Source of the DNA: an uncultured Methylophilaceae bacterium
GTDB taxonomy: Bacteria > Pseudomonadota > Gammaproteobacteria > Burkholderiales > Methylophilaceae
Length of the DNA: 64,000 bases
Direction of reading: 5' to 3'
Assembly: GCA_905182075.1 (NCBI GenBank)
Contig: CAJIZS010000001.1
Location: forward strand, 248,001-312,000
The translations under genes and the position numbers were made by a program. This document shows, piece after piece, positions 1-64,000 of the stretch (within the stretch, counting starts at the first letter, position 1; the number at the start of each line of letters is the position of its first letter). The notes under the pieces were generated by a model, which was not told where the DNA came from, did not search any database, and saw only the letters and a list, made by a program, of their open reading frames with translations.

Positions 1-2
1 AA

Positions 3-262
3 ATTTCTAAGTTAAATCCAAAACCCGGCTCTGCTTTATTTTCTTCAACAAGTGTTGTACAACACATTATTCCAGATTTTAATATTTCTATTATTGATGG
101 GCAATTAGATTTAGTGATGAATACTGGGATGATTCCAGAGCTCAGAATTAACTCAGGATTCAAAGACTTATTGCAAGGGTATAAAGAAACCAAAGGAAAG
201 CAAAACAAGACACAGAAAGAGGCTGTGTTTTTTGTTAAGCAAAAATTAGATTACTGCAAAAT
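3..262 (+). pseudogene. Fragment of RNA polymerase sigma-54 factor (RpoN), apparently foreign
   Basis: An open frame from base 3 reads as the middle of a sigma-54 factor. It contains LNPKPGSA, then IIPDFNISI, IPELRINSGF and EAVFFVKQKLD, which match the core-binding region before the DNA-binding domain. The wording resembles Bacteroidetes (Flavobacteriia) RpoN. The similarity stops near base 255-262, where minus-strand rsmB begins without a gap. It has no start, no C-terminal RpoN box and no link to its neighbour, so it is best read as a chimeric piece of another genome. The family call is good; the taxonomic call is from memory of family wording. Confidence 0.6.
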
Positions 263-531
263 GGCTTATCAGATGTCATTTCGTCTAGAGCTATAGAAGC
301 TGCATCTAAAGATTATCATCAATTCCTTCTTTTGACTAATTTGTTGATAATAAATGAAGACTCTCCTAAGAATCTTAATGCGCCGTATACTAAATTTTTT
401 ATTTCAGGCTTATTTATTTCTTCTAATTTTTTACTGTATTTTTCAAAAAATACTGCAAAAGTCTTATCAAGGTTTTTGCCTGATAAGACATTTTGTAAAA
501 TTAATGACGCTATCCATTGTGATACATTCAT
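262..531 (-). CDS. rsmB: 16S rRNA (cytosine-5) methyltransferase RsmB, N-terminal part only
   Basis: RsmB methylates C967 of 16S rRNA. Only its NusB-like RNA-binding N-terminus is present: about 70 clean residues (IASLILQNVLSGKNLDK, then EIKNLVYGALRFLGE), followed after a frameshift near base 319 by a further 20 residues. The SAM-binding catalytic half is missing because the frame runs into the sigma-54 fragment at the window edge. The start ATG at 531 overlaps the fmt stop as TAATG, so translation is probably coupled. The order def-fmt-rsmB is the classic arrangement in Proteobacteria and supports the call. Confidence 0.75.
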
Positions 532-1471
532 TATGTAATTGATTCTCCGGTTATCACACTATATCCATTAATGAACTCTTCTGCTGACATCAGGTCTTGA
601 GCCCTCAGGCTGAATTTTTATAATTTTTATTGCATTATCGTGACAATTGTAAATATAAGTTTTCTTTTACAATTAACTATAAATTACCTGGCAATAAATT
701 AACTATAGAGTCTATTTTTATACTAACAATATCTGCTTCCCAAATTTTAATTATTTTTTTCCTAAAAATACAATTAACTACTGGATACGGATTAAATCCT
801 TTCGTCTCTGAAAGAAGGTGTGGAATATATTTTATTTAAAATAGATTCATTGTGAAACACAAGTCCAATATCTCTAGATGTTTGGTCTAATAGTATAGTT
901 CTAAACATATAATTTTGGAGAACTTTTAGCATCAGGTTTGCTCCAGCTTCAGACAAGTATTTATTTAGACTTCCTGTTGTATCAGAATCCTTAATTTTAA
1001 TTTTTTCTTTTTCAATCATTGGCCCTGCATCTAATTCTGGAATTACACTCATTATTGTTACGCCTGTTGCCTTATCCCCAGCTTCTATCGCCCTATGAAT
1101 TGGTGCCGCACCCCTCCAACGAGGTAATAACGAAGCGTGTATATTATATTTATGTAAAAAATAATTTAAAAATTCTGTTGGGATAATGAGTCCATATGCC
1201 ACTACTATCAAAATATCAGGTCTCATGATAAGATTTTATTTTTTACATCGTCATTATTTAATAGTTTCTCTGGTTGGTATAAAGGTAATTTATGTTCTAG
1301 AGAATATTTTTTAACAGGGCTGTGTGTTATCTTCATTCCTCTTCCTGATTTTCTATCAGGCTGGGTTAAAACAAGGCTAACTTCGTAGCCTGAGTCATGT
1401 AATAACTTTAAAGTTGGAACTGAGAAATCTGGAGTTCCTGCAAAAATAATTTTAGGTTTTTTATTTTGCAT
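531..1471 (-). CDS. fmt: Methionyl-tRNA formyltransferase (frameshifted)
   Basis: Fmt formylates initiator Met-tRNA using 10-formyl-THF. The N-terminus has IIFAGTPDFSVPTL, and the formyl-THF binding core has HASLLPRWRGAAPIHRAI followed by GVTIMSVIPELDAGPM, the diagnostic SLLP and D-G motifs. The C-terminal domain continues in other frames (GFNPYP at about 775, IKIIKIQPEGSRP near 620) and ends at the TAA that overlaps rsmB. Frame changes lie near 1225, 800 and 650. The total span gives about 313 residues, the usual length, so the gene is probably intact in the organism and the breaks are sequencing errors. Confidence 0.9.
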
Positions 1472-1475
1472 TTAA

Positions 1476-1980
1476 TCAAGAATATGGTTGTTTGTTTTTT
1501 TTAATCATTTTTCTTTTAATTCTATCTTTTTTTAAAGAGTAAGATTTCAACAAACACCTTGCCTTCAAGATGATCCATTTCATGTTGAATACATACCGCT
1601 AACAATCCTTCAGCTTTTATTTCAAACTCTTTCCCTTCTTCATTAAGAGCCCTAACCCATACACTCTTGAATCTTTCTACTTTTTCATAAATATCTGGAA
1701 CTGATAAACATCCTTCTTCTAGTTCTTGAGTTCCGGATGATTTAATTAATTCAGGGTTTATTAAAGTAACCAAACTGGTTTTATCTTCTGAAACATCAAT
1801 TACAATAATTTTCTTGTGAAAATCAACCTGTGTCGCAGCCAGCCCAATTCCGTTTGCATCGTACATGGTCTCTGAAAGATTATTAATGAATGCCTTAATT
1901 TTTTTATCAACAACCATTACTTTGCTTGCAATTTTATATAGCCTTGGATCAGGATAGTTTAATATTTTTAAAAGTGACAT
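1476..1980 (-). CDS. def: Peptide deformylase (C-terminal frameshift)
   Basis: Removes the N-formyl group from nascent proteins; metal-dependent. All three family motifs are visible: GIGLAATQV, EEGCLSVP and the metal site HEMDHLEG. The clean frame stops at 1522 after 152 residues. A one-base shift at about 1558 restores a normal lysine-rich tail (LKKDRIKRKMIKK) ending at 1476, five bases before the fmt start. Corrected length is about 168 residues, as expected. It is first in the def-fmt-rsmB run and divergent from smg. Confidence 0.93.
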
Positions 1981-2137
1981 AATTGGTATTGACTGAAAAG
2001 AATTGTAAGTTTATTAAAAGTAAAAATTACTAAATATTTTAAAATTAATCTATATTAATACTGTTAACTTAAATCTTTTTCTTTTATTTAAACTTCTTAA
2101 TTTCATAAACTAATCTTATAACCAGCGAGGATAAATA

Positions 2138-2600
2138 ATGTTTGATTTACTAATTTATATGTTTGAAAATTATCTAAGCTCTAAGCCTCACTCTGACTTT
2201 ACAAACATAACCCAAGAGCTCGAAGCTGCAGGGTTTGATAATAAAGAAATTAAGAATGCCCTTGATTGGTTTACTCAACTTGAAAAATTAGCCGATAAAG
2301 ATAATGTTTCTATCTATGCATAACTATGAAAATACAATCCGAATTTTTACAGATAACGAAAAGAATAAAATCACCACCGAGGGTCTTGGCTTTATTCTAT
2401 TTCTTGAGCAAGCCATATTCTTAAATCTGGTGAACGTGAGATAATTTTAGATCAAGCCATGGCCATTAATCAAAAAGCAATTAGTCCTTAATGAGGTTCG
2501 CTGGATTGTGATGATGACTTTATGGCAAAATGGAAGAGAAAATGATTATTTATTTGTTGAAGATGCTCTCTATAAGCCTGATCAGAACAGAATGCACTAG
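2138..2600 (+). CDS. smg: Smg family protein (DUF494), frameshifted
   Basis: The N-terminus MFDLLIYMFENYL with AAGFDNKEIKNALDWFTQL is the Smg/DUF494 signature. After frame changes near 2318, 2420 and 2490 the rest follows: RIFTDNEKNKI, GLGFILFLEQA, MAINQKAI and a C-terminus ending QNRMH before TAG at 2600. Full span is about 154 residues, close to the usual 157. The biochemical role is not established; in many Proteobacteria it sits between dprA and topA, but neither is here. A purine-rich stretch precedes the ATG. Divergently transcribed from def. Confidence 0.85.
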
Positions 2601-2613
2601 TCTCTAATATTCT

Positions 2614-3430
2614 TTACAATTTTCGAGATAATTCCCTGACTTCATTCAAAGTATAGAAGTGAATGCTTGGTACACCATATTGAATAAGAGTCTCACAAAT
2701 TTCAGAAATAACATCGACACCAAACTCTCTCAAGTGAAGGAATATCATCTTGATAATCTTCTAATCTCATTCTAAGCCATCTAGGAATTTCTGCTCCACA
2801 GTTATTCGCAAACCTGGATAATTGCTTAATATTATAAATTGGCATTATTCCTGGAATAATTGGAATTGAAATAGATCTTTTCTGGCACTCTTCAATAAAT
2901 CTAAAATATGCATCCACATTGAAAAAGAATTGTGTTATTGCAGATTCTGCTCCAGCATAATTTTTCTTAAAATTAGAAAAATCTTTAAATGCATTATCAG
3001 CTTCTGGATGAAATTCTGGGTACGCTGCAACTTCGATATAAAATTTGTCTCCCATTTCATCACGAATAAAAGCTACTAGCTCATTTGCGTAATTAAGTTC
3101 GCCATGGCTAACTGCCCCTGAAGGGTTGTCTCCCCTCAAAGCAACAATATGGTCTATTCCTTTACTCTCATATTGTTTCAATAATTCAAGGATCTCGCTT
3201 TTGGTGATGATATACAAGATATATGTGGTACCGCTTTTAAACCTAAAGCTTCTTATTTCTAAAACAGTTTCTAAGGTTTTTTCTTTTGTCGATCCACCTG
3301 CACCAAAAGTAACTGAAAAAAATTCAGGATCAATTTATCGAAGTGCTTCAGTAGTTATCCTTAATTTTTGAATTCCCGCCTCTGTCTGAGGCGGAAAGAA
3401 TTCAAAACTTACTGATGGCATATTGGGCAT
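2614..3430 (-). CDS. metF: 5,10-methylenetetrahydrofolate reductase (frameshifted)
   Basis: Reduces methylene-THF to methyl-THF for methionine synthesis, using FAD. The N-terminus MPNMPSVSFEFFPPQTEAG and FFSVTFGAGGSTKE carry the FFPP and GAGG family motifs; the core has GIDHIVALRGDNP, EVAAYPEFHPEA, ITQFFFNVDAYFRFIEEC and IIPGIMPI. The end GVPSIHFYTLNE is the conserved C-terminal strand. Frames change near 2745, 3215 and 3340. About 272 residues in total, normal for MetF. It lies directly downstream of ahcY on the same strand, so metK, ahcY and metF form a methyl-cycle block. The GC-rich palindrome at 3370-3403 encodes part of the FFPP motif. Confidence 0.9.
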
Positions 3431-3440
3431 ATCTTAATAC

Positions 3441-4851
3441 CTATATGTGATAACTATCGTTTTTAAAAGGTCCAGAAACTGGAACATCAATATATTTCGC
3501 TTGCTCTTTAGTCAGCTCTGTAAGTTCAGCATTTAACGATCTAGTTGAAGTCGAGCCACTTTTTCGTCAAGATGCTTAGGTAACGTATGAACTCCCAAAG
3601 GGTAGCGATCTTGTTGATTAAATAATTCAATTTGTGCTATCACTTGATTTGCAAATGAAGATCCCATGACATAACTGGGGTGGCCTGTGCCACAACCAAG
3701 ATTTACAAGGCGACCCTTTGCTAACAAAATAATTCTCTTGTTATCAGTAACAACATATTTATCAACTTGAGGTTTTATTTCTTCCCATTTATATTCTGAT
3801 AATGAGGCAATTTCAATTTCATTGTCAAAATGACCAATATTACATACTATTGCTTGGTTCTTCATTTTCACCATATGGCTATGGTTAATAACGTTGTAAT
3901 TTCCTGTTGCTGAAACAAAAATGTCAGCATGCTCTGCTGCATAATCCATGGTAGTAACATGATAACCTTCCATCGCCGCCTGAAGCGCACATATTGGGTC
4001 AACTTCAGTAACCCAAACTTGGGCAGACAAAGCTCTTAATGCTTGAGCTGATCCTTTACCAACATCGCCATAACCACAAACAACAGCTGTTTTACCTGCA
4101 TCATTATCATCGCTAGCTCTTAATACCATCAACAAAGATCTTTCACCAACCATATTAATTATCAAATTTAGATTTTGTTACTGAATCATTCACATTAATT
4201 GCTGGAAAGGATGACCATTTTGCATTAGGTCATAAGCGATGTACGCCAGTTGTTGTTTCTTCAGTAACACCCTGAATATGCATCACGTTCTTTAGTAAAC
4301 CAGCCAGGACTTTCTGCCATTCTCTTCTTAATTTGAGCAAAAACAGCTTCTTCTTCTTCTGATGTTGGAACATCTAGTAAATGTGTTTCACCTGCTTCTA
4401 CACGAGCACCCAATAGAACATACAGCGTTGCATCACCACCATCATCTAAAATCATATTTGCACCATGTTCAAACATAAATGATTTATCAAGATAGTCCCA
4501 ATGCTCAACCAGATTTTGTCCTTTTATTGCAAAGACAGGAACTCCAGCTTTTGCTATTGCAGCGGCAGCATGGTCTTGAGTTGAATAAATGTTGCAAGAT
4601 GCCCAGCGGACCTCAGCACCTAAATCGATTAAGGTTTCTATTAAAACTGCAGTTTGAATAGTCATATGCAAAGAGCCAGTAATAAAAGCCCCCTTCAATG
4701 GTTTTGAGCTCTCATACTCATTACGAATTGCCATTAAACCAGGCATTTCTGTTTCAGCAATTGCAATTTCTTGCCTGCCAAATTTAGCTAGATTGATATC
4801 AGCTATAAGGTAGTCTTTGGTATCTAATTTTGAATCAGTCACAGTATTCAT
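3441..4851 (-). CDS. ahcY: Adenosylhomocysteinase (frameshifted)
   Basis: Hydrolyses S-adenosylhomocysteine to adenosine and homocysteine, removing the product inhibitor of methyltransferases; NAD-dependent. Visible motifs: [36 protein letters not shown], the NAD fold [20 protein letters not shown], and [14 protein letters not shown]. The C-terminus reads [10 protein letters not shown] once one T is removed from a run of five near 3468, a plain homopolymer error. Other breaks lie near 3541 and 4160-4260. I chose ATG 4851 because the residues before it lack similarity and overlap the regulatory leader. An SAH riboswitch lies about 80 bases upstream. Confidence 0.95.
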
Positions 4852-4930
4852 TTTTTCTCTCTTATAAATAAAATGTGACCAGTGAGATGTTTTGTTCACC
4901 TAACATCCCGAACTGGCACGGGTTAATTAT

Positions 4931-4995
4931 GGTGAACGCAGTTACAAATAAATTTGCAGTTCGAGCCTGGGAAAATTCTTGCAGCGTTCCTCGGA
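4931..4995 (-). promoter_or_regulatory. S-adenosylhomocysteine (SAH) riboswitch aptamer
   Basis: Read on the minus strand, this segment contains CCGAGGAACGCUGCAA, then CCCAGGCUCG, a variable arm, and AACUGCGUUCACC. These are the conserved blocks of the SAH riboswitch: CCGAGG pairs with the CUCG block and CGCUGC/GCG bound the pseudoknotted core. It lies in the ahcY leader, exactly where this class occurs in Beta- and some Gammaproteobacteria, turning ahcY on when SAH builds up. The aptamer's last seven bases (GUUCACC) are perfectly complementary to GGUGAAC at 4894-4900 downstream, a plausible switch helix. Confidence 0.88.
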
Positions 4996-5045
4996 TAACA
5001 ACATGGTAATTCAAATATTAGTATAAATCAACCGAATACAGCCCT

Positions 5046-6188
5046 TTATAGAGAAGCTAAAGCAGTTTTCTTGTCTAACGCTTCCCATGTAAAATCTGGC
5101 TCATCTCTTCCAAAATGCCCGTAAGCTGCAGTTCTTTTGTAAATTGGACGAAGTAAGTCTAAGGCCTTAACTATACCTGTGGGCCTTAAGTCAAAATGTT
5201 CAAGTACCAGCTTAGATAAAATGTCTTCTGAAACCTTTCCAGTTCCATAGGTATCAACCATGACAGAAGTCGGTTGAGCCACCCCAATTGCGTATGAAAT
5301 CTGTACTAAACACTTTTCCGCTAAACCCGCAGCAACAATATTTTTTGCAACATATCTAGCGCGTAAGCCGCTGAACGATCTACTTTACTTGGATCTTTTC
5401 CACTGAAAGCTCCACCTCCATGTGCACCTTTACCTCCATATGTATCTACAATAATTTTACGGCCCGTAAGTCCACAATCCCCCTGAGGTCCACCTATAAC
5501 AAAGCGACCAGTAGGGTTAATTAAAAACTTAATATCACCCTTAATTAAATCTTGAGGTAATACAGGTTTGATTATTTCCTCAATCACAGCCTCTCGGAGA
5601 TCTTCAAGACTTACATCAGGAGAGTGTTGTGTTGATAAAACCACTGTATCAATTCTCTCAGGTTTATTATTTTTATACTCTACAGTCACTTGAGATTTTG
5701 CATCTGGTCTTAAGTACTTAATCTCTTTATATTCTCTTCTGACAGCCGCTAGTTCTAAACGGTGAGCAAGGTGAATAGGTAAGGGCATTAATGCTCGGTC
5801 TCGTTGGTCGCATAGCCGAACATGATCCCCTGATCGCCAGCGCCTTCGTCTTTGGCACCCAACGCATCGACACCCTGCGCAATATGCGCAGATTGTTCAT
5901 GCAAAAGGTTTGTCACCTCGCAAGTTGAGCATCAAACATATACTCTCCTTTTGTATAACCAATTTGAGCAATAACGTCTCTTGCAATTTTCTGTACATCT
6001 AAATATGCTGAAGACTTAACTTCTCCGGCAAGAACTACTAAATTTGTATTTGTTAATGTTTCTGCAGCAACCCTTGCTGATGGATCTTCAGACAAAATAG
6101 CATCTAGAACTGCGTCTGAAATCAAATCAGAAACTTTGTCAGGGTGTCCTTCAGAAACTGATTCTGAAGTAAAAAGAAAGTTTTTCAT
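5046..6188 (-). CDS. metK: S-adenosylmethionine synthetase (frameshifted, with a foreign-looking stretch)
   Basis: Makes SAM from ATP and methionine. Family motifs: [24 protein letters not shown] at the N-terminus, [15 protein letters not shown] in the middle, [20 protein letters not shown], the P-loop-like [19 protein letters not shown], and the C-terminal [12 protein letters not shown]. Frame changes lie near 5300, 5790 and 5915. Total span is 381 codons, normal. Bases 5790-5915 differ sharply from the rest: well over half G+C and third positions rich in G/C, in a gene otherwise near one-third. It is transcribed toward ahcY, as expected for the methyl cycle. Confidence 0.93.
5790..5915 (-). 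other. GC-rich, alphaproteobacteria-like patch inside metK
   Basis: Within metK this stretch encodes [20 protein letters not shown] then [12 protein letters not shown] with codons such as GGC, GCG, ACC and GAC that the flanks avoid. Frameshifts lie at both of its edges. The residues remain SAM synthetase, but the wording resembles alphaproteobacterial enzymes. Most likely it is consensus sequence borrowed from a co-occurring organism with a related gene. Confidence 0.55.
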
Positions 6189-6258
6189 GAAAACCTTAAG
6201 TTGATTTTTAAATCAACAAATAATAATAAAAAAAAATAGGGTCTATCTTAAATTACAT

Positions 6259-7047
6259 ATGATTAATTTTACAAAAATGCATGGTATTGGTAATGACTTT
6301 ATAGTCATCAATCAAATTAATACTAATTTTAATCTGAGCTCTTTAGCAATAAAGGCTTTAGCAAACAGAAACTTTGGTATAGGCTTTGATCAGCTCTTAA
6401 TTGTGGAGTCAACTAAGGATATAAAGGCCGAATTCAAATATAGAATATTTAATGCTGATGGAAAAGAAGTCGAACAATGTGGAAATGGAGCTAGATGTTT
6501 CTATCGTTATATTCAACATCATAAATTAACACAAAATAAAACAGTGTTAGTTGAAACTAAATCTGGAATTATTGAGCTCACAGAAAAATCAGAAGAAAAT
6601 ATATCAGTAAACATGGGCCGTCCAGTACTTAAAGCCTCTAGTAATACAGATGATTATATTCTTGTCTCAATAGGGAACCCTCATGCGGTTATGACTGTTG
6701 CTAAAAACCCTAGTTGGGAAAAATACATAACGATAGGCAAAAAAATACAATCTAAATTTTCTGATGGAGTTAATGTTGGCTTTATGTCAATAATGGATAA
6801 AAAAAATATCAAATTAAAGGTTTTAGAAAGAGGGAGTGGGCTAACTCTTGCATGTGGGACTGGAGCCTGTGCAGCAAGCGCAGTCGCAATTACTAAAGGC
6901 TTAGTTGAATCTCCAGTAACAGTTCACATGGATGGTGGAGATCTTGTCATAAAATGGGATGGCTCAAATTCAATGACCATGTCTGGTCCTGCTCAAATTG
7001 TTTACGAAGGCAAGGTAGACTTAAAATCAATTGCTAACAATGACTAA
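6259..7047 (+). CDS. dapF: Diaminopimelate epimerase
   Basis: Interconverts LL- and meso-diaminopimelate for lysine and peptidoglycan synthesis, PLP-independent with two catalytic cysteines. Both are visible: EQCGNGARCFYRY in the N-lobe and LACGTGACAASAVA in the C-lobe. Other family landmarks are KMHGIGNDF at the start, GFDQLL, and SIGNPHAV. One of the few fully intact frames here, 262 residues, slightly shorter than usual. Starts 70 bases from the divergent metK; xerC overlaps its 3' end by 8 bases. Confidence 0.97.
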   Translation: MINFTKMHGIGNDFIVINQINTNFNLSSLAIKALANRNFGIGFDQLLIVESTKDIKAEFKYRIFNADGKEVEQCGNGARCFYRYIQHHKLTQNKTVLVETKSGIIELTEKSEENISVNMGRPVLKASSNTDDYILVSIGNPHAVMTVAKNPSWEKYITIGKKIQSKFSDGVNVGFMSIMDKKNIKLKVLERGSGLTLACGTGACAASAVAITKGLVESPVTVHMDGGDLVIKWDGSNSMTMSGPAQIVYEGKVDLKSIANND

Positions 7048-7931
7048 TAAAGAATACATAAAAGCCTACACCGAATACATTACTTTTGAAAAAAGACTTA
7101 GTAAAAATACAATAAAAAACTATCTAAAAGATATTTTTAAACTAGAGGAATTAAATAATCAGGGGCCACTTAACAAAATAGAAATAGATGATATACGGAA
7201 AAATATTTCTTCACTTCACTCAAAAGGCTTAAATGGAAAATCTTTATCAAGAATGCTGTCTTCCTGGAGAGGTTTTTATGAATTTTTAATTAACCGCTTT
7301 AATTTTATCAAAAATCCTATCATAGGTATTAAGGCTCCAAAATCACCCAAAAAACTTCCTCAGATACTTTCAGTAGATCAGGCAGTTAAATTGGTCGACA
7401 TTAAAGATGAAAGTTTTTTAGGAATAAGGGACCACGCAGTATTAGAGCTTTTTTATTCGTCTGGCTTAAGGTTATCTGAACTAACAAATTTAAATGAAAA
7501 TGACGTTAATCTCTCAGACGAAACAATTACAGTTATAGGAAAGGGAAACAAAACGAGAATTCTGCCGATAGGAGATATGGCAATTAAAGCAATAAAAAAA
7601 TGGTTAGCTCTTAGATTGAAATTTTTAGATGGGAGCTCTTATGATTCAGCTTTATTTTTAAGCAAGCTCTCAAAAAGATTAACCCCTAGAGCCATACAGT
7701 ATCGATTAAAATTTTGGGCGATTAAACAAGGAGTGCCTGAAAATATTCATCCATCAATTACTTCGACATAGCTTTGCTTCTCATATCTTGCAATCTAGTC
7801 ATGATTTAAGGGCTGTGCAAGAATTATTAGGGCATGAAAATATTAGCACCACACAAATCTATACTCACCTAGACCATCAACATCTAACTGAAATTTATGA
7901 TAAATCACACCCTAGAGCAAAGAAAAAATAA
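7040..7931 (+). CDS. xerC: Tyrosine recombinase XerC (C-terminal frameshift)
   Basis: Resolves chromosome dimers at dif together with XerD. The N-terminal SAM-like domain ([16 protein letters not shown]) is followed by the catalytic domain: [15 protein letters not shown] carries the first catalytic Arg and [12 protein letters not shown] the Lys. After a shift near 7760 come [11 protein letters not shown] (His, Arg) and [16 protein letters not shown] (His and the Tyr nucleophile). About 297 residues after correction. ATG 7040 is preferred over the upstream 7031 because it begins at the first conserved region. It overlaps dapF, the usual dapF-xerC association of Proteobacteria. Confidence 0.93.
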
Positions 7932-7983
7932 ATAATTTTTATTGGCTATTGATGATGGAGAAAATTTAAATTATAGTGAACAA

Positions 7984-8175
7984 ATGGATGAAGATATAAA
8001 TATACTTGAAAACAAACTTAATCAATTGTTTGATTTTGTAAAAACTCTTAAAGAAGAAAATGCTGATTTGAAGCCAAGCCTCCAAAATGCTCAGCAAGAA
8101 ATATCAGTTTTAAAGAATAAAATTAATGATGCAACCTTAAAAATGGAAAATTTACTTGCACAATTACCAAAATAA
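7984..8175 (+). CDS. Small coiled-coil protein, ZapB-like (TIGR02449 type)
   Basis: About 64 residues from ATG 7984 (MDEDINILENKLNQLFDFVK) that are almost wholly predicted coiled coil: heptad leucines and isoleucines, many Glu, Lys and Asn. A TTG at 7942 in the same frame would add 14 residues that do not look like the family. Small coiled-coil genes immediately before zapA are a recurrent proteobacterial pair thought to act at the division septum. The assignment rests on size, coil and position, not on a catalytic motif. Confidence 0.7.
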   Translation: MDEDINILENKLNQLFDFVKTLKEENADLKPSLQNAQQEISVLKNKINDATLKMENLLAQLPK

Positions 8176-8184
8176 CCGCCTTAC

Positions 8185-8458
8185 ATGAAACAACTAGATA
8201 TTAAATTACTTGGTAGGGACTTTAGTATTTCTTGTCCTGAGGAAGAGGAAGCCAATCTCTGCGCGCGAGCGATTTCGAACGCGCGATGAAGTTCAAAAGT
8301 CTGGCAATATTATTGGCGTAGATAAAACTATTATTATGGCTGCGTTAAATATTACACATGAATTTTTGAATCAGGAGGGGGGCTCTAATATCCATACAAT
8401 GGATTACAAAAATAAATTATCTAATCTTGGGTCTTTGATAGATCAAGCATTAGATTAA
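8185..8458 (+). CDS. zapA: Cell division protein ZapA (frameshifted)
   Basis: ZapA bundles FtsZ filaments. The N-terminus MKQLDIKLLGRDFSISCPEEEE is the characteristic ZapA beta-strand and CPEEE motif; the C-terminal coil is SGNIIGVDKTIIMAALNITHEFL. The frame breaks near 8290. Bases 8255-8290 are unusually GC-rich (GCGCGCGAGC, AACGCGCG) and encode ARAISNAR where ZapA proteins have a helix like LLEAVAFLDDKM, so this short piece may be a foreign patch. About 91 residues. Ten bases after the coiled-coil gene, and followed by 6S RNA as is usual. Confidence 0.82.
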
Positions 8459-8471
8459 TATTTAATGATTG

Positions 8472-8676
8472 AATATTTGTTTTGATGTTGCTTAGATTAT
8501 ATATTCTTTGAACTAGTCTATAGCATCGGTTTTAGTCAATCAGATGTGGTGCGAGCACTCACGATTGGGTAACCTTTTAAGGGCTCTTGGCGTGTGAACC
8601 TAAAACTTCTTAGTCTATTACCACCTGAACTCATTGGTTCTAGATGCTAGTCTAGGCAACATCAAAGCAAATATTC
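8472..8676 (+). ncRNA. ssrS: 6S RNA (SsrS)
   Basis: No open frame occupies this stretch. The ends form a long helix: AUUUGUUUUGAUGUUGC at 8474-8490 pairs with GCAACAUCAAAGCAAAU at 8656-8673, continuing on both sides. The interior can fold into an interrupted rod. Position immediately after zapA is the conserved site of ssrS in Proteobacteria, and about 200 nt fits 6S RNA, which mimics an open promoter and sequesters sigma-70 holoenzyme. I could not score it against a covariance model. The 5-formyl-THF cyclo-ligase gene that often follows is absent. Confidence 0.75.
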
Positions 8677-8697
8677 CTTCAGTTCAAATCCACAAAA

Positions 8698-8726
8698 TAG
8701 ACTTAAAAGTCTCTATATTTTTAGTA
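8698..8726 (+). terminator. Possible terminator after 6S RNA
   Basis: AGACTT-AA-AAGTCT is a six-base-pair inverted repeat followed by CTATATTTTTAG, a weak hairpin with a T-rich tail. It lies just past the 6S RNA closing helix and before the convergent DUF2237 gene. Confidence 0.4.
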
Positions 8727-8757
8727 CATCTTTTTAGTAAGCAGAAATAAGATATTC

Positions 8758-9120
8758 TTAGCTTAAGCTATGGTATTGCAAGTCACCTAAAGCGATAACC
8801 TCTAGTGATTTTTCGTGAGTGGATTCTAAAATTACAGGTGGAGCACATCCAGCATCAGCTGCCTCCAGCCATCGGTTTGCACACAAACACCATCGGTCGC
8901 CGTCCTCTAGCCCAACAAAATTATACTCTGGACGTGGAGTGCTCAAATCATTTCCTTGTGACTTCGAGAAGGCTAAAAATTCATTATTTACCTCAGCGCA
9001 AATTGTATGATTCCCAGTATCTGATTGACAATGATCACATTCACCATTTCTAAAATAGCCTGTTAATGGATCTAAACTGCAAATTTTTAAAGGAGTTCCT
9101 AGTACATTTTTCTTTTCCAT
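8758..9120 (-). CDS. DUF2237 family protein
   Basis: An intact 120-residue protein beginning NVLGTPLKICSLDP, with TGYFRNGECD, GNHTICAEVNNEFLAFSK, GNDLSTPRPEYNFVGL, GDRWCLCANRWLEA and APPVILESTH. These conserved Cys, Gly and Trp-rich blocks define DUF2237, a cytosolic family of unknown function found in bacteria and some algae. Six cysteines could bind metal or form disulfides; that is inference. Convergent with the 6S RNA, divergent from the EVE-domain gene. Confidence 0.9.
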   Translation of the reverse strand: MEKKNVLGTPLKICSLDPLTGYFRNGECDHCQSDTGNHTICAEVNNEFLAFSKSQGNDLSTPRPEYNFVGLEDGDRWCLCANRWLEAADAGCAPPVILESTHEKSLEVIALGDLQYHSLS

Positions 9121-9187
9121 AATTTTTCTCTTGTATTAAACTTCTATTAACATAACAATAATATATTAATTAAGGAAGATTTTTAGT

Positions 9188-9641
9188 ATGCGCTACTGGC
9201 TAATGAAATCAGAACCTTCGGTATTTACAATAGAAGATTTAGAAAAAACCCCTCAACAAACAGTTAAATGGATTCCAACGAAGGGCATAAGAAACTATCA
9301 AGCTAGAAATTTTATGAGAGATGATATGGCTTTAGGTGATCTTGCTTTTTTTTATCAATCAAACTGTAAAATACCAGGAATTGTAGGAATAATGAAAATT
9401 ACAAAAATATTATAAAAATATAGAAGAAGAAGACAATAAATATTATGATCCAAAATCTACGCTTGAAAATCCCAGGTGGCTAAATGTTGATGTAACTTTA
9501 GTAAAAAAATTGCCGTTGATTGAATTAGCAAAATTAAGAAGCTACTCTAAACTAAAAGATATGATGATATTAAGAAAGGGCAATCGATTATCGATTACCC
9601 CTGTTACCAATGATGAGTGGTCATTAATTAATGAAATCTAA
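9188..9641 (+). CDS. EVE domain protein (frameshifted)
   Basis: The N-terminus MRYWLMKSEPSVFTIEDL and then GIRNYQARNFMRDDMALGDLAFFYQSN is the EVE-domain signature, a PUA-like fold thought to bind modified bases in RNA or DNA. After a break near 9412 the rest follows: DPKSTLENPRWLNVDVTLV, LRSYSKLKDMMILRKGNRLS, PVTNDEW. About 151 residues, the normal single-domain length. Stand-alone proteobacterial EVE proteins of this type have no assigned substrate. Confidence 0.88.
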
Positions 9642-9651
9642 AGCCTATATT

Positions 9652-10681
9652 TTACTTTGCTTGGTCTAAGCTTCCTATTGCTTTTGGATAAGTTACTATT
9701 CCCCAAGGGATTCCAGCAACGGGAATTCTTTTGGTAATGTCTAAACTATCTGAATCAATAACTAAAACTTCATCCGACCTTCCACATGCAAGAAGAATAT
9801 TTTTATTATCAGGGGTAAATGTAAAATGCCAACATCTTCTACCATCGGTTCTCACTCTATCAATCTTCTCAAATGTCTTGACGAACAACACTAAAACGAA
9901 TTTCTTGTAACCCAGTAAAATTATTTGCAGCAACAAATAATTTATCTCCGCTGGCATTAAAGCTAACGCCATAAGGTGATTTACCTGTATGAAGGTCTTT
10001 CCCCATATCAGAATATTCTGTCTTGACAGTTTTTACATGTTTAAAATCTTTATCAAGAACAATAAAATTATCACTATGCTCAAGCGTTGCTATATAAAAA
10101 TTTCCATCTGGAGAAACTTTTATCCCCCTGGGTCTAAGTCCAAACTTTTCGGTTTGGAAAGTTTTAAGCAAATCTCCTGTTGAAAAATCATGAATTGTGA
10201 TTGAGTTATCAGCTTCATTTGTTATGATTATTTTTTTGCAGGTACGATACTATATGCCTTCCGTTTCTGGTCCAGCAGTAATTTCTCTTACTTTTTTATC
10301 ACTGTTTTGTACAAAGACAGCTACTTTAGCAGGCGTTCTATCCTCATCCTCATCCTCATCCTCCTCATGGATTTCTCCTTTAGCAGGTGGCTTTCCAGTT
10401 GAAGAGGGTTCTGTTGAAACAAAAACTTGCCCCTCATAAACTCTGACAAATTCAGGATTGATGCCTACATCAATAGTTTTTTCTATTTCCTTTGTGGCCA
10501 CATTAATTACTGATATATTCGCTCCAGCTTTATTTGCAGTAATTAAATATTTACCATCGTTAGTTACACCTATCCCTCTTGGATAATCTCCTGCCTTAAT
10601 TGAATCAACTAATTCCATTTTATTTAAATCAACGCTGAAAAAATGATGTTCAATATTGGTGAACTCATAAAATTCTTTCAT
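9652..10681 (-). CDS. YncE-like beta-propeller repeat protein (frameshifted)
   Basis: Several YVTN/NHL-type repeats are visible: GDYPRGIGVTNDGKYLITAN, GINPEFVRVYEGQVFVS, GLRPRGIKVSPDGNFYIATL, KSPYGVSFNASGDKLFVAAN and the last blade HFTFTPDNKNILLACG. Together they suggest a seven-bladed propeller of about 343 residues. A loop near residue 110 is strongly acidic (EEDEDEDEDR), encoded by GAGGAT repeats at 10343-10370. No signal peptide is visible from ATG 10681, though family members are often periplasmic, so the N-terminus may be damaged. Frames change near 10250 and 9890. Ligand unknown. Confidence 0.75.
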
Positions 10682-10800
10682 ATTAAATCTCTAGTTTCTA
10701 CTTAAGATATAATATTTGGAAATGGGAAAAAGAATTACTTCCTGAGTTTATTAAAAATGTTTATTTTATTATATTTAATTTTTTTTTAGCTAGTGATTTC

Positions 10801-12316
10801 TTAATTTTTTCCAAGAAAAATTTTATAAGCTTCGTTATCAGTCTCATTGACATAGGTATACCCCAGATTCTTTAAAAATTCTTTAGATTCTTCTTTGCTT
10901 TCTTCATCAACTTGCATGCCAACCAGAACTCTTCCAATATCGGAACCATGGTTCCGATAATGAAATAAACTAATATTCCAATGACCCATTTTTTCTAGAA
11001 AATTTAAAAGTGCTCCAGGTTTCTCAGGAAATTCGAACCTATACACAACTTCATTATTTGCCTCTGGGGCATGCCCCCCGACTAAATGTCTCAGATGAAG
11101 CTTTGCCATTGTATTATGAGTTAAATCTATTGGTTCAAGAGAGGCTCTTTTTAAAACTTCAAATATTGATTTAGCTTCATCAAAGTTTTTTACGCTAATA
11201 CCAACAAAAATATTTGCACTAGATTCACTTGAATATCTATAATTAAATTCAGTAATATTATTTTCACCAATCAGGCTGCAAAAGCTTTTAAAAGCTCCAG
11301 GTTTCTCAGGGATGGTAACAGCGAAAATTGCCTCTCTTTCTTCACCAATTTCTGCTCTTTCCGAAACAAACCCAAGTCGATCAAAATTCATATTTGCCCC
11401 AGAAGCGGTAGCAACAAAAGTTTTTGTTTCAACATTATTCTTTTTAATATATGACTTTATACCTGCCACTGCTAATGCTCCAGCAGGTTCTAAAATGGTT
11501 CTCGTATCCTCAAATACATCTTTTATTGCTGCACAAATTTCATCTTTACTAACAACAATCATTTCATCAACATACTGCTGACAAATTTTAAAAGGAAGCT
11601 CTCCTACTTGCTTTAATGCAGCTCCTTCTGCAAATAAACTAATCTTATCTAAAGTAACTCGCTTATTTGCTGCAAGTGATTGTGTCATTGCATCCGCACC
11701 TTCAGCTTCGACTCCGATTATTTTTATTTCAGGTTTTACAGCTTTTATATAAGCAGCTATTCCTGAAATTAAACCACCACCTCCAACACAGCAAAAAATA
11801 GCATCAATTGGACGAGAATAATCATCTAAAATTTCTTTTGCTATCGTACCTTGTCCCGCTATAACTTCTTCATCATCAAATGGATGAACAAATATTGAGC
11901 CTTGTTTTTTTTGAATGCCTAAAGCGTGATCAAAGCACTCATGAAGTGTTTCTCCGTGTAAGATCTACTTTAGCACCATGCGATTCAACGGCATTAATTT
12001 TTATAATAGGAGTTGTTTTAGGCATTACTATGGTTGCATTACATTCTAAAATTTTTGCTGCTAACGCAACGCCCTGAGCATGATTCCCTGCTGAACAAGC
12101 AATAACCCCATTTTTAAGATTCTCATCACTTAAGTTTTTCATTTTATTATAAGCACCACGTATCTTAAAAGAAAAAACCGGCTGAAGATCTTCACGCTTT
12201 AATAGAATATTATTATTAAATCTTTTTGATAAATTTATTTGTTTTTCTAGTTCACTAGGATCTTCTATGACAATTAGCTCAGCATTATCAATTCTTTTTT
12301 TATATTCATTTTTCAT
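10801..12316 (-). CDS. ilvA: Threonine ammonia-lyase, biosynthetic (frameshifted)
   Basis: Deaminates threonine to 2-oxobutyrate, first step of isoleucine synthesis. The PLP-lysine motif is FSFKIRGAYNKM, preceded by LLKREDLQPV; ACSAGNHAQGVALAA and the glycine loop CVGGGGLISGIAAYIK follow. Two C-terminal ACT-like regulatory domains (EKPGAFKSFCSLIGENNITEFNYR and EKPGALLNFLEKMGHWNISLFHYR segments) show it is the isoleucine-regulated biosynthetic type. One frame break near 11955. ATG 12316 fits homologues better than 12340. About 505 residues. Divergent from rpiA. Confidence 0.95.
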
Positions 12317-12464
12317 AATTTGATTATTCTCAAGCAACATTGTGCCGTGTATGATAACAACATAATACTTTAAGTTAATTAATAAACAGTTAAAGATAGT
12401 TTAATTGTTAAATAATAATAACTTAATCTTAAAATAATTATTGAATAATGAAGGTTTAAATAAA

Positions 12465-13137
12465 ATGGATAAGCAACATTCTCAAGAAGAACTTAAAAAA
12501 CAAGTAGCTATTAAAGCAATTGAATACGTTAAATCAGGAATTATTGGAGTTGGTACAGGCTCTACAGCAAATTATTTTATCGACGAGCTAGCTCAAGTTA
12601 AGAATAAAATTGATGGGGCAGTAGCAAGTAGTGAGGCTACAGCAGATAGGCTTAGGTCTCATGGAATTGAGGTGTTCGATCTTAATAATATTCATGGTAT
12701 GGAAATATATGTAGATGGGGCTGATGAAATTACTGTAGCCCTCTCTGACCGTCGCGAATTTGAAGCAGAAGTTAACAAGAGAAAAAATTGTTGCTGCTAA
12801 TTCAAAAACATTTATTTGTATATGTGATGAAAGTAAATATGTACCCACCTTAGGTAAGTTTCCTTTACCCGTTGAGGTTCTTCCTATGGCAAAAAGCTAT
12901 GTCGCAAGAGAATTAACAAAACTAGGTGGCCATCCGCAACTAAGAGACTTTAAAACAGATAATGGAAATCTTATTTTAGATGTGCATGAGCTTAATATTA
13001 AAGACCCAATTGAAATGGAAACTAAAATTAATCAAATTGTTGGCGTAGTTACCAATGGCTTATTTGCTGTTCGTCCTGCCAATATTTTACTTCTTGCAAC
13101 TAACGATGGAGTGAAGACAATAAAGAAAGGTGCTTAA
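12465..13137 (+). CDS. rpiA: Ribose-5-phosphate isomerase A (disrupted core)
   Basis: Interconverts ribose-5-P and ribulose-5-[33 protein letters not shown] and YVDGADEI match RpiA, and after the break [27 protein letters not shown] and [17 protein letters not shown] complete it. Between ADEI and the LTREK motif the expected loop with the catalytic Lys (consensus IKGGGGA) is missing; instead there is [14 protein letters not shown], which reads as a DegP/HtrA protease segment. The frame also shifts at about 12775. As written the enzyme would be inactive; the likelier explanation is a chimeric consensus over about 40 bases. Confidence 0.85.
12731..12772 (+). other. DegP/HtrA-like patch replacing the rpiA catalytic loop
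   Basis: [18 protein letters not shown] matches the conserved DegP protease wording (DADEITVTLSDRREF-type) that precedes its catalytic Asp region. RpiA and DegP both contain ADEI, so the switch occurs at a shared short string. The patch uses GC-rich codons (GACCGTCGCGAA) unlike its flanks. Confidence 0.6.
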
Positions 13138-13195
13138 TTGCCTTAAATTTGTCATAATATACCCCTACTATTAACTAACTTTAGGTAAAGAAAAT

Positions 13196-13900
13196 ATGGC
13201 TTCAGAGCATATTTACAAACAGTTTGATGAAGATTTAGAAGCAATAAGGTCTAAAGTTTTAGAAATGGGGTCGATTGTTGAAGAACAAATAACCGATGCA
13301 ATTAAGTCCCTAGTTGAATCAGATACCAAGCTGGCTAATAAAATAATCTCTCGTGATGCAAGAGTTAACGAGCTCGAAACAATAATAAATGAGGATTGCT
13401 CTTTGTTTATTGCTAAGCGCTCGCCTGCTGCGGGTGACCTCAGAAATATTCTTATGATGCTCAAAATTATTAACGATTTAGAAAGAATTGGCGATGAAGC
13501 TGCAAAGATTGCGCAAGCTACTATTCGTATTTTTGAAGATGATCGAATGAGCAAACCGCGCTTTAAACAAATAACATTAATGGCTAAAAATGTTGGCTCT
13601 ATGCTTAAAGATGCTTTAAATTCATTTGCTCGATCAGATACTACTAATACTATGAGCGTTCTTAAGAGGGACCAAGAGGTAGATGATGACTATCGTTTAT
13701 ATATGAGACAACTTCTTACTTATATGCTTGAAGATCCTCGTACAATATCGATGTCACTGGAAAGTATATTTATTGCAAAGTCTTTAGAAAGGATTGGGGA
13801 CCACGCGCAAAATATTGCTGAAGGGGTAATCTATTCAGTAAGTGGGACAGATGTTAGTCATGCTTCCTTCAAAGAAATAAAAGAAACGTTAAGTAATTAA
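13196..13900 (+). CDS. phoU: Phosphate signalling protein PhoU
   Basis: Intact 234-residue, all-helical protein with the two PhoU repeats: DLRNILMMLKIINDLERIGDEAAKIA in the first half and SMSLESIFIAKSLERIGDHAQNIAEG in the second, both carrying the (E/D)xxRIGD metal-binding motif. PhoU couples the PstSCAB phosphate transporter to PhoR kinase. It stands alone here; no pst or phoBR gene is in the window. Convergent with yggX eight bases downstream. Confidence 0.95.
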   Translation: MASEHIYKQFDEDLEAIRSKVLEMGSIVEEQITDAIKSLVESDTKLANKIISRDARVNELETIINEDCSLFIAKRSPAAGDLRNILMMLKIINDLERIGDEAAKIAQATIRIFEDDRMSKPRFKQITLMAKNVGSMLKDALNSFARSDTTNTMSVLKRDQEVDDDYRLYMRQLLTYMLEDPRTISMSLESIFIAKSLERIGDHAQNIAEGVIYSVSGTDVSHASFKEIKETLSN

Positions 13901-13908
13901 ACGTACTT

Positions 13909-14181
13909 TTAACTTTTAGGTGGTACATATCCAGTAGCTGCATCCGCTCCATCGCCAAAAAAATAAGCTTCAGTTTGTTCAGTTAAATATTTTCTTGCTT
14001 GAGGATCAACCAGGCTTAATCGATTTTCATTAACTAGCATAGTTTGATGTGTTAACCATCCTCCCCATGCTTCTTTTGACACATTTTCAAATATTTTTAA
14101 TCCTAACGGTCCAGGATATGGAGGGTAATCGAGCCCCTCTGCTTCTTTTTTTAACTTCGCACACTTCACTATTCTGGTCAT
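13909..14181 (-). CDS. yggX: Probable Fe(II)-trafficking protein YggX
   Basis: Intact 90-residue protein: [24 protein letters not shown], then [21 protein letters not shown] and a C-terminus with EAYFFG. The N-terminal Cys and the W-xx-W-xxH-QTMLINE block are hallmarks of the family, linked to oxidative-stress protection of Fe-S clusters. Divergent from the B12 riboswitch-controlled unit. Confidence 0.96.
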
Positions 14182-14263
14182 TATTAGTCCTTGGTTTGAA
14201 TTATTTGAGTATCTTTCTTTAAATAATTATAATAAAGATGAACAGTAAAATTTCAATTTTATT

Positions 14264-14490
14264 AATAGGCAGGTGATAACTAATTAATTCTTAATTAGTT
14301 ATTTAAACGGGAAGTTAAGTGAAAATCTTACACTGCCCCCGCAACAGTAATTGAGGATGGATATTTAATTCAACCACTGGGTTCATACCTGGGAAGGTTA
14401 ATATTTAGTCTCATAAGTCTGGAGACCGGCCTTATCAAACTAGCATGGAAGTATTGCGGGGAAGCAATATTTAATTGATAAGACTTTTTT
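14264..14490 (+). promoter_or_regulatory. Cobalamin riboswitch with terminator-type expression platform
   Basis: Conserved blocks in order: GGCAGGUGAUAAC, ACGGGAAGUUAAGUGAAA, the B12 box CACUGCCCCCGCAAC, CCACUGGGUUCAUACCUGGGAAGG (14373-14398) and AAGUCUGGAGACCGGCC. Immediately after, CTTATCAA (14431-14438) can pair with TTGATAAG (14475-14482) around an inner TATTGC/GCAATA hairpin, followed by a run of six T. That is a Rho-independent terminator, so control is probably by premature termination when cobalamin is bound. The unit it controls is btuB and the BtuM-like gene. Confidence 0.95.
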
Positions 14491-14576
14491 CTTTATAAAG
14501 AATTTTACAATTTTTTTATTCAAAAATCAACTTGGATATGCATTCTTGCATGCCTGGTTGCAAAGAGAGGATCATA

Positions 14577-16524
14577 ATGAAACAGAAACTTTTAGTAGTA
14601 TTAGTTGCAAGTGCAGTAAACGTTTATGCAGAACCAGCATTAAAAACAACTTTAACATCGAGCATTGGTAAGTAATGCGACAGAATTAACAGCGCCTTAT
14701 TCCATTGAAATTCATACAGATAAAGAAATAGCTAAATCAGGAAGTACCTCGTTATTTGACTATTTATCAAAACATACAGGTCTTAGTATTTCGCCTAGCT
14801 ATGGCGACAAAAATAAGCCTTTGATTGATATGCGAGGGTACGGGATAGAATCAGGCTACCAAAATCTAGTTATTTCAGTTGATGGAGTAAAACTAAATAA
14901 TATTGATATGGTGACTCCATTTATAGGTGCCTACAATCTGAGTAGCATAGAAAGAATTGAAATTAATAGAGGCTCTGGTTCTGTAGTTAGAGGTGATGGT
15001 GCAATGGCTGGGTCTATTCAAATTTATACTAAAAATTATGACGGTGTAAGTATCGAATCTGCTATCGGAAGTGCTGGCCTTATGAATCATCAAATAAATG
15101 CAGGACTCACAACAGATCTCTATAATCTTACCGTAAACATTAGTGATGAAAAAAACGATGGCTACAGTGACGCTGATACTCAAGGCAATAAAGATAAGTC
15201 AGTGAGTAATACAGGGCAACTAAAATTAACAGTCAAAGCAGCTGAAAATTTAGCATTAAAGTTTGGAGTTTTAAATGTCAGAACAAATAATTTTATAGTT
15301 GGCAATCTTTCAATGGCAGAGTTTTTAGATAACCCTAAACAAAATAGTGGTAATCAGTACGGAAATTTTGATTTTGATTATGATAAATATAATACGGGCT
15401 TTGACTATGAAATAAACTCAAAATTTACTTTAAATGGAAACTATGCCTTTGAAGATAAAGAAACGCATTCTATTACATCTTATAATGACGATACATTGGA
15501 CTACGAGACACATACACTCGATTTAGTTTTAAATCATAAGTTTGGTGACTTTTTTAACACCTACGGATTATATGTTTTTGATGGTGAGAGATTAGATGGA
15601 GGTTCATCTAGAGGTAAAGTTACAAAAGATAATAAAGCAGTTTTTGCTAATTCAGAATATCAACTAAACAACACTTTATTTTCTGCCGGCTACAGACAAG
15701 AAAAAGTAGATTATTCTTATAACGCAGCGACATCAGCAGGTCTGAGTACTGATGAATCTTTACATGCTTGGAATATAGGCCTTAATCATTCACTAAATTC
15801 TCAGTTGTCTATTTTTACAAACCTAAATCGTGCCTTTCAAGCTCCTGACGTCGACCGCTTTTTTATAGGAATTTACCCTGCACCAAATTATAATTTAACT
15901 GGTAGAAATTTTAATGGATTTATTGATCCAGCTTCATCCGAAACGCTCAATGTAGGTTTAAACTACTTAACTCCCAGGAATAAATTTAAAATCGTTGCTT
16001 ATTATTCAGATGTTAAAAATGAAATTGCTTATGTTGGTTCGATAAATCAAAATATTGATAATTCAGAAAAATATGGGGTAGAGATTCAAAATAATTTTCA
16101 ATTGAATGATAAGACAAATGTAGGGATTGCTTACAACTACGTTGAGGCAAAGATTGGGAGTAATGCCCAAGGTCTTGTAGATGGAAATGATATGCCAGGG
16201 GTTCCTAAACATACCGCTGTTCTTGATATTAATTATAAGTATTTAGATCAAGGTAATATTAATTTTAATCATACATGGAAACAAAAAACATATCATTTTG
16301 GAGATTTCGCAAATAGTAGTAGTCAGAAACAACCTGCGTATAGTGCGACTAACTTAAGTATCAATTATGTTGTCGATAATGTTAAATATGCTGACAAAGT
16401 TAATCTATTCGCGGCTGTAAATAATATTTTTGGAAATGAGAATGCTATTCAAAGCGCGGATAATAGTTTATATCCATTTAACTTTAGTAGAACATGGATG
16501 ACTGGTGTGAATATTGATTTTTAA
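14577..16524 (+). CDS. btuB: TonB-dependent vitamin B12 receptor BtuB (N-terminal frameshift)
   Basis: Outer-membrane barrel for cobalamin uptake. ATG 14577 begins a signal peptide (MKQKLLVVLVASAVNVYA); the frame shifts near 14668 just before the plug. The plug domain shows IDMRGYGIESGYQNLVISVDGVKLN, SIERIEINRGSGSVVRGDGAMAG and IQIYTK. The barrel follows and ends WMTGVNIDF with the terminal Phe required for outer-membrane assembly. About 648 residues. The cobalamin riboswitch in its leader assigns the substrate; sequence alone would only give TonB-dependent receptor. Confidence 0.88.
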
Positions 16525-16581
16525 AAAGGTAATAGAGATGGTAAAATTTAGAAAAATTAATTTAAGGAAATAATTCGCTAA

Positions 16582-17151
16582 AAAAATATTTTAACAAAAG
16601 AAGTAAAAATAAGTATTTTTTTAATATTTTTTATTTTCTTAACAAGGGTTAGTCACGAATTAACGTTGCTATCCCTTCCTGACGCAAGCCTTATTATTTT
16701 TTTTGCTGCAGGAATTTTTCTAAAAAATATAAAATGGCTTTTATTTTTTGTATCTTTGATTGTTGGGATTGATCTTTATGCAATTAACGCAAATAATATG
16801 CTTCACATAAATCTTACCTTTAGTTACTGGGTCTACGTCACTACTTATTTAATATCCTGGTATGCGGGTAAAGAAATTTTAAGTGGGAGGCCTAGCTTAA
16901 AAACTTCAATATACATACCTACAGTATTGGGGGTACTATTGACGGCTTTTATAATTTCGTATTCGAGTCATTATTTTTTATCAGGGTGGATTAATAATCC
17001 AGAGTTTTACGGAAACCTTCTTTTTCTCAAAGAGAATTTAAGCTCCTTTTTAGTGGCTAATCTAACATATGCGATTGTGCTACTTGTATCTGTTAAAGCA
17101 TTGGAACTTATTAAGCAATCAAAATCTACCAAAGAATTTAACGCTAATTAG
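16582..17151 (+). CDS. BtuM-like ECF S-component, predicted cobalamin transporter
   Basis: About 185 residues with five or six membrane segments. The first helices read IFFIFLTRVSHELTLLSLPDASLIIFF then AGIFL; the motif LPDAS-xxx-FF-x-AG is characteristic of BtuM, the solitary S-component for vitamin B12 described from Thiobacillus and other Proteobacteria. In the best-studied BtuM a cysteine after the second helix binds cobalt; here the matching region (NMLHINLTFSYWVY) has no cysteine. The open frame starts at 16582 without a good ATG; an ATG at 16535 in another frame suggests an N-terminal indel. It follows btuB by about 60 bases and shares its riboswitch. Family call is from recalled motifs. 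Confidence 0.62.
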   Translation, partial: KNILTKEVKISIFLIFFIFLTRVSHELTLLSLPDASLIIFFAAGIFLKNIKWLLFFVSLIVGIDLYAINANNMLHINLTFSYWVYVTTYLISWYAGKEILSGRPSLKTSIYIPTVLGVLLTAFIISYSSHYFLSGWINNPEFYGNLLFLKENLSSFLVANLTYAIVLLVSVKALELIKQSKSTKEFNAN

Positions 17152-17158
17152 ATAGCAC

Positions 17159-17195
17159 ATATCAAAAGCACCCTAACATAGGATATTTTGATATA
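17159..17195. repeat. Nine-base inverted repeat upstream of tRNA-Phe
   Basis: ATATCAAAA and TTTTGATAT flank a 19-base loop, between the BtuM-like gene and tRNA-Phe. The right arm abuts TATAAT at 17192-17197, a good -10 element for the tRNA. It could be a terminator without a U-tract or an operator; neither is proven. Confidence 0.4.
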
Positions 17196-17217
17196 ATCTC
17201 GCACTTAAAGTTTATAT

Positions 17218-17293
17218 GGCCTGATAGCTCAGTTGGTAGAGCAGTGGATTGAAGATCCTCGTGTCGAAAGTTCGATTCTTTCTCAGGCCACCA
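17218..17293 (+). tRNA. tRNA-Phe (GAA)
   Basis: 76 bases forming a full cloverleaf: acceptor GGCCTGA/TCAGGCC, D-arm with AGCTCAGTTGGTAGAGC, anticodon loop TTGAAGA giving GAA, T-arm with TTCGATTC, and an encoded CCA. TATAAT at 17192-17197 is a likely -10 promoter element. Confidence 0.97.
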
Positions 17294-17304
17294 TCTTTAG
17301 TTGA

Positions 17305-17418
17305 AATTTTTTTATCTTCTTTCTCTAGGCGTTTAAATTCTACCACAGTCATTACAGCTCCAACTATAGCAAGCGCAAAGCAGAAAAAACCAGTAAAGAA
17401 TATTAGTGAATCATCCAT
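17305..17418 (-). CDS. Tiny single-span membrane protein
   Basis: MDDSLIFFTGFFCFALAIVGAVMTVVEFKRLEKE is one hydrophobic helix followed by a charged tail. The literal frame runs on through tRNA-Phe; adding one A to the run of seven near 17312 gives EDKKNFN and a stop at about 17305, so a natural length near 37 residues is likely. It is third in a run of three small membrane proteins, its ATG lying two bases past the stop of the previous gene. Family not recognised. Confidence 0.5.
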
Positions 17419-17420
17419 GA

Positions 17421-17592
17421 TTAGTCCTTCCTAGCTATTATTTTAAAATAAATAGCAAAGGTTAAAATTGATGGAATCCATGTTGCAGTAAACAATGCCT
17501 CTTGTATCAACACCTTGAAACCAAAGAAAAGCAGTTGTTACAAATGCAACTGCAACTGAAAGTAAAATACATATATCTGACGTTTTCATCAT
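17421..17592 (-). CDS. Small two-span membrane protein (frameshifted)
   Basis: MKTSDICILLSVAVAFVTTAFLWFQGVD forms one membrane helix; after a shift near 17500, EALFTATWIPSILTFAIYF and KIIARKD give a second helix and a basic tail. About 56-57 residues. Start at 17592 or 17589 (tandem ATGs). The shared size and spacing with its neighbours suggest one operon encoding subunits of a small membrane complex. I do not recognise the family. Confidence 0.5.
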
Positions 17593-17613
17593 AATAAAAT
17601 CCTGTTTAAAAAA

Positions 17614-17772
17614 TTAATCTTCATTCCAAAAAGCCCAAGAACCTATTAGCAAAAAAATTACTGTTAAAGATGCATGCGCCCTAATACTTGTTTCCTGCGG
17701 TAACTCTATCAATAAAGGGACAACATTAATCATACCAAGTATAAGCCAAATTAGCGCTAAAGAACAAATGTT
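17614..17772 (-). CDS. Small membrane protein, N-terminus lost to a foreign insert
   Basis: The frame reads SLALIWLILGMINVVPLLIE, LPQETSIRAHASLTVIFLL and IGSWAFWNED before TAA at 17614: two membrane segments joined by a short loop. On its upstream side the sequence changes at about 17772 into an unrelated plus-strand frame, so the beginning of the gene is missing. First of three small membrane genes transcribed toward tRNA-Phe. Family unknown. Confidence 0.45.
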   Translation of the reverse strand, partial: NICSLALIWLILGMINVVPLLIELPQETSIRAHASLTVIFLLIGSWAFWNED

Positions 17773-17774
17773 CT

Positions 17775-18024
17775 TGGAACATCAGATTTCGCCTTAAATG
17801 GGATTAGTTTATACCCTAATCCAACTAGTGCTATGGTCAACTTTTCATTAAAAAATATTGAAGGAACTCCAGTAAGAATTATTGATGTTAATGGAAGAAC
17901 AATACTGAAAACTACAATTTCTTCAGATAACAATATCAATATTGAAATGCTAACAAACGGAGTTTATTTTATTCAATTACAAATTGAAAATAAAGACCTT
18001 AGTTACAAGTTTGTAAAAAAATAA
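17775..18024 (+). pseudogene. C-terminal T9SS sorting domain fragment (Bacteroidetes type)
   Basis: The frame reads GISLYPNPTSAMVNFSL, then VRIIDVNGRTILKTTI, EMLTNGVYFIQLQ and KFVKK before the stop. YPNP, a central D-x-x-G and the ending G-x-Y-F-I-x-(I/L) plus KF-x-K are the type IX secretion C-terminal signal, which is confined to Bacteroidetes. There is no start or upstream domain. In a betaproteobacterial neighbourhood it is almost certainly a misjoined fragment. Confidence 0.8.
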
Positions 18025-18039
18025 TGATTGCGTTATCAA

Positions 18040-18275
18040 ATAATGTAGCCTTTGTTAGGCCTCACTGTGTCGTGATGTGAATTCAATAAAAGAGTCGGTA
18101 ATTCGGAATTAAAATTTTTATTAGTAGACCAAATATTATTATGTTGTCTTGAAAAGGGAATATTAGATTCATTAAACCATGTTTCAATTCGATCAGCGGT
18201 TTTATTTTCTGATCCGGAAAATGACTCAATTCGAATTAGATCTTGCAGTAGAGATATGGCTTTTTGAGTAATCAT
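18040..18275 (-). pseudogene. N-terminal fragment of M20 peptidase / acetylornithine deacetylase (argE-like)
   Basis: MITQKAISLLQDLIRIESFSG and LLLNSHHDTVRPNKGY are the start and first metal-binding His-x-Asp motif of ArgE/DapE-family M20 hydrolases. Only about 78 of some 350 residues are present; similarity ends near 18048, next to the T9SS fragment. It overlaps the argB-like fragment upstream as TAATG. The argB-argE order and wording fit Flavobacteriia. Confidence 0.7.
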
Positions 18276-18385
18276 TATAATTTAATTTGAGTATATTCAT
18301 TAGATTCAGTAATCATTTTTGAATTACCAATTCGCACCTTAGTAACACCTTTTTTCAAAGCTTCAAAGCAATTTTTTATTTTTAT
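18275..18385 (-). pseudogene. C-terminal fragment, probably acetylglutamate kinase (argB-like)
   Basis: About 36 residues ending FEALKKGVTKVRIGNSKMI then EYTQIKL and TAA. The KGVTKVRIG strand resembles the end of ArgB, and the partner argE-like start overlaps it, as in flavobacterial arginine operons. Its upstream boundary near 18385 is where the native leader of the ferritin-like gene resumes. Short, so the call is tentative. Confidence 0.45.
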
Positions 18386-18435
18386 GATATTTTTACACCA
18401 GTAATAAACAACTAATAACAATACAGGAGAAAAAA

Positions 18436-18886
18436 ATGACAGATAACACAGCAAAAGTAGTAATCACTTGAAAATATTTTAGAAATGGAACTTGCTGGAG
18501 TAGTAATATACACACATTACGCTTTAATGGTATACGGATACAATAGAATTCCAATTATCAGTTGGTTAAGGGGTCAGGCCACTGAGTCTCTAGATCATGC
18601 GAATCAAGCTGGAGAGCTAATAACGACACTTGGCGGCCATCCTTCACTTGGCATTGGTCCTTTATTAGAATCTCACAATCATGATATTGGTAATATTTTA
18701 AGAGAATCGCTTGATCATGAGCTTGCTTCTCTAAATTCATACAAGGACCTCCTTAAATTAGTTGAGGGAGACTCTATAATGCTCGAAGAGTATGCAAGGA
18801 CGATGATACATACTGAGGAAATGCATTTAGGTGAAGTAGATAAAATGTTAAGAAACCCTGGTGATGTTGAACCCTTTAACAAATGA
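18436..18886 (+). CDS. Bacterioferritin-like (ferritin-like domain) protein
   Basis: From ATG 18436, preceded by an AGGAGA ribosome site, MTDNTAKVVI is followed after a shift near 18470 by NILEMELAGVVIYTHYALMV, TESLDHANQAGELITTLGGHP, SLDHELASLNSYKDLLKLV and MIHTEEMHLGEVDKMLR. The E-xx-H pairs in four helices are the di-iron ferroxidase ligands of bacterioferritin/DPS-like proteins. About 149 residues. It overlaps tusA by four bases (ATGA), so iron storage and sulfur transfer genes are translationally coupled. Confidence 0.85.
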
Positions 18887-19110
18887 AATTTGACTTAGAA
18901 GTCGATGCTATTGGTCTCAAATGTCCTCTCCCAATTTTATATTGTAAGAGGGGACTAAATAGCATATTGGATAATCAAACATTAAAAATTAAAACCACAG
19001 ATAAAAGTGCTCATAAGGATTTCAAATCTTTCTGTGATAAAACCGGGCATCAACTTGTTGAGCATTTTAAAGAAAATGAAGTAACTATTTTTTATATTAC
19101 AAAAAATTAA
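18883..19110 (+). CDS. tusA: TusA family sulfur carrier protein
   Basis: Intact 75-residue protein with DAIGLKCPLPILYCKRGLN: the CPxP motif holding the persulfide cysteine, followed by KIKTTDKSAHKDFKSFC, the central strand and helix of the family. TusA relays sulfur for tRNA thiolation and cofactor synthesis. The start overlaps the ferritin-like gene; the end overlaps the convergent valS end by four bases. Confidence 0.93.
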   Translation: MKFDLEVDAIGLKCPLPILYCKRGLNSILDNQTLKIKTTDKSAHKDFKSFCDKTGHQLVEHFKENEVTIFYITKN

Positions 19111-21854
19111 CTATTTAATTTCATACTATAATACTGTTTTTCTCTTAAAAGACTGAAACTTTTAAGTCTTTCTTCTTCCTGCTCTATAACTTCACTTGGA
19201 GCTTTTGAGGTAAAGCTTTTATTACTCAACTTGCCATGAGCTTTTGTAATTTGAATTATTATATCTAATTTACTTGATAAACTAACAATATCCCTTGGTT
19301 TGCATAAATATCCATTAAAATTGTTAATAATCGCAACAGGAGCATCTTGGTCTGGAATATTTTTTACAAGTTCTACTTCTGATAGTTTTGCTAATCCTTT
19401 TATATAATTCTTATATGTATTAAAAATTTTCTCATCACCCTCAACAACTAAAGGAATTTTTTGAGCTGGAGAAATGTTCATCTCCCCCCTCAAACTTCTT
19501 GTGTTTAAATCAGAAAACTTTTGCTCTTTCCACTTAATCATCTTTATCTATTTTATTTATTCTTCTTTCATGCCCCGTCAGGGTTTAGCTGAATGCCGGC
19601 CAGCGGGGCAATGTTTTGCCATATTTCTTCAGTTATAAAGGGCAGCATAGGATGGGCGAGGCGCAGGATTGCCTCTAACACGCGGACCAAGGTTCTTCTA
19701 GTTGCTCGTTGCTGAGCCTCTGTTCCGTTTTGGATTTGAATTTTTGCTAACTCTAAATACCAATCACAATATTCATCCCAAATAAACCGATAAATCTCTT
19801 GAGATAATAAATCAAACCGATATTCTTCATAAGCTTTATGTATTTTATCTAAAGTAATTTGTAATTCGCTTACTATCCATCGATCAGCTTGTGAAAATTC
19901 CAGATACCCATCGGTACATTCTTCAAAACCATTGTCTTGTTCTTCACAATTCATTAAAACAAAGCGCGCAGCATTCCATAATTTATTACAAAAATTTCTA
20001 TAACCCTCTACTCTTTTTAAATTCGAACTTAATGTCTCTACCAGGGCTTGCAAGACTTGCAAATGTAAAACGAAGTGCATCAGTTCCGTGTCCTTTATCG
20101 AGTATCAGAAATTCTTTTTTAGTTTTTTTTATAATGTTTATTTTTGGAAGTTCATATCCCATTGTTCTCTTCTTAACTAAATCATCTAGGGAGATTCCAT
20201 CTATTAGGTCTATAGGATCTAAAACATTACCTTTAGACTTACTCATCTTATTTCCATCAGAGTCGCGGATTAATCCATGAACATACACATGCTTAAAAGG
20301 GAACTTCTTTCATGAAATATTTAGTCATCATGATCATTCTGGCAACCCAGAAGAAAATAATATCAAAACCAGTCACTAGCACAGAGTTAGGATAAAAATT
20401 TTCTAATACTTTATTATTTTCTTTTATTATCTGGCCAACCTAATGTAGCAAAAGGCCATAGACCTGATGAAAACCAGGTATCTAAGGCATCGGCGTCTTG
20501 GTGCAGGTCTGTATACCCATCATTTTTAGCTAACTCTTGAGCTTCTTTTAAAGAATGTGCTACATAAATCCTTCCATCTGGACCATACCATGCTGGTATT
20601 TGATGTCCCCACCATAATTGCCTTGAAATACACCAATCTTGAATATTATTTAACCATTGATTATAAGTATTAATCCAGTTTCCTGGGTAAAATTTAATTT
20701 CAACTTCAGAAAATCCATTAGGGTCAATTTCACTAAAATCATTTTCCCATTTTTTATTTTTTTTGTGAAGAACACTAACACCTAAATATCCACCTTGGCT
20801 CAATAATCGAACCCGTTCGATACTCTTCAGGAACCAGGTTCATTAGTGCAATTTTCGTCTCATCAAAGCTTTCTTCGCCATTGGCAATCCTCTGAGCGCT
20901 GGCCACTTCCTCAGAGTAAGGCCTTCCGTCCGCACGCATGTTGGCTTTGATATCCATAAGATTATACATGGGAATGTTAGTACGTTTAGCGACTTGATAA
21001 TCGTTGAAATCATGAGCACCTGTAATTTTTACTGCCCCCGTACCAAAATCAATATCAACATATTCATCTGCAATTATTGGTACTTCTCGATTAACAAGTG
21101 GTATTGTGGCTTTTTTTCCTATATATTTTTTGTACCTCTTATCTTCTGGGTGAACCATTAACGCAACATCACCCAACATTGTTTCAGGCCGGGTAGTCGC
21201 TACAGTAAGAAAACTATTTTTGTGATTAATTAACGGGTAGTTAATATGCCATAAAGAACCTGGCTCTTCCTCTTGAATGACCTCTAAATCTGATACTGCT
21301 GTCTGCAGCTGAACATCCCAATTAACCAATCTCTTGCCACGATAAATAAGTCCGTCCTGATAGAGCTTAACAAAAGATTCTGTTACGACCTTAGAGAGAT
21401 CTTCGTCCATTGTAAAGCGTTCTCTCGACCAGTCAGGAGAAGTTCCTAATCTTCTCATTTGCTTTGTAATTTTTCCACCAGAGATATTTCTCCACTCCCA
21501 TACCTTCTCAATGAATTTTTCTCGGCCTAGCTCATGCCTAGAAATACCTTCTTGGTCTAATTGTCTTTCAACAAGCATCTGCGTTGCAATTCCAGCATGA
21601 TCAGTCCCAGGCTGCCAAAGAGTATTTGCTCCACTCATACGATGATATCTCGTCAAAATATCCATCAGAGTCTGATTAAATCCGTGCCCCATGTGAAGGG
21701 TTCCAGTAACATTCGGAGGGGGTAGCAGAATTGAGAATGATTTTGGATTCTTTAAATCTAAACCAATCTTATAATAACCTTTAGATTCCCAGAATTGATA
21801 CCATTTTCCCTCAATATCTTTAGGACTAAATGATTTTTCTAACTCTTCTTTCAT
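19107..21854 (-). CDS. valS: Valyl-tRNA synthetase (frameshifted, two foreign-looking stretches)
   Basis: Class I synthetase. [19 protein letters not shown] carries the HIGH signature (HMGH) and [17 protein letters not shown] the KMSKS loop; [21 protein letters not shown] and [11 protein letters not shown] are further landmarks. The C-terminal coiled-coil arm is in 19107-19541. Frames change near 20800, 20410, 20290, 20075 and 19560. Two parts look borrowed: 20810-21050 reads like alphaproteobacterial ValS ([21 protein letters not shown]) and drops about 45 native residues, and 19568-19690 is GC-rich and ends LNPDGA out of frame. About 916 codons in total span. Confidence 0.93.
20806..21050 (-). 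other. Alphaproteobacteria-like patch within valS
   Basis: Encodes [20 protein letters not shown] then [19 protein letters not shown] and LVPEEYRTG. Betaproteobacterial ValS has PAHDFNDYEVGKRH wording here. GC content rises (CCGTCCGCACGCATG) and the reading frame breaks at its 3' edge, where the conserved DRFEARK-type segment is absent. Confidence 0.5.
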
Positions 21855-21920
21855 TGAATTCTTATTCTTATTTAAGTGACAATATTAACATGCCTGATAT
21901 GAAGAAAATAACTGATTAAA

Positions 21921-22667
21921 CTATCTTGAACATACTAAACAATTTTTATCTTTTTTTATAGTTAATATTTTCCCTTCAAATTCTTTTTGGTCAATTAATA
22001 ATAGATGGCCGTTTAAAGACTTTCCAATATTCAGTAACAATTTCATTGCTTCAGCTGCCTGACATGCTCCAATTATCCCTACAAGTGGTGAAAAAACACC
22101 GTGATCAGCGCATCTAACTTCTAACTCTTCATCTGTGTTGGGGAACAAACAGTTATAACAAGGGCTGTTTGAATCCCTAAAATCGTATATGCTTACTTGG
22201 CCATCAAACTTAATTGCAGCCCCAGAGACTAGCGGCTTTCTTTGATTAAAAGCAATTTGATTTAGAGCATATCTAGTCTTGAAATTATCTGAACAATCAA
22301 TAATAATATTTGCATTTTTAGAAAGTTCTTCCATTTCCTTAACGTCTAGCTTCTTAGTTATTGAAATAATTTCAATATCTGAGTTAATCTTTTCTAAATT
22401 TTTCTTTGCTGACAAAGATTTATTCATACCGAGTGAATCTTGATTGTGAAGTAATTGTCTTTGCAGGTTAGACAGGTCAACTTTATCAAAATCGCATATA
22501 GTTAACTTTCCTATCCCTGATGCGGCTAGATACATTGATACAGGTGAGCCAAGACCCCCTGCACCGATAATAAGGCAGTGACTATCAAGTAATTTTTGCT
22601 GTCCTTCATATTCAATTTCAGGTAATAAAATATGACGACTATATCTAATTAACTGACTATCTTTCAT
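21921..22667 (-). CDS. moeB: MoeB/ThiF family adenylyltransferase
   Basis: Adenylates the C-terminal Gly-Gly of a ubiquitin-like sulfur carrier (MoaD or ThiS). RYSRHILLPEIEYEGQQKL is the family start; CLIIGAGGLGSPVSMYLAASG is the ATP-binding Rossmann loop, DFDKVDLSNLQRQ and DCSDNFKTRYALN the nucleotide site. RCADHGVFSPLVG contains the catalytic-type Cys. Two CxxC pairs (SPCYNCLFP and NCLVCSR) bind structural zinc. Intact, 248 residues, without a rhodanese domain. Its start overlaps the upstream glycan gene by 11 bases, so it is cotranslated with a surface-sugar operon, an odd partnership. Confidence 0.9.
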   Translation of the reverse strand: MKDSQLIRYSRHILLPEIEYEGQQKLLDSHCLIIGAGGLGSPVSMYLAASGIGKLTICDFDKVDLSNLQRQLLHNQDSLGMNKSLSAKKNLEKINSDIEIISITKKLDVKEMEELSKNANIIIDCSDNFKTRYALNQIAFNQRKPLVSGAAIKFDGQVSIYDFRDSNSPCYNCLFPNTDEELEVRCADHGVFSPLVGIIGACQAAEAMKLLLNIGKSLNGHLLLIDQKEFEGKILTIKKDKNCLVCSR

Positions 22668-24099
22668 AACTAATTCGGACCTCTATTTGACTTTGATTAA
22701 TCTCACAATGACCAATAGTTTTAGTTTTTTCAGAAAAATACTGCTCAAGTAATCCACAATTATTATATTGATTAACATTATTTTTATCTATTAATATACT
22801 TGTGGGCAAACCTCTTAGCATTTCTTTATCTAAGTCTTTTATAATCTGAGGAAGTCTAATTTCCTTTGGTTAATTGATTGATCAAATATATTTAGTTGCA
22901 GGCTTTAAATTAATATTTTGTAAGTAAAGGTATGGATAATTAATATTAAAATCATCATATTGGGAGTTACCAACAAAGATACTTTTATAGCCATATTTCA
23001 AATCATTAAAACTGTTACAAGTATTTTCAACTTGACTTTGCGTGATTAAAAAACTAAATATAAAGATTATAAAAAAACAAAAAATTCCATTTATCGAAAG
23101 AATTAATTTCTTACTTTTTAAATAAAACCTGCTAAAGAATGAAGGCAATGAGTAAATTAAAAAAAGACTTGATATATAAAAAGGTAGAAAATGACCTACG
23201 TCTGACCTAGAAAGTGTAGGAATAAAAAGAGAAATTCCTAAAAAATAAAAAAAAACTTTAATATCATTAAATTTTTCTTTAATTAAAGAACAGCCAACTA
23301 AAATATAGGCTAATAATATAAAGTAATAAATATTTAAAATACTTAAAATATTATTATCCCATTTAAATGGGAGGCTTCTGAATTTAGCAATTATAAAAGG
23401 GTCAAAAAATACATATTGTATGACATTATAAAAATTTTCATTTCCATAAATAAAAAAAGATGAAATTAGAAGTAATATTGCGCTCAAACTAATTAAAAAT
23501 AATTTAGCTGTATGAGTGATTTCGAAATCTACACCTTTTATTTTACAAAATGCTCTATATAAAAACAGAATACCTAGGCAAAATACTAATCTATCCCACC
23601 TTACAAAACAAAGGAGAATTGAATAAGCAAATATTTTCCAGGTAATCTTCTTAGTTTGATAGGTTGTAAAATATTCTAAACATAAGATGAAGGTTAGCAA
23701 TACCGAGAAAGGTTCACCCCCCAATTTAGCTATAAACAGAGTTTCAATTACGAGTATTGTAACTATCGTATGAATATTTTGATCTGAATAGATTTTTCGT
23801 ATTTGTTCGACTATCACCAATTGAAGGAGAAAATGAATTGGCCATACAAATGTTATTAGATTGAAGGCCCCAAAAGATAACTTATCAATAAATAATGATA
23901 GTAAAGATGGGCCAAATGGATATATAAATACAAAATCTTTATATGGAAGCCAGCCTTGTGTTGGATAAATTAGTTGTAGTTTGAATAAAGCAGAATCAAA
24001 TAATTGAAAATGAGGCTCAATAAAGCTATAAGCAAAAATGTTTGCTATAGCTAAGATGCTATAAAATATAAAGTTAGGTGTTCTTACAATATTATTCAT
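22657..24099 (-). CDS. Polytopic membrane protein, probable GT-C type glycosyltransferase
   Basis: The first 405 residues are clean and contain about ten hydrophobic helices with long Phe/Ile/Leu stretches. An early periplasmic loop (SFIEPHFQLFDSALFKLQLIY) holds acidic residues, and RSDVGHFLPFY lies late, the pattern of ArnT/PMT-like enzymes using polyprenyl-phosphate sugars. After TGA near 22881 a shift restores a soluble tail: EIRLPQIIKDLDKEML, LPTSILIDKNNV, CGLLEQYFSEKTKTIGH, ending at 22657 inside moeB. Total about 480 residues. With the adjacent GtrA and GT2 genes it fits the third member of a Gtr cassette; donor and acceptor are unknown. Confidence 0.6.
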
Positions 24100-24132
24100 G
24101 AGCTAAAAATTAATTTTTAATTTTCCTAAATG

Positions 24133-24475
24133 TTCCAATATTTATTTATAAAAATTGAGAAAATGCCACAATTGGAATTGTTATATATTTTGCAATTATT
24201 GGGTCATAATAAATAAACATAATTTTTAATAATAAAGTTGAAAGAACCATCCCAAATATTATTACAGAAATAAATTTTATGTCAAAAATTTTAATTGTAG
24301 AATATTTCTTAAAATTAAAATTTAAATTCATTAAAAAAGAAAAAATAGATGCTAGAAATATTGCAATTATATTCGCTATATATAAATTGATTTGCAATAT
24401 TAACAACTTATATAGATAAACTTCAATGAGCACACAAGTTAGACCTATTGCAAAATAAAGTATGAAGTGTCTCAA
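24133..24475 (-). CDS. GtrA family membrane protein
   Basis: MRHFILYFAIGLTCVLIEVYLYKLL and three more hydrophobic helices, with SFLMNLNFNFKKYS between helices 2 and 3, match GtrA, a four-helix protein thought to flip bactoprenol-linked sugar across the inner membrane. The clean frame ends at 24146 (VAFSQFL); one T removed from the TTTTT run gives INKYWNI and a stop at 24133, the usual GtrA ending (N-(K/R)-x-W-x-F type). It starts two bases after the GT2 stop, so it is cotranscribed. Confidence 0.82.
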
Positions 24476-24477
24476 AA

Positions 24478-25171
24478 TTAGCTAAATCTTAATTTTATTA
24501 AACCGATTATGTTTCTTACGATAATTGCAGGCATCTTAATTGGCTTATAAACAACACTTGATCCGTCATACCTTAGGAAATGCTTAATTGAATATTGGCT
24601 TATACTCATTCTAAGCTTTAGTGCTGCGCCTATATATCCCCACCAAAAACCCTCACGCATATAGCTACAATAAGGGACTAATTTTAAATATACTTCTTTT
24701 TTTGCAAGGATATAAGGGCAGCTTGGATCTTTAATATTAGAGATAAAAAGAATTCTGTGGAGAATTAAAAATAAAAAAGAATAGGCTTTTCTTATAATTG
24801 GGTCCATTCGAGGATCTCTAATACCAATTGATATATCTGAAGTTTCTTTGTTTTTCCAGAAAATATCAAAAGAATCAGGCATACATTGTCCATCGCTATC
24901 TATACATAATAAATATTTATATTTACTTGCTTTTATACCTGATAAAACTCCGCCGCCATAACCTCTTCTATCAACCGAAGACTCATTTTTTATTGGGTAT
25001 TTTTTTGATAAAAGTATTATTAAATCTCGTACCAAACATACTCCCATCTTCACACACCACAAATTCGTGCTTGATACTTCTTTTTACTAAATAATTGTTC
25101 CAGCTTTTAATTACATGTCCAAGTGATTTGACCTCATTATGAGTAGGTAAAATAATTGATAGAGTGCTCAT
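24478..25171 (-). CDS. Family 2 glycosyltransferase, polyprenyl-phosphate sugar synthase-like (frameshifted)
   Basis: LSIILPTHNEVKSLGHVIKSW and VVCEDGSxDGT are the GT2 start; DRRGYGGGVLSGIKASKYKYLLCIDSDGQ contains the DxD-type metal site. DPSCPYILAKKEVYL and GFWWGYIGAAL follow as in dolichyl/bactoprenyl-phosphate sugar synthases. No C-terminal membrane pair is visible, so it resembles the soluble catalytic part. Frame break near 25040. About 231 residues. Its ATG overlaps the epimerase stop (ATGA). Confidence 0.82.
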
Positions 25172-26147
25172 TTATTTGCCTTTACTTGACTATCAATCCA
25201 GTCATAAGTTAATTCAAGACCTTTGATAAGGGGTTGGGTTGGCTTCCATTTTAATCTTTCGTGTACCAACTTATTATCAGAGTTTCTCCCTCTTACACCT
25301 AATGGTCCATCAATATGAGATTTAGTAATTTTTTTCCCTGCAATTTCAGCAACAATATCTACTAATCCATTAATTGTAACCATCTCTTCTGAGCCAATAT
25401 TAAAGGGACCAGATAAATTTGATCTTGTAAGCTTTGTTGTTCCATCTAAGCACTCATCTATATACAAAAAAGATCGAGTTTGCTCGCCATCACCCCATAT
25501 TTCAATTTGATCACTAGCATCACATAATGCAACCTTCCTACATATTGCTGCCGGAGCTTTTTCTCTCCCTCCATCCCAGGTCCCGTAGGGACCAAAAATA
25601 TTATGGTACCTAGCGATATGCGAATTAAAACCATAATTACGTAAATAAGCGAGATATAGTCTCTCTGAGAATAGCTTTTCCCAGCCATACTCAGAATCTG
25701 GATTTGCAGGATAAGCTGATTCCTCTGAACAATTTGGATTATCTGGGTCCAGCTGGTTGTGTTCTGGATACATGCAAGCAGATCCACTATAAAAAATATT
25801 TTTATTTTTTTGGGTTAAGTAAATTTTATCTATAAATTCAAATTAATCATACAACTATTATGCATAATGTCTGCATCATTTTCACCCGTAAATATAAACC
25901 CTGCTCCACCCATGTCTGCGGCTAATTGGTAAATTTCATCGAATTGTTGATCCAAAGCTTGTTTACACAACTCTTTCTCTTTAAGGTCTCCTTGAATGAA
26001 ATCATCAGCCTCTGTTTGCCAGTACTCTGGGTACTTCAAATCAACAGCTCTAACCCAATAACCCTCGTTTTTTAACCTTCTGACAAGATGAGAGCCAATA
26101 AACCCACCCCCACCCAAAACAAGTGCTTTTTTTGAAAGCTTAGTCAT
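25168..26147 (-). CDS. NAD-dependent epimerase, GDP-mannose 3,5-epimerase-like (frameshifted)
   Basis: An extended SDR: ALVLGGGGFIGSHLVRRLKNEGY is the NAD-binding loop, and DEIYQLAADMGGAGFI is typical of GDP-mannose 3,5-epimerases. CMYPEHNQLDP and ESAYPANPDSEYGWEKLFSERL carry the catalytic Tyr-x3-Lys; RYHNIFGPYGTWDGGREKAPAAICRKV follows. C-terminus KWKPTQPLIKGLELTYDWI is normal. Breaks near 25840 and 25785. About 326 residues. First enzyme of the glycan run on this strand, probably making a galactose-type nucleotide sugar; the exact product is not fixed by sequence alone. Confidence 0.82.
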
Positions 26148-26265
26148 TACTCACCTCGTAGATTATGAAATTTTTGAAAACATTAATATGCATTATAACT
26201 TTAAGGAGCAATTATTGATAATTGAAATTATGCTAACTAAAAATTTAAATTACTTAAAAGTATTA

Positions 26266-27540
26266 TCAATTTTTTTTAGCCTTAAAAGAGCTAAATCTTT
26301 TATAAGAATAAGATTTACAAATTAATTTATATTTTTTATAAATATAATAGGTTGCAGACATATTTTTAACAACCAGACCAAAAATAAGGGATAAAGGTAC
26401 GGCTAATAAAGTACTATAGAGATTAATAAAAAAGAATATAATAATTGTGGCAAGAAAAGACCAAAATGTTATTGATCTCATAACTGATGCCCTACCAAAC
26501 ATTTGCAGAACATAATCATTGGCTCCAAAAATAACATGGAATAATTGTGCAATTATAAAAATATAAAATACATCATGATTTTCTGAATTATTAATATCAA
26601 ATAAAGTTAAAATTTCATGTGAAAAAAGTATCATAAAAATACTTACAATAATTGAGAGTAGAGTTGATATAGAGGCGCTGGTATATATTGTTTTTTGAAT
26701 TAGTTTAGAATCTTTTTGAAAATATTTTGCATATATGGGAGCGGCGATTGTACCCATAACAGCCATCGGGACTGCAATAAAAAAAGCAAGCCGCGCAAAA
26801 ATATGTAGCTCACCTATTGATTCGGCAGATATAAATATTGCTCCCAAGAAAAACACAAACCAGTCTAAACTAAAATTCAGCCCCTCATAAATGAAAACTT
26901 GGCCAGATTCAGTAAATATTATTTTATTCATTTTAAAAATATTCTTAGATTTATCAATATTTTTGAAATAAAAAATAACAAAATTGACAACGATAAACCC
27001 TACAAACCCTGAATAAAAATATAATTTAGACAAATGATTCAGATTAATATCTTTATTGAAAACATAATAATTAGTTAACATAAAAATTATGAATATTAAT
27101 GGCAATAGCCCAACAGCAAAAAAGTTACCTAACCCAGATTTGCCTACTGCATTTAGGTAACCAGAGATTAAAAGATTATTAGAATAAAAGATGACAGATG
27201 AAAGCACTATAAATATGTAAGAATAATCTTCTAATATTTGTAAACTGTTAAATTCCCAAAAAAATATTAACAAAAATAAAAATAAACCATAGATTATTAG
27301 CTGAATAAATAATAATTTCTTATATAAGTCCACGCCATTACAGCTTAATTGATTTTTAAGCTTAATTATTGTTTTATCAAACCCAAATCTAACAAAAAAG
27401 GAAACAAATAACATCCAAGTTAATATGTTGTAATATTTTCCAGTTTCAGCTGGGTTTAAAAATTCTGTGACTAAAAATAATGATAAAATTGTAATCAATA
27501 TTGAAATTGCTCTTCTTATAAATGTTAGAATTTTTTTCAT
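26266..27540 (-). CDS. Oligosaccharide flippase-like membrane protein (Wzx/MATE-type fold)
   Basis: Intact 424 residues with about twelve hydrophobic helices, a basic N-terminus (MKKILTFIRRAISILITILS) and a lysine-rich tail. Features include TEFLNPAETGKYYNILTWM after helix 1 and LFGANDYVLQMFGRASVMR late, similar to polysaccharide biosynthesis (PST) exporters. It probably moves lipid-linked glycan outward. It lies 120 bases upstream of the epimerase gene on the same strand, so it heads the surface-glycan cluster. Confidence 0.8.
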   Translation of the reverse strand: MKKILTFIRRAISILITILSLFLVTEFLNPAETGKYYNILTWMLFVSFFVRFGFDKTIIKLKNQLSCNGVDLYKKLLFIQLIIYGLFLFLLIFFWEFNSLQILEDYSYIFIVLSSVIFYSNNLLISGYLNAVGKSGLGNFFAVGLLPLIFIIFMLTNYYVFNKDINLNHLSKLYFYSGFVGFIVVNFVIFYFKNIDKSKNIFKMNKIIFTESGQVFIYEGLNFSLDWFVFFLGAIFISAESIGELHIFARLAFFIAVPMAVMGTIAAPIYAKYFQKDSKLIQKTIYTSASISTLLSIIVSIFMILFSHEILTLFDINNSENHDVFYIFIIAQLFHVIFGANDYVLQMFGRASVMRSITFWSFLATIIIFFFINLYSTLLAVPLSLIFGLVVKNMSATYYIYKKYKLICKSYSYKRFSSFKAKKN

Positions 27541-27654
27541 TAGTTATTTTTTTAGAATCATTAAATATAAATTAATAAGTTTTAATAAATCATTTAACAT
27601 ACTTGTCTATGGTTATATGATATTCTATTAAAAAGCATTAATAAAGCAAAATAT

Positions 27655-28593
<939 letters not shown>

Positions 28594-28621
28594 AGTTACT
28601 AAACAAACTTGATTTAACCAT

Positions 28622-29764
28622 ATGAGATACATCTTTTTATTTTTCTTGTTATTTTATACAAACCTCAAAGCTATAGAAGCAGAAGAAAAGCCTGAGCCCC
28701 TTCCTGAAGAACTTCTTATCATGAGTCTTGACAAAATATCACAAGGTAACATAAACGGAGCAATTGATAATATTATTTACTTATCATCTAACAAGATTAC
28801 AAGAGTTAGATTTTATTTAATATATATAGTAACTATAACTGCACGTCTGGTACTCATTGTTTTGGTGGCTAAGCGTCACAAATCATATCCTGATGTGTTA
28901 TGATTTTAAAGAAGAAGCTTTAATGAGAACTATAGCTACTTTACAGTCTCCTGATTCCGGAACTATAAATTTTAATAACATCGATGTTTTGAATGATCAG
29001 TTATCACTTAGAAAAGTTCTAGGTTATTTACCTCAGTCATTTGGTGTTTATCCTAAATTCTGACCATTATGCGAGTATCGGCAAGAATGGTTTTGATAAA
29101 AAATATGAAGATTAAAATGATGTCTCCTGTTGGTATGTACTTTTTAAAAAATAAAATTAAAAGAAAGCTTCCAGATTTATATGGTGATGGCGCTTATAGG
29201 ATTAATTACCCCAATGTATACGATAAATTAAATAAATATACTGGATCAGGTATATGGATTCACGGAACACCTCAAAATACTTTTTCACGGGCTCCAGAAT
29301 CAAGTGATGGCTGTATTGTTCTTTCAAACCATGATTTAAAAAAAATTGCTAATATCATCATTAAAAGCAAATACTCCAATTATTATTTATCCTAAAGGAT
29401 GCTGGCATTCATTATCAGCATATTTAAGAAACTAATTTGAAGTTTACAATAAAAAATATTGGGAAAAAAAAGAAAATTTAATAGTTATATTAAATTTTAT
29501 GAAAAAAATTCCATGTATAACAACCATTCATATGAAAATTGGACACCAAAGAAAAGAGATGTGATTAACAAGTCTAAGAATATAGACATAAAGCTAAGTA
29601 ATATTTCAATATTTGAGTATCCAAATATTGAAAATGAAATGGTATTAGTAAATTTTGATCAATATTATAAAAGTAACTTGACTGCTATTAAAATGCATAA
29701 AACGCAAATATGGATTAAAAAAATTGATGGCTGGAAAATACTTTATGAGGGAAGAGGTAATTAA
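28622..29764 (+). CDS. L,D-transpeptidase (YkuD) with C-terminal NTF2-like domain (frameshifted, patched)
   Basis: Signal peptide MRYIFLFFLLFYTNLKAIEA, then EELLIMSLDKISQGNINGAI. The YkuD domain shows TPVGMYF-type strand (here SPVGMYFLKNKI), KLPDLYGDGAYRINYPN, SGIWIHGTPQNTFSRAPESS and DGCIVLSN with the catalytic His and Cys. The tail (YIKFYEKNSMYNNHSYENWTP, KTQIW-type strand, DGWKILYEGRG) is an NTF2-like fold matching the neighbour. Such enzymes make 3-3 peptidoglycan crosslinks or attach outer-membrane proteins. Bases 28918-29062 are an unrelated ABC-ATPase patch. About 381 codons overall. Confidence 0.78.
28918..29062 (+). other. ABC transporter ATPase fragment inside the L,D-transpeptidase gene
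   Basis: Encodes LMRTIATLQSPDSGTINFN then LRKVLGYLPQSFGVYPKF: the stretch from just after a Walker A Lys-Thr to the Q-loop of an ABC ATPase. The flanking Walker A, signature and Walker B motifs are absent and the host gene has no use for it. It takes the place of roughly 60 native residues before the catalytic domain. Confidence 0.7.
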
Positions 29765-29790
29765 GAAATTTTATATGCAAATTTCTTCGT
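29763..29790. terminator. Bidirectional hairpin between convergent genes
   Basis: AAGAAATTT (29764-29772) pairs with AAATTTCTT across a 7-base loop. It overlaps the stop codons of both the L,D-transpeptidase (+) and the small secreted protein (-), so it can serve both directions, although the T-tract is weak. Confidence 0.5.
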
Positions 29791-30149
29791 AAAAACTTGG
29801 GTATGATTTTTCTACTTCCTTTCTTATTTTTAGTAATGCTTTTAGGTCGTAAATTCTTTCTCCGACACCAAGTGAATCAGCAGTAAGCTTTTCCTCCAAA
29901 ATTATTGGTTTCGTGCTCCACAGTCTATATTCTAAATATTGAGAATAAAATTTTAAGAATCTTTACTGTTATATATTTTTTTATTTTAAATGATACAAAA
30001 GCTTTAGTTTTGAAGCCAGAATTCTCCACTCCATAAATAATATTATAAATATCATTATTAGTAATGATCATTTTCAAAAAAATTTTTTCATTAGCGGATA
30101 TATTCGTTGAAAACAAAAGAATAAGAACAAAATTGAATAAACTTTTCAT
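29771..30149 (-). CDS. Small secreted protein of unknown function (frameshifted)
   Basis: MKSLFNFVLILLFSTNISANEK is a clear signal peptide with cleavage after ISA. The mature part includes IIYGVENSGFKTKAFVSFKI and, after a shift near 29945, YSQYLEYRLWSTKPIILEEK, LTADSLGVGERIYDLKALLK and KSYPSFYEEICI. About 125 residues, a single cysteine near the end. I do not recognise a family. It ends in a hairpin shared with the convergent L,D-transpeptidase gene; its start lies 23 bases from tRNA-His. Confidence 0.55.
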
Positions 30150-30171
30150 AAACTTTTCATAAACTCATAAA

Positions 30172-30248
30172 TGGGGTGGCTGATGGGGCTCGAACCCACG
30201 ACAACTGGAATCACAATCCAGGACTCTACCAACTGAGCTACAGCCACC
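30172..30248 (-). tRNA. tRNA-His (GTG)
   Basis: Minus strand starts GGTGGCTGTAGCTCAGTTGG, anticodon loop TTGTGAT giving GTG, T-arm GGTTCGAGCC, and ends CAGCCACC plus CCA. The extra 5' G expected at position -1 of tRNA-His is present. Confidence 0.97.
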
Positions 30249-30256
30249 ATAAAGAT

Positions 30257-30333
30257 TGGCCTGCCCGACAGGATTCGAACCTGTGACCCTCTGCTTAGAA
30301 GGCAGATGCTCTATCCAGCTGAGCTACGGGCAG
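30257..30333 (-). tRNA. tRNA-Arg (TCT)
   Basis: Minus strand CTGCCCGTAGCTCAGCTGG, anticodon loop CTTCTAA giving TCT, T-arm GGTTCGAATCC, acceptor CGGGCAG with discriminator G and encoded CCA. Nine bases from tRNA-His, so processed from one transcript. Confidence 0.97.
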
Positions 30334-30387
30334 CTAACTAAATTATAGTAAAGCATTTTTACGGGCTTGCATTTACTTTTTTTTATA

Positions 30388-30464
30388 TGGTCGGGGTGGA
30401 GAGATTCGAACTCCCGACATCCTGCTCCCAAAGCAGGCGCGCTACCAGGCTACGCTACACCCCG
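30388..30464 (-). tRNA. tRNA-Pro (TGG)
   Basis: Minus strand CGGGGTGTAGCGTAGCCTGG, anticodon loop TTTGGGA giving TGG, T-arm AGTTCGAATCT, acceptor CACCCCG and CCA. First of the Pro-Arg-His tRNA series on this strand, a common proteobacterial grouping. Confidence 0.97.
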
Positions 30465-30634
30465 AACGCGCAAATATAGCGTAAATAGGCATTCGGTCAA
30501 ATTTAATGTTTACACCATATTAGTTTATAAGTTTTACTTACAGAAGAATTAAGTATTTTTTTAGAAATAAGGCGCTCTAAATATATAGTTTAGGAGTTAA
30601 ATTAGTTTTTTAAATTTAATATTATAATTTACTC

Positions 30635-31474
30635 ATGGTAGATCTTAATAGATGGAAAAAAAATAGCCAGTAAGCTTCTTGAAGAAGTTAAGAAGGAAAT
30701 AGAAAAAAGAACGAATCAAGGGGAAAGGCATCCTTGCTTAGCTGTTATATTAATTGGTAACAATCCTGCCTCTCACGTGTATGTTAAAAATAAAAAACTT
30801 GCGTGTGAAAAAGTAGGTATAAAGTCCTTATCTTATGATTCTGTAAAAATTACTGAAAAAGATTTATTAAACTAATTAATGAAATTAATTTAAACCAAAT
30901 ACATTGATGGAGTATTAATTCAGTCACCACTTCCGGAACACATTGATGATAACAAAATTATTAATGCCATAAATCCAAAAAAAGATGTTGATGGTTTCCA
31001 TCCATTTAATATTGGTTTACTTGCAATCAGACAACCAAAGTTAAGATCTTGTACCCCATATGGTGTTATAAAAATGCTTAAAGCCTCTAAACTAAGCTTA
31101 GAAGGTCTTGATGCAACAATTGTAGGAGTTTCAAATAATGTTGGACGTCCAATGGCATTAGAATTATTACTTGAGAAATGTACTATTACATCATGTCATA
31201 GTAAAACAAAAGATTTAGAAGGAAAGGTTCGGCAGGCAGATTTAGTTGTTGTTGCTGCTGGAAGGCAAAATCTAGTAAGGGGCGAATGGATAAAAAAGGG
31301 TGCATTGTCATCGATATAGGAATTAATCGAATTAATGATAAGTTAGTCGGTGATGTTGAATTTGATGTGGCGAGCCAAAAAGCCGCTTTCATTACACCTG
31401 TCCCAGGCGGAGTTGGCCCTATGACTGTAGCTACATTAATGGAGAACACACTTACAGCTCAAAAGCTCATGTAA
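30635..31474 (+). CDS. folD: Bifunctional methylene-THF dehydrogenase / cyclohydrolase FolD (frameshifted)
   Basis: Interconverts methylene- and 10-formyl-THF with NADP. In three frames: [19 protein letters not shown] and [20 protein letters not shown] (catalytic Tyr/Lys region), then [47 protein letters not shown] and, after a shift near 31315, [28 protein letters not shown] has Asn-Asn where most FolD have RS-x-IVGRP. Breaks near 30660, 30875 and 31310. About 280 codons, the normal length. Confidence 0.93.
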
Positions 31475-31541
31475 CAGGGTTTTCATTAGTTACTAAAAAG
31501 TGTAGAATCTCGCCTCTGGCAAATTTAATTTAGGGATATCT

Positions 31542-32178
31542 ATGGTACAAAAAAAATCACTTATGGAAAAAGCTATGGCTGCCGCTAAAAAGGCCATTAG
31601 TAAAAAGCCTGCCGCTAAAAAGGCCATTAGTAAAAAGCCTGCCGCTAAAAAGGCCATTAGTAAAAAGCCTGCCGCTAAAAAGGCCATTAGTAAAAAGCCT
31701 GCCGCTAAAAAGGCCATTAGTAAAAAGCCTGCCGCTAAAAAGGCCATTAGTAAAAAGCCTGCCGCTAATAGACTTAAAACATTCAAGGCATATAACCCTA
31801 GAACCAATGAAAGGTATATGAATAAAACCCAAACCAAACATTTCAAAAAAGTATTAAATGATTGGAAGCTAGAATTGGGTCATGATACCGATAGAACTGT
31901 TAGTCACATGCAAACAGATGTTACAGCTTATGCGGACCCTAACGACAGAGCAAGCCAAGAATCAGATATGGCACTTGAACTTCGAAATAGAGACAGAGAG
32001 CGCAAGCTTTTAAAAAAAATAGATGATACTCTTAAAAAATATTGATGAAGATGAGTATGGTACATACATCATGAACTCAAAGGACATGTGGACTAAATAG
32101 ACTTCAAGCTCGACCAACTGCAACATTATGTATTGACTGCAAAACACTCGAAGTATAAAAGAAAAACAATTGGCATAA
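31542..32178 (+). CDS. dksA: DksA-type RNA polymerase-binding factor with repeat N-terminus (3' frameshifts)
   Basis: After MVQKKSLMEKAMAA come six copies of KKAISKKPAA, then the DksA body: HFKKVLNDWKLELGHDTDRT, HMQTDVTAYADPNDRASQES (the coiled-coil tip DxxDxA motif) and ALELRNRDRERKLLKKIDDT. Past 32040 the frame breaks repeatedly: IDEDEYG, LNRLQARPTATLCIDCKTL and IKEKQLA can be read in other frames. The second zinc pair (CIDC) is visible; the first Cys pair is not, probably lost to errors at 32062-32100. DksA binds the polymerase secondary channel and mediates ppGpp control. About 212 codons; longer than E. coli DksA by the basic repeat. Confidence 0.9.
31581..31760 (+). repeat. Six perfect 30-base tandem repeats in the dksA N-terminus
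   Basis: Units begin at 31581, 31611, 31641, 31671, 31701 and 31731 and are identical; each starts GCCGCTAAAAAGGCC and ends AAAAAGCCT. A partial seventh (GCCGCTAA) follows. Each encodes AAKKAISKKP. The 30-base period preserves the reading frame, so copy-number change would lengthen or shorten the lysine-rich tail without frameshift. Perfect identity implies recent expansion or homogenisation. Confidence 0.97.
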
Positions 32179-32179
32179 T

Positions 32180-32206
32180 AAAAAGCCCAAATATATTGGG
32201 CTTTTT
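32180..32206. terminator. Bidirectional Rho-independent terminator, dksA/pnp
   Basis: AAAAAGCCCAA and TTGGGCTTTTT form an 11-base stem around a 5-base loop, with T-runs on both strands. It sits two bases after the inferred dksA stop and downstream of pnp on the other strand. Confidence 0.9.
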
Positions 32207-32219
32207 ATGTTTAGAAGAT

Positions 32220-32245
32220 TGCCGTTAATTAACGGCATTTTTTTT
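32220..32245 (+). terminator. Second terminator downstream of dksA
   Basis: TGCCGTTAATTAACGGCA is a perfect palindrome followed by eight T on the plus strand. It lies between the first hairpin and the pnp stop, acting as a back-up for dksA transcription. Confidence 0.7.
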
Positions 32246-32248
32246 AAC

Positions 32249-34373
32249 CTAATCTTCAGTTGAAGTTGGGGCTTCTTTTGCTGGCGCATCAATCAAAGCT
32301 TTTGCGCTTACTCTAACTCTGCCTTTATCGTCAACCTCTATTACCTTAACCTTAACTTTATCTCCATCTGATAAATGATCTTTTACAGCTTTAATTCTCT
32401 CATGAGAAATTTGAGAAATGTGTAATAAACCATCCTTTCCAGGCAACAATGAAACTATTGCACCAAAGTCGAGGATTTTAATAACAGTCCCGTCATATAT
32501 TTGATCTACTTCTACGTCAGCTGTAATCTCTTTAATTCTAGCAAGAGCATCTTCTCCAGATTCAGCGCTGGTACAAGCAATTTTTATTAAGCCACTATCG
32601 TCAATATCGATTGTAGCGCCTGTATCGGCAGCTAAACCTTTAATAACAGCACCTCCCTTTCCAATAACATCTCTTATTTTATCAGGGTGAATTTTTAAGG
32701 TAATAATTTGTGGGGCAAATTGTGACATTTTCTCACGACTTCCCTTAAGCTCTTTCTTCATTATTTTCAGAATATGATCAATTCCCTCTCTTGCCTGACT
32801 CAGAGCTACCTGCATAATTTCTGTTGTAATGCCATTAATCTTTATATCCATTTGTAAGCAGTTATTCCATCTTTAGTTCCTGCAACTTTAAAGTCCATGT
32901 CGCCCAAGATGATCTTCATCTCCCAATATATCTGTTAGCACAGCAAAATTATCTTCTTCTTTAATCAGTCCCATTGCTATTCCGGCAACTGGATTTGTGA
33001 TTGGATACGCCTGCATCCATCAAGATAATGAAGTTCCACAAACTGAAGCCATAGAGCTTGAGCCATTAGATTCAGTAATTTCTGATACCACTCTCAAAGT
33101 ATAACCAAACTCTTCAGAGTCAGGCAGGACTGCTTTGATAAGCTCTTTTAGCTAGATTTACCATGGCCAATTTCTCGTCTCTTTGGTGCCAAACAACCTG
33201 TTTCACCAACATGATATGGAGGAAAATTATAATGCAGCATAAATCTGATCTTTATACTCACCCTTTAAAGCATCAATTCTTTGTGCATCTCGCCCTGTAC
33301 CAAGAGTTGCAACTACTAATGCTTGAGTTTCACCTCTAGTAAATAAAGCTGATCCGTGAGCCCTTGGAAGTACTCCAGTTCTAATTTCAATAGGCCTTAC
33401 TGTTCGAGTGTCTCTTCCATCAATTCTAGACTCTCCATCTAAAATCTTATTTCTAACTATTTTTGCTTCCAAATTATGCAATTCGTCTTTAATTTGGTTT
33501 AATTGAGATGTTTTTGTATCGTCTGTTACAAGTGCTTCGAGAACTTTGTCTTTTATTTCATTTATTTTTTCTGAACGATCACTTTTTGATTTAATAGCAA
33601 AGGCTTTTTCTAAATCTTTTAAAGCAACTTTTTCAATTTTACTAATTAATTCTTTGTCTGGTACTGGTGCTGACCAATCCCAAGGCTCTTTTGAAGCTTC
33701 CTTTGCAAAGTCATTAATCATTTTAATTACAGGTTGCATAGCCTTATGGCCTTCCAATACTGCATCAAGCATTACCTTTTCAGGCAATTCCTTTGCTTCA
33801 GATTCTACCATTAATACCGCTGAATCGCTCCCAGCTACAACTAAATCTAACTCACTCTTTTCAAGCTGGGTTTTAGTTGGATTAATTACAAACTTCTCGT
33901 CCAAATACCCCACTCTTGCTGCGCCAACTGGGCCATGAAAAGGTATTCCTGAGATTGCTAAAGCAGCGGAAGCGCCAATTATAGCTGGCACATCTGAATC
34001 AATTTCACTGTCAGACGACACCACTGTTGCAACAATCTGAATCTCATTGTAAAAATTATCTGGAAATAGTGGTCTTAATGGTCGATCTAATTAATCTGAC
34101 AAGTTAAGTTTCTTTTTCGCTTGGCCTTCCTTCTCTCTTGAAGAAGCCACCTGGAATTTTTCCAGCTGCATAATATTTTTCTTGATAATTAACGGTTAGC
34201 GGGAAAAACTCTTGACCTTCTCTTGCAATTTTATTTCCAACAGCAGTAACAAAAACAACTGTATCGCCATAACTTACCATTACTGCTCCATCTGCCTGAC
34301 GGCCAATTTCACCAGTTTCTATTATTAAATTATGTTCGCCGAACTTGACACTTTTTTTAACTTTATTAAACAT
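32249..34373 (-). CDS. pnp: Polyribonucleotide nucleotidyltransferase (frameshifted)
   Basis: 3'-5' phosphorolytic exoribonuclease of the degradosome. N-terminal RNase PH domain: [40 protein letters not shown]. Second domain: [20 protein letters not shown] and [11 protein letters not shown]-terminal KH ([20 protein letters not shown]) and S1 ([18 protein letters not shown]-type) domains are clean. Frames change near 34100, 33230 and 32855. About 708 codons, normal. Downstream of rpsO, the conserved rpsO-pnp operon; a terminator-like hairpin separates them. Confidence 0.95.
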
Positions 34374-34433
34374 TTATTATAATATCCTTTTTCAAATTCA
34401 TTATTCACTACTTAATAATGAAAACAATTTAAA

Positions 34434-34482
34434 CACAAAAAAAGGCCGATTACATTAATCTCTTAATGCTTGAATCGGCCTT
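34434..34482 (-). terminator. Hairpin between rpsO and pnp
   Basis: AAGGCCGAT (34442-34450) and ATCGGCCTT (34474-34482) pair, with an inner ATTAA/TTAAT helix. On the minus strand the stem is followed by CCTTTTTTTG. It probably attenuates transcription from rpsO into pnp. Confidence 0.8.
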
Positions 34483-34500
34483 AAACTTTAAACTTAATAA

Positions 34501-34769
34501 CTATTTTCTTATACCAAGGCGCTTAATCAAATCTTGATACGTAGTAACATCATTAGTTCTAGCATAAGCTAGTAGTTTTTTACGCTGAGAAACTAAACGC
34601 AAAAGCCCTCTTCTTGAGTGGTGATCTTTTTTATGTGTTTTAAAATGCTCAGTTAAATGCTTAATTCTTGCTGTAAGAAGGGCAACTTGGACATTGACAG
34701 ACCCCGTATCAGTTGAGTCGTTTTGGTATTCTTTACTACTTTCGCTTTTTCTACAGCTGTACTTGTCAT
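34501..34769 (-). CDS. rpsO: Ribosomal protein S15 (one-base deletion)
   Basis: [12 protein letters not shown], then after a missing base near 34725 [59 protein letters not shown] and [12 protein letters not shown]. This is the complete S15 sequence, 89 residues once one A is restored. S15 organises the central domain of 16S rRNA. Starts two bases before the truB stop on the same strand. Confidence 0.96.
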
Positions 34770-34770
34770 G

Positions 34771-35744
34771 CTATTCTCCTATTTCGGAACCGCACATTTT
34801 AACGGTATTCTTGTTAATTAACAATAAGTTTTTAATTTCATTTAATTCTTGAGTAGACATTAGTCTCTTAACTTTTAATACGCAATCATGTTTTAGACTA
34901 TCTGGTAAAAATTTACAATGTAGACTATCAAATAATGAATAATAACCGGCCTCCTTATTATTGATAATTAACTCTTGTCCGTTTTTAATAAGAGCCACGT
35001 CTTCCCTCGATAAACTAATATCATTAAAGCCAGCCGTCAGAGTCACTAACCGGCCTTAATAAACGCAGCCTTTCTTTATTTTGCATTTTTTCTAAGCCTT
35101 CTAAGCTGATTGACTCTTTTAGGTTTAATGTCCCAATTTCAGTTCGCCTTAACCCCATTAAATAACCCCCCACTCCCAATTCATTACCTATGTCTTCTGC
35201 TAGAACTCTTATATAAGTTCCCTTCGAGCACTTAACTAACACTCTTAATAAATCTTTTTCATAGCTCATTAGATCTAATTTATAAATCTCTATAGCCTTT
35301 TTTCCCTATGAATATCTACTCCCTCTCTTGCAAAAGTATATAGAGGCTTACCTGATGCTTTAATGCTCGAATACATAGGTGGTAATTGATTATTTTACCA
35401 ATAAACTTTTTAAGCACTTTTTTAAGTCTGCTAATTTAGGTAGGTCATTGTTTTTATTCTTTACAATTTCTCCCTCAGTATCACCTGTGGAGCTTATATA
35501 CCCTAATTTTATTAACGCTTCATATGTTTTGTCTGCATCAAGTAAAAACCTAGAAAATTTTGTAGCCTCTCCAAGACAAATGGGCAGTAACCCAGTTGCC
35601 ATCGGATCAAGAGTTCCTGTATGTCCGGCTTTAATAGGTGTAAATAACCATTTTATTTTTGATAAGCTTGAGTGGTTGCCAATATGAGCTTATGAAAATA
35701 TAAGTACCGGATTACACAGTAATAACTCTGTGTTTTTTTTGCAT
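34771..35744 (-). CDS. truB: tRNA pseudouridine(55) synthase TruB (frameshifted)
   Basis: Makes pseudouridine 55 in the T-loop. [30 protein letters not shown] holds the catalytic Asp; [53 protein letters not shown] and the C-terminal PUA-like end follow. Breaks near 35690-35710, 35390-35300 and 35040. ATG 35744 (MQKKHRVIT) gives about 324 codons. It lies two bases from the rbfA stop; infB-rbfA-truB-rpsO-pnp is a conserved order. Confidence 0.92.
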
Positions 35745-35746
35745 TT

Positions 35747-36094
35747 TTATTTTGTTTTAGGCAGCACACCAGATAAAAGTTTAGAAATTTTCATGCTTTC
35801 ATCAATAGTCTTATCATACTCAAAATGTAACTTTGGAATTCCCCTAGTGGTCATTCGCCTAGAAAGCTGAGTTCTAATGAAACTCATTGACCTATCAATC
35901 CCTTTAAAAATTTCCTCATCATAGCGATTTGATACCACAAAAACCTTAGCATGCTTTAAGTCTGGAGATAAATCGACATCCAAGACAGTAAGCCCATAAA
36001 GAGCTGGATCTTTTATTTCACTTTGAAGTATTTCAGCTAATTCTTTTTTTATTTGCTGACTTATGCGGTCACTCCTTGGATAGTCTTTTGGCAT
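35747..36094 (-). CDS. rbfA: Ribosome-binding factor A
   Basis: Intact 115 residues. MPKDYPRSDRISQQIKKELAEIL and IKDPALYGLTVLDVDLSPDLKHAKVFV are the RbfA KH-like fold, ending IPKLHFEYDKTIDESMKISKLL. RbfA assists maturation of the 16S 5' end on 30S subunits. Follows infB by three bases. Confidence 0.97.
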   Translation of the reverse strand: MPKDYPRSDRISQQIKKELAEILQSEIKDPALYGLTVLDVDLSPDLKHAKVFVVSNRYDEEIFKGIDRSMSFIRTQLSRRMTTRGIPKLHFEYDKTIDESMKISKLLSGVLPKTK

Positions 36095-36096
36095 TT

Positions 36097-38503
36097 TATA
36101 GGAATCTTTCTAGCCCCTAACAATTCATAGTTCCTTTATCACCAATCTTTAAATCAGACAATAAAAGTTTAGTTGTGTATTCAAGTTTTGCCTTAACCTC
36201 TTTTACATCGTCCTTAAATCTTTTAAGCGAATCAAGAGCTCCGTCATAAATGACCTCACTATCTCGCAATACCCGTATACTTGAATTTCTTCTGATTAGG
36301 CCATTTAAAACAAAGCAACCAGCATAGTTCCAACTTTAGAGGCACTAAATGTTTCTCTGATCTCAACAAGCCCTAATACGTTTTCTTTTTGTTCGGGAGA
36401 TAGAAGACCTCCAAGCGCTGCTTTAACTTCGTCTACAGCTTCATAAATAATACTGTAATAGCGAACGTCGACTTCTAAATTATCAGCTAATTTTCTTGCT
36501 GCGCCTGAAGACTTAACATTAAATGCTAAAAATCTGCATTGAGCAGATGCTAATTAATATCTGACTCATTGACTGCTCCAACAGCTGAATGAATAACATT
36601 TACCTTAACTTCTTCTGTAGAAAGTTTTTCTAGGACTCAGATAAGGCCTCAAACGCAATCCTTTTTCACTTTTTTCATATTCAACTTTTGCTTCTTCCTC
36701 AGTCATTGGGTCAAAAATATTTTCTAATTTTGATGCCTGTTGTTTTGCTAGTTTAACAGCCCTATATTTACCTTGCCTAAATAATGCAATTTCTCTAGCT
36801 TTTTTTTCATTATTTAAAACAATAAATTCTTCGCCAGCATTTGGTACGCCCGATAATCCAATTACTTCAACAGGAATTGATGGACCTGCTTTTGATACTT
36901 TTCCCCCAACTTCATCAATCATTGCTCTCACTCTTCCAGATGCATTCCCTGCTAATATGGTATCTCCCTGCTTTATTGTTCCTGATTGAACCAGAAGGGT
37001 AGAAACTGGCCCTCTGCCCTTATCTAGCCTTCCTTCAACAACCACTCCTTTTGCAGGTGTATTTATTGGAGCCTTAAGCTCCAATATTTCTGCTTGCAAT
37101 AATATTGCATCCAGCAAATTATCTATTCCTTGTCCGCTTTGAGCTGATACTTCAGTAAACATAGAATCCCCGCCTAATTCTTCAGGTATTACCTCATGCC
37201 CTAAAAGCTCACCCCTTACTTTTTCAGGATTAGAATCAGGCTTATCAATTTTATTTATGGCAACGATTAATGGAACCCCCGCTGCTTTAGAGTGATTAAT
37301 TGCTTCAATTGTTTGGGGCATAACCCCATCATCTGCAGCAACTACTAAAATCACAATATCAGTTGCCTCAGCTCCTCTTGCTCTCATTGCAGAAAATGCT
37401 GCGTGTCCTGGAGTATCAAGAAAGGTAATCATACCCTTGGCTGTTTCAACGTGGTATGCACCAATATGCTGCGTGATTCCGCCAGCTTCTCCTGAAGCAA
37501 CTTTAGATGTTCTAATATAATCTAGTAAAGATGTTTTACCATGGTCCACATGCCCCATAACAGTAACTACAGGTGGTCGCGTCTCAGTAACCACATCTAC
37601 TGAGAGATCCTCTTCTAAAAAAGATTCTAAATCATTTTCTTCTGCTGCCTGAGGGTTATGGCCCATTTCCTGAACAAGAATCATCGCTGTTTCTTGATCC
37701 AAGACTTGATTAATGGTTACCATTGACCCCATTGACATCAAGGTTTTAATTACCTCGGTCGCTTTTACAGACATCTTGTGAGACAGATCAGAAACAGAAA
37801 TTGTTTCAGGAACCAAAACATCGTCGAATTATTGGGTCTGTCGGGGCTACAAAAGTTTGGTCTTCAGTTTCGTCTTTACTTTTGTTTCTATTTCTCGGCG
37901 AGCGCCAACCAGAAGTATTTTGACCATTTCTATTTTTTATCGGGCGTTTTTGTTTACTTCTGTCTACCCATGGTTCTTTCTTACCTGTTTTTTTAACTTC
38001 CTTATCAACTTTCACGCCTGCTTTTGAAGCGGGTCTGTGCAGTGTGCCATCTTGTGTTTCTTTTTCCTGACTTTTAGTTTCCTTTACTATCTCTTCTTTT
38101 TTATCTTTAGGGATTCTCACTCTTAGTTGTCAATCTTTTTTATCATCAACTGCTTCAGACCTTGTGTCTTCTTTTTTTATTGAATCTGCTGCAACCATTT
38201 CTTCTGCAGTCTTAGCTCGCCATGTTAATGTTTTTACAATTGTTCTTTTTTTTAAGTCTGCAGACATGAATGGTTCTTGCTCTTCCTTCACTATCTGTTT
38301 TTCTGATTTCTGTAGGTAATTCTCCATACTCTTTAAATTTATTGACTTTTGTAAGGTAATGAGCCATGCTCTTTTTTAAGATATTTTACTAATGCAGCCT
38401 TATCTTCTTCAAGTATTCATCTTCAGCAGTTAATTTCTTTACTCCAGCACCTTTAATTGCTCTACCATAAATCTACATTGGTTCGAACTTAAGTTCTTTT
38501 CAT
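36097..38503 (-). CDS. infB: Translation initiation factor IF-2 (frameshifted)
   Basis: The central part is clean: IF2-N helix ([20 protein letters not shown]), then G domain with [19 protein letters not shown] (P-loop), [12 protein letters not shown] (switch I), [17 protein letters not shown] and AINKIDKP. The lysine- and Glu-rich N-terminal region is scattered over 37806-38503 and the C-terminal domains over 36097-36604 ([13 protein letters not shown]). Start ATG 38503 follows an AGGAG site. Breaks near 38390, 38120, 37810, 36640, 36540 and 36130. About 802 codons. Confidence 0.95.
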
Positions 38504-38540
38504 TTTTCTCCTGTTTAATCACAATAAAACAATAAATTAT

Positions 38541-39944
38541 TTAAACAAACCATGGTGCGCGAGCAGTCATAATTAATGTCTTTTGCTCTTTCTTCATCCA
38601 TTTTAACTAATTCAATCAGTTCATCAGTTGCTAATTCAGCAAGATCTTCCATAGTTATTATAGATTTTGCTGCTAATAGCTTAGCAGTATCTTTATCCAT
38701 ACCATCCATACTAAGAAGATCCTCAGCAGGCACTGGTATTTTTTCTTCTGATGAAATAGTTATCTTTAAAGATAACCTTCAAAAAAAGCAAAATCACGGT
38801 GGACAACAGGCCCTTGGAATCTTCCGGGAACATAAGCTACCTCTTCTATAGTAGAAAAACCTTCTTGTACTAAAATATCAGCAACATCTTCATCAACATC
38901 TAGTTTTTCAATAAATAATTTCCTCCAGATACTCCTCTTTGTTTTTTTCTAACTTTTTCTCTTCAGTTAAAATATTTAACTCCCATCCAGTTAATTCGGA
39001 TGCTAATCTTATATTTTGGCCATTTCTACCAATTGCTTGAGCAAGCTGATCTTCAGTTACGACTAAGTCCATACTTCTTTTATCTTCATCAACAACTATG
39101 CTTGATACTTCAGCAGGAGCCATTGAGTTTATTACAAATTGAGCTGGTTCTAGTGCCCATAAAACAATATCAACCCTTTCTCCAGCTAATTCTCCGGTTA
39201 CAGCTTGCACCCTTGATCCCCTCATTCCTACACATGTTCCAACTGGATCTAATCTTTGATCATTAGCTTTCACCGCAATTTTTGATCTCAAGCCTGGGTC
39301 TCTAGATGCCGCCATTATTTCTAATAAGCCTTCCTTCGTTTCAGGAACTTAATCAGAGGATCGGAATCTAAAACTGGTATGGAGGTATTAATATGCATAA
39401 TAATTATTATCAATATTTAATAAAAATGCTCTTACACGGTCACCTACTCTTAAATTTTCTTTTGGTATCATTTCATCTCTTGGCAGAACAGCATCAAGCT
39501 TAATAAGTGTCTTAATTAATTTCTTTGGGTCAACTATTGAGAATTCTTCACCACTATCTCCACGTGAAAATGCTAAAAATTCATTTAATATATCTTCCAT
39601 TTCTTTAACATCACCCTGTAAATCATCTAGTAGATCATCTTTCTCCATAAGACTTATTGAAAGTTTCATACGATGATTTCATTTTCAGCCATTCCATTAG
39701 CTTTTTCATCACCTAAGGGTATCTCTGCTTGATTATTTTCAATTAATTCTTCGGGAATAACTGTCCATTTTCTAAATGATTTGTATTCTCCAGTTTCCTG
39801 ATCAATTTCAACTATTATATCTATATCATCTGGGTATTTCTTTTTTGTTGCAGAAGCTAAAGCCTCTTCAACAGCAGAATTTCCACCAGAAAAATTTTTT
39901 TCATGTGCAAGGGCATCTACAAGTAATAAAATCTCACGACTCAT
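38541..39944 (-). CDS. nusA: Transcription termination/antitermination factor NusA (frameshifted, internal patch)
   Basis: N-terminal domain [17 protein letters not shown] then [21 protein letters not shown]1 domain [26 protein letters not shown] domains [31 protein letters not shown] and [18 protein letters not shown]; one C-terminal acidic repeat and the ending [10 protein letters not shown] at 38541. Between the N-domain and S1 the region 39495-39669 encodes an unrelated histidine kinase piece, so about 60 native residues are missing. Further breaks near 39390, 39340, 38900 and 38575. Follows rimP, the universal rimP-nusA-infB order. Confidence 0.93.
39495..39669 (-). other. Histidine kinase fragment replacing part of nusA
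   Basis: Encodes [40 protein letters not shown] and [17 protein letters not shown]. The EM-x-x-(M/I)L-x-x-F-L-x-F-(A/S)RG pattern is the end of the dimerisation domain of EnvZ-type sensor kinases of Alphaproteobacteria. It then passes directly into the NusA S1 domain ([10 protein letters not shown]). The join is in a new frame relative to the NusA N-domain. Confidence 0.7.
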
Positions 39945-39968
39945 TTATTTTCTCCGGTCTTAACCTAT

Positions 39969-40424
39969 CTATAAATCAGGATCTAAGCGTGCTTTTTCAA
40001 TATTGTCAAAGTTAATCTCTATCAAAGTAGACTCAATTCCAATAATTACTAAATTACCTTTAGTTCCTACTAAATTACCTCTAAAATTTTTTCTACCATC
40101 TTCTAAACCATGTGCTTTTATTCTTACTTTTTCACCTTTAAAGCGGTCGAAGTCTTTTAAGTTTTTTATTACCCTATCAACACCAGGTGAAGAAACTTCA
40201 AGTCTGTCGTAATCAATATCTTCCTCAACAGTTAAAACATGATTTAACTGATTACTCACCTCTACGCAGTCATCGATACTGACAGACCCACCTTTATCAA
40301 TATAAACTCTTAATAATTGACCATGATTAATGATTTCTAAATCAACAAACTCGAAACCTAAATGAGTTACAGTTTTGTTAATCAGGAACTCAAGGTCGTC
40401 AGTCAATTTATTGCTCCTTATCAT
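39969..40424 (-). CDS. rimP: Ribosome maturation factor RimP
   Basis: Intact 151 residues: HLGFEFVDLEIINHGQLLRVYIDKGGSVSIDDCVEVSNQL is the alpha/beta N-domain, DYDRLEVSSPGVDRVIKNLKDF the conserved SSPG loop, and FRGNLVGTKGNLVIIGI the Sm-like C-domain. Assists 30S assembly. First gene of the rimP-nusA-infB operon. Confidence 0.97.
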   Translation of the reverse strand: MIRSNKLTDDLEFLINKTVTHLGFEFVDLEIINHGQLLRVYIDKGGSVSIDDCVEVSNQLNHVLTVEEDIDYDRLEVSSPGVDRVIKNLKDFDRFKGEKVRIKAHGLEDGRKNFRGNLVGTKGNLVIIGIESTLIEINFDNIEKARLDPDL

Positions 40425-40436
40425 ATTGGTTCTAGA

Positions 40437-40462
40437 TAAAAAAAAATGGGCTCAAGGCCCAT
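40437..40462 (-). terminator. Terminator between tyrS and rimP
   Basis: On the minus strand ATGGGC-CTTGA-GCCCAT is followed by a run of nine T. It lies just after the tyrS stop and 13 bases before the rimP start, so most rimP transcripts should start within or downstream of it, or read through. Confidence 0.8.
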
Positions 40463-40474
40463 ATATTGCGAGTA

Positions 40475-41671
40475 TTATATCAAAAAATTAGTCGGATTAA
40501 TACAATTTAAAGATTGATTTGCAAATTTTCTTTTACCGACTTGAATAATAAAGTTTACCCCAGGCTCGATAAATAATTTGGGGTTATCTATTTTTTTTCC
40601 ATCAATTTTTATTCCTCCCCCCTTGATTAATCGAATGGCTTCAGAAGTGCTTTCAACAAAATTAATATGTTTAAGTAACTTTGGTACAGTAAAACTTAGG
40701 GTGACAAAATATTTTCAAACATGCACGTGTAAACGTCGGCGCTGCTTTTACTTCTGCAGCTTCTGCACTGTCTTTTCCAAAAAAATTAACTAACCAATTC
40801 TTTTGCAAACTCTACTTTAATATTCTTTGGATTTTCTCCTTCTTTTACCCTGTTCCTCCAAGCTTTGATATTTTTTTCCGGCTCTAATGATAACAATTCG
40901 ATATAACGCCACATCACAGTTTTCTATTGTTGCACCAGTTGTAATAATATCATCAACTAATAAAATATTATTTAAAGATTTAGACATTTTTTGAACTCCG
41001 TCTAAGCCCTCCAGCAATGGCATCATTAAAATACATTGTTGTGGTTTACCATAATATTTTTGGAGTTCTCGGCCCATCAATAAATTAAATTTTTGATCCG
41101 TTCCACCAATCTCAATATCAGCATTTAACTCCACTGAATCAAAACCTTGAAGAAGCGGATATAAAAACTCATGAATCGCTATGCTTTGATTGGCATTGTA
41201 ACGTTTATTAAAGTCATCTCTTTCAAGCATTCTTGCTACATTATATTTGGATGCAAGTCCTATAAGACCATCAGCTCCTAACTTATCACACCACTCTGAA
41301 TTAAAAACAATCTCTGTCTTTTTTTTATCCAGTATCTTAAAAACCTGCTTACTATAAGATTCAGCATTTTTTAAAACATCATTTTTTGAAAGTGGTGGTC
41401 GAGTTGCGTTTTTTCCAGTAGGGTCACCAATTAGCCCCGTAAAATCTCCAATTAAAAAAAAGACATGGTGGCCTAAATCCTGAAGCTGACGCAACTTATT
41501 AAGTAAAACGGTATGCCCCAAATGAAGGTCTGGTGCAGTTGGATCAAACCCCGCTTTTATTCTTAAAGGGCCGCCTTTTTGTAATTTTTTAACCAATTCA
41601 GATTCAACTAAAAGTTCATCTGCTCCCCTTAAAAATATACTCAATGTTTCTTTAATATCCAAAATACTCAT
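40475..41671 (-). CDS. tyrS: Tyrosyl-tRNA synthetase (frameshifted, internal patch)
   Basis: Class I enzyme. [19 protein letters not shown] carries the HIGH motif (HLGH), [16 protein letters not shown] follows, and [11 protein letters not shown] contains KMSKS. The long HLGH spacing marks the TyrRS-II type usual in Proteobacteria. Directly after KMSKSLNN a phosphoribosyltransferase motif ([17 protein letters not shown]) takes the place of the expected IG-x-E-x-(A/P)-x-x-MFGKIMSI segment. Native sequence resumes with [35 protein letters not shown] and a C-terminal S4-like domain ([27 protein letters not shown]). About 399 codons. Confidence 0.92.
40912..40968 (-). other. Phosphoribosyltransferase (ComF-like) patch inside tyrS
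   Basis: [20 protein letters not shown] is the PRPP-binding loop of type I phosphoribosyltransferases; the IITTGAT-(I/L)-E-x-C wording is typical of ComF-family proteins. It has no role in a synthetase and replaces a conserved TyrRS segment of similar size. Confidence 0.7.
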
Positions 41672-41781
41672 CTCTTTTTATTCAATATCTTTAATTCTAT
41701 CTTAAATACTGCCCTAAGATAAAGTTACTGTTTTTAAAAAATTTGCTTGAGTAAATTAATAAATAGGGCAAAATTTAGATT

Positions 41782-42872
41782 ATGAAAAATTCTTCATTAC
41801 TATTTGGTGTAATGTCTGGAACAAGTCTTGACGGGATAGATGTCGTTCTAGTAGGTATAAGCGATAATATAATCAATATTATTGATTTTCAACACCGTCC
41901 TTATTCGCCTGAAATTCGCTCGGAAATTTTAAATCTTCATTCTCCACAGCACAATGATCTTGAAGAAAGTATATTTTTATCTAAGTCTCACGCCAAAATA
42001 ACTGCTGACTGTATTAATACAATTTTAAAAAAACGAAATTTTAACCCTAAAGATATACTTGCAATTGGTTACCATGGTCAAACTATCAGACACAACCCAG
42101 TTGCTGAATATTCAATTCAAATTGGAGAAAGAACTGAAAGCTTGTATTTTTACATGTGGCCTTTTCATTTTATACTTGCAATTGGAGTAGCTGGTGGTCA
42201 AGGAGCCCCGTTAGTGCCTGCATTTCACAAAGAAATATTTTCTTCTAAATCTAAAAATCGAGGAATAATAAATATTGGTGGCAAAATTCAATCGATTTAT
42301 TCATTTGCTAAAAAAGTTTATTGGCCATGACTGTGGTCCAGGGAATATTCTAATGGATCATTGGATTAAGGAGAACAAAAATATAAATTTTGATAAATCT
42401 ATATCTTTCCATAATTTTGGGTACAGGTCTTGATGTGTTTCTTAAAGACTGCCTCAAAGAAAAATTTTTTATTAAAAAGCCTCCGAAAAGCACAGGTCGT
42501 GATTTATTTAATCTACCATGGATAAAAAATCTCATAAAAAAAAATTATGCTCCCGCCGACATACAAAGAACCCTTCTGGAACTTACCGCTATCACCATAG
42601 TAGAGAATGTAAACAAGTTTTGTAACGATATTGATGAGTTATATGTTTGCGGAGGCGGAGGAGAAAATAAATTTCTATTAGAAAGACTCGGGGTATTAAC
42701 AAATATCAATATAAAAAAAACAGATAGTTTAAACATCCCCGCTCAACAAGTTGAAACAGTAGCCTTTGCGTGGCTTGCCCAAAAAACAATTAATAAGGAC
42801 TTTAATAATTCTCCTTCTGTCACAGGAGCTAGGGGGTTGAGAGTACTTGGCGCCATTCAGACAGAAATATAG
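41782..42872 (+). CDS. anmK: Anhydro-N-acetylmuramic acid kinase (frameshifted)
   Basis: Phosphorylates 1,6-anhydro-MurNAc during peptidoglycan recycling. LLFGVMSGTSLDGIDVVLV is the family start (ATP loop with catalytic Asp), AIGYHGQTIRHNP, AGGQGAPLVPAFHKEIF and RGIINIGG follow; the C-lobe has KKPPKSTGRDLFNLPWI, DELYVCGGGGENKFLLERL and VETVAFAWLA. Bases 42123-42190 encode RTESLYFYMWPFHFILAIGV where family members have NGSLLAELTGI-like wording, perhaps another patch. Breaks near 42300 and 42410. About 363 codons. Confidence 0.9.
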
Positions 42873-42909
42873 TTCAAATGCCAGAAGATAGAAAAATTTA
42901 TAAGACTTT

Positions 42910-44163
42910 ATGGATACAAAAAAAGCTAAGCTAATAATAGATAAAAAAGAAATTGATTTGAATATTATTGAAGGAACAATAAGCACACTTTTATTGATAT
43001 AAATAAAGTGGGTATATATGGTCATTCAGGAGGTGGTTTTATGTCAACTGCTGCGATTTTAGTTTATCCGGATTTTTTTAAAGTAGCTTACTCCCAAGCA
43101 GGAAATCACGATAATTCAATGTACAATAGTTGGTGGAGTTAGATGTTTCATATTTACTAATGAATGGTGAGCTACCTAATTCTAGAGAAAAAGAACGATA
43201 CACCGATACAATCAACCAAAATAGATTATTACACGATCAACTTAATAATGTTTTTAGAGGGTTCAGAAGAGACGCTCATCCAATGGCACTAATGGTTGGT
43301 GTTGTAGGTTCAATGTCAGCATTCTATTTTGATAACATGAATGTTAACAATAAAAACCATCGAAAGTTAGCAGCAGATAGATTACTAGCAAAAATGCCTA
43401 CAATTGCAGCTTGGAGTTATACCTATAGCCTAGGATTACCTTTTGTATATCCAAAAAATGATCTCAGTCACTCTGGTAACTTTCTAAATATGATGTTTTC
43501 AAGTCCCAATAAAAAATATCTTACAAACCCAGTTCTTACTAGAGCACTTGAAAAAATACTTATTCTTCATGCTGACCACGAACAAAATGCTTCGACCTCA
43601 ACAGTAAGGCTTGTTGGTTCATCAGGAGCAAATCCTTATGCTTGTATAGCCGCAGGGATTGCCTCTCTTGGGGGACCGGCCCATGGTGGCGCGAATGAGG
43701 CTACGTTAAAAATGTTAAATGAAATTCGAAATGAAACTCGTATTTCTGAATACATAAAAAGAGCTAAAGATAAAGATGATGAATTCCGTTTAATGGGCTT
43801 TGGCCATAGAGTATATAAAAACGACCCAAGATCTATCATTATGAAACAAACTTGTCATGAAGTTTTAGATGAATTATTTCTATTGAATATTACCCAAACC
43901 ATTTTATTAGACTTGAAAAGGAAGCTCTTGAAGATTCATATTTCATTGAGAGAAAGTTATATCCTAATGTTGATTTTTACTCAGGCATTGTAATGAGAGC
44001 TATAGGTATCCCTTTTTCAATGTTTACTGCTGTTTTTGCTTTAGCTAGAACAGCTGGTTGGGTTGCTCATTTGAACCAAATACTAGCTGATGATTTGTCT
44101 AAAATAAGTCACCGTAGACAAGTTGATATTAGTAAATTTAGAAGAGGCATTCCAAACAACTAA
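42910..44163 (+). CDS. gltA: Citrate synthase (frameshifted, internal patch)
   Basis: Condenses oxaloacetate and acetyl-CoA. Start [73 protein letters not shown] (catalytic His), [15 protein letters not shown] (second His), [16 protein letters not shown] and [20 protein letters not shown] are classic type II citrate synthase motifs, and it ends GIPNN at 44163. Between residues about 33 and 78 the native YDPGFMSTA...YRGYPIEQLA region is replaced by an S9 peptidase piece. Frame breaks near 42985, 43139 and 43890. Stops overlap with erpA. Confidence 0.93.
43007..43138 (+). other. S9-family peptidase fragment inside gltA
   Basis: Encodes [20 protein letters not shown] then [26 protein letters not shown] is a nucleophile elbow (here Ser) of prolyl-oligopeptidase-type S9 enzymes and SQAGNHDN is typical of flavobacterial members. 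Citrate synthase and this peptidase share GFMSTA (43035-43052), which is probably where the consensus jumped. Confidence 0.75.
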
Positions 44164-44510
44164 GCTGAAAAAGAAGAGCCACAGCCACAAGTTGTTGTTG
44201 CATTGGGGTTTTTAATTACAAATTGTGACCCCTGAACATTGTCTTGATAGTCGATTTCTGCACCTGTTAAATACTGTAAGCTCATCGGATCAACTAAAAG
44301 AGTGACAGTATCTTTAGTAACTTGTGTATCATCTTCGTTAGCAGCCTCTTCAAAAGTGAATCCATATTGAAACCCGGAACAACCGCCACCGCTGACAAAA
44401 ACTCTAAGCTTTAGGTCAGGACTTCCTTCTTCTACAATTAAATCCTTAACTTTTTTTACTGCATTATCATCATACCTGCACTGTATAATTAATATTTGTG
44501 CTGACATCAT
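44160..44510 (-). CDS. erpA: Iron-sulfur cluster insertion protein ErpA
   Basis: A-type carrier delivering Fe-S clusters. [40 protein letters not shown] holds the first cysteine and [10 protein letters not shown] the final CxC. About 116 residues. The first 14 ([14 protein letters not shown]) do not look like ErpA (usual: PLVFTDNA), so the start may be damaged. On the same strand downstream of the bactofilin; overlaps the convergent gltA stop. Confidence 0.93.
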
Positions 44511-44524
44511 ATACTCCTAATCTT

Positions 44525-44965
44525 TTATTTTTTATTTGGACGACTCATTTTTTTTACAATTTTTTCTTTTAAAGTTAAACTATCTTTCTGCTTGGTAGCC
44601 TCTTTTCTTGAAAGTAAAATTCCATTCACTCTTGCTCCAGCATGAATTTCAATATTTTTGAGTATCGAGTTATCTAGACTATCAAGCCAACCCCAAGTAT
44701 TAAACGAATTATACATAACCATTGCTCGTACTGAACAACCTCTCGCAACAAGATTTTCAACTAAATGCGAACCTATCCCATTATCAATGTCCCCCCAGCA
44801 TCACCGAGTACTGTAAGGTCCCCGATAATCTTTCCGTCTAGGCGCAATCCGCCTGAATAAGTTGTATCACCCTTAATTGTTATATCCCTATCAATCAAAG
44901 TTGTAATTGCACCAAATTTTCTTTTTTTCTTAAAACATGATTATTTTCTTTTCCCAACAATTTTT

Positions 44966-44970
<5 letters not shown>
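44525..44970 (-). CDS. Bactofilin (frameshifted, internal patch)
   Basis: Starts MKKLLGKENNHVL, then FGAITTLIDRDITIKGDTTYSGGLRLDGKIIGDLTVLGD, the right-handed beta-helix repeat (G-x-(I/L)-x-G-D) of bactofilins. The C-terminal tail returns at ILKNIEIHAGARVNGILL. The middle of the helix (44655-44785) is replaced by a sugar-nucleotide dehydratase piece. Bactofilins polymerise without nucleotides into membrane-linked scaffolds for cell-wall enzymes. Overlaps the upstream membrane gene as ATGA. About 148 codons. The argC-(membrane protein)-bactofilin-erpA order is usual in Betaproteobacteria. Confidence 0.8.
44655..44790 (-). other. NAD-dependent dehydratase fragment inside the bactofilin gene
   Basis: Encodes GIGSHLVENLVARGCSVRAM then VMYNSFNTWGWLDSL. 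G-x-IGSHLVE-x-L is a Rossmann start and YNSFN-x-WGWLD is characteristic of LegB-type UDP-N-acetylhexosamine 4,6-dehydratases. It is unrelated to the beta-helix on either side. Confidence 0.72.
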
Positions 44971-46349
<1,379 letters not shown>

Positions 46350-46390
46350 TAGTCTCTATTCTAATCTCTTATTAAAAAAATATCTCAATC

Positions 46391-46425
46391 ATAAAAAAAA
46401 GCCGCTTAAAAAGCGACTTTTTTGA
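46391..46425 (-). terminator. Terminator after rpsI
   Basis: On the minus strand GTCGCTT-TTT-AAGCGGC (one G-U pair) followed by eight T. It lies 8 bases past the rpsI stop, between rpsI and argC. Confidence 0.85.
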
Positions 46426-46432
46426 AGAAACT

Positions 46433-46825
46433 TTATCGTTTCGAGAATTGTTTTTTTCTTCTTGCTTTTCTTAGGCCAACTTTTTTACGTTCAACTTCCC
46501 GACTGTCGCGAGTTACATAGCCTGCTTTTGACAAATCTCCTCGTAGGGCAGCATCATAATCCATTAATGCACGAGTAATTCCATGCCTTACAGCTCCGGC
46601 CTGGCCTGACTCACCCCCGCCAGAAACGTTAACCTTAATATTAAAACTAGTTTGATTATTTGTAAGCTCAAGCGGTTGTTTTAAAATCATTTGAGAAGTA
46701 TGTCTTGAAAAATATTCTTCAACAGGCTTGCTATTTACTACTATGCTACCCTTTCCTGGTTCAATAAAAACTCTTGCAACAGAGCTTTTTCTTCTTCCTG
46801 TACCGTAATAATATTTACCTATCAT
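46433..46825 (-). CDS. rpsI: Ribosomal protein S9
   Basis: Intact 130 residues: [21 protein letters not shown] at the start, [23 protein letters not shown] in the core and the C-terminal tail [18 protein letters not shown] that reaches the P-site tRNA. Follows rplM by 13 bases. Confidence 0.98.
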
Positions 46826-46838
46826 TTTAATCCTGTAT

Positions 46839-47268
46839 TTATAAAGTTGTTAATTGAGGTTGTTGAGCAGTATGTTGATGCTTTGCATCAGGATAAACTT
46901 TCATCTTTTTAACCATAGCATATCCAAGTGGTCCTTTTGGAAGCATACCTTTAACTGCTTTTTCTAAAGCTCTTCCAGGAAACCTAGCTTGGAGTTTAGT
47001 AAAATTTGTAGAATAAAGTCCACCAGGAAAACCTGTATGTCTATGATAAATTTTATCCTCAGCCTTGTTGCCTGTTACTTTAATTTGCTCTGCATTTATT
47101 CACAACAATATAATCACCAGTGTCAACATGGGGAGTGTAGATAGTTTTATGCTTCCCTCTGAGTCTGTGGGCAATACCACTTGCTAATCTTCCAAGTGTC
47201 GCATCTTTTGCATCAACTAAAAGCCAATCTCTTTTAACTTCATGTGATTTAGCAGAAACTGTTTTCAT
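46839..47268 (-). CDS. rplM: Ribosomal protein L13 (frameshifted)
   Basis: [41 protein letters not shown] and [13 protein letters not shown] give the N-terminal half; after a break near 47090, [43 protein letters not shown] and [13 protein letters not shown] complete L13. About 142 residues. Head of the rplM-rpsI operon. Confidence 0.97.
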
Positions 47269-47294
47269 TCTCTTAATACCTTAGTTAATTTAAT

Positions 47295-48204
47295 TCAAGA
47301 GGCGAATTTTAGTCTATTTATAGTCTCATTGTCAATGTTTTCATTAGCAGCAGCTTGAGAAAAGACTAAAAGAAAACCAAGAAAAATAAAAAAACCAATA
47401 ATTATTTAACAGAAAAGCTTTGAAATTTTTCTCAGAATTTAGTTTTTTACTAAGATTGCAATTATATAAAGCAATAAATATAGCTATTAGCAACGCCAAA
47501 TAATATTGATAAGAAAATTTCTCCATAAGACCTATTAAACATAGAATGAAAAACATTGATAAGTAGGATAAGAATATTATTTTTATCGTCATCCCTTGAA
47601 ATGTGAGGGGAACTGAATAGATATTTAACGCTCTATCGTCACTCATATCACTTACTGCATAATGAGAATCATAAGCTATTGCCCAAAATATGTTTGCTGC
47701 AAATAACAAAAAGGCCTGTGATGGGATTTGATTTTGTACAGCAGAAAAAGCTATAAGAATTCCAAAGCCAAAAGTAATGCCGAGGAATAATTGTGGCATA
47801 CAAAAAAACCGCTTTGTGAGTGGGTAGCTAATTACAAATAACAAAGCTACAAATGCAAGTTGTATAGAAAGTAAATTTAACTGAAACACCAAAACAAAGG
47901 AAGATAGACATAAACCTAAAATAATACTAGCGCGGAGTTAGATGAAATTTCTCCAGTAGCAAGAGGCCTTTGCTGAGTTCTTACGATGTGCTTATCAATT
48001 TTTCGATCTGCAAAATCATTTATAACGCACCCAGCAGTTCTCATTATAAAAACTCCTGAAGTGAAAATGAACAATATATCTAAATCAGGCCATCCATCTG
48101 CACTTAGAAATAAAGCCCAATATGTTGGCCATAATAGTAGTAATGACCCAATAGGCTTATCAAGCCTCATTAAGCGAATTAAAAACTAATATCTTATTTT
48201 TCAA
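47295..48204 (-). CDS. ubiA: 4-hydroxybenzoate polyprenyltransferase UbiA (frameshifted)
   Basis: Membrane prenyltransferase of ubiquinone synthesis. [24 protein letters not shown] is the family start, [31 protein letters not shown] holds the first Asp-rich site, and [15 protein letters not shown] the second (D-x-x-Y/A-x-x-x-D-x-x-D). Several membrane helices follow. Breaks near 47900 and 47390; after the second the end reads [24 protein letters not shown] at 48204 overlapping the ubiC stop gives the best N-terminus. About 303 codons. Confidence 0.92.
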
Positions 48205-48709
48205 GAAATTCTATCCCTTCTATGCTGCTCAGAAAGACCTCAGTTAATAAGGCTTTTTGCCCCCTATGATTAAATACAGACTTTCTAGCCATTATTCTGC
48301 CCCTCTCAAAAATTTTGTAAGCATTTAGTCTTTTAATTAATTCGTCATTATCGGATAAATTTTTAAAAACAAAATTTGACCTTAAAATACACTTCTTGTT
48401 AAAAACAATTTCTGATAAAGGACTATTTTTGAGATTTTTAACTCTTCCCCAAAAACCTCTTAAATACTTTTTTGGAATTACTGTTAATGTTTGATTTTCT
48501 CCAATTATTAATGCTTCCCTTATATATAAATCCCCAGTATTTTTCTTTTGAAAAAAAACTTTTTCGTCATTAAAAGCTTTAATATGCCGTCCTTTTAATT
48601 CTTTTATTCTAAATGGCATGATGTTTATTATCTTATTGCTAAGCGAGCCCTTATCTTTGACCCAAGGATTAAGGTTCACTCCTATTTTAATATTTACTTG
48701 CCACCTCAT
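48194..48709 (-). CDS. ubiC: Chorismate lyase UbiC
   Basis: Cleaves chorismate to 4-hydroxybenzoate and pyruvate, feeding UbiA. Intact 171 residues. VNLNPWVKDKGSLSNKII matches the W-x-x-D-xGSLT start; LYIREALIIGENQTLTVIP contains the active-site Arg, and RIMARKSVFNHRGQKALLTEVFL the C-terminal W/ARRS-F and Glu motif. Overlaps ubiA by 11 bases and lies three bases after recG. Confidence 0.9.
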   Translation of the reverse strand: MRWQVNIKIGVNLNPWVKDKGSLSNKIINIMPFRIKELKGRHIKAFNDEKVFFQKKNTGDLYIREALIIGENQTLTVIPKKYLRGFWGRVKNLKNSPLSEIVFNKKCILRSNFVFKNLSDNDELIKRLNAYKIFERGRIMARKSVFNHRGQKALLTEVFLSSIEGIEFLEK

Positions 48710-48712
48710 TTA

Positions 48713-50728
48713 TTATGCTCTTGATAATAATTCATAATTTTTTAACCACCTATCCAAATGCAAAAATGGCTTATGTTCGTTTTTTAGCAAAATCTCTGCA
48801 TCTTTTTTAGCAATACTCAGTAAAGACTCATCTCTAGATAAATTAGCTATTCTTAAAGAAGGCAGGCCACTTTGCTTTAAACCTAAAAATTCTCCTGGGC
48901 CTCTTAGTCTTAAGTCTTCCTCTGCAATAATAAAACCATCTGTATTTTCAAATATAACTTTCAATCGTTTTTTGGCGGTATCAGATAGTTTTTCCTTATA
49001 AAGTAAAATACAAGCTACTTTTTTCACCTCTCCCAATACGCCCTCTCAGTTGATGTAATTGGGATAAACCTAATCTCTCTGAATTTTCAATAATCATTAA
49101 TGTTGCATTTGGAACATCAACACCTACTTCTATAACTGTAGTAGCGACCATAATATTTATTTGGTTGTCTTGAAATTTTTGCATAATTTCTTTTTTTTCA
49201 TCTGATTTCATTCGCCCATGAATCAAACCAACATTACTTTAAAAGTATTTTTGATAAACTATTAAATGTATCGATTGCTGTTTGTAATTGAAGTGTCTCG
49301 CTATCCTCTATCAACGGACACACCCAATATGCCTGACTTCCTTGCTGACATAGATCTCTAATATTATCTAGTATCATCATTCGCCTTTCTTCTGAAAAGA
49401 GCTTGGTAATAATTGGAATTCTGCCGGGAGGAAGTTCATTTATAATTGATATCTCCATGTCAGCAAAATAACTCATTGATAATGTTCTTGGGATGGGAGT
49501 TGCACTCATCATTAGCTTATGTGGCTCATAACTTAAAATTTCTCTTAATTACTTTCCCTTAAAGTCTAGCTCTTTGCGCAACACCAAATCTATGCTGCTC
49601 ATCTATAATATAGAATCCAAGGTTTTTGAATTTTACGGCTTCTTGAAATAACGCGTGCGTACCTATTAACAAATTTATTCTTCCTGCCTCGAGTTTTTCA
49701 TAAATTTCTACCCTTGCCTTCGCTTTTATACTCCCTGTGAGTAATTCAACTTTAAAAGATAATGGTGATAACCATTTTTTTATTTTTTCATAATGTTGCC
49801 CTGAGAGAATTTCTGTTGGCGCCATAAATGCTACTTGATAACCATTACTTATTGCATGTAGGGCACCAAATAAAGCTACTAGAGTTTATAAGAAATCAGC
49901 TATCTTTAAACTCTAGAATTAATAATCTAATGAAAAATCTTTTTTTAACTCAGAAAAAGTAATCTTTTGTTGCTCTGTTAGATTAAACTTTAACTGTTGT
50001 AAAAATAATTCATATTTTTTTTTTGAAAATTCATTTCTTTGGTGCCTTTTTTTTTATTAATTCTAAATTATTTTTTAAGTATCCTTCTTTGTAATTCATC
50101 ATAAATTAATCTTTTATTTAAGAATAATAATTCAATAAACTTTTAGGAAATTTTTAGGTGGATTATGAATGCACTCTATTGCCTCAATAAAGGTAGGAAA
50201 TTTATTTTTTTTATAAATTTCAGGGAATAAATCATCGAATTGTTTCTTTGTTTTTTCTATCAGAATATATTTGTGAATTAATTTCCTTAAAGACTTCTGA
50301 GCCATTCCTGCAGTAACTGGGTAAACAGGGGTATATGTATTTGGAAGCGGCTCACCTTCATTAATAATTTTATATTGAGGATGAACCATTTCATAGAATA
50401 ACGCGTTCACCTTAACTTCTCCAAATACTCGAATTAATGCTCCCTCCTTAAGTTGCTTGATTTGACTTGGGTAAAAATTTAAAAACCTTATTTGAATCTC
50501 ACCTGTTTCATCTTTAATGTGCACACTCAAATTTTTTCTTGGTGCATATGAAATTTTTGTTTTAACAATCGTTCCCTGAATTTGTGATAACTCTCCAGGT
50601 TGGATTTCATCAATAGTCTTAATTTCAGTTTCATCAATACATTTTGAGGCATTTAAATTATGGACTAAATCAATACCTAGTTTTTTTAATTTTTTAGATT
50701 GTGACTCTGTAAATTTAATTGAAGCCAA
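48713..50728 (-). CDS. recG: ATP-dependent DNA helicase RecG (frameshifted, Walker A missing)
   Basis: Branch-migration helicase. The wedge/OB domain is clean ([36 protein letters not shown]). Helicase motifs: [15 protein letters not shown] (Ia), [26 protein letters not shown] (II/III), [37 protein letters not shown] (V) and [12 protein letters not shown] (VI). Between residue about 240 and [20 protein letters not shown] the region with Walker A (GDVGSGKT) is absent; bases 49879-49916 are a palindrome instead. Breaks near 50130, 49915, 49550, 49520, 49230 and 49010. About 672 codons. Confidence 0.93.
49879..49916. repeat. Inverted repeat at the lost Walker A site of recG
   Basis: CTAGAGTTTA (49879-49888) and TAAACTCTAG (49907-49916) are perfect ten-base arms around an 18-base loop. 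On the minus strand the last CTCTAGTAGC is native (TLVA), so the other arm may be a reverse-complement artefact of the junction. Confidence 0.6.
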
Positions 50729-50738
50729 TTTTTATAAT

Positions 50739-51109
50739 TTAATCTAACACCAAAAAACCATCAGCTTCAACTAATGAATCTTTTGGAAGTGATGCAATGT
50801 ATTACTTGTTAAATCATTAAACCTAAAGTCGATGGATTCTTCAATCACTTTAGGTAAATGTGATAAATCAGTTAAATAAATATTCAATTTAACAACGTCG
50901 TCAAAACTAGCGTCTGCTGCTTTTATAACCTGACTTAAATTTTCAAATACTTGATTAATTTGAGCCTCAATCCCATCTACTAGCTCCATTGTATTCGGAT
51001 CTAATGGAATCTGACCAGACAGGAAAACTATATTTCCCTTACGAATTGCTTGGCTGTAAGGCCCAATTGCTTCAGGGGCATTTTTTGAATTTATAGCTAT
51101 TTTTTTCAT
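50739..51109 (-). CDS. ridA: RidA family 2-iminobutanoate/2-iminopropanoate deaminase (C-terminal frameshift)
   Basis: [38 protein letters not shown], then [21 protein letters not shown] and [11 protein letters not shown] are the RidA fold. The clean frame ends at 50771; a shift restores [18 protein letters not shown] at 50739. The segment between ([12 protein letters not shown]) lacks the expected PAR-(A/S)T with its ligand-binding Arg, so it may be a local miscorrection. RidA hydrolyses reactive imines made by IlvA. Overlaps the spoT end. Confidence 0.9.
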
Positions 51110-53297
51110 TAATTTTCCTTAAAAAAGATTTTACACGATTGATTTTATTGATTTTAGTAATCTTTCTTAAATTTTTAATAATTTCTGCTAAATGAATTCT
51201 ATTTCTGACCTGAACTACTAAATTAAGAGTAGCAAAAACACTTCCATCAGATTCTTCCAAAGAAATATTATCAATATTTGCCCCTGAATCTGCAATTACT
51301 GATGCAATTTGTCCAAGCATGCCCCTCTCATTAATTACCAAAATACTTAAATTTACATTGAATAATTTTTCTGGGCTTGGCTCCCACTCAACATCGACCC
51401 AACGATCATGATCTAATTTAAACTCTTTTATTGCCTTGCAATCATGGGTGTGAATTAATAAACCCCTATCTTTGTTTATAAAACCTAAGATTGGATCTCC
51501 AGGTATTGGGTGACAGCAATCTGCAAGCTGAATTGCCATGCCATCAGATCCCTTTATTGTAATAACATCTAAAAATTTTCCTTGTTTTTTTGTATTGTTA
51601 GCCCCATCCATAATACTTGTAAGTTGATGCGCGACCATAACATTAACTTTTTTACCCAAAGCAATATCCATTAGAATCTCATCCTTAGAATTTACATGAT
51701 AATCTGATACTAATTTATTCCAATGTTTTCTTTTAATACTTCAGGGTGATATGAACCAGCCTTCTTATAGCTTTATTCCTGTTAGCATATAAATCCTAAA
51801 ATAATAAGGTCTTTAGATTCAGCTGACCTTAAATACTGCCTAATTTGTGCGCGAGCTTTTCCAGTAATAATAAAATTTAACCAGTTTGGGTTCGGCTTGG
51901 CAACTGTTGACGTACTACTTCAATATGATCCCCTGTTTTAATTTCCGTTCGCAATGGTACTAATTCCTGATTAATCTTAGCAGCAATAGTACTATTCCCT
52001 ACATCAGTATGAACGGCATATGCATAATCAATAGCTGTCGACTTTTTAGGCAGCGCAAAAATTTTCCCTTTTGGAGAAAAAACATACACTTCATCAGGAA
52101 ATAAATCTACTTTTAAATGTTCTAAAAACTCTAAAGAACTGCTCTATCTGAATTTCTAACATCCTCTTTAGCCACTGATTAGTTTTTTGTTGAAGCTCTG
52201 TAACATCTGCATCTTTAGTTTTGTATAGCCAATGTGCGGCAACGCCAGCTTCTGCTAGTTGATGCATATTCTTTTGTTCTAATTTGAATTTCAACTGGAG
52301 TACCAAATGGGCCAAGAAGAGTCGTATGCAAAGACTGATATCCATTAGCTTTTGGAAACGCAATGTAGTCTTTAATTTTACCTGGAATTGGCTTATATAG
52401 AGAATGCAAAGAGCCTAACGTTAAGTAGCATTCATTAAAATCTATTAACAATAATTCTAAATGCATAAATATCATTGATTTGATTAAAGCCTGTCTGATC
52501 TTCAAGCATTTTTCTATGAATACTTGCAGGATTTTTTTCTCGTCCAGTAATTTCTGCTTTTATCTTTAATCTGCAGTTTATTTATTCTATCAGGATTTTA
52601 CCAACTATCTCTTTTCTATTTCCACGACTTGCTTTGACAGCTTTTTGGATAGTCTTGTGCCTAAGCGGATGAAGGATTTCAAAACTTAAATCATCAAGCT
52701 CTCTAAATACGTTATTTAAACCCAATCGATTTGCAATAGGGGCATAAATATCAATAGTTTCTTGAGCAATCCGAGTTCTTTGAGATGGGCTTAAAGAAGA
52801 AATAGTTTGCATGTTATGCAATCTATCACTTAATTTTATTAAAATTACTCTTACATCTTGCGACGTTGGGATAACATCTTTCTAAAATTTTCTGCTTGAG
52901 CTTCTGTTGCATCTTCAAAATGAACCTTTCAAGTTTTGAAAGACCTTCGAGTTCTTGCATCAGTAATTAATAAAAACTCAATTTCTTTTTATGTTGAAGG
53001 TGTATCTTCAACAACATCATGAAGCAATGCTGCTTGAATGGAATTGCGCATCTAAATGAAATTCAGATGCTACATGCTACTGCAACTGGATGAGAAATAT
53101 AGTCTTCCCCTCCTATCTTTTTTGTCCACTGTGTGCTTTATCACTAAAACGTAGGCCTGCCATATCCTCTCAATATCTTCCTCTGATAAATAAACTTTTA
53201 ATAATTTACTTAATTTAGAATTTTTTTTGTCGGCAGGCAAAAGAGGAGGGGGTGTTTTTTCAGTTAAAGCACGAATTTGATGAACAGGATTTACCAT
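51107..53297 (-). CDS. spoT: Bifunctional (p)ppGpp synthetase/hydrolase SpoT (frameshifted)
   Basis: Controls the stringent alarmone. Domains in order: N-terminal HD hydrolase ([21 protein letters not shown], then [11 protein letters not shown] with the catalytic His-Asp, and [10 protein letters not shown]), synthetase ([31 protein letters not shown]), TGS ([30 protein letters not shown]), zinc-finger-like helical part ([16 protein letters not shown]) and ACT ([24 protein letters not shown]). An intact HD motif means SpoT-type rather than RelA. At least seven frame changes. About 730 codons. Follows rpoZ by 23 bases; partner DksA is in the same window. Confidence 0.93.
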
Positions 53298-53320
53298 TTA
53301 TTCACTCATTTATCTAATCG

Positions 53321-53536
53321 TTAAGCAACACCTTTGTTGTTAAGAATATCTTCTCCGATTAAGCCAGCAGCTATTTCTCTTAAAGCAATAACAGAGTGCT
53401 TGTCATTTGATCCAGTGACATCTATTAGAGGGGTTGCACCATTTACTAATTGCCTTGAACGATATGAAGCAACTAGTGTAAGTTGGAATCTATTAGGAAT
53501 TTTTTCTAAACAATCATCTACTGTAATACGCGCCAT
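53321..53536 (-). CDS. rpoZ: RNA polymerase omega subunit
   Basis: Intact 71 residues: [30 protein letters not shown], then [15 protein letters not shown], the conserved omega core that wraps the beta-prime C-terminus. Omega also forms part of a ppGpp site, and the gene sits between gmk and spoT as in most Proteobacteria. Confidence 0.98.
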
Positions 53537-53552
53537 AATTTCTCCATAAAAT

Positions 53553-54112
53553 TTATTTTTTAAACGACTCTATCAATCCTCGGTAGCTCATAATTTGTTT
53601 TTCAGTTTTTAAGTCTTCGCGATAAAACCCATCACTAAAATTGATCATTTAGTGCCTTCTGGCACAAAACTCATCATTGATTATAACATAATCAAATTTT
53701 TCAAGATGGCTGATTTCCTCTTCAGCAGCAGCCAATCGTCCTTTTATCTCAGCCTGTGAATTTTGACCTTTCTTCTAAAATCAGCATTGAAGGTGGAAGT
53801 ATAAATATGCTTACAACATGCTTAAAAATTTTTTTTACATGAAATGCGCCTTGATAATCTATTTCTAAAATAAGGTTCTGGCCAATATCCAATGCGTTTT
53901 TAACCACTTGCTTAGCTGTGCCATAATGCTCTCCATGTGCTTGAGCTGTTTCTAAAAAAGCACCCTCATTATGCATCTTATTAAAAATTTCTGGTTTTAC
54001 AAAAAAATAATCTACGCCATTTTTTTCACCTTCCCGAGGTTGACGAGTAGTGTAGGAAACTGAAACCCCTAGATTTTTGACAATAATGCACAGGCATTAG
54101 CAGAAGGAATGT
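53553..54112 (-). CDS. gmk: Guanylate kinase (frameshifted, N-terminal P-loop replaced)
   Basis: ATP:GMP phosphotransferase. [31 protein letters not shown] is the GMP-binding region, [19 protein letters not shown] and [18 protein letters not shown] follow, then after a shift near 53755 [20 protein letters not shown]. The expected start with P-loop (SAPSGAGKST) is absent: upstream of about 54110 the frame is alanine dehydrogenase-like. The C-terminus ends GLIESFKK at 53553. About 187 codons remain of a usual 205. Confidence 0.9.
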
Positions 54113-54232
54113 ATTTAGGAATTCCAATAAATAAATTTCCTTTTTTGAGGGCGACCTCTAGCATTTCCTCTTTCGGAAGTAAGCTTTCAGGTAAGTCTTT
54201 TGCCCATTCAAATTTACCAGATGCGCTCATAG
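54110..54232 (-). other. Alanine dehydrogenase-like patch across the yicC/gmk junction
   Basis: Encodes GKFEWAKDLPESLLPKEEML and EVALKKGNLFIGIPK. LIGIPK-(E)-type wording after LLPKEEMLE is the N-terminus of alanine dehydrogenase / transhydrogenase alpha proteins, here in flavobacterial style. It joins the YicC C-terminus to mid-guanylate kinase, removing the end of one and the start of the other. Confidence 0.7.
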
Positions 54233-54991
54233 TTTTTGCTTCTCGATTAAATTCTTGCATCAAAAAATCTATTTTTTTCCCAACTGGCTCTGACAAGTCC
54301 AAAAGCCTCCTAAGCTCCTGAATGTGAGATTCTAGTCTATCAAGTTCTTCAGTAATATCACCCTTTTGGATAAAAATTAAAATTTCTTGTTTTAATCGAT
54401 CTTGTTCAACATTAATAAGTGCTAATTTAAATTTTTTTAAAATCTTATCTTGATGAGATTTTAAGAGTTTTAATAGTTTTTTGATTTTTTTTATTTCTTT
54501 TTCAATATCTTTAATTTAGCCAAAATTATTTTTTTAATTTTTCCCCCTTCTCTTTGACGATCTTTTAACAGTTGATTTAGAGATCTATCCAATAGCTTCA
54601 TGAGTGGCTTAATAAGTCCGCTAGTATTCACCTTATTATCTTTTTTACTTGATAGGTGTGCAATTTCTAGTGCATTGATAGGCTGAGAAGTCTTTATTAA
54701 AGAAGAAACTGTTTCTATTGTTGCAATTATTTTTTTTGCATGTTGTAAGTCAATATTGTTAAGGTCAATATTTTGTTCTTTAGTTTTTAAGGAAACTCTA
54801 CATTCAGCTTTACCTCGATGAATAATTTTTAAAATTTTCTCTCGAATCTTGGGGTCAAAGACTCTAAGATCGTCAATTAACTTTACCTGTAATTCAAAAT
54901 ACCTGCTATTTAGTGTCTTTATTTCAACTACTAAATTTCCATATTTTGTATCTTCAGTAATACTGCAATAACCTGTCATACTTGAAATCAT
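54225..54991 (-). CDS. yicC: YicC family endoribonuclease (frameshifted, C-terminus replaced)
   Basis: MISSMTGYCSITEDTKYGNLVVEIKTLNSRYFELQVKL is the YicC-like N-domain; RGKAECRVSLKT follows. After a shift near 54495 the DUF1732 domain continues: DITEELDRLESHIQELRRLL and EPVGKKIDFLMQEFNREAKT. The last ~35 residues, expected to be SKAQD-type to the end, are replaced by the alanine dehydrogenase patch. YicC proteins act as RNases on specific small RNAs. Divergent from rph, the usual arrangement. Confidence 0.9.
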
Positions 54992-55094
54992 AGCTTTCTC
55001 TTTAAACTTAAATTAGATGAGTCATTTTAACAATCTAATTTGCATTCTGGTTATAAAAATTTGAAACAACTAATAATTAAATATCTCAATAGAC

Positions 55095-55100
55095 TATAAT
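55095..55100 (+). promoter_or_regulatory. Candidate -10 element of the rph promoter
   Basis: TATAAT in the 139-base divergent gap between yicC and rph, 31 bases before the rph ATG; a purine-rich AGAAAGGAA ribosome site follows. No convincing -35 box at standard spacing. Confidence 0.4.
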
Positions 55101-55130
55101 CGAGAACTAATAAATAGAAAGGAAATTTAC

Positions 55131-55880
55131 ATGAGATTGTCTCAAAGAAATAATAATGAACTCAGAGATATTGAAATTATTAGGAATTATACCAAACATG
55201 CAGAGGGGTCTGTACTTATTAAATGCGGAGATACTCATGTACTTTGTAATGCGAGCGTTGAGGAAAATGTTCCATCGTTTCTCAAAGGGAAAAATCAGGG
55301 TTGGGTAACGGCTGAATATGGAATGCTTCCAAGATCTACTAACGAGAGAATGGGAAGAGAGGCTGCTTCTGGAAAACAATCTGGCAGAACACAAGAAATA
55401 CAAAGACTAATTGGTCGAAGCTTACGAGCTATTATTAACCTAAATGAACTGGGTGAAAGAACTATTAATATTGATTGTGATGTTATACAGGCAGATGGTG
55501 GTACAAGAACAGCAAGTATCACTGGGGCATATGTAGCTCTCTACGATGCGATTCAGGGTCTTATACAAAATGGCTCTCTTAAAGAGTCGCCTATTATTGA
55601 TTCTCTTGCAGCTATTTCTTTAGGTATAAAGAATGGGGAAATTTTGCTAGATCTTGATTATGAAGAAGACTCTAATTGTGACACTGATATGAATATTGTT
55701 ATGACTGAACAAGGTAAATTTGTTGAAATTCAAGGGACCGCTGAAGGAGAGCCTTTTACAAAAGATGAAATGAATAATATCATTCAATTTGCAGAGCAAG
55801 GGATTGCCGAATTAATTCAAATTCAAAAACAATGTTCTCAAATAATACATAATGCAAAAAATTGTTTTATCAACAAATAA
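55131..55880 (+). CDS. rph: Ribonuclease PH
   Basis: Trims tRNA 3' ends phosphorolytically. Intact 249 residues: [95 protein letters not shown] and [17 protein letters not shown] (metal site). It overlaps rdgB by 29 bases. Confidence 0.98.
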
Positions 55881-56448
55881 TGGTAAGAAACTAGCTGAAA
55901 TTGAGTCTTTGCTTTCTGACTTATCTGTTGAGACAGTTCCACAAGCAACTCTTAAGATTGGTGTAGCTGAAGAGCCATTTGATACATTTATTGAAAATGC
56001 TTTAGCTAAAGCAAGGTTTGCTTCAAAAGCATCAAACTTACCAGCAATAGCAGATGATTCTGGTATTTGTGTAGACGCTTTAAATGGGATGCCAGGAATT
56101 CTATCTGCAAGAATCTTATTTTTCGCGGATAAAAGAAATAATAAAAAATTACTGGAATTATTAAAGGATGAAAAAAATAGGAAGGCGCATTATTACTGTG
56201 CGATAGTTTTTATTACCTCATGTGATGACCCTCAACCAATTATCGCAGAAGGAATATGGCAGGGTGAAATTTTATCTTCTCCAAGAGGTAATAATGGTTT
56301 TGGTTATGACCCTATTTTTTATTTACCAGATCATGATTGTAGCTCAGCTCAGCTTCACTTTGATTTAAAAAATAAAATCAGCCATCGTGGTCAAGCTTTG
56401 CAAAAATTAAAACAAAAACTTAAAATACTCTATGGCATCAAAAAATAA
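55852..56448 (+). CDS. rdgB: XTP/dITP diphosphatase (RdgB/HAM1)
   Basis: House-cleaning nucleotide pyrophosphatase. [65 protein letters not shown] and [14 protein letters not shown] are the family motifs in order. [13 protein letters not shown] has about two extra residues relative to the usual SAR-(Y/F)AG loop. 198 residues. Overlaps rph at the start and the next small gene by 17 bases at the end. Confidence 0.96.
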
Positions 56449-56656
56449 AAATTGGCCTTTATGGCTCAGGGATGATAAGTCAGTCGTGTCCTGTACTGAA
56501 AAAGTTAAAGTCATGAATGAAAACTTTGATGAATTAAAGCAGCTTGCTCAAGATGCTTTTGAAGATGGAATTTTAATGGAAGTTTCTGATGAGCAAATTC
56601 GAGCAACTCTTCATAGTTTAGTAGAAGAACTTTACAGCCCCTTAAAGAAAAAATAA
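56432..56656 (+). CDS. Small conserved protein between rdgB and hemW
   Basis: 74 residues, intact: NWPLWLRDDKSVVSCTEKVKVM, then NFDELKQLAQDAFEDGILM and QIRATLHSLVEEL. A W-P-x-W-L-R motif followed by two amphipathic helices; no signal or membrane segment. I recall similar proteins of unknown function before hemW in Betaproteobacteria, but cannot name the family. Overlaps rdgB by 17 bases and precedes hemW by 17, so it is part of the rph-rdgB-hemW operon. Confidence 0.7.
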   Translation: MASKNKNWPLWLRDDKSVVSCTEKVKVMNENFDELKQLAQDAFEDGILMEVSDEQIRATLHSLVEELYSPLKKK

Positions 56657-56673
56657 ATACGTGGCTTGCCTCT

Positions 56674-57836
56674 TTGTTTAAAGCAGAACTTCCTCCTCTA
56701 TCAGTCTACGTCCATATTCCTTGGTGCATTCATAAATGCCCTTACTGTGACTTCAATTCTCACGAGTTTCAAGGGCAAGATATTAAAAATAATGAATTAA
56801 TTTACACTAATGCTCTACTCAAACAATTAGAGAACACTAATTTTGATACTAAAAGGCCAATTCATTCTATTTTTTTTGGTGGAGGAACCCCAAGTCTATT
56901 CAGCCCAGAATCTTTTAAAAAAATTATTGAAAAAATTAGCATTAAATTTGAGCTCGATGACAATTGTGAAATTACAATCGAGGCTAATCCTGGAACTGTA
57001 GATAAGCAATATTTTTATGGGTATAAGGATGTTGGAATAAATAGAATGTCTCTAGGGATTCAAAGTTTCAATGAAAAACATTTAAAAAAATTAGAAAGAA
57101 TTCACAACCAGCAAGAAGGCATAGATGTAATTAAAAAAGCACTTAAATTATTTGATAAAGTTAATATTGATTTAATGTTTGCCTTACCAGAGCAAACAAA
57201 AAAAGAGCTTAAGGATGATATTAATATAGCTTTAAAAATTAATCCCTCCCACATATCTTATTACCACCTCACAATTGAGCCTAATACCTCCTTCTATAAA
57301 CACCCGCCAAAAATACCTAACCAGGACGAAGGAGCAGAACTATTTGATTTAATTAGTAATAAGTTGAGAGAATCGAATTTTACTCACTACGAAACTTCTG
57401 CATACGCAAAGAATGGAAGTGAATGTCGCCATAATTTAAATTATTGGAACAGCGAAAACTGGATTGGAATAGGACCTGGAGCATACAGTAGATTATGGTC
57501 ATCAAATCAATCTATTCGTCGTTTTTCTTGCCATAAAAGTCCGAAATACTATCTCTCTGAAGTTGATAAAAATAATTACATCAACTACTTAGAATTGTAT
57601 CAACCAATGACCGTGTATTTGAATTTATGATGAATGCATTAAGAGTTAACGATGGATTCGCAATTAATCTTTTTACAAAAGATATTAATGAAATTGCAAA
57701 AGAATTATTAAGTAAAAAAGATAAGAAGCTGATTGAAGAAATTAATGGTAGGATTAAACCGACTGTTTTAGGGCAAAGTTTTTTAAACGAACTTTTACAA
57801 ATTTTTTTAAGGGGCCAAAATAATGATGTTAAATAA
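56674..57836 (+). CDS. hemW: HemW, radical SAM heme chaperone (C-terminal frameshift)
   Basis: SVYVHIPWCIHKCPYCDFNSHEF contains the radical-SAM CxxxCxxC cluster (the extra CDF is typical of HemW). FFGGGTPSLFSPE, ITIEANPGTVD, NRMSLGIQSFNEKHLKKLERIH and VNIDLMFALPEQT follow, and GIGPGAYSRLW in the middle. After a break near 57625 the C-terminal domain continues (FMMNALRVNDGFAINLF) to the TAA at 57836. TTG 57674-like start is avoided; the TTG at 56674 fits best. HemW, though like HemN, lacks coproporphyrinogen oxidase activity and transfers heme. Confidence 0.92.
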
Positions 57837-58247
57837 AATTATTGATGACTATGTTGTTGTCAGGACAAATTACAGAGGAAGATATATATATTGAGGATGG
57901 ATTTAAAACTATTTTTTGTAATCGGCCTGATAATGAAGAACAAAACCAAGTCACAGTCAATAGTATCCGAGATAAAGTTATCGAAAACGGGCCTTAATTT
58001 CGTTCATCAGCCAGTTATTGGTGGCCAAATATCGCAAAATGATATAGATCAGTTTAGTGACTACTATGATGAATCTGAAAAACCTATTTTTGCTTATTGC
58101 AGAACAGGAACAAGATCTAGCATGTTATGGGCATTATCAGAATCGGGGAAAAGGTCTAAGGATGAAATACTAACATTAACTTCAGCAGCCGGATACAATC
58201 TGACCAGTCCGGACAACACTAATTTCCCTAGTTGCCTTACTGATTAA
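57823..58247 (+). CDS. TIGR01244 / Blh-type phosphatase-sulfurtransferase family protein (frameshifted)
   Basis: Start MMLNKIIDDYVVVSGQITEED overlaps hemW by 14 bases. FKTIFCNRPDNEEQNQ, GLNFVHQPVIGGQISQNDI and PIFAYCRTGTRSSMLWAL follow; CRTGTRS is the phosphatase-like Cys-x5-Arg loop of the DUF442 family, found alone or fused to Blh hydrolases for sulfide handling. Frame breaks near 57893 and 57985. About 141 residues. Exact substrate unknown. Confidence 0.8.
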
Positions 58248-58257
58248 CCTTTTTTTA

Positions 58258-58956
58258 AGTGATGAAATTATTAAGCAGTATTTATCTTATAAGATAACAA
58301 AAATTATAAAATTTGAAACTAGTATTGGCTATTTAAATTATCAATTAAAAAAAATAGACTAATAATAAGAGACTTAAAAGTAAAAAATCCTTCTAGCTCT
58401 AAGAATGTTTACGCTCTGTGGATAAATGAGGTTTCAATTGATAAGCCAATTATTCAAAATGACAAACTAATAATAAATGCGATAGATATAAATAATGCTG
58501 CTATTTACTACGATAATAATAGTGGTACATTAAATTTTAAAGAAATTTCTGAGAATATAAAACATTATCTGCATACAAGAAAACTATCAGCTAATAAAGC
58601 GGTAGAAACACCCCTTGAGATTGCACCCAGTGAGAGTGCAGAGAATAAAGAATCAATTGGTGCTAAAGAGCCATCAATAATATTTATTAAAAGTTTAAGT
58701 ATTAAAGACTCCTTCATCAACCTTTCTTACAAATTTATGCTACAAAAATCTGTTTCCATTCCTCTAGAAGACTACATTAATGTTTCCGAAGAACTTGATA
58801 CACTAATAAATAAATTTAATTTATTTATTCAAGTGACTTCAATGAAAATAAAAGCATCTAAAAGAAGGAGTGATCTTTTAAAAATATTCCCAACTTGAAA
58901 AGAAAATTAATAAATTAAATCAAGAATTGGATAAGTCTGAAGGAATAAAGTTTTAA
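58258..58956 (+). CDS. AsmA-like / DUF748-type protein of unknown function (frameshifted)
   Basis: After a damaged start near ATG 58261, the frame reads LIIRDLKVKNPSSSKNVYAL, NEVSIDKPIIQNDKLIINAI, IYYDNNSGTLNFKEISENIK, then IIFIKSLSIKDSFINLSY and PLEDYINVSEELDTLINKF. Alternating beta-strands with L-x-(V/I)-x-NP and a later I-x-x-L-x-I-x-x-(A/S)-x-I repeat resemble the AsmA/DUF748 beta-groove proteins of the periplasm. It ends at 58956, overlapping the convergent DUF2721 gene. No N-terminal anchor survives. About 233 codons. Confidence 0.5.
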
Positions 58957-59367
58957 GGATCTATTTAAAGTAAGGTAGCCAAGCCCAACTTCTTTTAAGA
59001 AACTTAAGAGCCCAAAAATCAGCGAAGTCATTGCCATGATGAAAAGTATAGATATAAATTGATTAAAATCAAAACTAATTTCCGTAGATATAAATATCAT
59101 CGCAATTAAAACGCAAATTAATAAAGCTGAAATTGTCGTTAATGCGATTGCCCAGTGGGTCCACTTGGCACGTCTTATTAAAAAATTTAATTCCGCTTTT
59201 TTATACTCTTTTAAATCTTTTGAGTTCTCATGAAGCACCCTGAATCGGTCGACAATTCTCGTTAAACGAGCTGTCATAACTGTCAAAATTGCTCCTACTC
59301 CCGTCAATAAAAAAGCTGGGGCTACTGCCATTTGAATAACGCTAGCAATTTCTACAAAATCTAACAT
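58915..59367 (-). CDS. DUF2721 family membrane protein
   Basis: Intact 150 residues with three hydrophobic helices: IQMAVAPAFLLTGVGAILTVMT, then a basic linker TARLTRIVDRFRVLHE, LIRRAKWTHWAIALTTISALLICVLIAMIFIS and FISILFIMAMTSLIFGLLSFL. This layout and the NR-type LTRIVDRxR motif define DUF2721, unknown function. The last 15 residues overlap the convergent gene and may be an over-extended frame. Adjacent to argH (8 bases). Confidence 0.88.
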   Translation of the reverse strand: MLDFVEIASVIQMAVAPAFLLTGVGAILTVMTARLTRIVDRFRVLHENSKDLKEYKKAELNFLIRRAKWTHWAIALTTISALLICVLIAMIFISTEISFDFNQFISILFIMAMTSLIFGLLSFLKEVGLGYLTLNRSLKLYSFRLIQFLI

Positions 59368-59375
59368 CTATTTAA

Positions 59376-60748
59376 CTAGCTTAGACTTGGCACTTTTAAT
59401 GCTTTTTTAACCGTATTAAAAGCTGTCCCACCAACATGCTTTCTTGATTTAATAGACCCTTTTAGAGACAAGCATTCGAACACATCTTTTTCAATTAGCT
59501 TACTAAATTTTTTCAAAGCTTTTAATTCAAGGCCGGATAAATCACACTGCTCATCAATCGCAAACTTAACTGTTTTCGCCACCACTCCATGTGCCTCTCT
59601 AAAAGGCATTCCTTTTTTCACCAAATAATCAGCTAAATCTGTTGCTGTGGAAAATCCTTTAAGTGCTGCCTTTTCCATATTTTTTGGAAATATAGTAAGT
59701 TTAGAAATCATTTCTGCAAAAATATTTAAAGTATCTGAAATCGTATCAGCTACATCAAAAATTGGTTCCTTATCTTCTTGATTGTCTTTATTGTATGCAA
59801 GTGGCTGTCCCTTCATCAATGTTAGCAAGCTAACTAAATGCCCATTTACTCTACCAGTTTTCCCTCTAACTAGTTCAGGTACGTCAGGGTTTTTTTTCTG
59901 CGGCATAATACTTGATCCCGTGCAAAAACTATCTGAAATCTCTATAAAGTTAAAAAATGGACTAGACCACATAATTAACTCTTCTGACCACCTTGATAAA
60001 TGTGTCATTAATATAGATGCATTTGCATTAAATTCAATTAGAAAATCTCTGTCTGATACTGCATCAAGAGAATTGCCCATAACACCATCAAATTTAAGGA
60101 GTTTAGCTACGAACTTTCTATCTATAGGGTAAGAGGTTCCAGCTAATGCTGCAGCTCCTAAAGGTAAAATATTAATTCTTTTCCTCGCATCTATAAATCT
60201 TGCTTTATCTCTTTCCAACATTTCGTAATAAGCATGTAAATGATGAGCAAAACTTACAGGTTGCGCTACTTGCAAATGCGTCAAGCCCGGCATTATCGTC
60301 ATAATGTGCTTTTCCGCTAAAGTTAAAGTAGCTTTTTGTAAGGCGCTTATCTGTTCAATAGTTTGATCTACAACCTCCCTAAGGTAAAGCCTCATATCAG
60401 TTGCAACCTGATCATTCCTAGATCTTGCAGTATGCAAATATCCTGCTTCATCACCTATTTGCGTTAATCTTTTTTCTATATTTAAATGAACATCCTCTGA
60501 ATCAATCGACCATTTAAAATTTTGAGCGATAATTTCTTTCTTAATTTGATTTAAACCTTTTTTGATCGCACTAAAATCTTTGGATGAAATGATTTTTTGT
60601 TTTTTTAACATTTCTGCATGCGCAAGAGATCCTTCGATATCATACATGGCTAATCTTTGATCAAAATTAACGGATGCATTGAATCTTTTAACAATTTCAG
60701 TCCATGGTTCAAAAACCTAGCAGACCATTTTTTTGTATTTTTTTTCAT
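59376..60748 (-). CDS. argH: Argininosuccinate lyase (N-terminal frameshift)
   Basis: Last step of arginine synthesis. [41 protein letters not shown] (substrate loop), [18 protein letters not shown], and the superfamily signature [24 protein letters not shown] are all clean. The first 33 residues ([12 protein letters not shown], then [19 protein letters not shown]) are in another frame, break near 60710. About 457 codons. Divergent from hemC, a common betaproteobacterial pairing. Confidence 0.96.
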
Positions 60749-60846
60749 TTAAATTTTTTAATTCATTAATTCAATGAATTATATATGAAAATCATCAATC
60801 ATATGATTAATCTAATAATAGCTATGTGCTAAAATCCATAATAATA

Positions 60847-61764
60847 ATGATTAAAAATATTACAATTGCATCTAGAGAAAGTCCCCTTGCTATGTGGCAA
60901 GCAGAGCATATTAAATTTAAAATTAATCAGCTTTACCCGCAAATTAAAATTAATATCGAAGGATTCAAAACTCAAGGGGATATTTTGCTAGATCAATCAT
61001 TGGCAGATATTGGTGGTAAAGGGTTATTCATTAAAGAGCTTGAACAAGCTTTATTAGAAAAAAAAGCTGATTTAGCCGTCCACTCTATGAAAGACTTGCC
61101 AATGGATATTCCTAATCAATTCCAACTTATTGCAATTACAGAGCGTGAAGACCCAAGAGATGCATTTGTTTCAAATAATTTTAATTCTCTGGATACTATG
61201 CCCAAAGGTTCAGTTGTTGGCACTTCAAGTCTTAGGAGGCAAAGTCAAATTAAAGCAAAATATCCTGATTTAATAATTGAGCCCTTAAGGGGAAATTTGC
61301 AAACACGTTTAAATAAATTAGACAAAGAACAATATGATGCAATAATTTTGGCAGCAGCAGGACTTATCCGCTTAGACCTCAAAGTGCGAATCAAGAAATA
61401 TTTAGAGACCACGGTTAGCATTCCGTCTGTCGGACAAGGCGCGTTGGGAATTGAAGTCCTAGCTGGGAACGAATCGTTAAACGAAATACTCAAAACTCTT
61501 AATGATGATGAAACTTCGCGATGTGTTTTAGCGGAAAGAACAGTGAGTCAATCACTTGCTGGCAGTTGTACCGTTCCTTTAGGTGCATACGCATCAATAT
61601 CTAAAAATGATTTTACTATTAAAGCTTTTGTGGCTTCGCCAGATGGCTCTCAAATTATTCATGCTGAAGTAAAAGGATTAAAGTCAGATTTTTATAAGCT
61701 TGGTAAAGAATTAAGTCAAATTCTCATTGATAAAGGAGCTAAAGATATTTTATCAGGGTTATGA
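60847..61764 (+). CDS. hemC: Porphobilinogen deaminase
   Basis: Polymerises four porphobilinogens into hydroxymethylbilane. TIASRESPLAMWQAEHIKFKI, GGKGLFIKELEQALLEKKADLAVHSMKDLP (catalytic Asp region), VVGTSSLRRQSQIKA, PLRGNLQTRLNKLD and the dipyrromethane-cofactor cysteine in AGSCTVPLGAYA are intact. 305 residues from ATG 60847; the upstream in-frame ATG at 60826 adds only MLKSIII. hemD overlaps its stop. Confidence 0.97.
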   Translation: MIKNITIASRESPLAMWQAEHIKFKINQLYPQIKINIEGFKTQGDILLDQSLADIGGKGLFIKELEQALLEKKADLAVHSMKDLPMDIPNQFQLIAITEREDPRDAFVSNNFNSLDTMPKGSVVGTSSLRRQSQIKAKYPDLIIEPLRGNLQTRLNKLDKEQYDAIILAAAGLIRLDLKVRIKKYLETTVSIPSVGQGALGIEVLAGNESLNEILKTLNDDETSRCVLAERTVSQSLAGSCTVPLGAYASISKNDFTIKAFVASPDGSQIIHAEVKGLKSDFYKLGKELSQILIDKGAKDILSGL

Positions 61765-62528
61765 GCAAAAATAAGACCAAAAATAATACGGCACTAATAT
61801 CTACTAGGCCATATGAAAAAAATATTGCTTTATTCAAAGAGCTTAAAAGTGCAAATGTCTTATTACTAAACCACCCTTTAACTGAAATTAAACCTCTTGA
61901 AAGATTATTAATAAGTTTGATTTCAATTATAAGTAATTTAGAAAATTATCAGCATATAATATTTATCAGTACGAATGCTGTTCAGTTTTTTGTTGAGCGC
62001 TTAAATAACCTTACAATAAAACTCCCTAGTAATATTACTTTTTCCTGTATTGGCCCTATGACTAAAGAAGCCCTTGAGAATAAGTTTGATATTAATGTAC
62101 ATTGCCCAAAAGAAAATTATGACTCTGAAAGTTTAATTAAAAATAAAATATTTGATTACATTCAAGATAAAAAAATTTTAATTATTCGGGGGACAGGTGG
62201 TCGGGAAACCTTAAAGAATTCACTTGAAGAAAAAGGCGCCAAAGTTGATTATGGTGAATGCTATATTCGAAACTACCTACCCATTGAACAAAAAAAATTA
62301 ACCCAAGAAATTAAAGAGTGCACTTCTATATTTATATTAATTTCAAGCTATGGCAGTGCATCAAATTTTAACCAGCATCATGGGCCATGGATTGAGGATT
62401 ATAAAACAAAATTTATTGTAAACCACAGAAATATTGCGTCTCTTTTAAAAAGTGGTTACTACGGCTCTCGCTTAAATGAAGTTATTGTTACAGATAATTT
62501 AACTGGAATCATTACTAGATATAATTAA
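61761..62528 (+). CDS. hemD: Uroporphyrinogen-III synthase
   Basis: Cyclises hydroxymethylbilane with D-ring inversion. The family is weakly conserved, but LISTRPYEKNIALFKEL at the start, HIIFISTNAVQFFVERL, SCIGPMTKEAL and KILIIRGTGGRETLKNSLEEKGAKVDYGECYIR are typical two-lobed HemD features. 255 residues, intact. The ATG overlaps the hemC stop (ATGA), so the two are coupled. No hemX/hemY follows, unlike many Betaproteobacteria. Confidence 0.92.
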   Translation: MSKNKTKNNTALISTRPYEKNIALFKELKSANVLLLNHPLTEIKPLERLLISLISIISNLENYQHIIFISTNAVQFFVERLNNLTIKLPSNITFSCIGPMTKEALENKFDINVHCPKENYDSESLIKNKIFDYIQDKKILIIRGTGGRETLKNSLEEKGAKVDYGECYIRNYLPIEQKKLTQEIKECTSIFILISSYGSASNFNQHHGPWIEDYKTKFIVNHRNIASLLKSGYYGSRLNEVIVTDNLTGIITRYN

Positions 62529-62533
62529 AATAA

Positions 62534-63546
62534 TTAATTATTTGCTTGCGGAGCGAAAGTAAAAGCATCAGCAAAAAATTCTTCTTCTGGAAGCCCTTTG
62601 CTTGTGAATTCATTAAAAGCAGCTTCAACTAAACCTGGAGCACCACAACAGTAGACTTGAATGTTTTCTAAATCCTAAAGATTCTAATTTTTCATAGATA
62701 CTTGGTAAAAACTCTTCCATTTCAGATTCATTTACTTCTGTACTTTGAACTTTATCAATTAAATTCATCAATTGATTTTGCCCAATCTAAACAAAGATTA
62801 TGCATATATAAATCGTCAAATTTACCGACACCTCTATATAAAAAGATTGGTCGCTTTATTTTATTAATACACATATCTTCAATTATTGATTTTATTGGCG
62901 CAAAACCTGTTCCTCCTGCAATAAAAATAATTGGTTTTACGCTTTCACGAAGGTAAAACTGGCCAATTGGTGCCTCAATTTTATGTATAGATTTCACTTT
63001 CATCTCTTCGAAAACATGATGAGTGAACTTACCTCCTTCAATCAACCTTAAATGAAGTTCAATTAAATCATCATATGGACTGCTAGCTATTGAAAAAGCT
63101 CTTCTAGAACCATCCTCCATTAAAAATTCAATATATTGCCCCGCCTTAAATTTTAGTACTTCATTTCCCGGAAGCTTAAGTAACATTTTCATTACCTCAT
63201 CATTAAGCTTCACAAGAGATTCAACGCGAACCGGGAAAATCTTTGGGGCATTCTCAGGTGCTATTTCTGCCTCTCTGGTTTGCACCACTAAATCTTCTGT
63301 TGCAAGAGCTTTACAACATAAGGTAAAACCATTTTCTTTTTCAGTATCAGAAAGATAGTCACTGTTCAATGGTTTGATTGCAACAAAAACTTTATTTATT
63401 ACTTTAGCCTTACAGGCTCCGCAGGATCCGTTTTGACAGCCATAAGGTATATTAATACCAGCTGAAATTGCTGCCTCTAAAATTGTTTGGCTTGGCCTAA
63501 CCAGAAAAGTCTTTCCGGAAGGCAAAATCTTTACGTTATAGCTCAT
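62534..63546 (-). CDS. 2Fe-2S ferredoxin/FAD-NAD reductase (CDP-6-deoxy-glucoseen reductase-like), frameshifted
   Basis: N-terminal plant-type ferredoxin: INIPYGCQNGSCGACKAKV and FTLCCKA hold the four cluster cysteines. FNR module: RRAFSIASSPYDDLIELHLRL for FAD, IFIAGGTGFAPIKSIIEDM for NAD, and after a break near 62675 VYCCGAPGLVEAAFNEF and GLPEEEFFADAFTFAP. Between them 62690-62760 (VQSTEVNESEMEEFLPSIYE) replaces the expected native segment and may be a patch. In Betaproteobacteria this gene is often annotated as ascD-like; its partner is unknown. Start ATG 63546 overlaps fxsA by 11 bases. Confidence 0.82.
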
Positions 63547-63964
63547 TATTTTTATCTTCGCCATCTTCTTCACGGCTAAACTCTCCCTCAATAACGTCAC
63601 CCTTGCCTTTAGTATTTGTTTTTTGTTGGTATTCATTTTTACTTACCTGTTCTTTAACGGGAATTAAAAGTAAAAATAAGGCAATAATATCTGTAAGTAC
63701 TCCTGGGAATAAAAATAATGCTCCAGCTAACAAGTTTTTAGCTGTCCCCATCAACAAGCCAATTGGGCTACCTCCTTGGCTCATTAGGCTCAATAACCTT
63801 GGTAGTACCAAAGATTTTTCCTCATTAATAAGTTGCCAGCCCAATATAGCCATAGTTATTAGGTAAACAAAAAACCACCACCCATACTGACTAAAAAGAT
63901 ATATCAGTCCAGCAATTTCAAAGCCAGGTAATAAAATTAAAGCAAGAATTAAGATTTTTCGCAT
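63536..63964 (-). CDS. fxsA: FxsA family membrane protein
   Basis: Intact 142 residues: ILALILLPGFEIAGLIYLFS, a second helix, QGGSPIGLLMGTAKNLLAGALFLFPGVLTDIIALFLLLIP, then a cytoplasmic Lys/Glu-rich tail. FPG-(V/F)-(L/I)-(T/S)D is the FxsA hallmark. Overexpression in E. coli eases F exclusion of phage T7; its normal role is unclear. It overlaps the downstream reductase, an unusual partner, whereas fxsA often precedes groESL. Confidence 0.93.
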   Translation of the reverse strand: MRKILILALILLPGFEIAGLIYLFSQYGWWFFVYLITMAILGWQLINEEKSLVLPRLLSLMSQGGSPIGLLMGTAKNLLAGALFLFPGVLTDIIALFLLLIPVKEQVSKNEYQQKTNTKGKGDVIEGEFSREEDGEDKNNEL

Positions 63965-64000
63965 AATTAATGAGTTATGATAAATTAAATTAGTTTAAGA

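Follow-up and report, generated by a model that had tools for sequence, protein, structure and literature searches.

A cysteine-less BtuM homologue at a cobalamin riboswitch-linked locus of marine Methylophilaceae

Genes and features of the locus

Our analysis concerns one locus on a stretch of 64,000 nucleotides, here called the window, from an uncultured Methylophilaceae bacterium (assembly GCA_905182075.1, contig CAJIZS010000001.1, positions 248,001 to 312,000). The genus is one of marine OM43 methylotrophs. At the locus a cobalamin riboswitch precedes a TonB-dependent receptor gene and the gene of a homologue of BtuM, for which the BtuM of Thiobacillus denitrificans (BtuMTd) serves as reference. 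The features are given in window coordinates.

14254 to 14445, plus strand: cobalamin riboswitch aptamer, RF00174, 94 bits, E 4.2e-22, covering the model (1-189) in full
14431 to 14490, plus strand: terminator-like hairpin and T run 3' of the aptamer, a putative expression platform, RNA fold of -14.6 kcal/mol
14577 to 16524, plus strand: TonB-dependent outer-membrane receptor, a B12 receptor by context, with its 5' frame broken in this assembly
16582 to 17151, plus strand: BtuM homologue with the solitary S-component fold, cysteine-less (phmmer, AlphaFold and structure match)
16804 to 16806, plus strand: codon for His75, equivalent to position 78 of BtuMTd and two residues N-terminal to the missing cysteine; the column table shows His there for 9 of the 18 clade sequences
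16810 to 16812, plus strand: codon for Asn77, at the place of the cobalt ligand Cys80 of BtuMTd in the alignments

The riboswitch match is over the RF00174 gathering score of 31.5 and is the sole copy in the window's draft genome. A preliminary description of this DNA had named a full cobalamin riboswitch with a terminator platform. The riboswitch stands as described. The hairpin (14431-14482, followed by the T run at 14485-14490) folds better than most shuffles, with a z of -2.27 and 4 of 200 equally good; a strict terminator scan called no terminator after the aptamer. Across the genus the riboswitch is present in 27 of 31 genomes, in a single copy each, and OM43 strain H5P1 has been noted to have just one cobalamin riboswitch, located upstream of its btuB (PMC9004378). 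Going by coordinates, 23 of the 27 genomes have it on the strand of btuM, about 2-2.2 kb upstream of that gene, two have it convergent with btuM and two on another contig; the four genomes without a riboswitch are two without a BtuM match and two with btuM at a contig end. The btuM of the window is linked to B12 genes by the riboswitch and the TonB receptor upstream, and a tRNA-Phe follows 3' of it at 17218-17293.

The receptor frame runs from 14665 to 16524, and the ATG of its signal peptide at 14577 sits in a different frame. Its span 14665-16521 matches the barrel family PF00593 (1.2e-34) and the Plug family PF07715 (4.5e-14). In an independent assembly (locus L028) the gene is in one frame, with 675 aa from a TTG or 651 aa from an internal ATG. 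The label btuB that the gene had first been given needs qualifying in view of the BtuB model TIGR01779, whose cutoff is 599.7: the window frame scores 55.9 bits, the intact L028 copy 65.9, L048 64.2 and the isolate HTCC2181 376.1. The top NCBIfam match of the window receptor is a siderophore-receptor model, under that model's own cutoff, and no PDB sequence matched the receptor at E 1e-10. With a score far under the BtuB cutoff, the name is one taken from context only. As to that context, a tblastn search with the L028 receptor placed a receptor next to btuM in 17 of 18 genus loci. It missed that of HTCC2181, the 18th locus, which is of another type and was identified there from its ORF and profile score. 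This more BtuB-like receptor (L039:1459-3441, 376 bits to TIGR01779) occupies the same slot between riboswitch and btuM, and from HTCC2181 and the other loci it can be seen that the receptor type varies between OM43 loci while btuM stays.

The BtuM homologue and its missing cysteine

The BtuM frame has 189 aa and begins 57 bases downstream of the receptor's stop codon, close to what the preliminary description gave (185 residues, about 60 bases). A stop codon immediately precedes the frame, and its 5' end lacks a usual start codon; the btuM of L028 has 191 aa from a GTG start 52 bases past the receptor stop. That this is a BtuM-like S-component, as had been proposed, is borne out by sequence as well as fold. 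Phmmer matched the frame to BtuM 8c7p_A at E 7.6e-11 over residues 6-157, and the chain of 8c7p and 8ovv, entries whose titles name tagless BtuM with cyanocobalamin or hydroxycobalamin, was the sole PDB sequence match at an E-value of 10 or less. We take this chain to be BtuMTd, with His28, Asp67, Cys80 and Tyr85 counted at the places given by Rempel et al. (2018, PMC6072759). The AlphaFold model of the window protein, made from 15 sequences, has six helices with a pLDDT of 92.2 and a pTM of 0.87, and it matches the crystal structures 8c7p/8ovv with a Z of 18.7 and an rmsd of 2.8 over 172 residues at 24% identity. FolT and other S-components share the general fold, with Z values of 7.1 to 11.5 at 9-15% identity; these, unlike BtuM, work within ECF transporters alongside EcfT and ATPases (PMC6072759). 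Pfam returned only YrzO for the frame, at E 0.39, which we disregarded, and NCBIfam returned no match.

With BtuMTd (8c7p, 8ovv; Rempel et al. 2018, PMC6072759) the window protein has in common the fold with its six helices, the B12-linked gene place and the pocket residues His28, Asp67 and Tyr85. In alignment A1, which took in 15 of the 26 proteins of the first round, the latter are His25, Asp64 and Tyr82 of the frame, and they are present in all 140 unique BtuM sequences compared. The differences are a Phe at the place of Arg153, where only 38 of the 140 sequences have Arg, and the loss of Cys80, the window frame holding no cysteine at all. Rempel et al. describe the BtuM cysteine as "invariably conserved" and Cys80 as the cobalt ligand (PMC6072759), and both the window and L028 have Asn at this place. 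The window protein is therefore a BtuM homologue, but outside the cysteine-ligating class.

The assembly is rich in frameshifts, with the receptor frame, the metH frame and the start of BtuM all broken, and a sequencing error could in principle have removed the cysteine. We give this explanation practically no weight and rule it out: L028, from the other assembly, has both genes in unbroken frames and carries the identical Asn-containing loop in a BtuM 94% identical to that of the window, and further relatives, the isolate HTCC2181 included, are cysteine-less as well. The nearest ones (L003-L007, 44-49% identical to the window BtuM) have Asn at the Cys80 place. The cysteine-free loop noticed at the outset is thus real. 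As for the assembly itself, the frames broken at 12441-13137 (the gene upstream of a phoU-like one) and at 14577-14700 (the receptor start) fit its error-rich nature and its completeness score of 47%.

The preliminary description had reported the missing cysteine from this window; it is not peculiar to it, and the loss recurs in pelagic Methylophilaceae. Cys80 is kept in 115 of the 140 unique sequences, BtuMTd included, with identical sequences taken once and the partial L015, L024, L025 and L053 dropped. A search with a single short peptide pattern gave 148 loci, of which the best 80 were named, so that this set leans towards the window's kind; the cysteine is present in 65 of the 80 and absent from 15. 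Twelve of these 15 are titled Methylophilaceae, Methylotenera or Methylophilales (L039, L053). The others are L028, titled Flavobacteriales, and L032, titled Nitrosomonadales, whose sequence is that of genus member L007; both lie within the OM43 clade. The Flavobacteriales title of contig CAJXYM010000025.1, which carries L028, probably reflects a mistake in binning or naming of the public entry.

A BtuM match occurs in 29 of the 31 genomes of the window's genus. Cys is present in eight of these, and its place is taken in the other 21 by Asn, Leu, Ile, Ala, Thr, Gly, Arg or Tyr, three of the latter copies being partial with the loop included. HTCC2181, an OM43 strain (PMC9004378), has Asn, and LSUCC0665 and LSUCC0717 have Cys. 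Beyond the genus, 137 genomes of the family gave a match, and the position was read for 54 of them; the reading left out loci L131, L134 and L136-L141. In the small-genome genus g31, which comprises the LD28 record L080 (the same sequence as L155) and single-contig genomes, it was read in 10 of 11 genomes and the cysteine is absent in 5 of the 10. A search limited to open-licence papers found none on a cysteine-less BtuM.

A tree of BtuM with the loop columns removed was built from 92 of the 140 rows, thinned at 90% identity for the cysteine-less and 75% for the Cys sequences. It has three changes of state at the cysteine position, which are forced by the starred branches and are found over the whole 5-95% range of the bootstrap trees. 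They fall on the OM43 clade with the window, on one OM43 sequence with Tyr inside a Cys group and on the g31 clade with L057. We read these changes as losses of the cysteine because the sequences read from outside the family have Cys. The g31 change is separate from that of OM43: the cysteine is replaced by Pro or His, or by Ser in L057, which belongs to a different genus but falls in this clade, and the Trp141 and Glu29 seen in the OM43 clade are missing. Checks of the tree flagged L008 for its long branch, and five rows, that of the window among them, for an odd letter composition.

A phoU-like gene, named by reading, flanks the cysteine-less OM43 loci as well as g31 loci with and without the cysteine, being near btuM in several of the latter genus as in OM43. 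Some gene replacement at the btuM locus is likely, since no phoU-like neighbor was found in the adjoining 3.5 kb at L048, L049 and L061, which are of the Cys type. Within the cysteine-less groups dN/dS was 0.10-0.34 in 12 pairs, which share members and are thus not independent, and 0.11-0.21 was obtained in 4 Cys-type OM43 pairs; a 13th cysteine-less pair had saturated dS and three pairs had a dS over 1. By this computation the cysteine-less BtuM is under purifying selection.

B12 need and other importers in the genus

MetH is found in 30 of the 31 genus genomes, the missing one being 78% complete, and a MetE-like domain in one of the 31. This is in line with the initial picture of a streamlined, B12-dependent methylotroph, and an OM43 isolate has been reported to give a higher yield with a vitamin mixture including cyanocobalamin (PMC5120137). 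The sole MetE-like match, an open frame of 349 aa, belongs to genome G011 (locus L144), whose partial BtuM copy has Tyr at the cysteine place.

The route proposed at first was a minimal one without BtuCDF, and the search of the genus supports this. BtuC was found in none of the 31 genomes by a search that rang in 13 of 14 control genomes, SbmA/BacA in none (2 of 14 controls), CobS in none (10 of 14) and BtuR (PF02572) in none (7 of 14). BtuC-type permeases occur in 22 of 187 family genomes and in 4 of 24 genera, the window's genus and g31 not among them. Both a BtuCDF encoded elsewhere and SbmA/BacA are rejected as the importer on these counts. The window's own draft genome yielded neither BtuC nor EcfT (the latter at E 1e-3), and as it is frameshift-rich and 47% complete, absences in it alone are weak and the genus-wide searches carry them. 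An importer of unknown type would escape the searches made here, which covered BtuC, SbmA/BacA and EcfT. In having no btuR that could be found, the genus differs from BtuMTd; the link to btuR is stated for most BtuM hosts, not all (PMC6072759).

As to the accompanying claim that there is no ECF module, EcfT gave no match in the window's draft genome, and in the genus EcfT-like (CbiQ-family) matches occur in 6 of 31 genomes at E 1e-3, weak ones, with one over the cutoff (37.5 bits). This raises the question of whether BtuM is solitary at all, or works with a diverged EcfT-like protein and a shared ATPase. In the OM43 loci L108 (1522-2121) and L109 (1486-2097) a diverged EcfT-like membrane protein is encoded between fimV-like and truA-like genes (names by reading), and it is a possible hidden partner for solitary S-components. 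We find such a partnership very unlikely. No EcfT match appears in the window's genome at E 1e-3, no ATPase is among the ORFs listed for L108 and L109 (about 3.4 kb each), and E. coli is among the 10 of 14 controls in which the EcfT search rang, though it is without an ECF module according to Rempel et al. (PMC6072759). The same work reports that BtuMTd supports growth in E. coli.

Proposed role of a BtuM without cysteine

We consider it likely that the locus is a riboswitch-controlled pair for B12 scavenging and that its BtuM homologue is a functional solitary importer, which would bind the corrinoid without cysteine ligation or decyanation; transport, substrate, binding mode and trapping are what we infer from the computed features. 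The receptor together with TonB would bring the corrinoid into the periplasm, and the BtuM homologue would bind it in the kept pocket and carry it over the inner membrane, where it would feed MetH. Judging from BtuMTd, a carrier acting without Cys80 should neither ligate cobalt by a thiolate nor decyanate. The corrinoid is probably held by His28, Asp67 and Tyr85, with the cobalt having no protein ligand or a histidine. The trap proposed for cobalamin in BtuM hosts is adenosylation by BtuR (PMC6072759). Retention cannot rest on it here because BtuR was not found in the 31 genomes, and binding by apo-MetH would be the likeliest corrinoid sink in the cell.

A problem for this importer reading comes from BtuMTd itself. 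Decyanation by BtuMTd requires Cys80, the C80S mutation abolishes complementation, and C80A and C80S lose cobalamin binding and keep that of cobinamide (PMC6072759). By this measure the cysteine-less window protein should fail, which counts against a functional importer. The C80S result, along with the long branches on which the cysteine-less sequences sit, could instead mean that these proteins are decaying or have switched substrate and no longer carry B12. This we regard as unlikely, for they are under purifying selection with invariant pocket residues and a retained riboswitch linkage, in genomes that have MetH without MetE and no other importer found among those searched. Cobinamide as the substrate, an idea that comes from its binding by C80S, is disfavored by the lack of CobS in all 31 genomes.

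It is possible, if rather doubtful, that another residue replaced the cysteine as cobalt ligand, in a base-off/His-on mode. The candidates are a His of the same loop at position 78 (His75 of the window), one at position 88, where the window has Tyr, and one at position 135, which is His130 in the window. Within the OM43 cysteine-less clade His is found at position 78 in 9 of 18 sequences, at 88 in 12 and at 135 in 10, each being below 15% in the 115 Cys sequences, and 13 of the 18 have Trp at position 141. However, the HTCC2181 branch (L008, L009, L011, L014) has none of the three His, and in L059 of the freshwater clade His28 is the single His of the whole protein. Therefore a His replacement cannot be the general answer, and a universal replacement His other than His28 is rejected, as only His28 is common to all.

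The adenine of pseudocobalamin binds cobalt weakly, and there is little cyanocobalamin in surface waters. Cultured Synechococcus strains have been found to make only pseudocobalamin (PMC4850488). A carrier of such corrinoids would have no need of a thiolate for displacing the base. The planktonic relatives lost the cysteine repeatedly, and with limited confidence we suggest that pelagic methylotrophs made BtuM a thiolate-free carrier because the corrinoids of sunlit water may lack cyanide or already be base-off, as for example pseudocobalamin from picocyanobacteria. Transport and decyanation would then be separable, the range of corrinoids would be different, and the cobalt would face His28 or no residue. 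Habitat alone does not dictate the loss, because OM43 members with Cys exist.

The one characterised BtuM is described as a rare substrate-modifying transporter with an invariable, essential cysteine (PMC6072759). The proteins described here are naturally occurring relatives that lack this cysteine. They come from marine bacteria that are apparently B12-dependent and gave no match to any other importer searched for within the set threshold for BtuC and SbmA/BacA. They allow a test of whether cysteine ligation serves transport or decyanation only, and also the study of B12 movement by a solitary S-component that has neither an ATPase nor adenosylation to trap its cargo. Such a cysteine-less BtuM is carried by the isolate HTCC2181.
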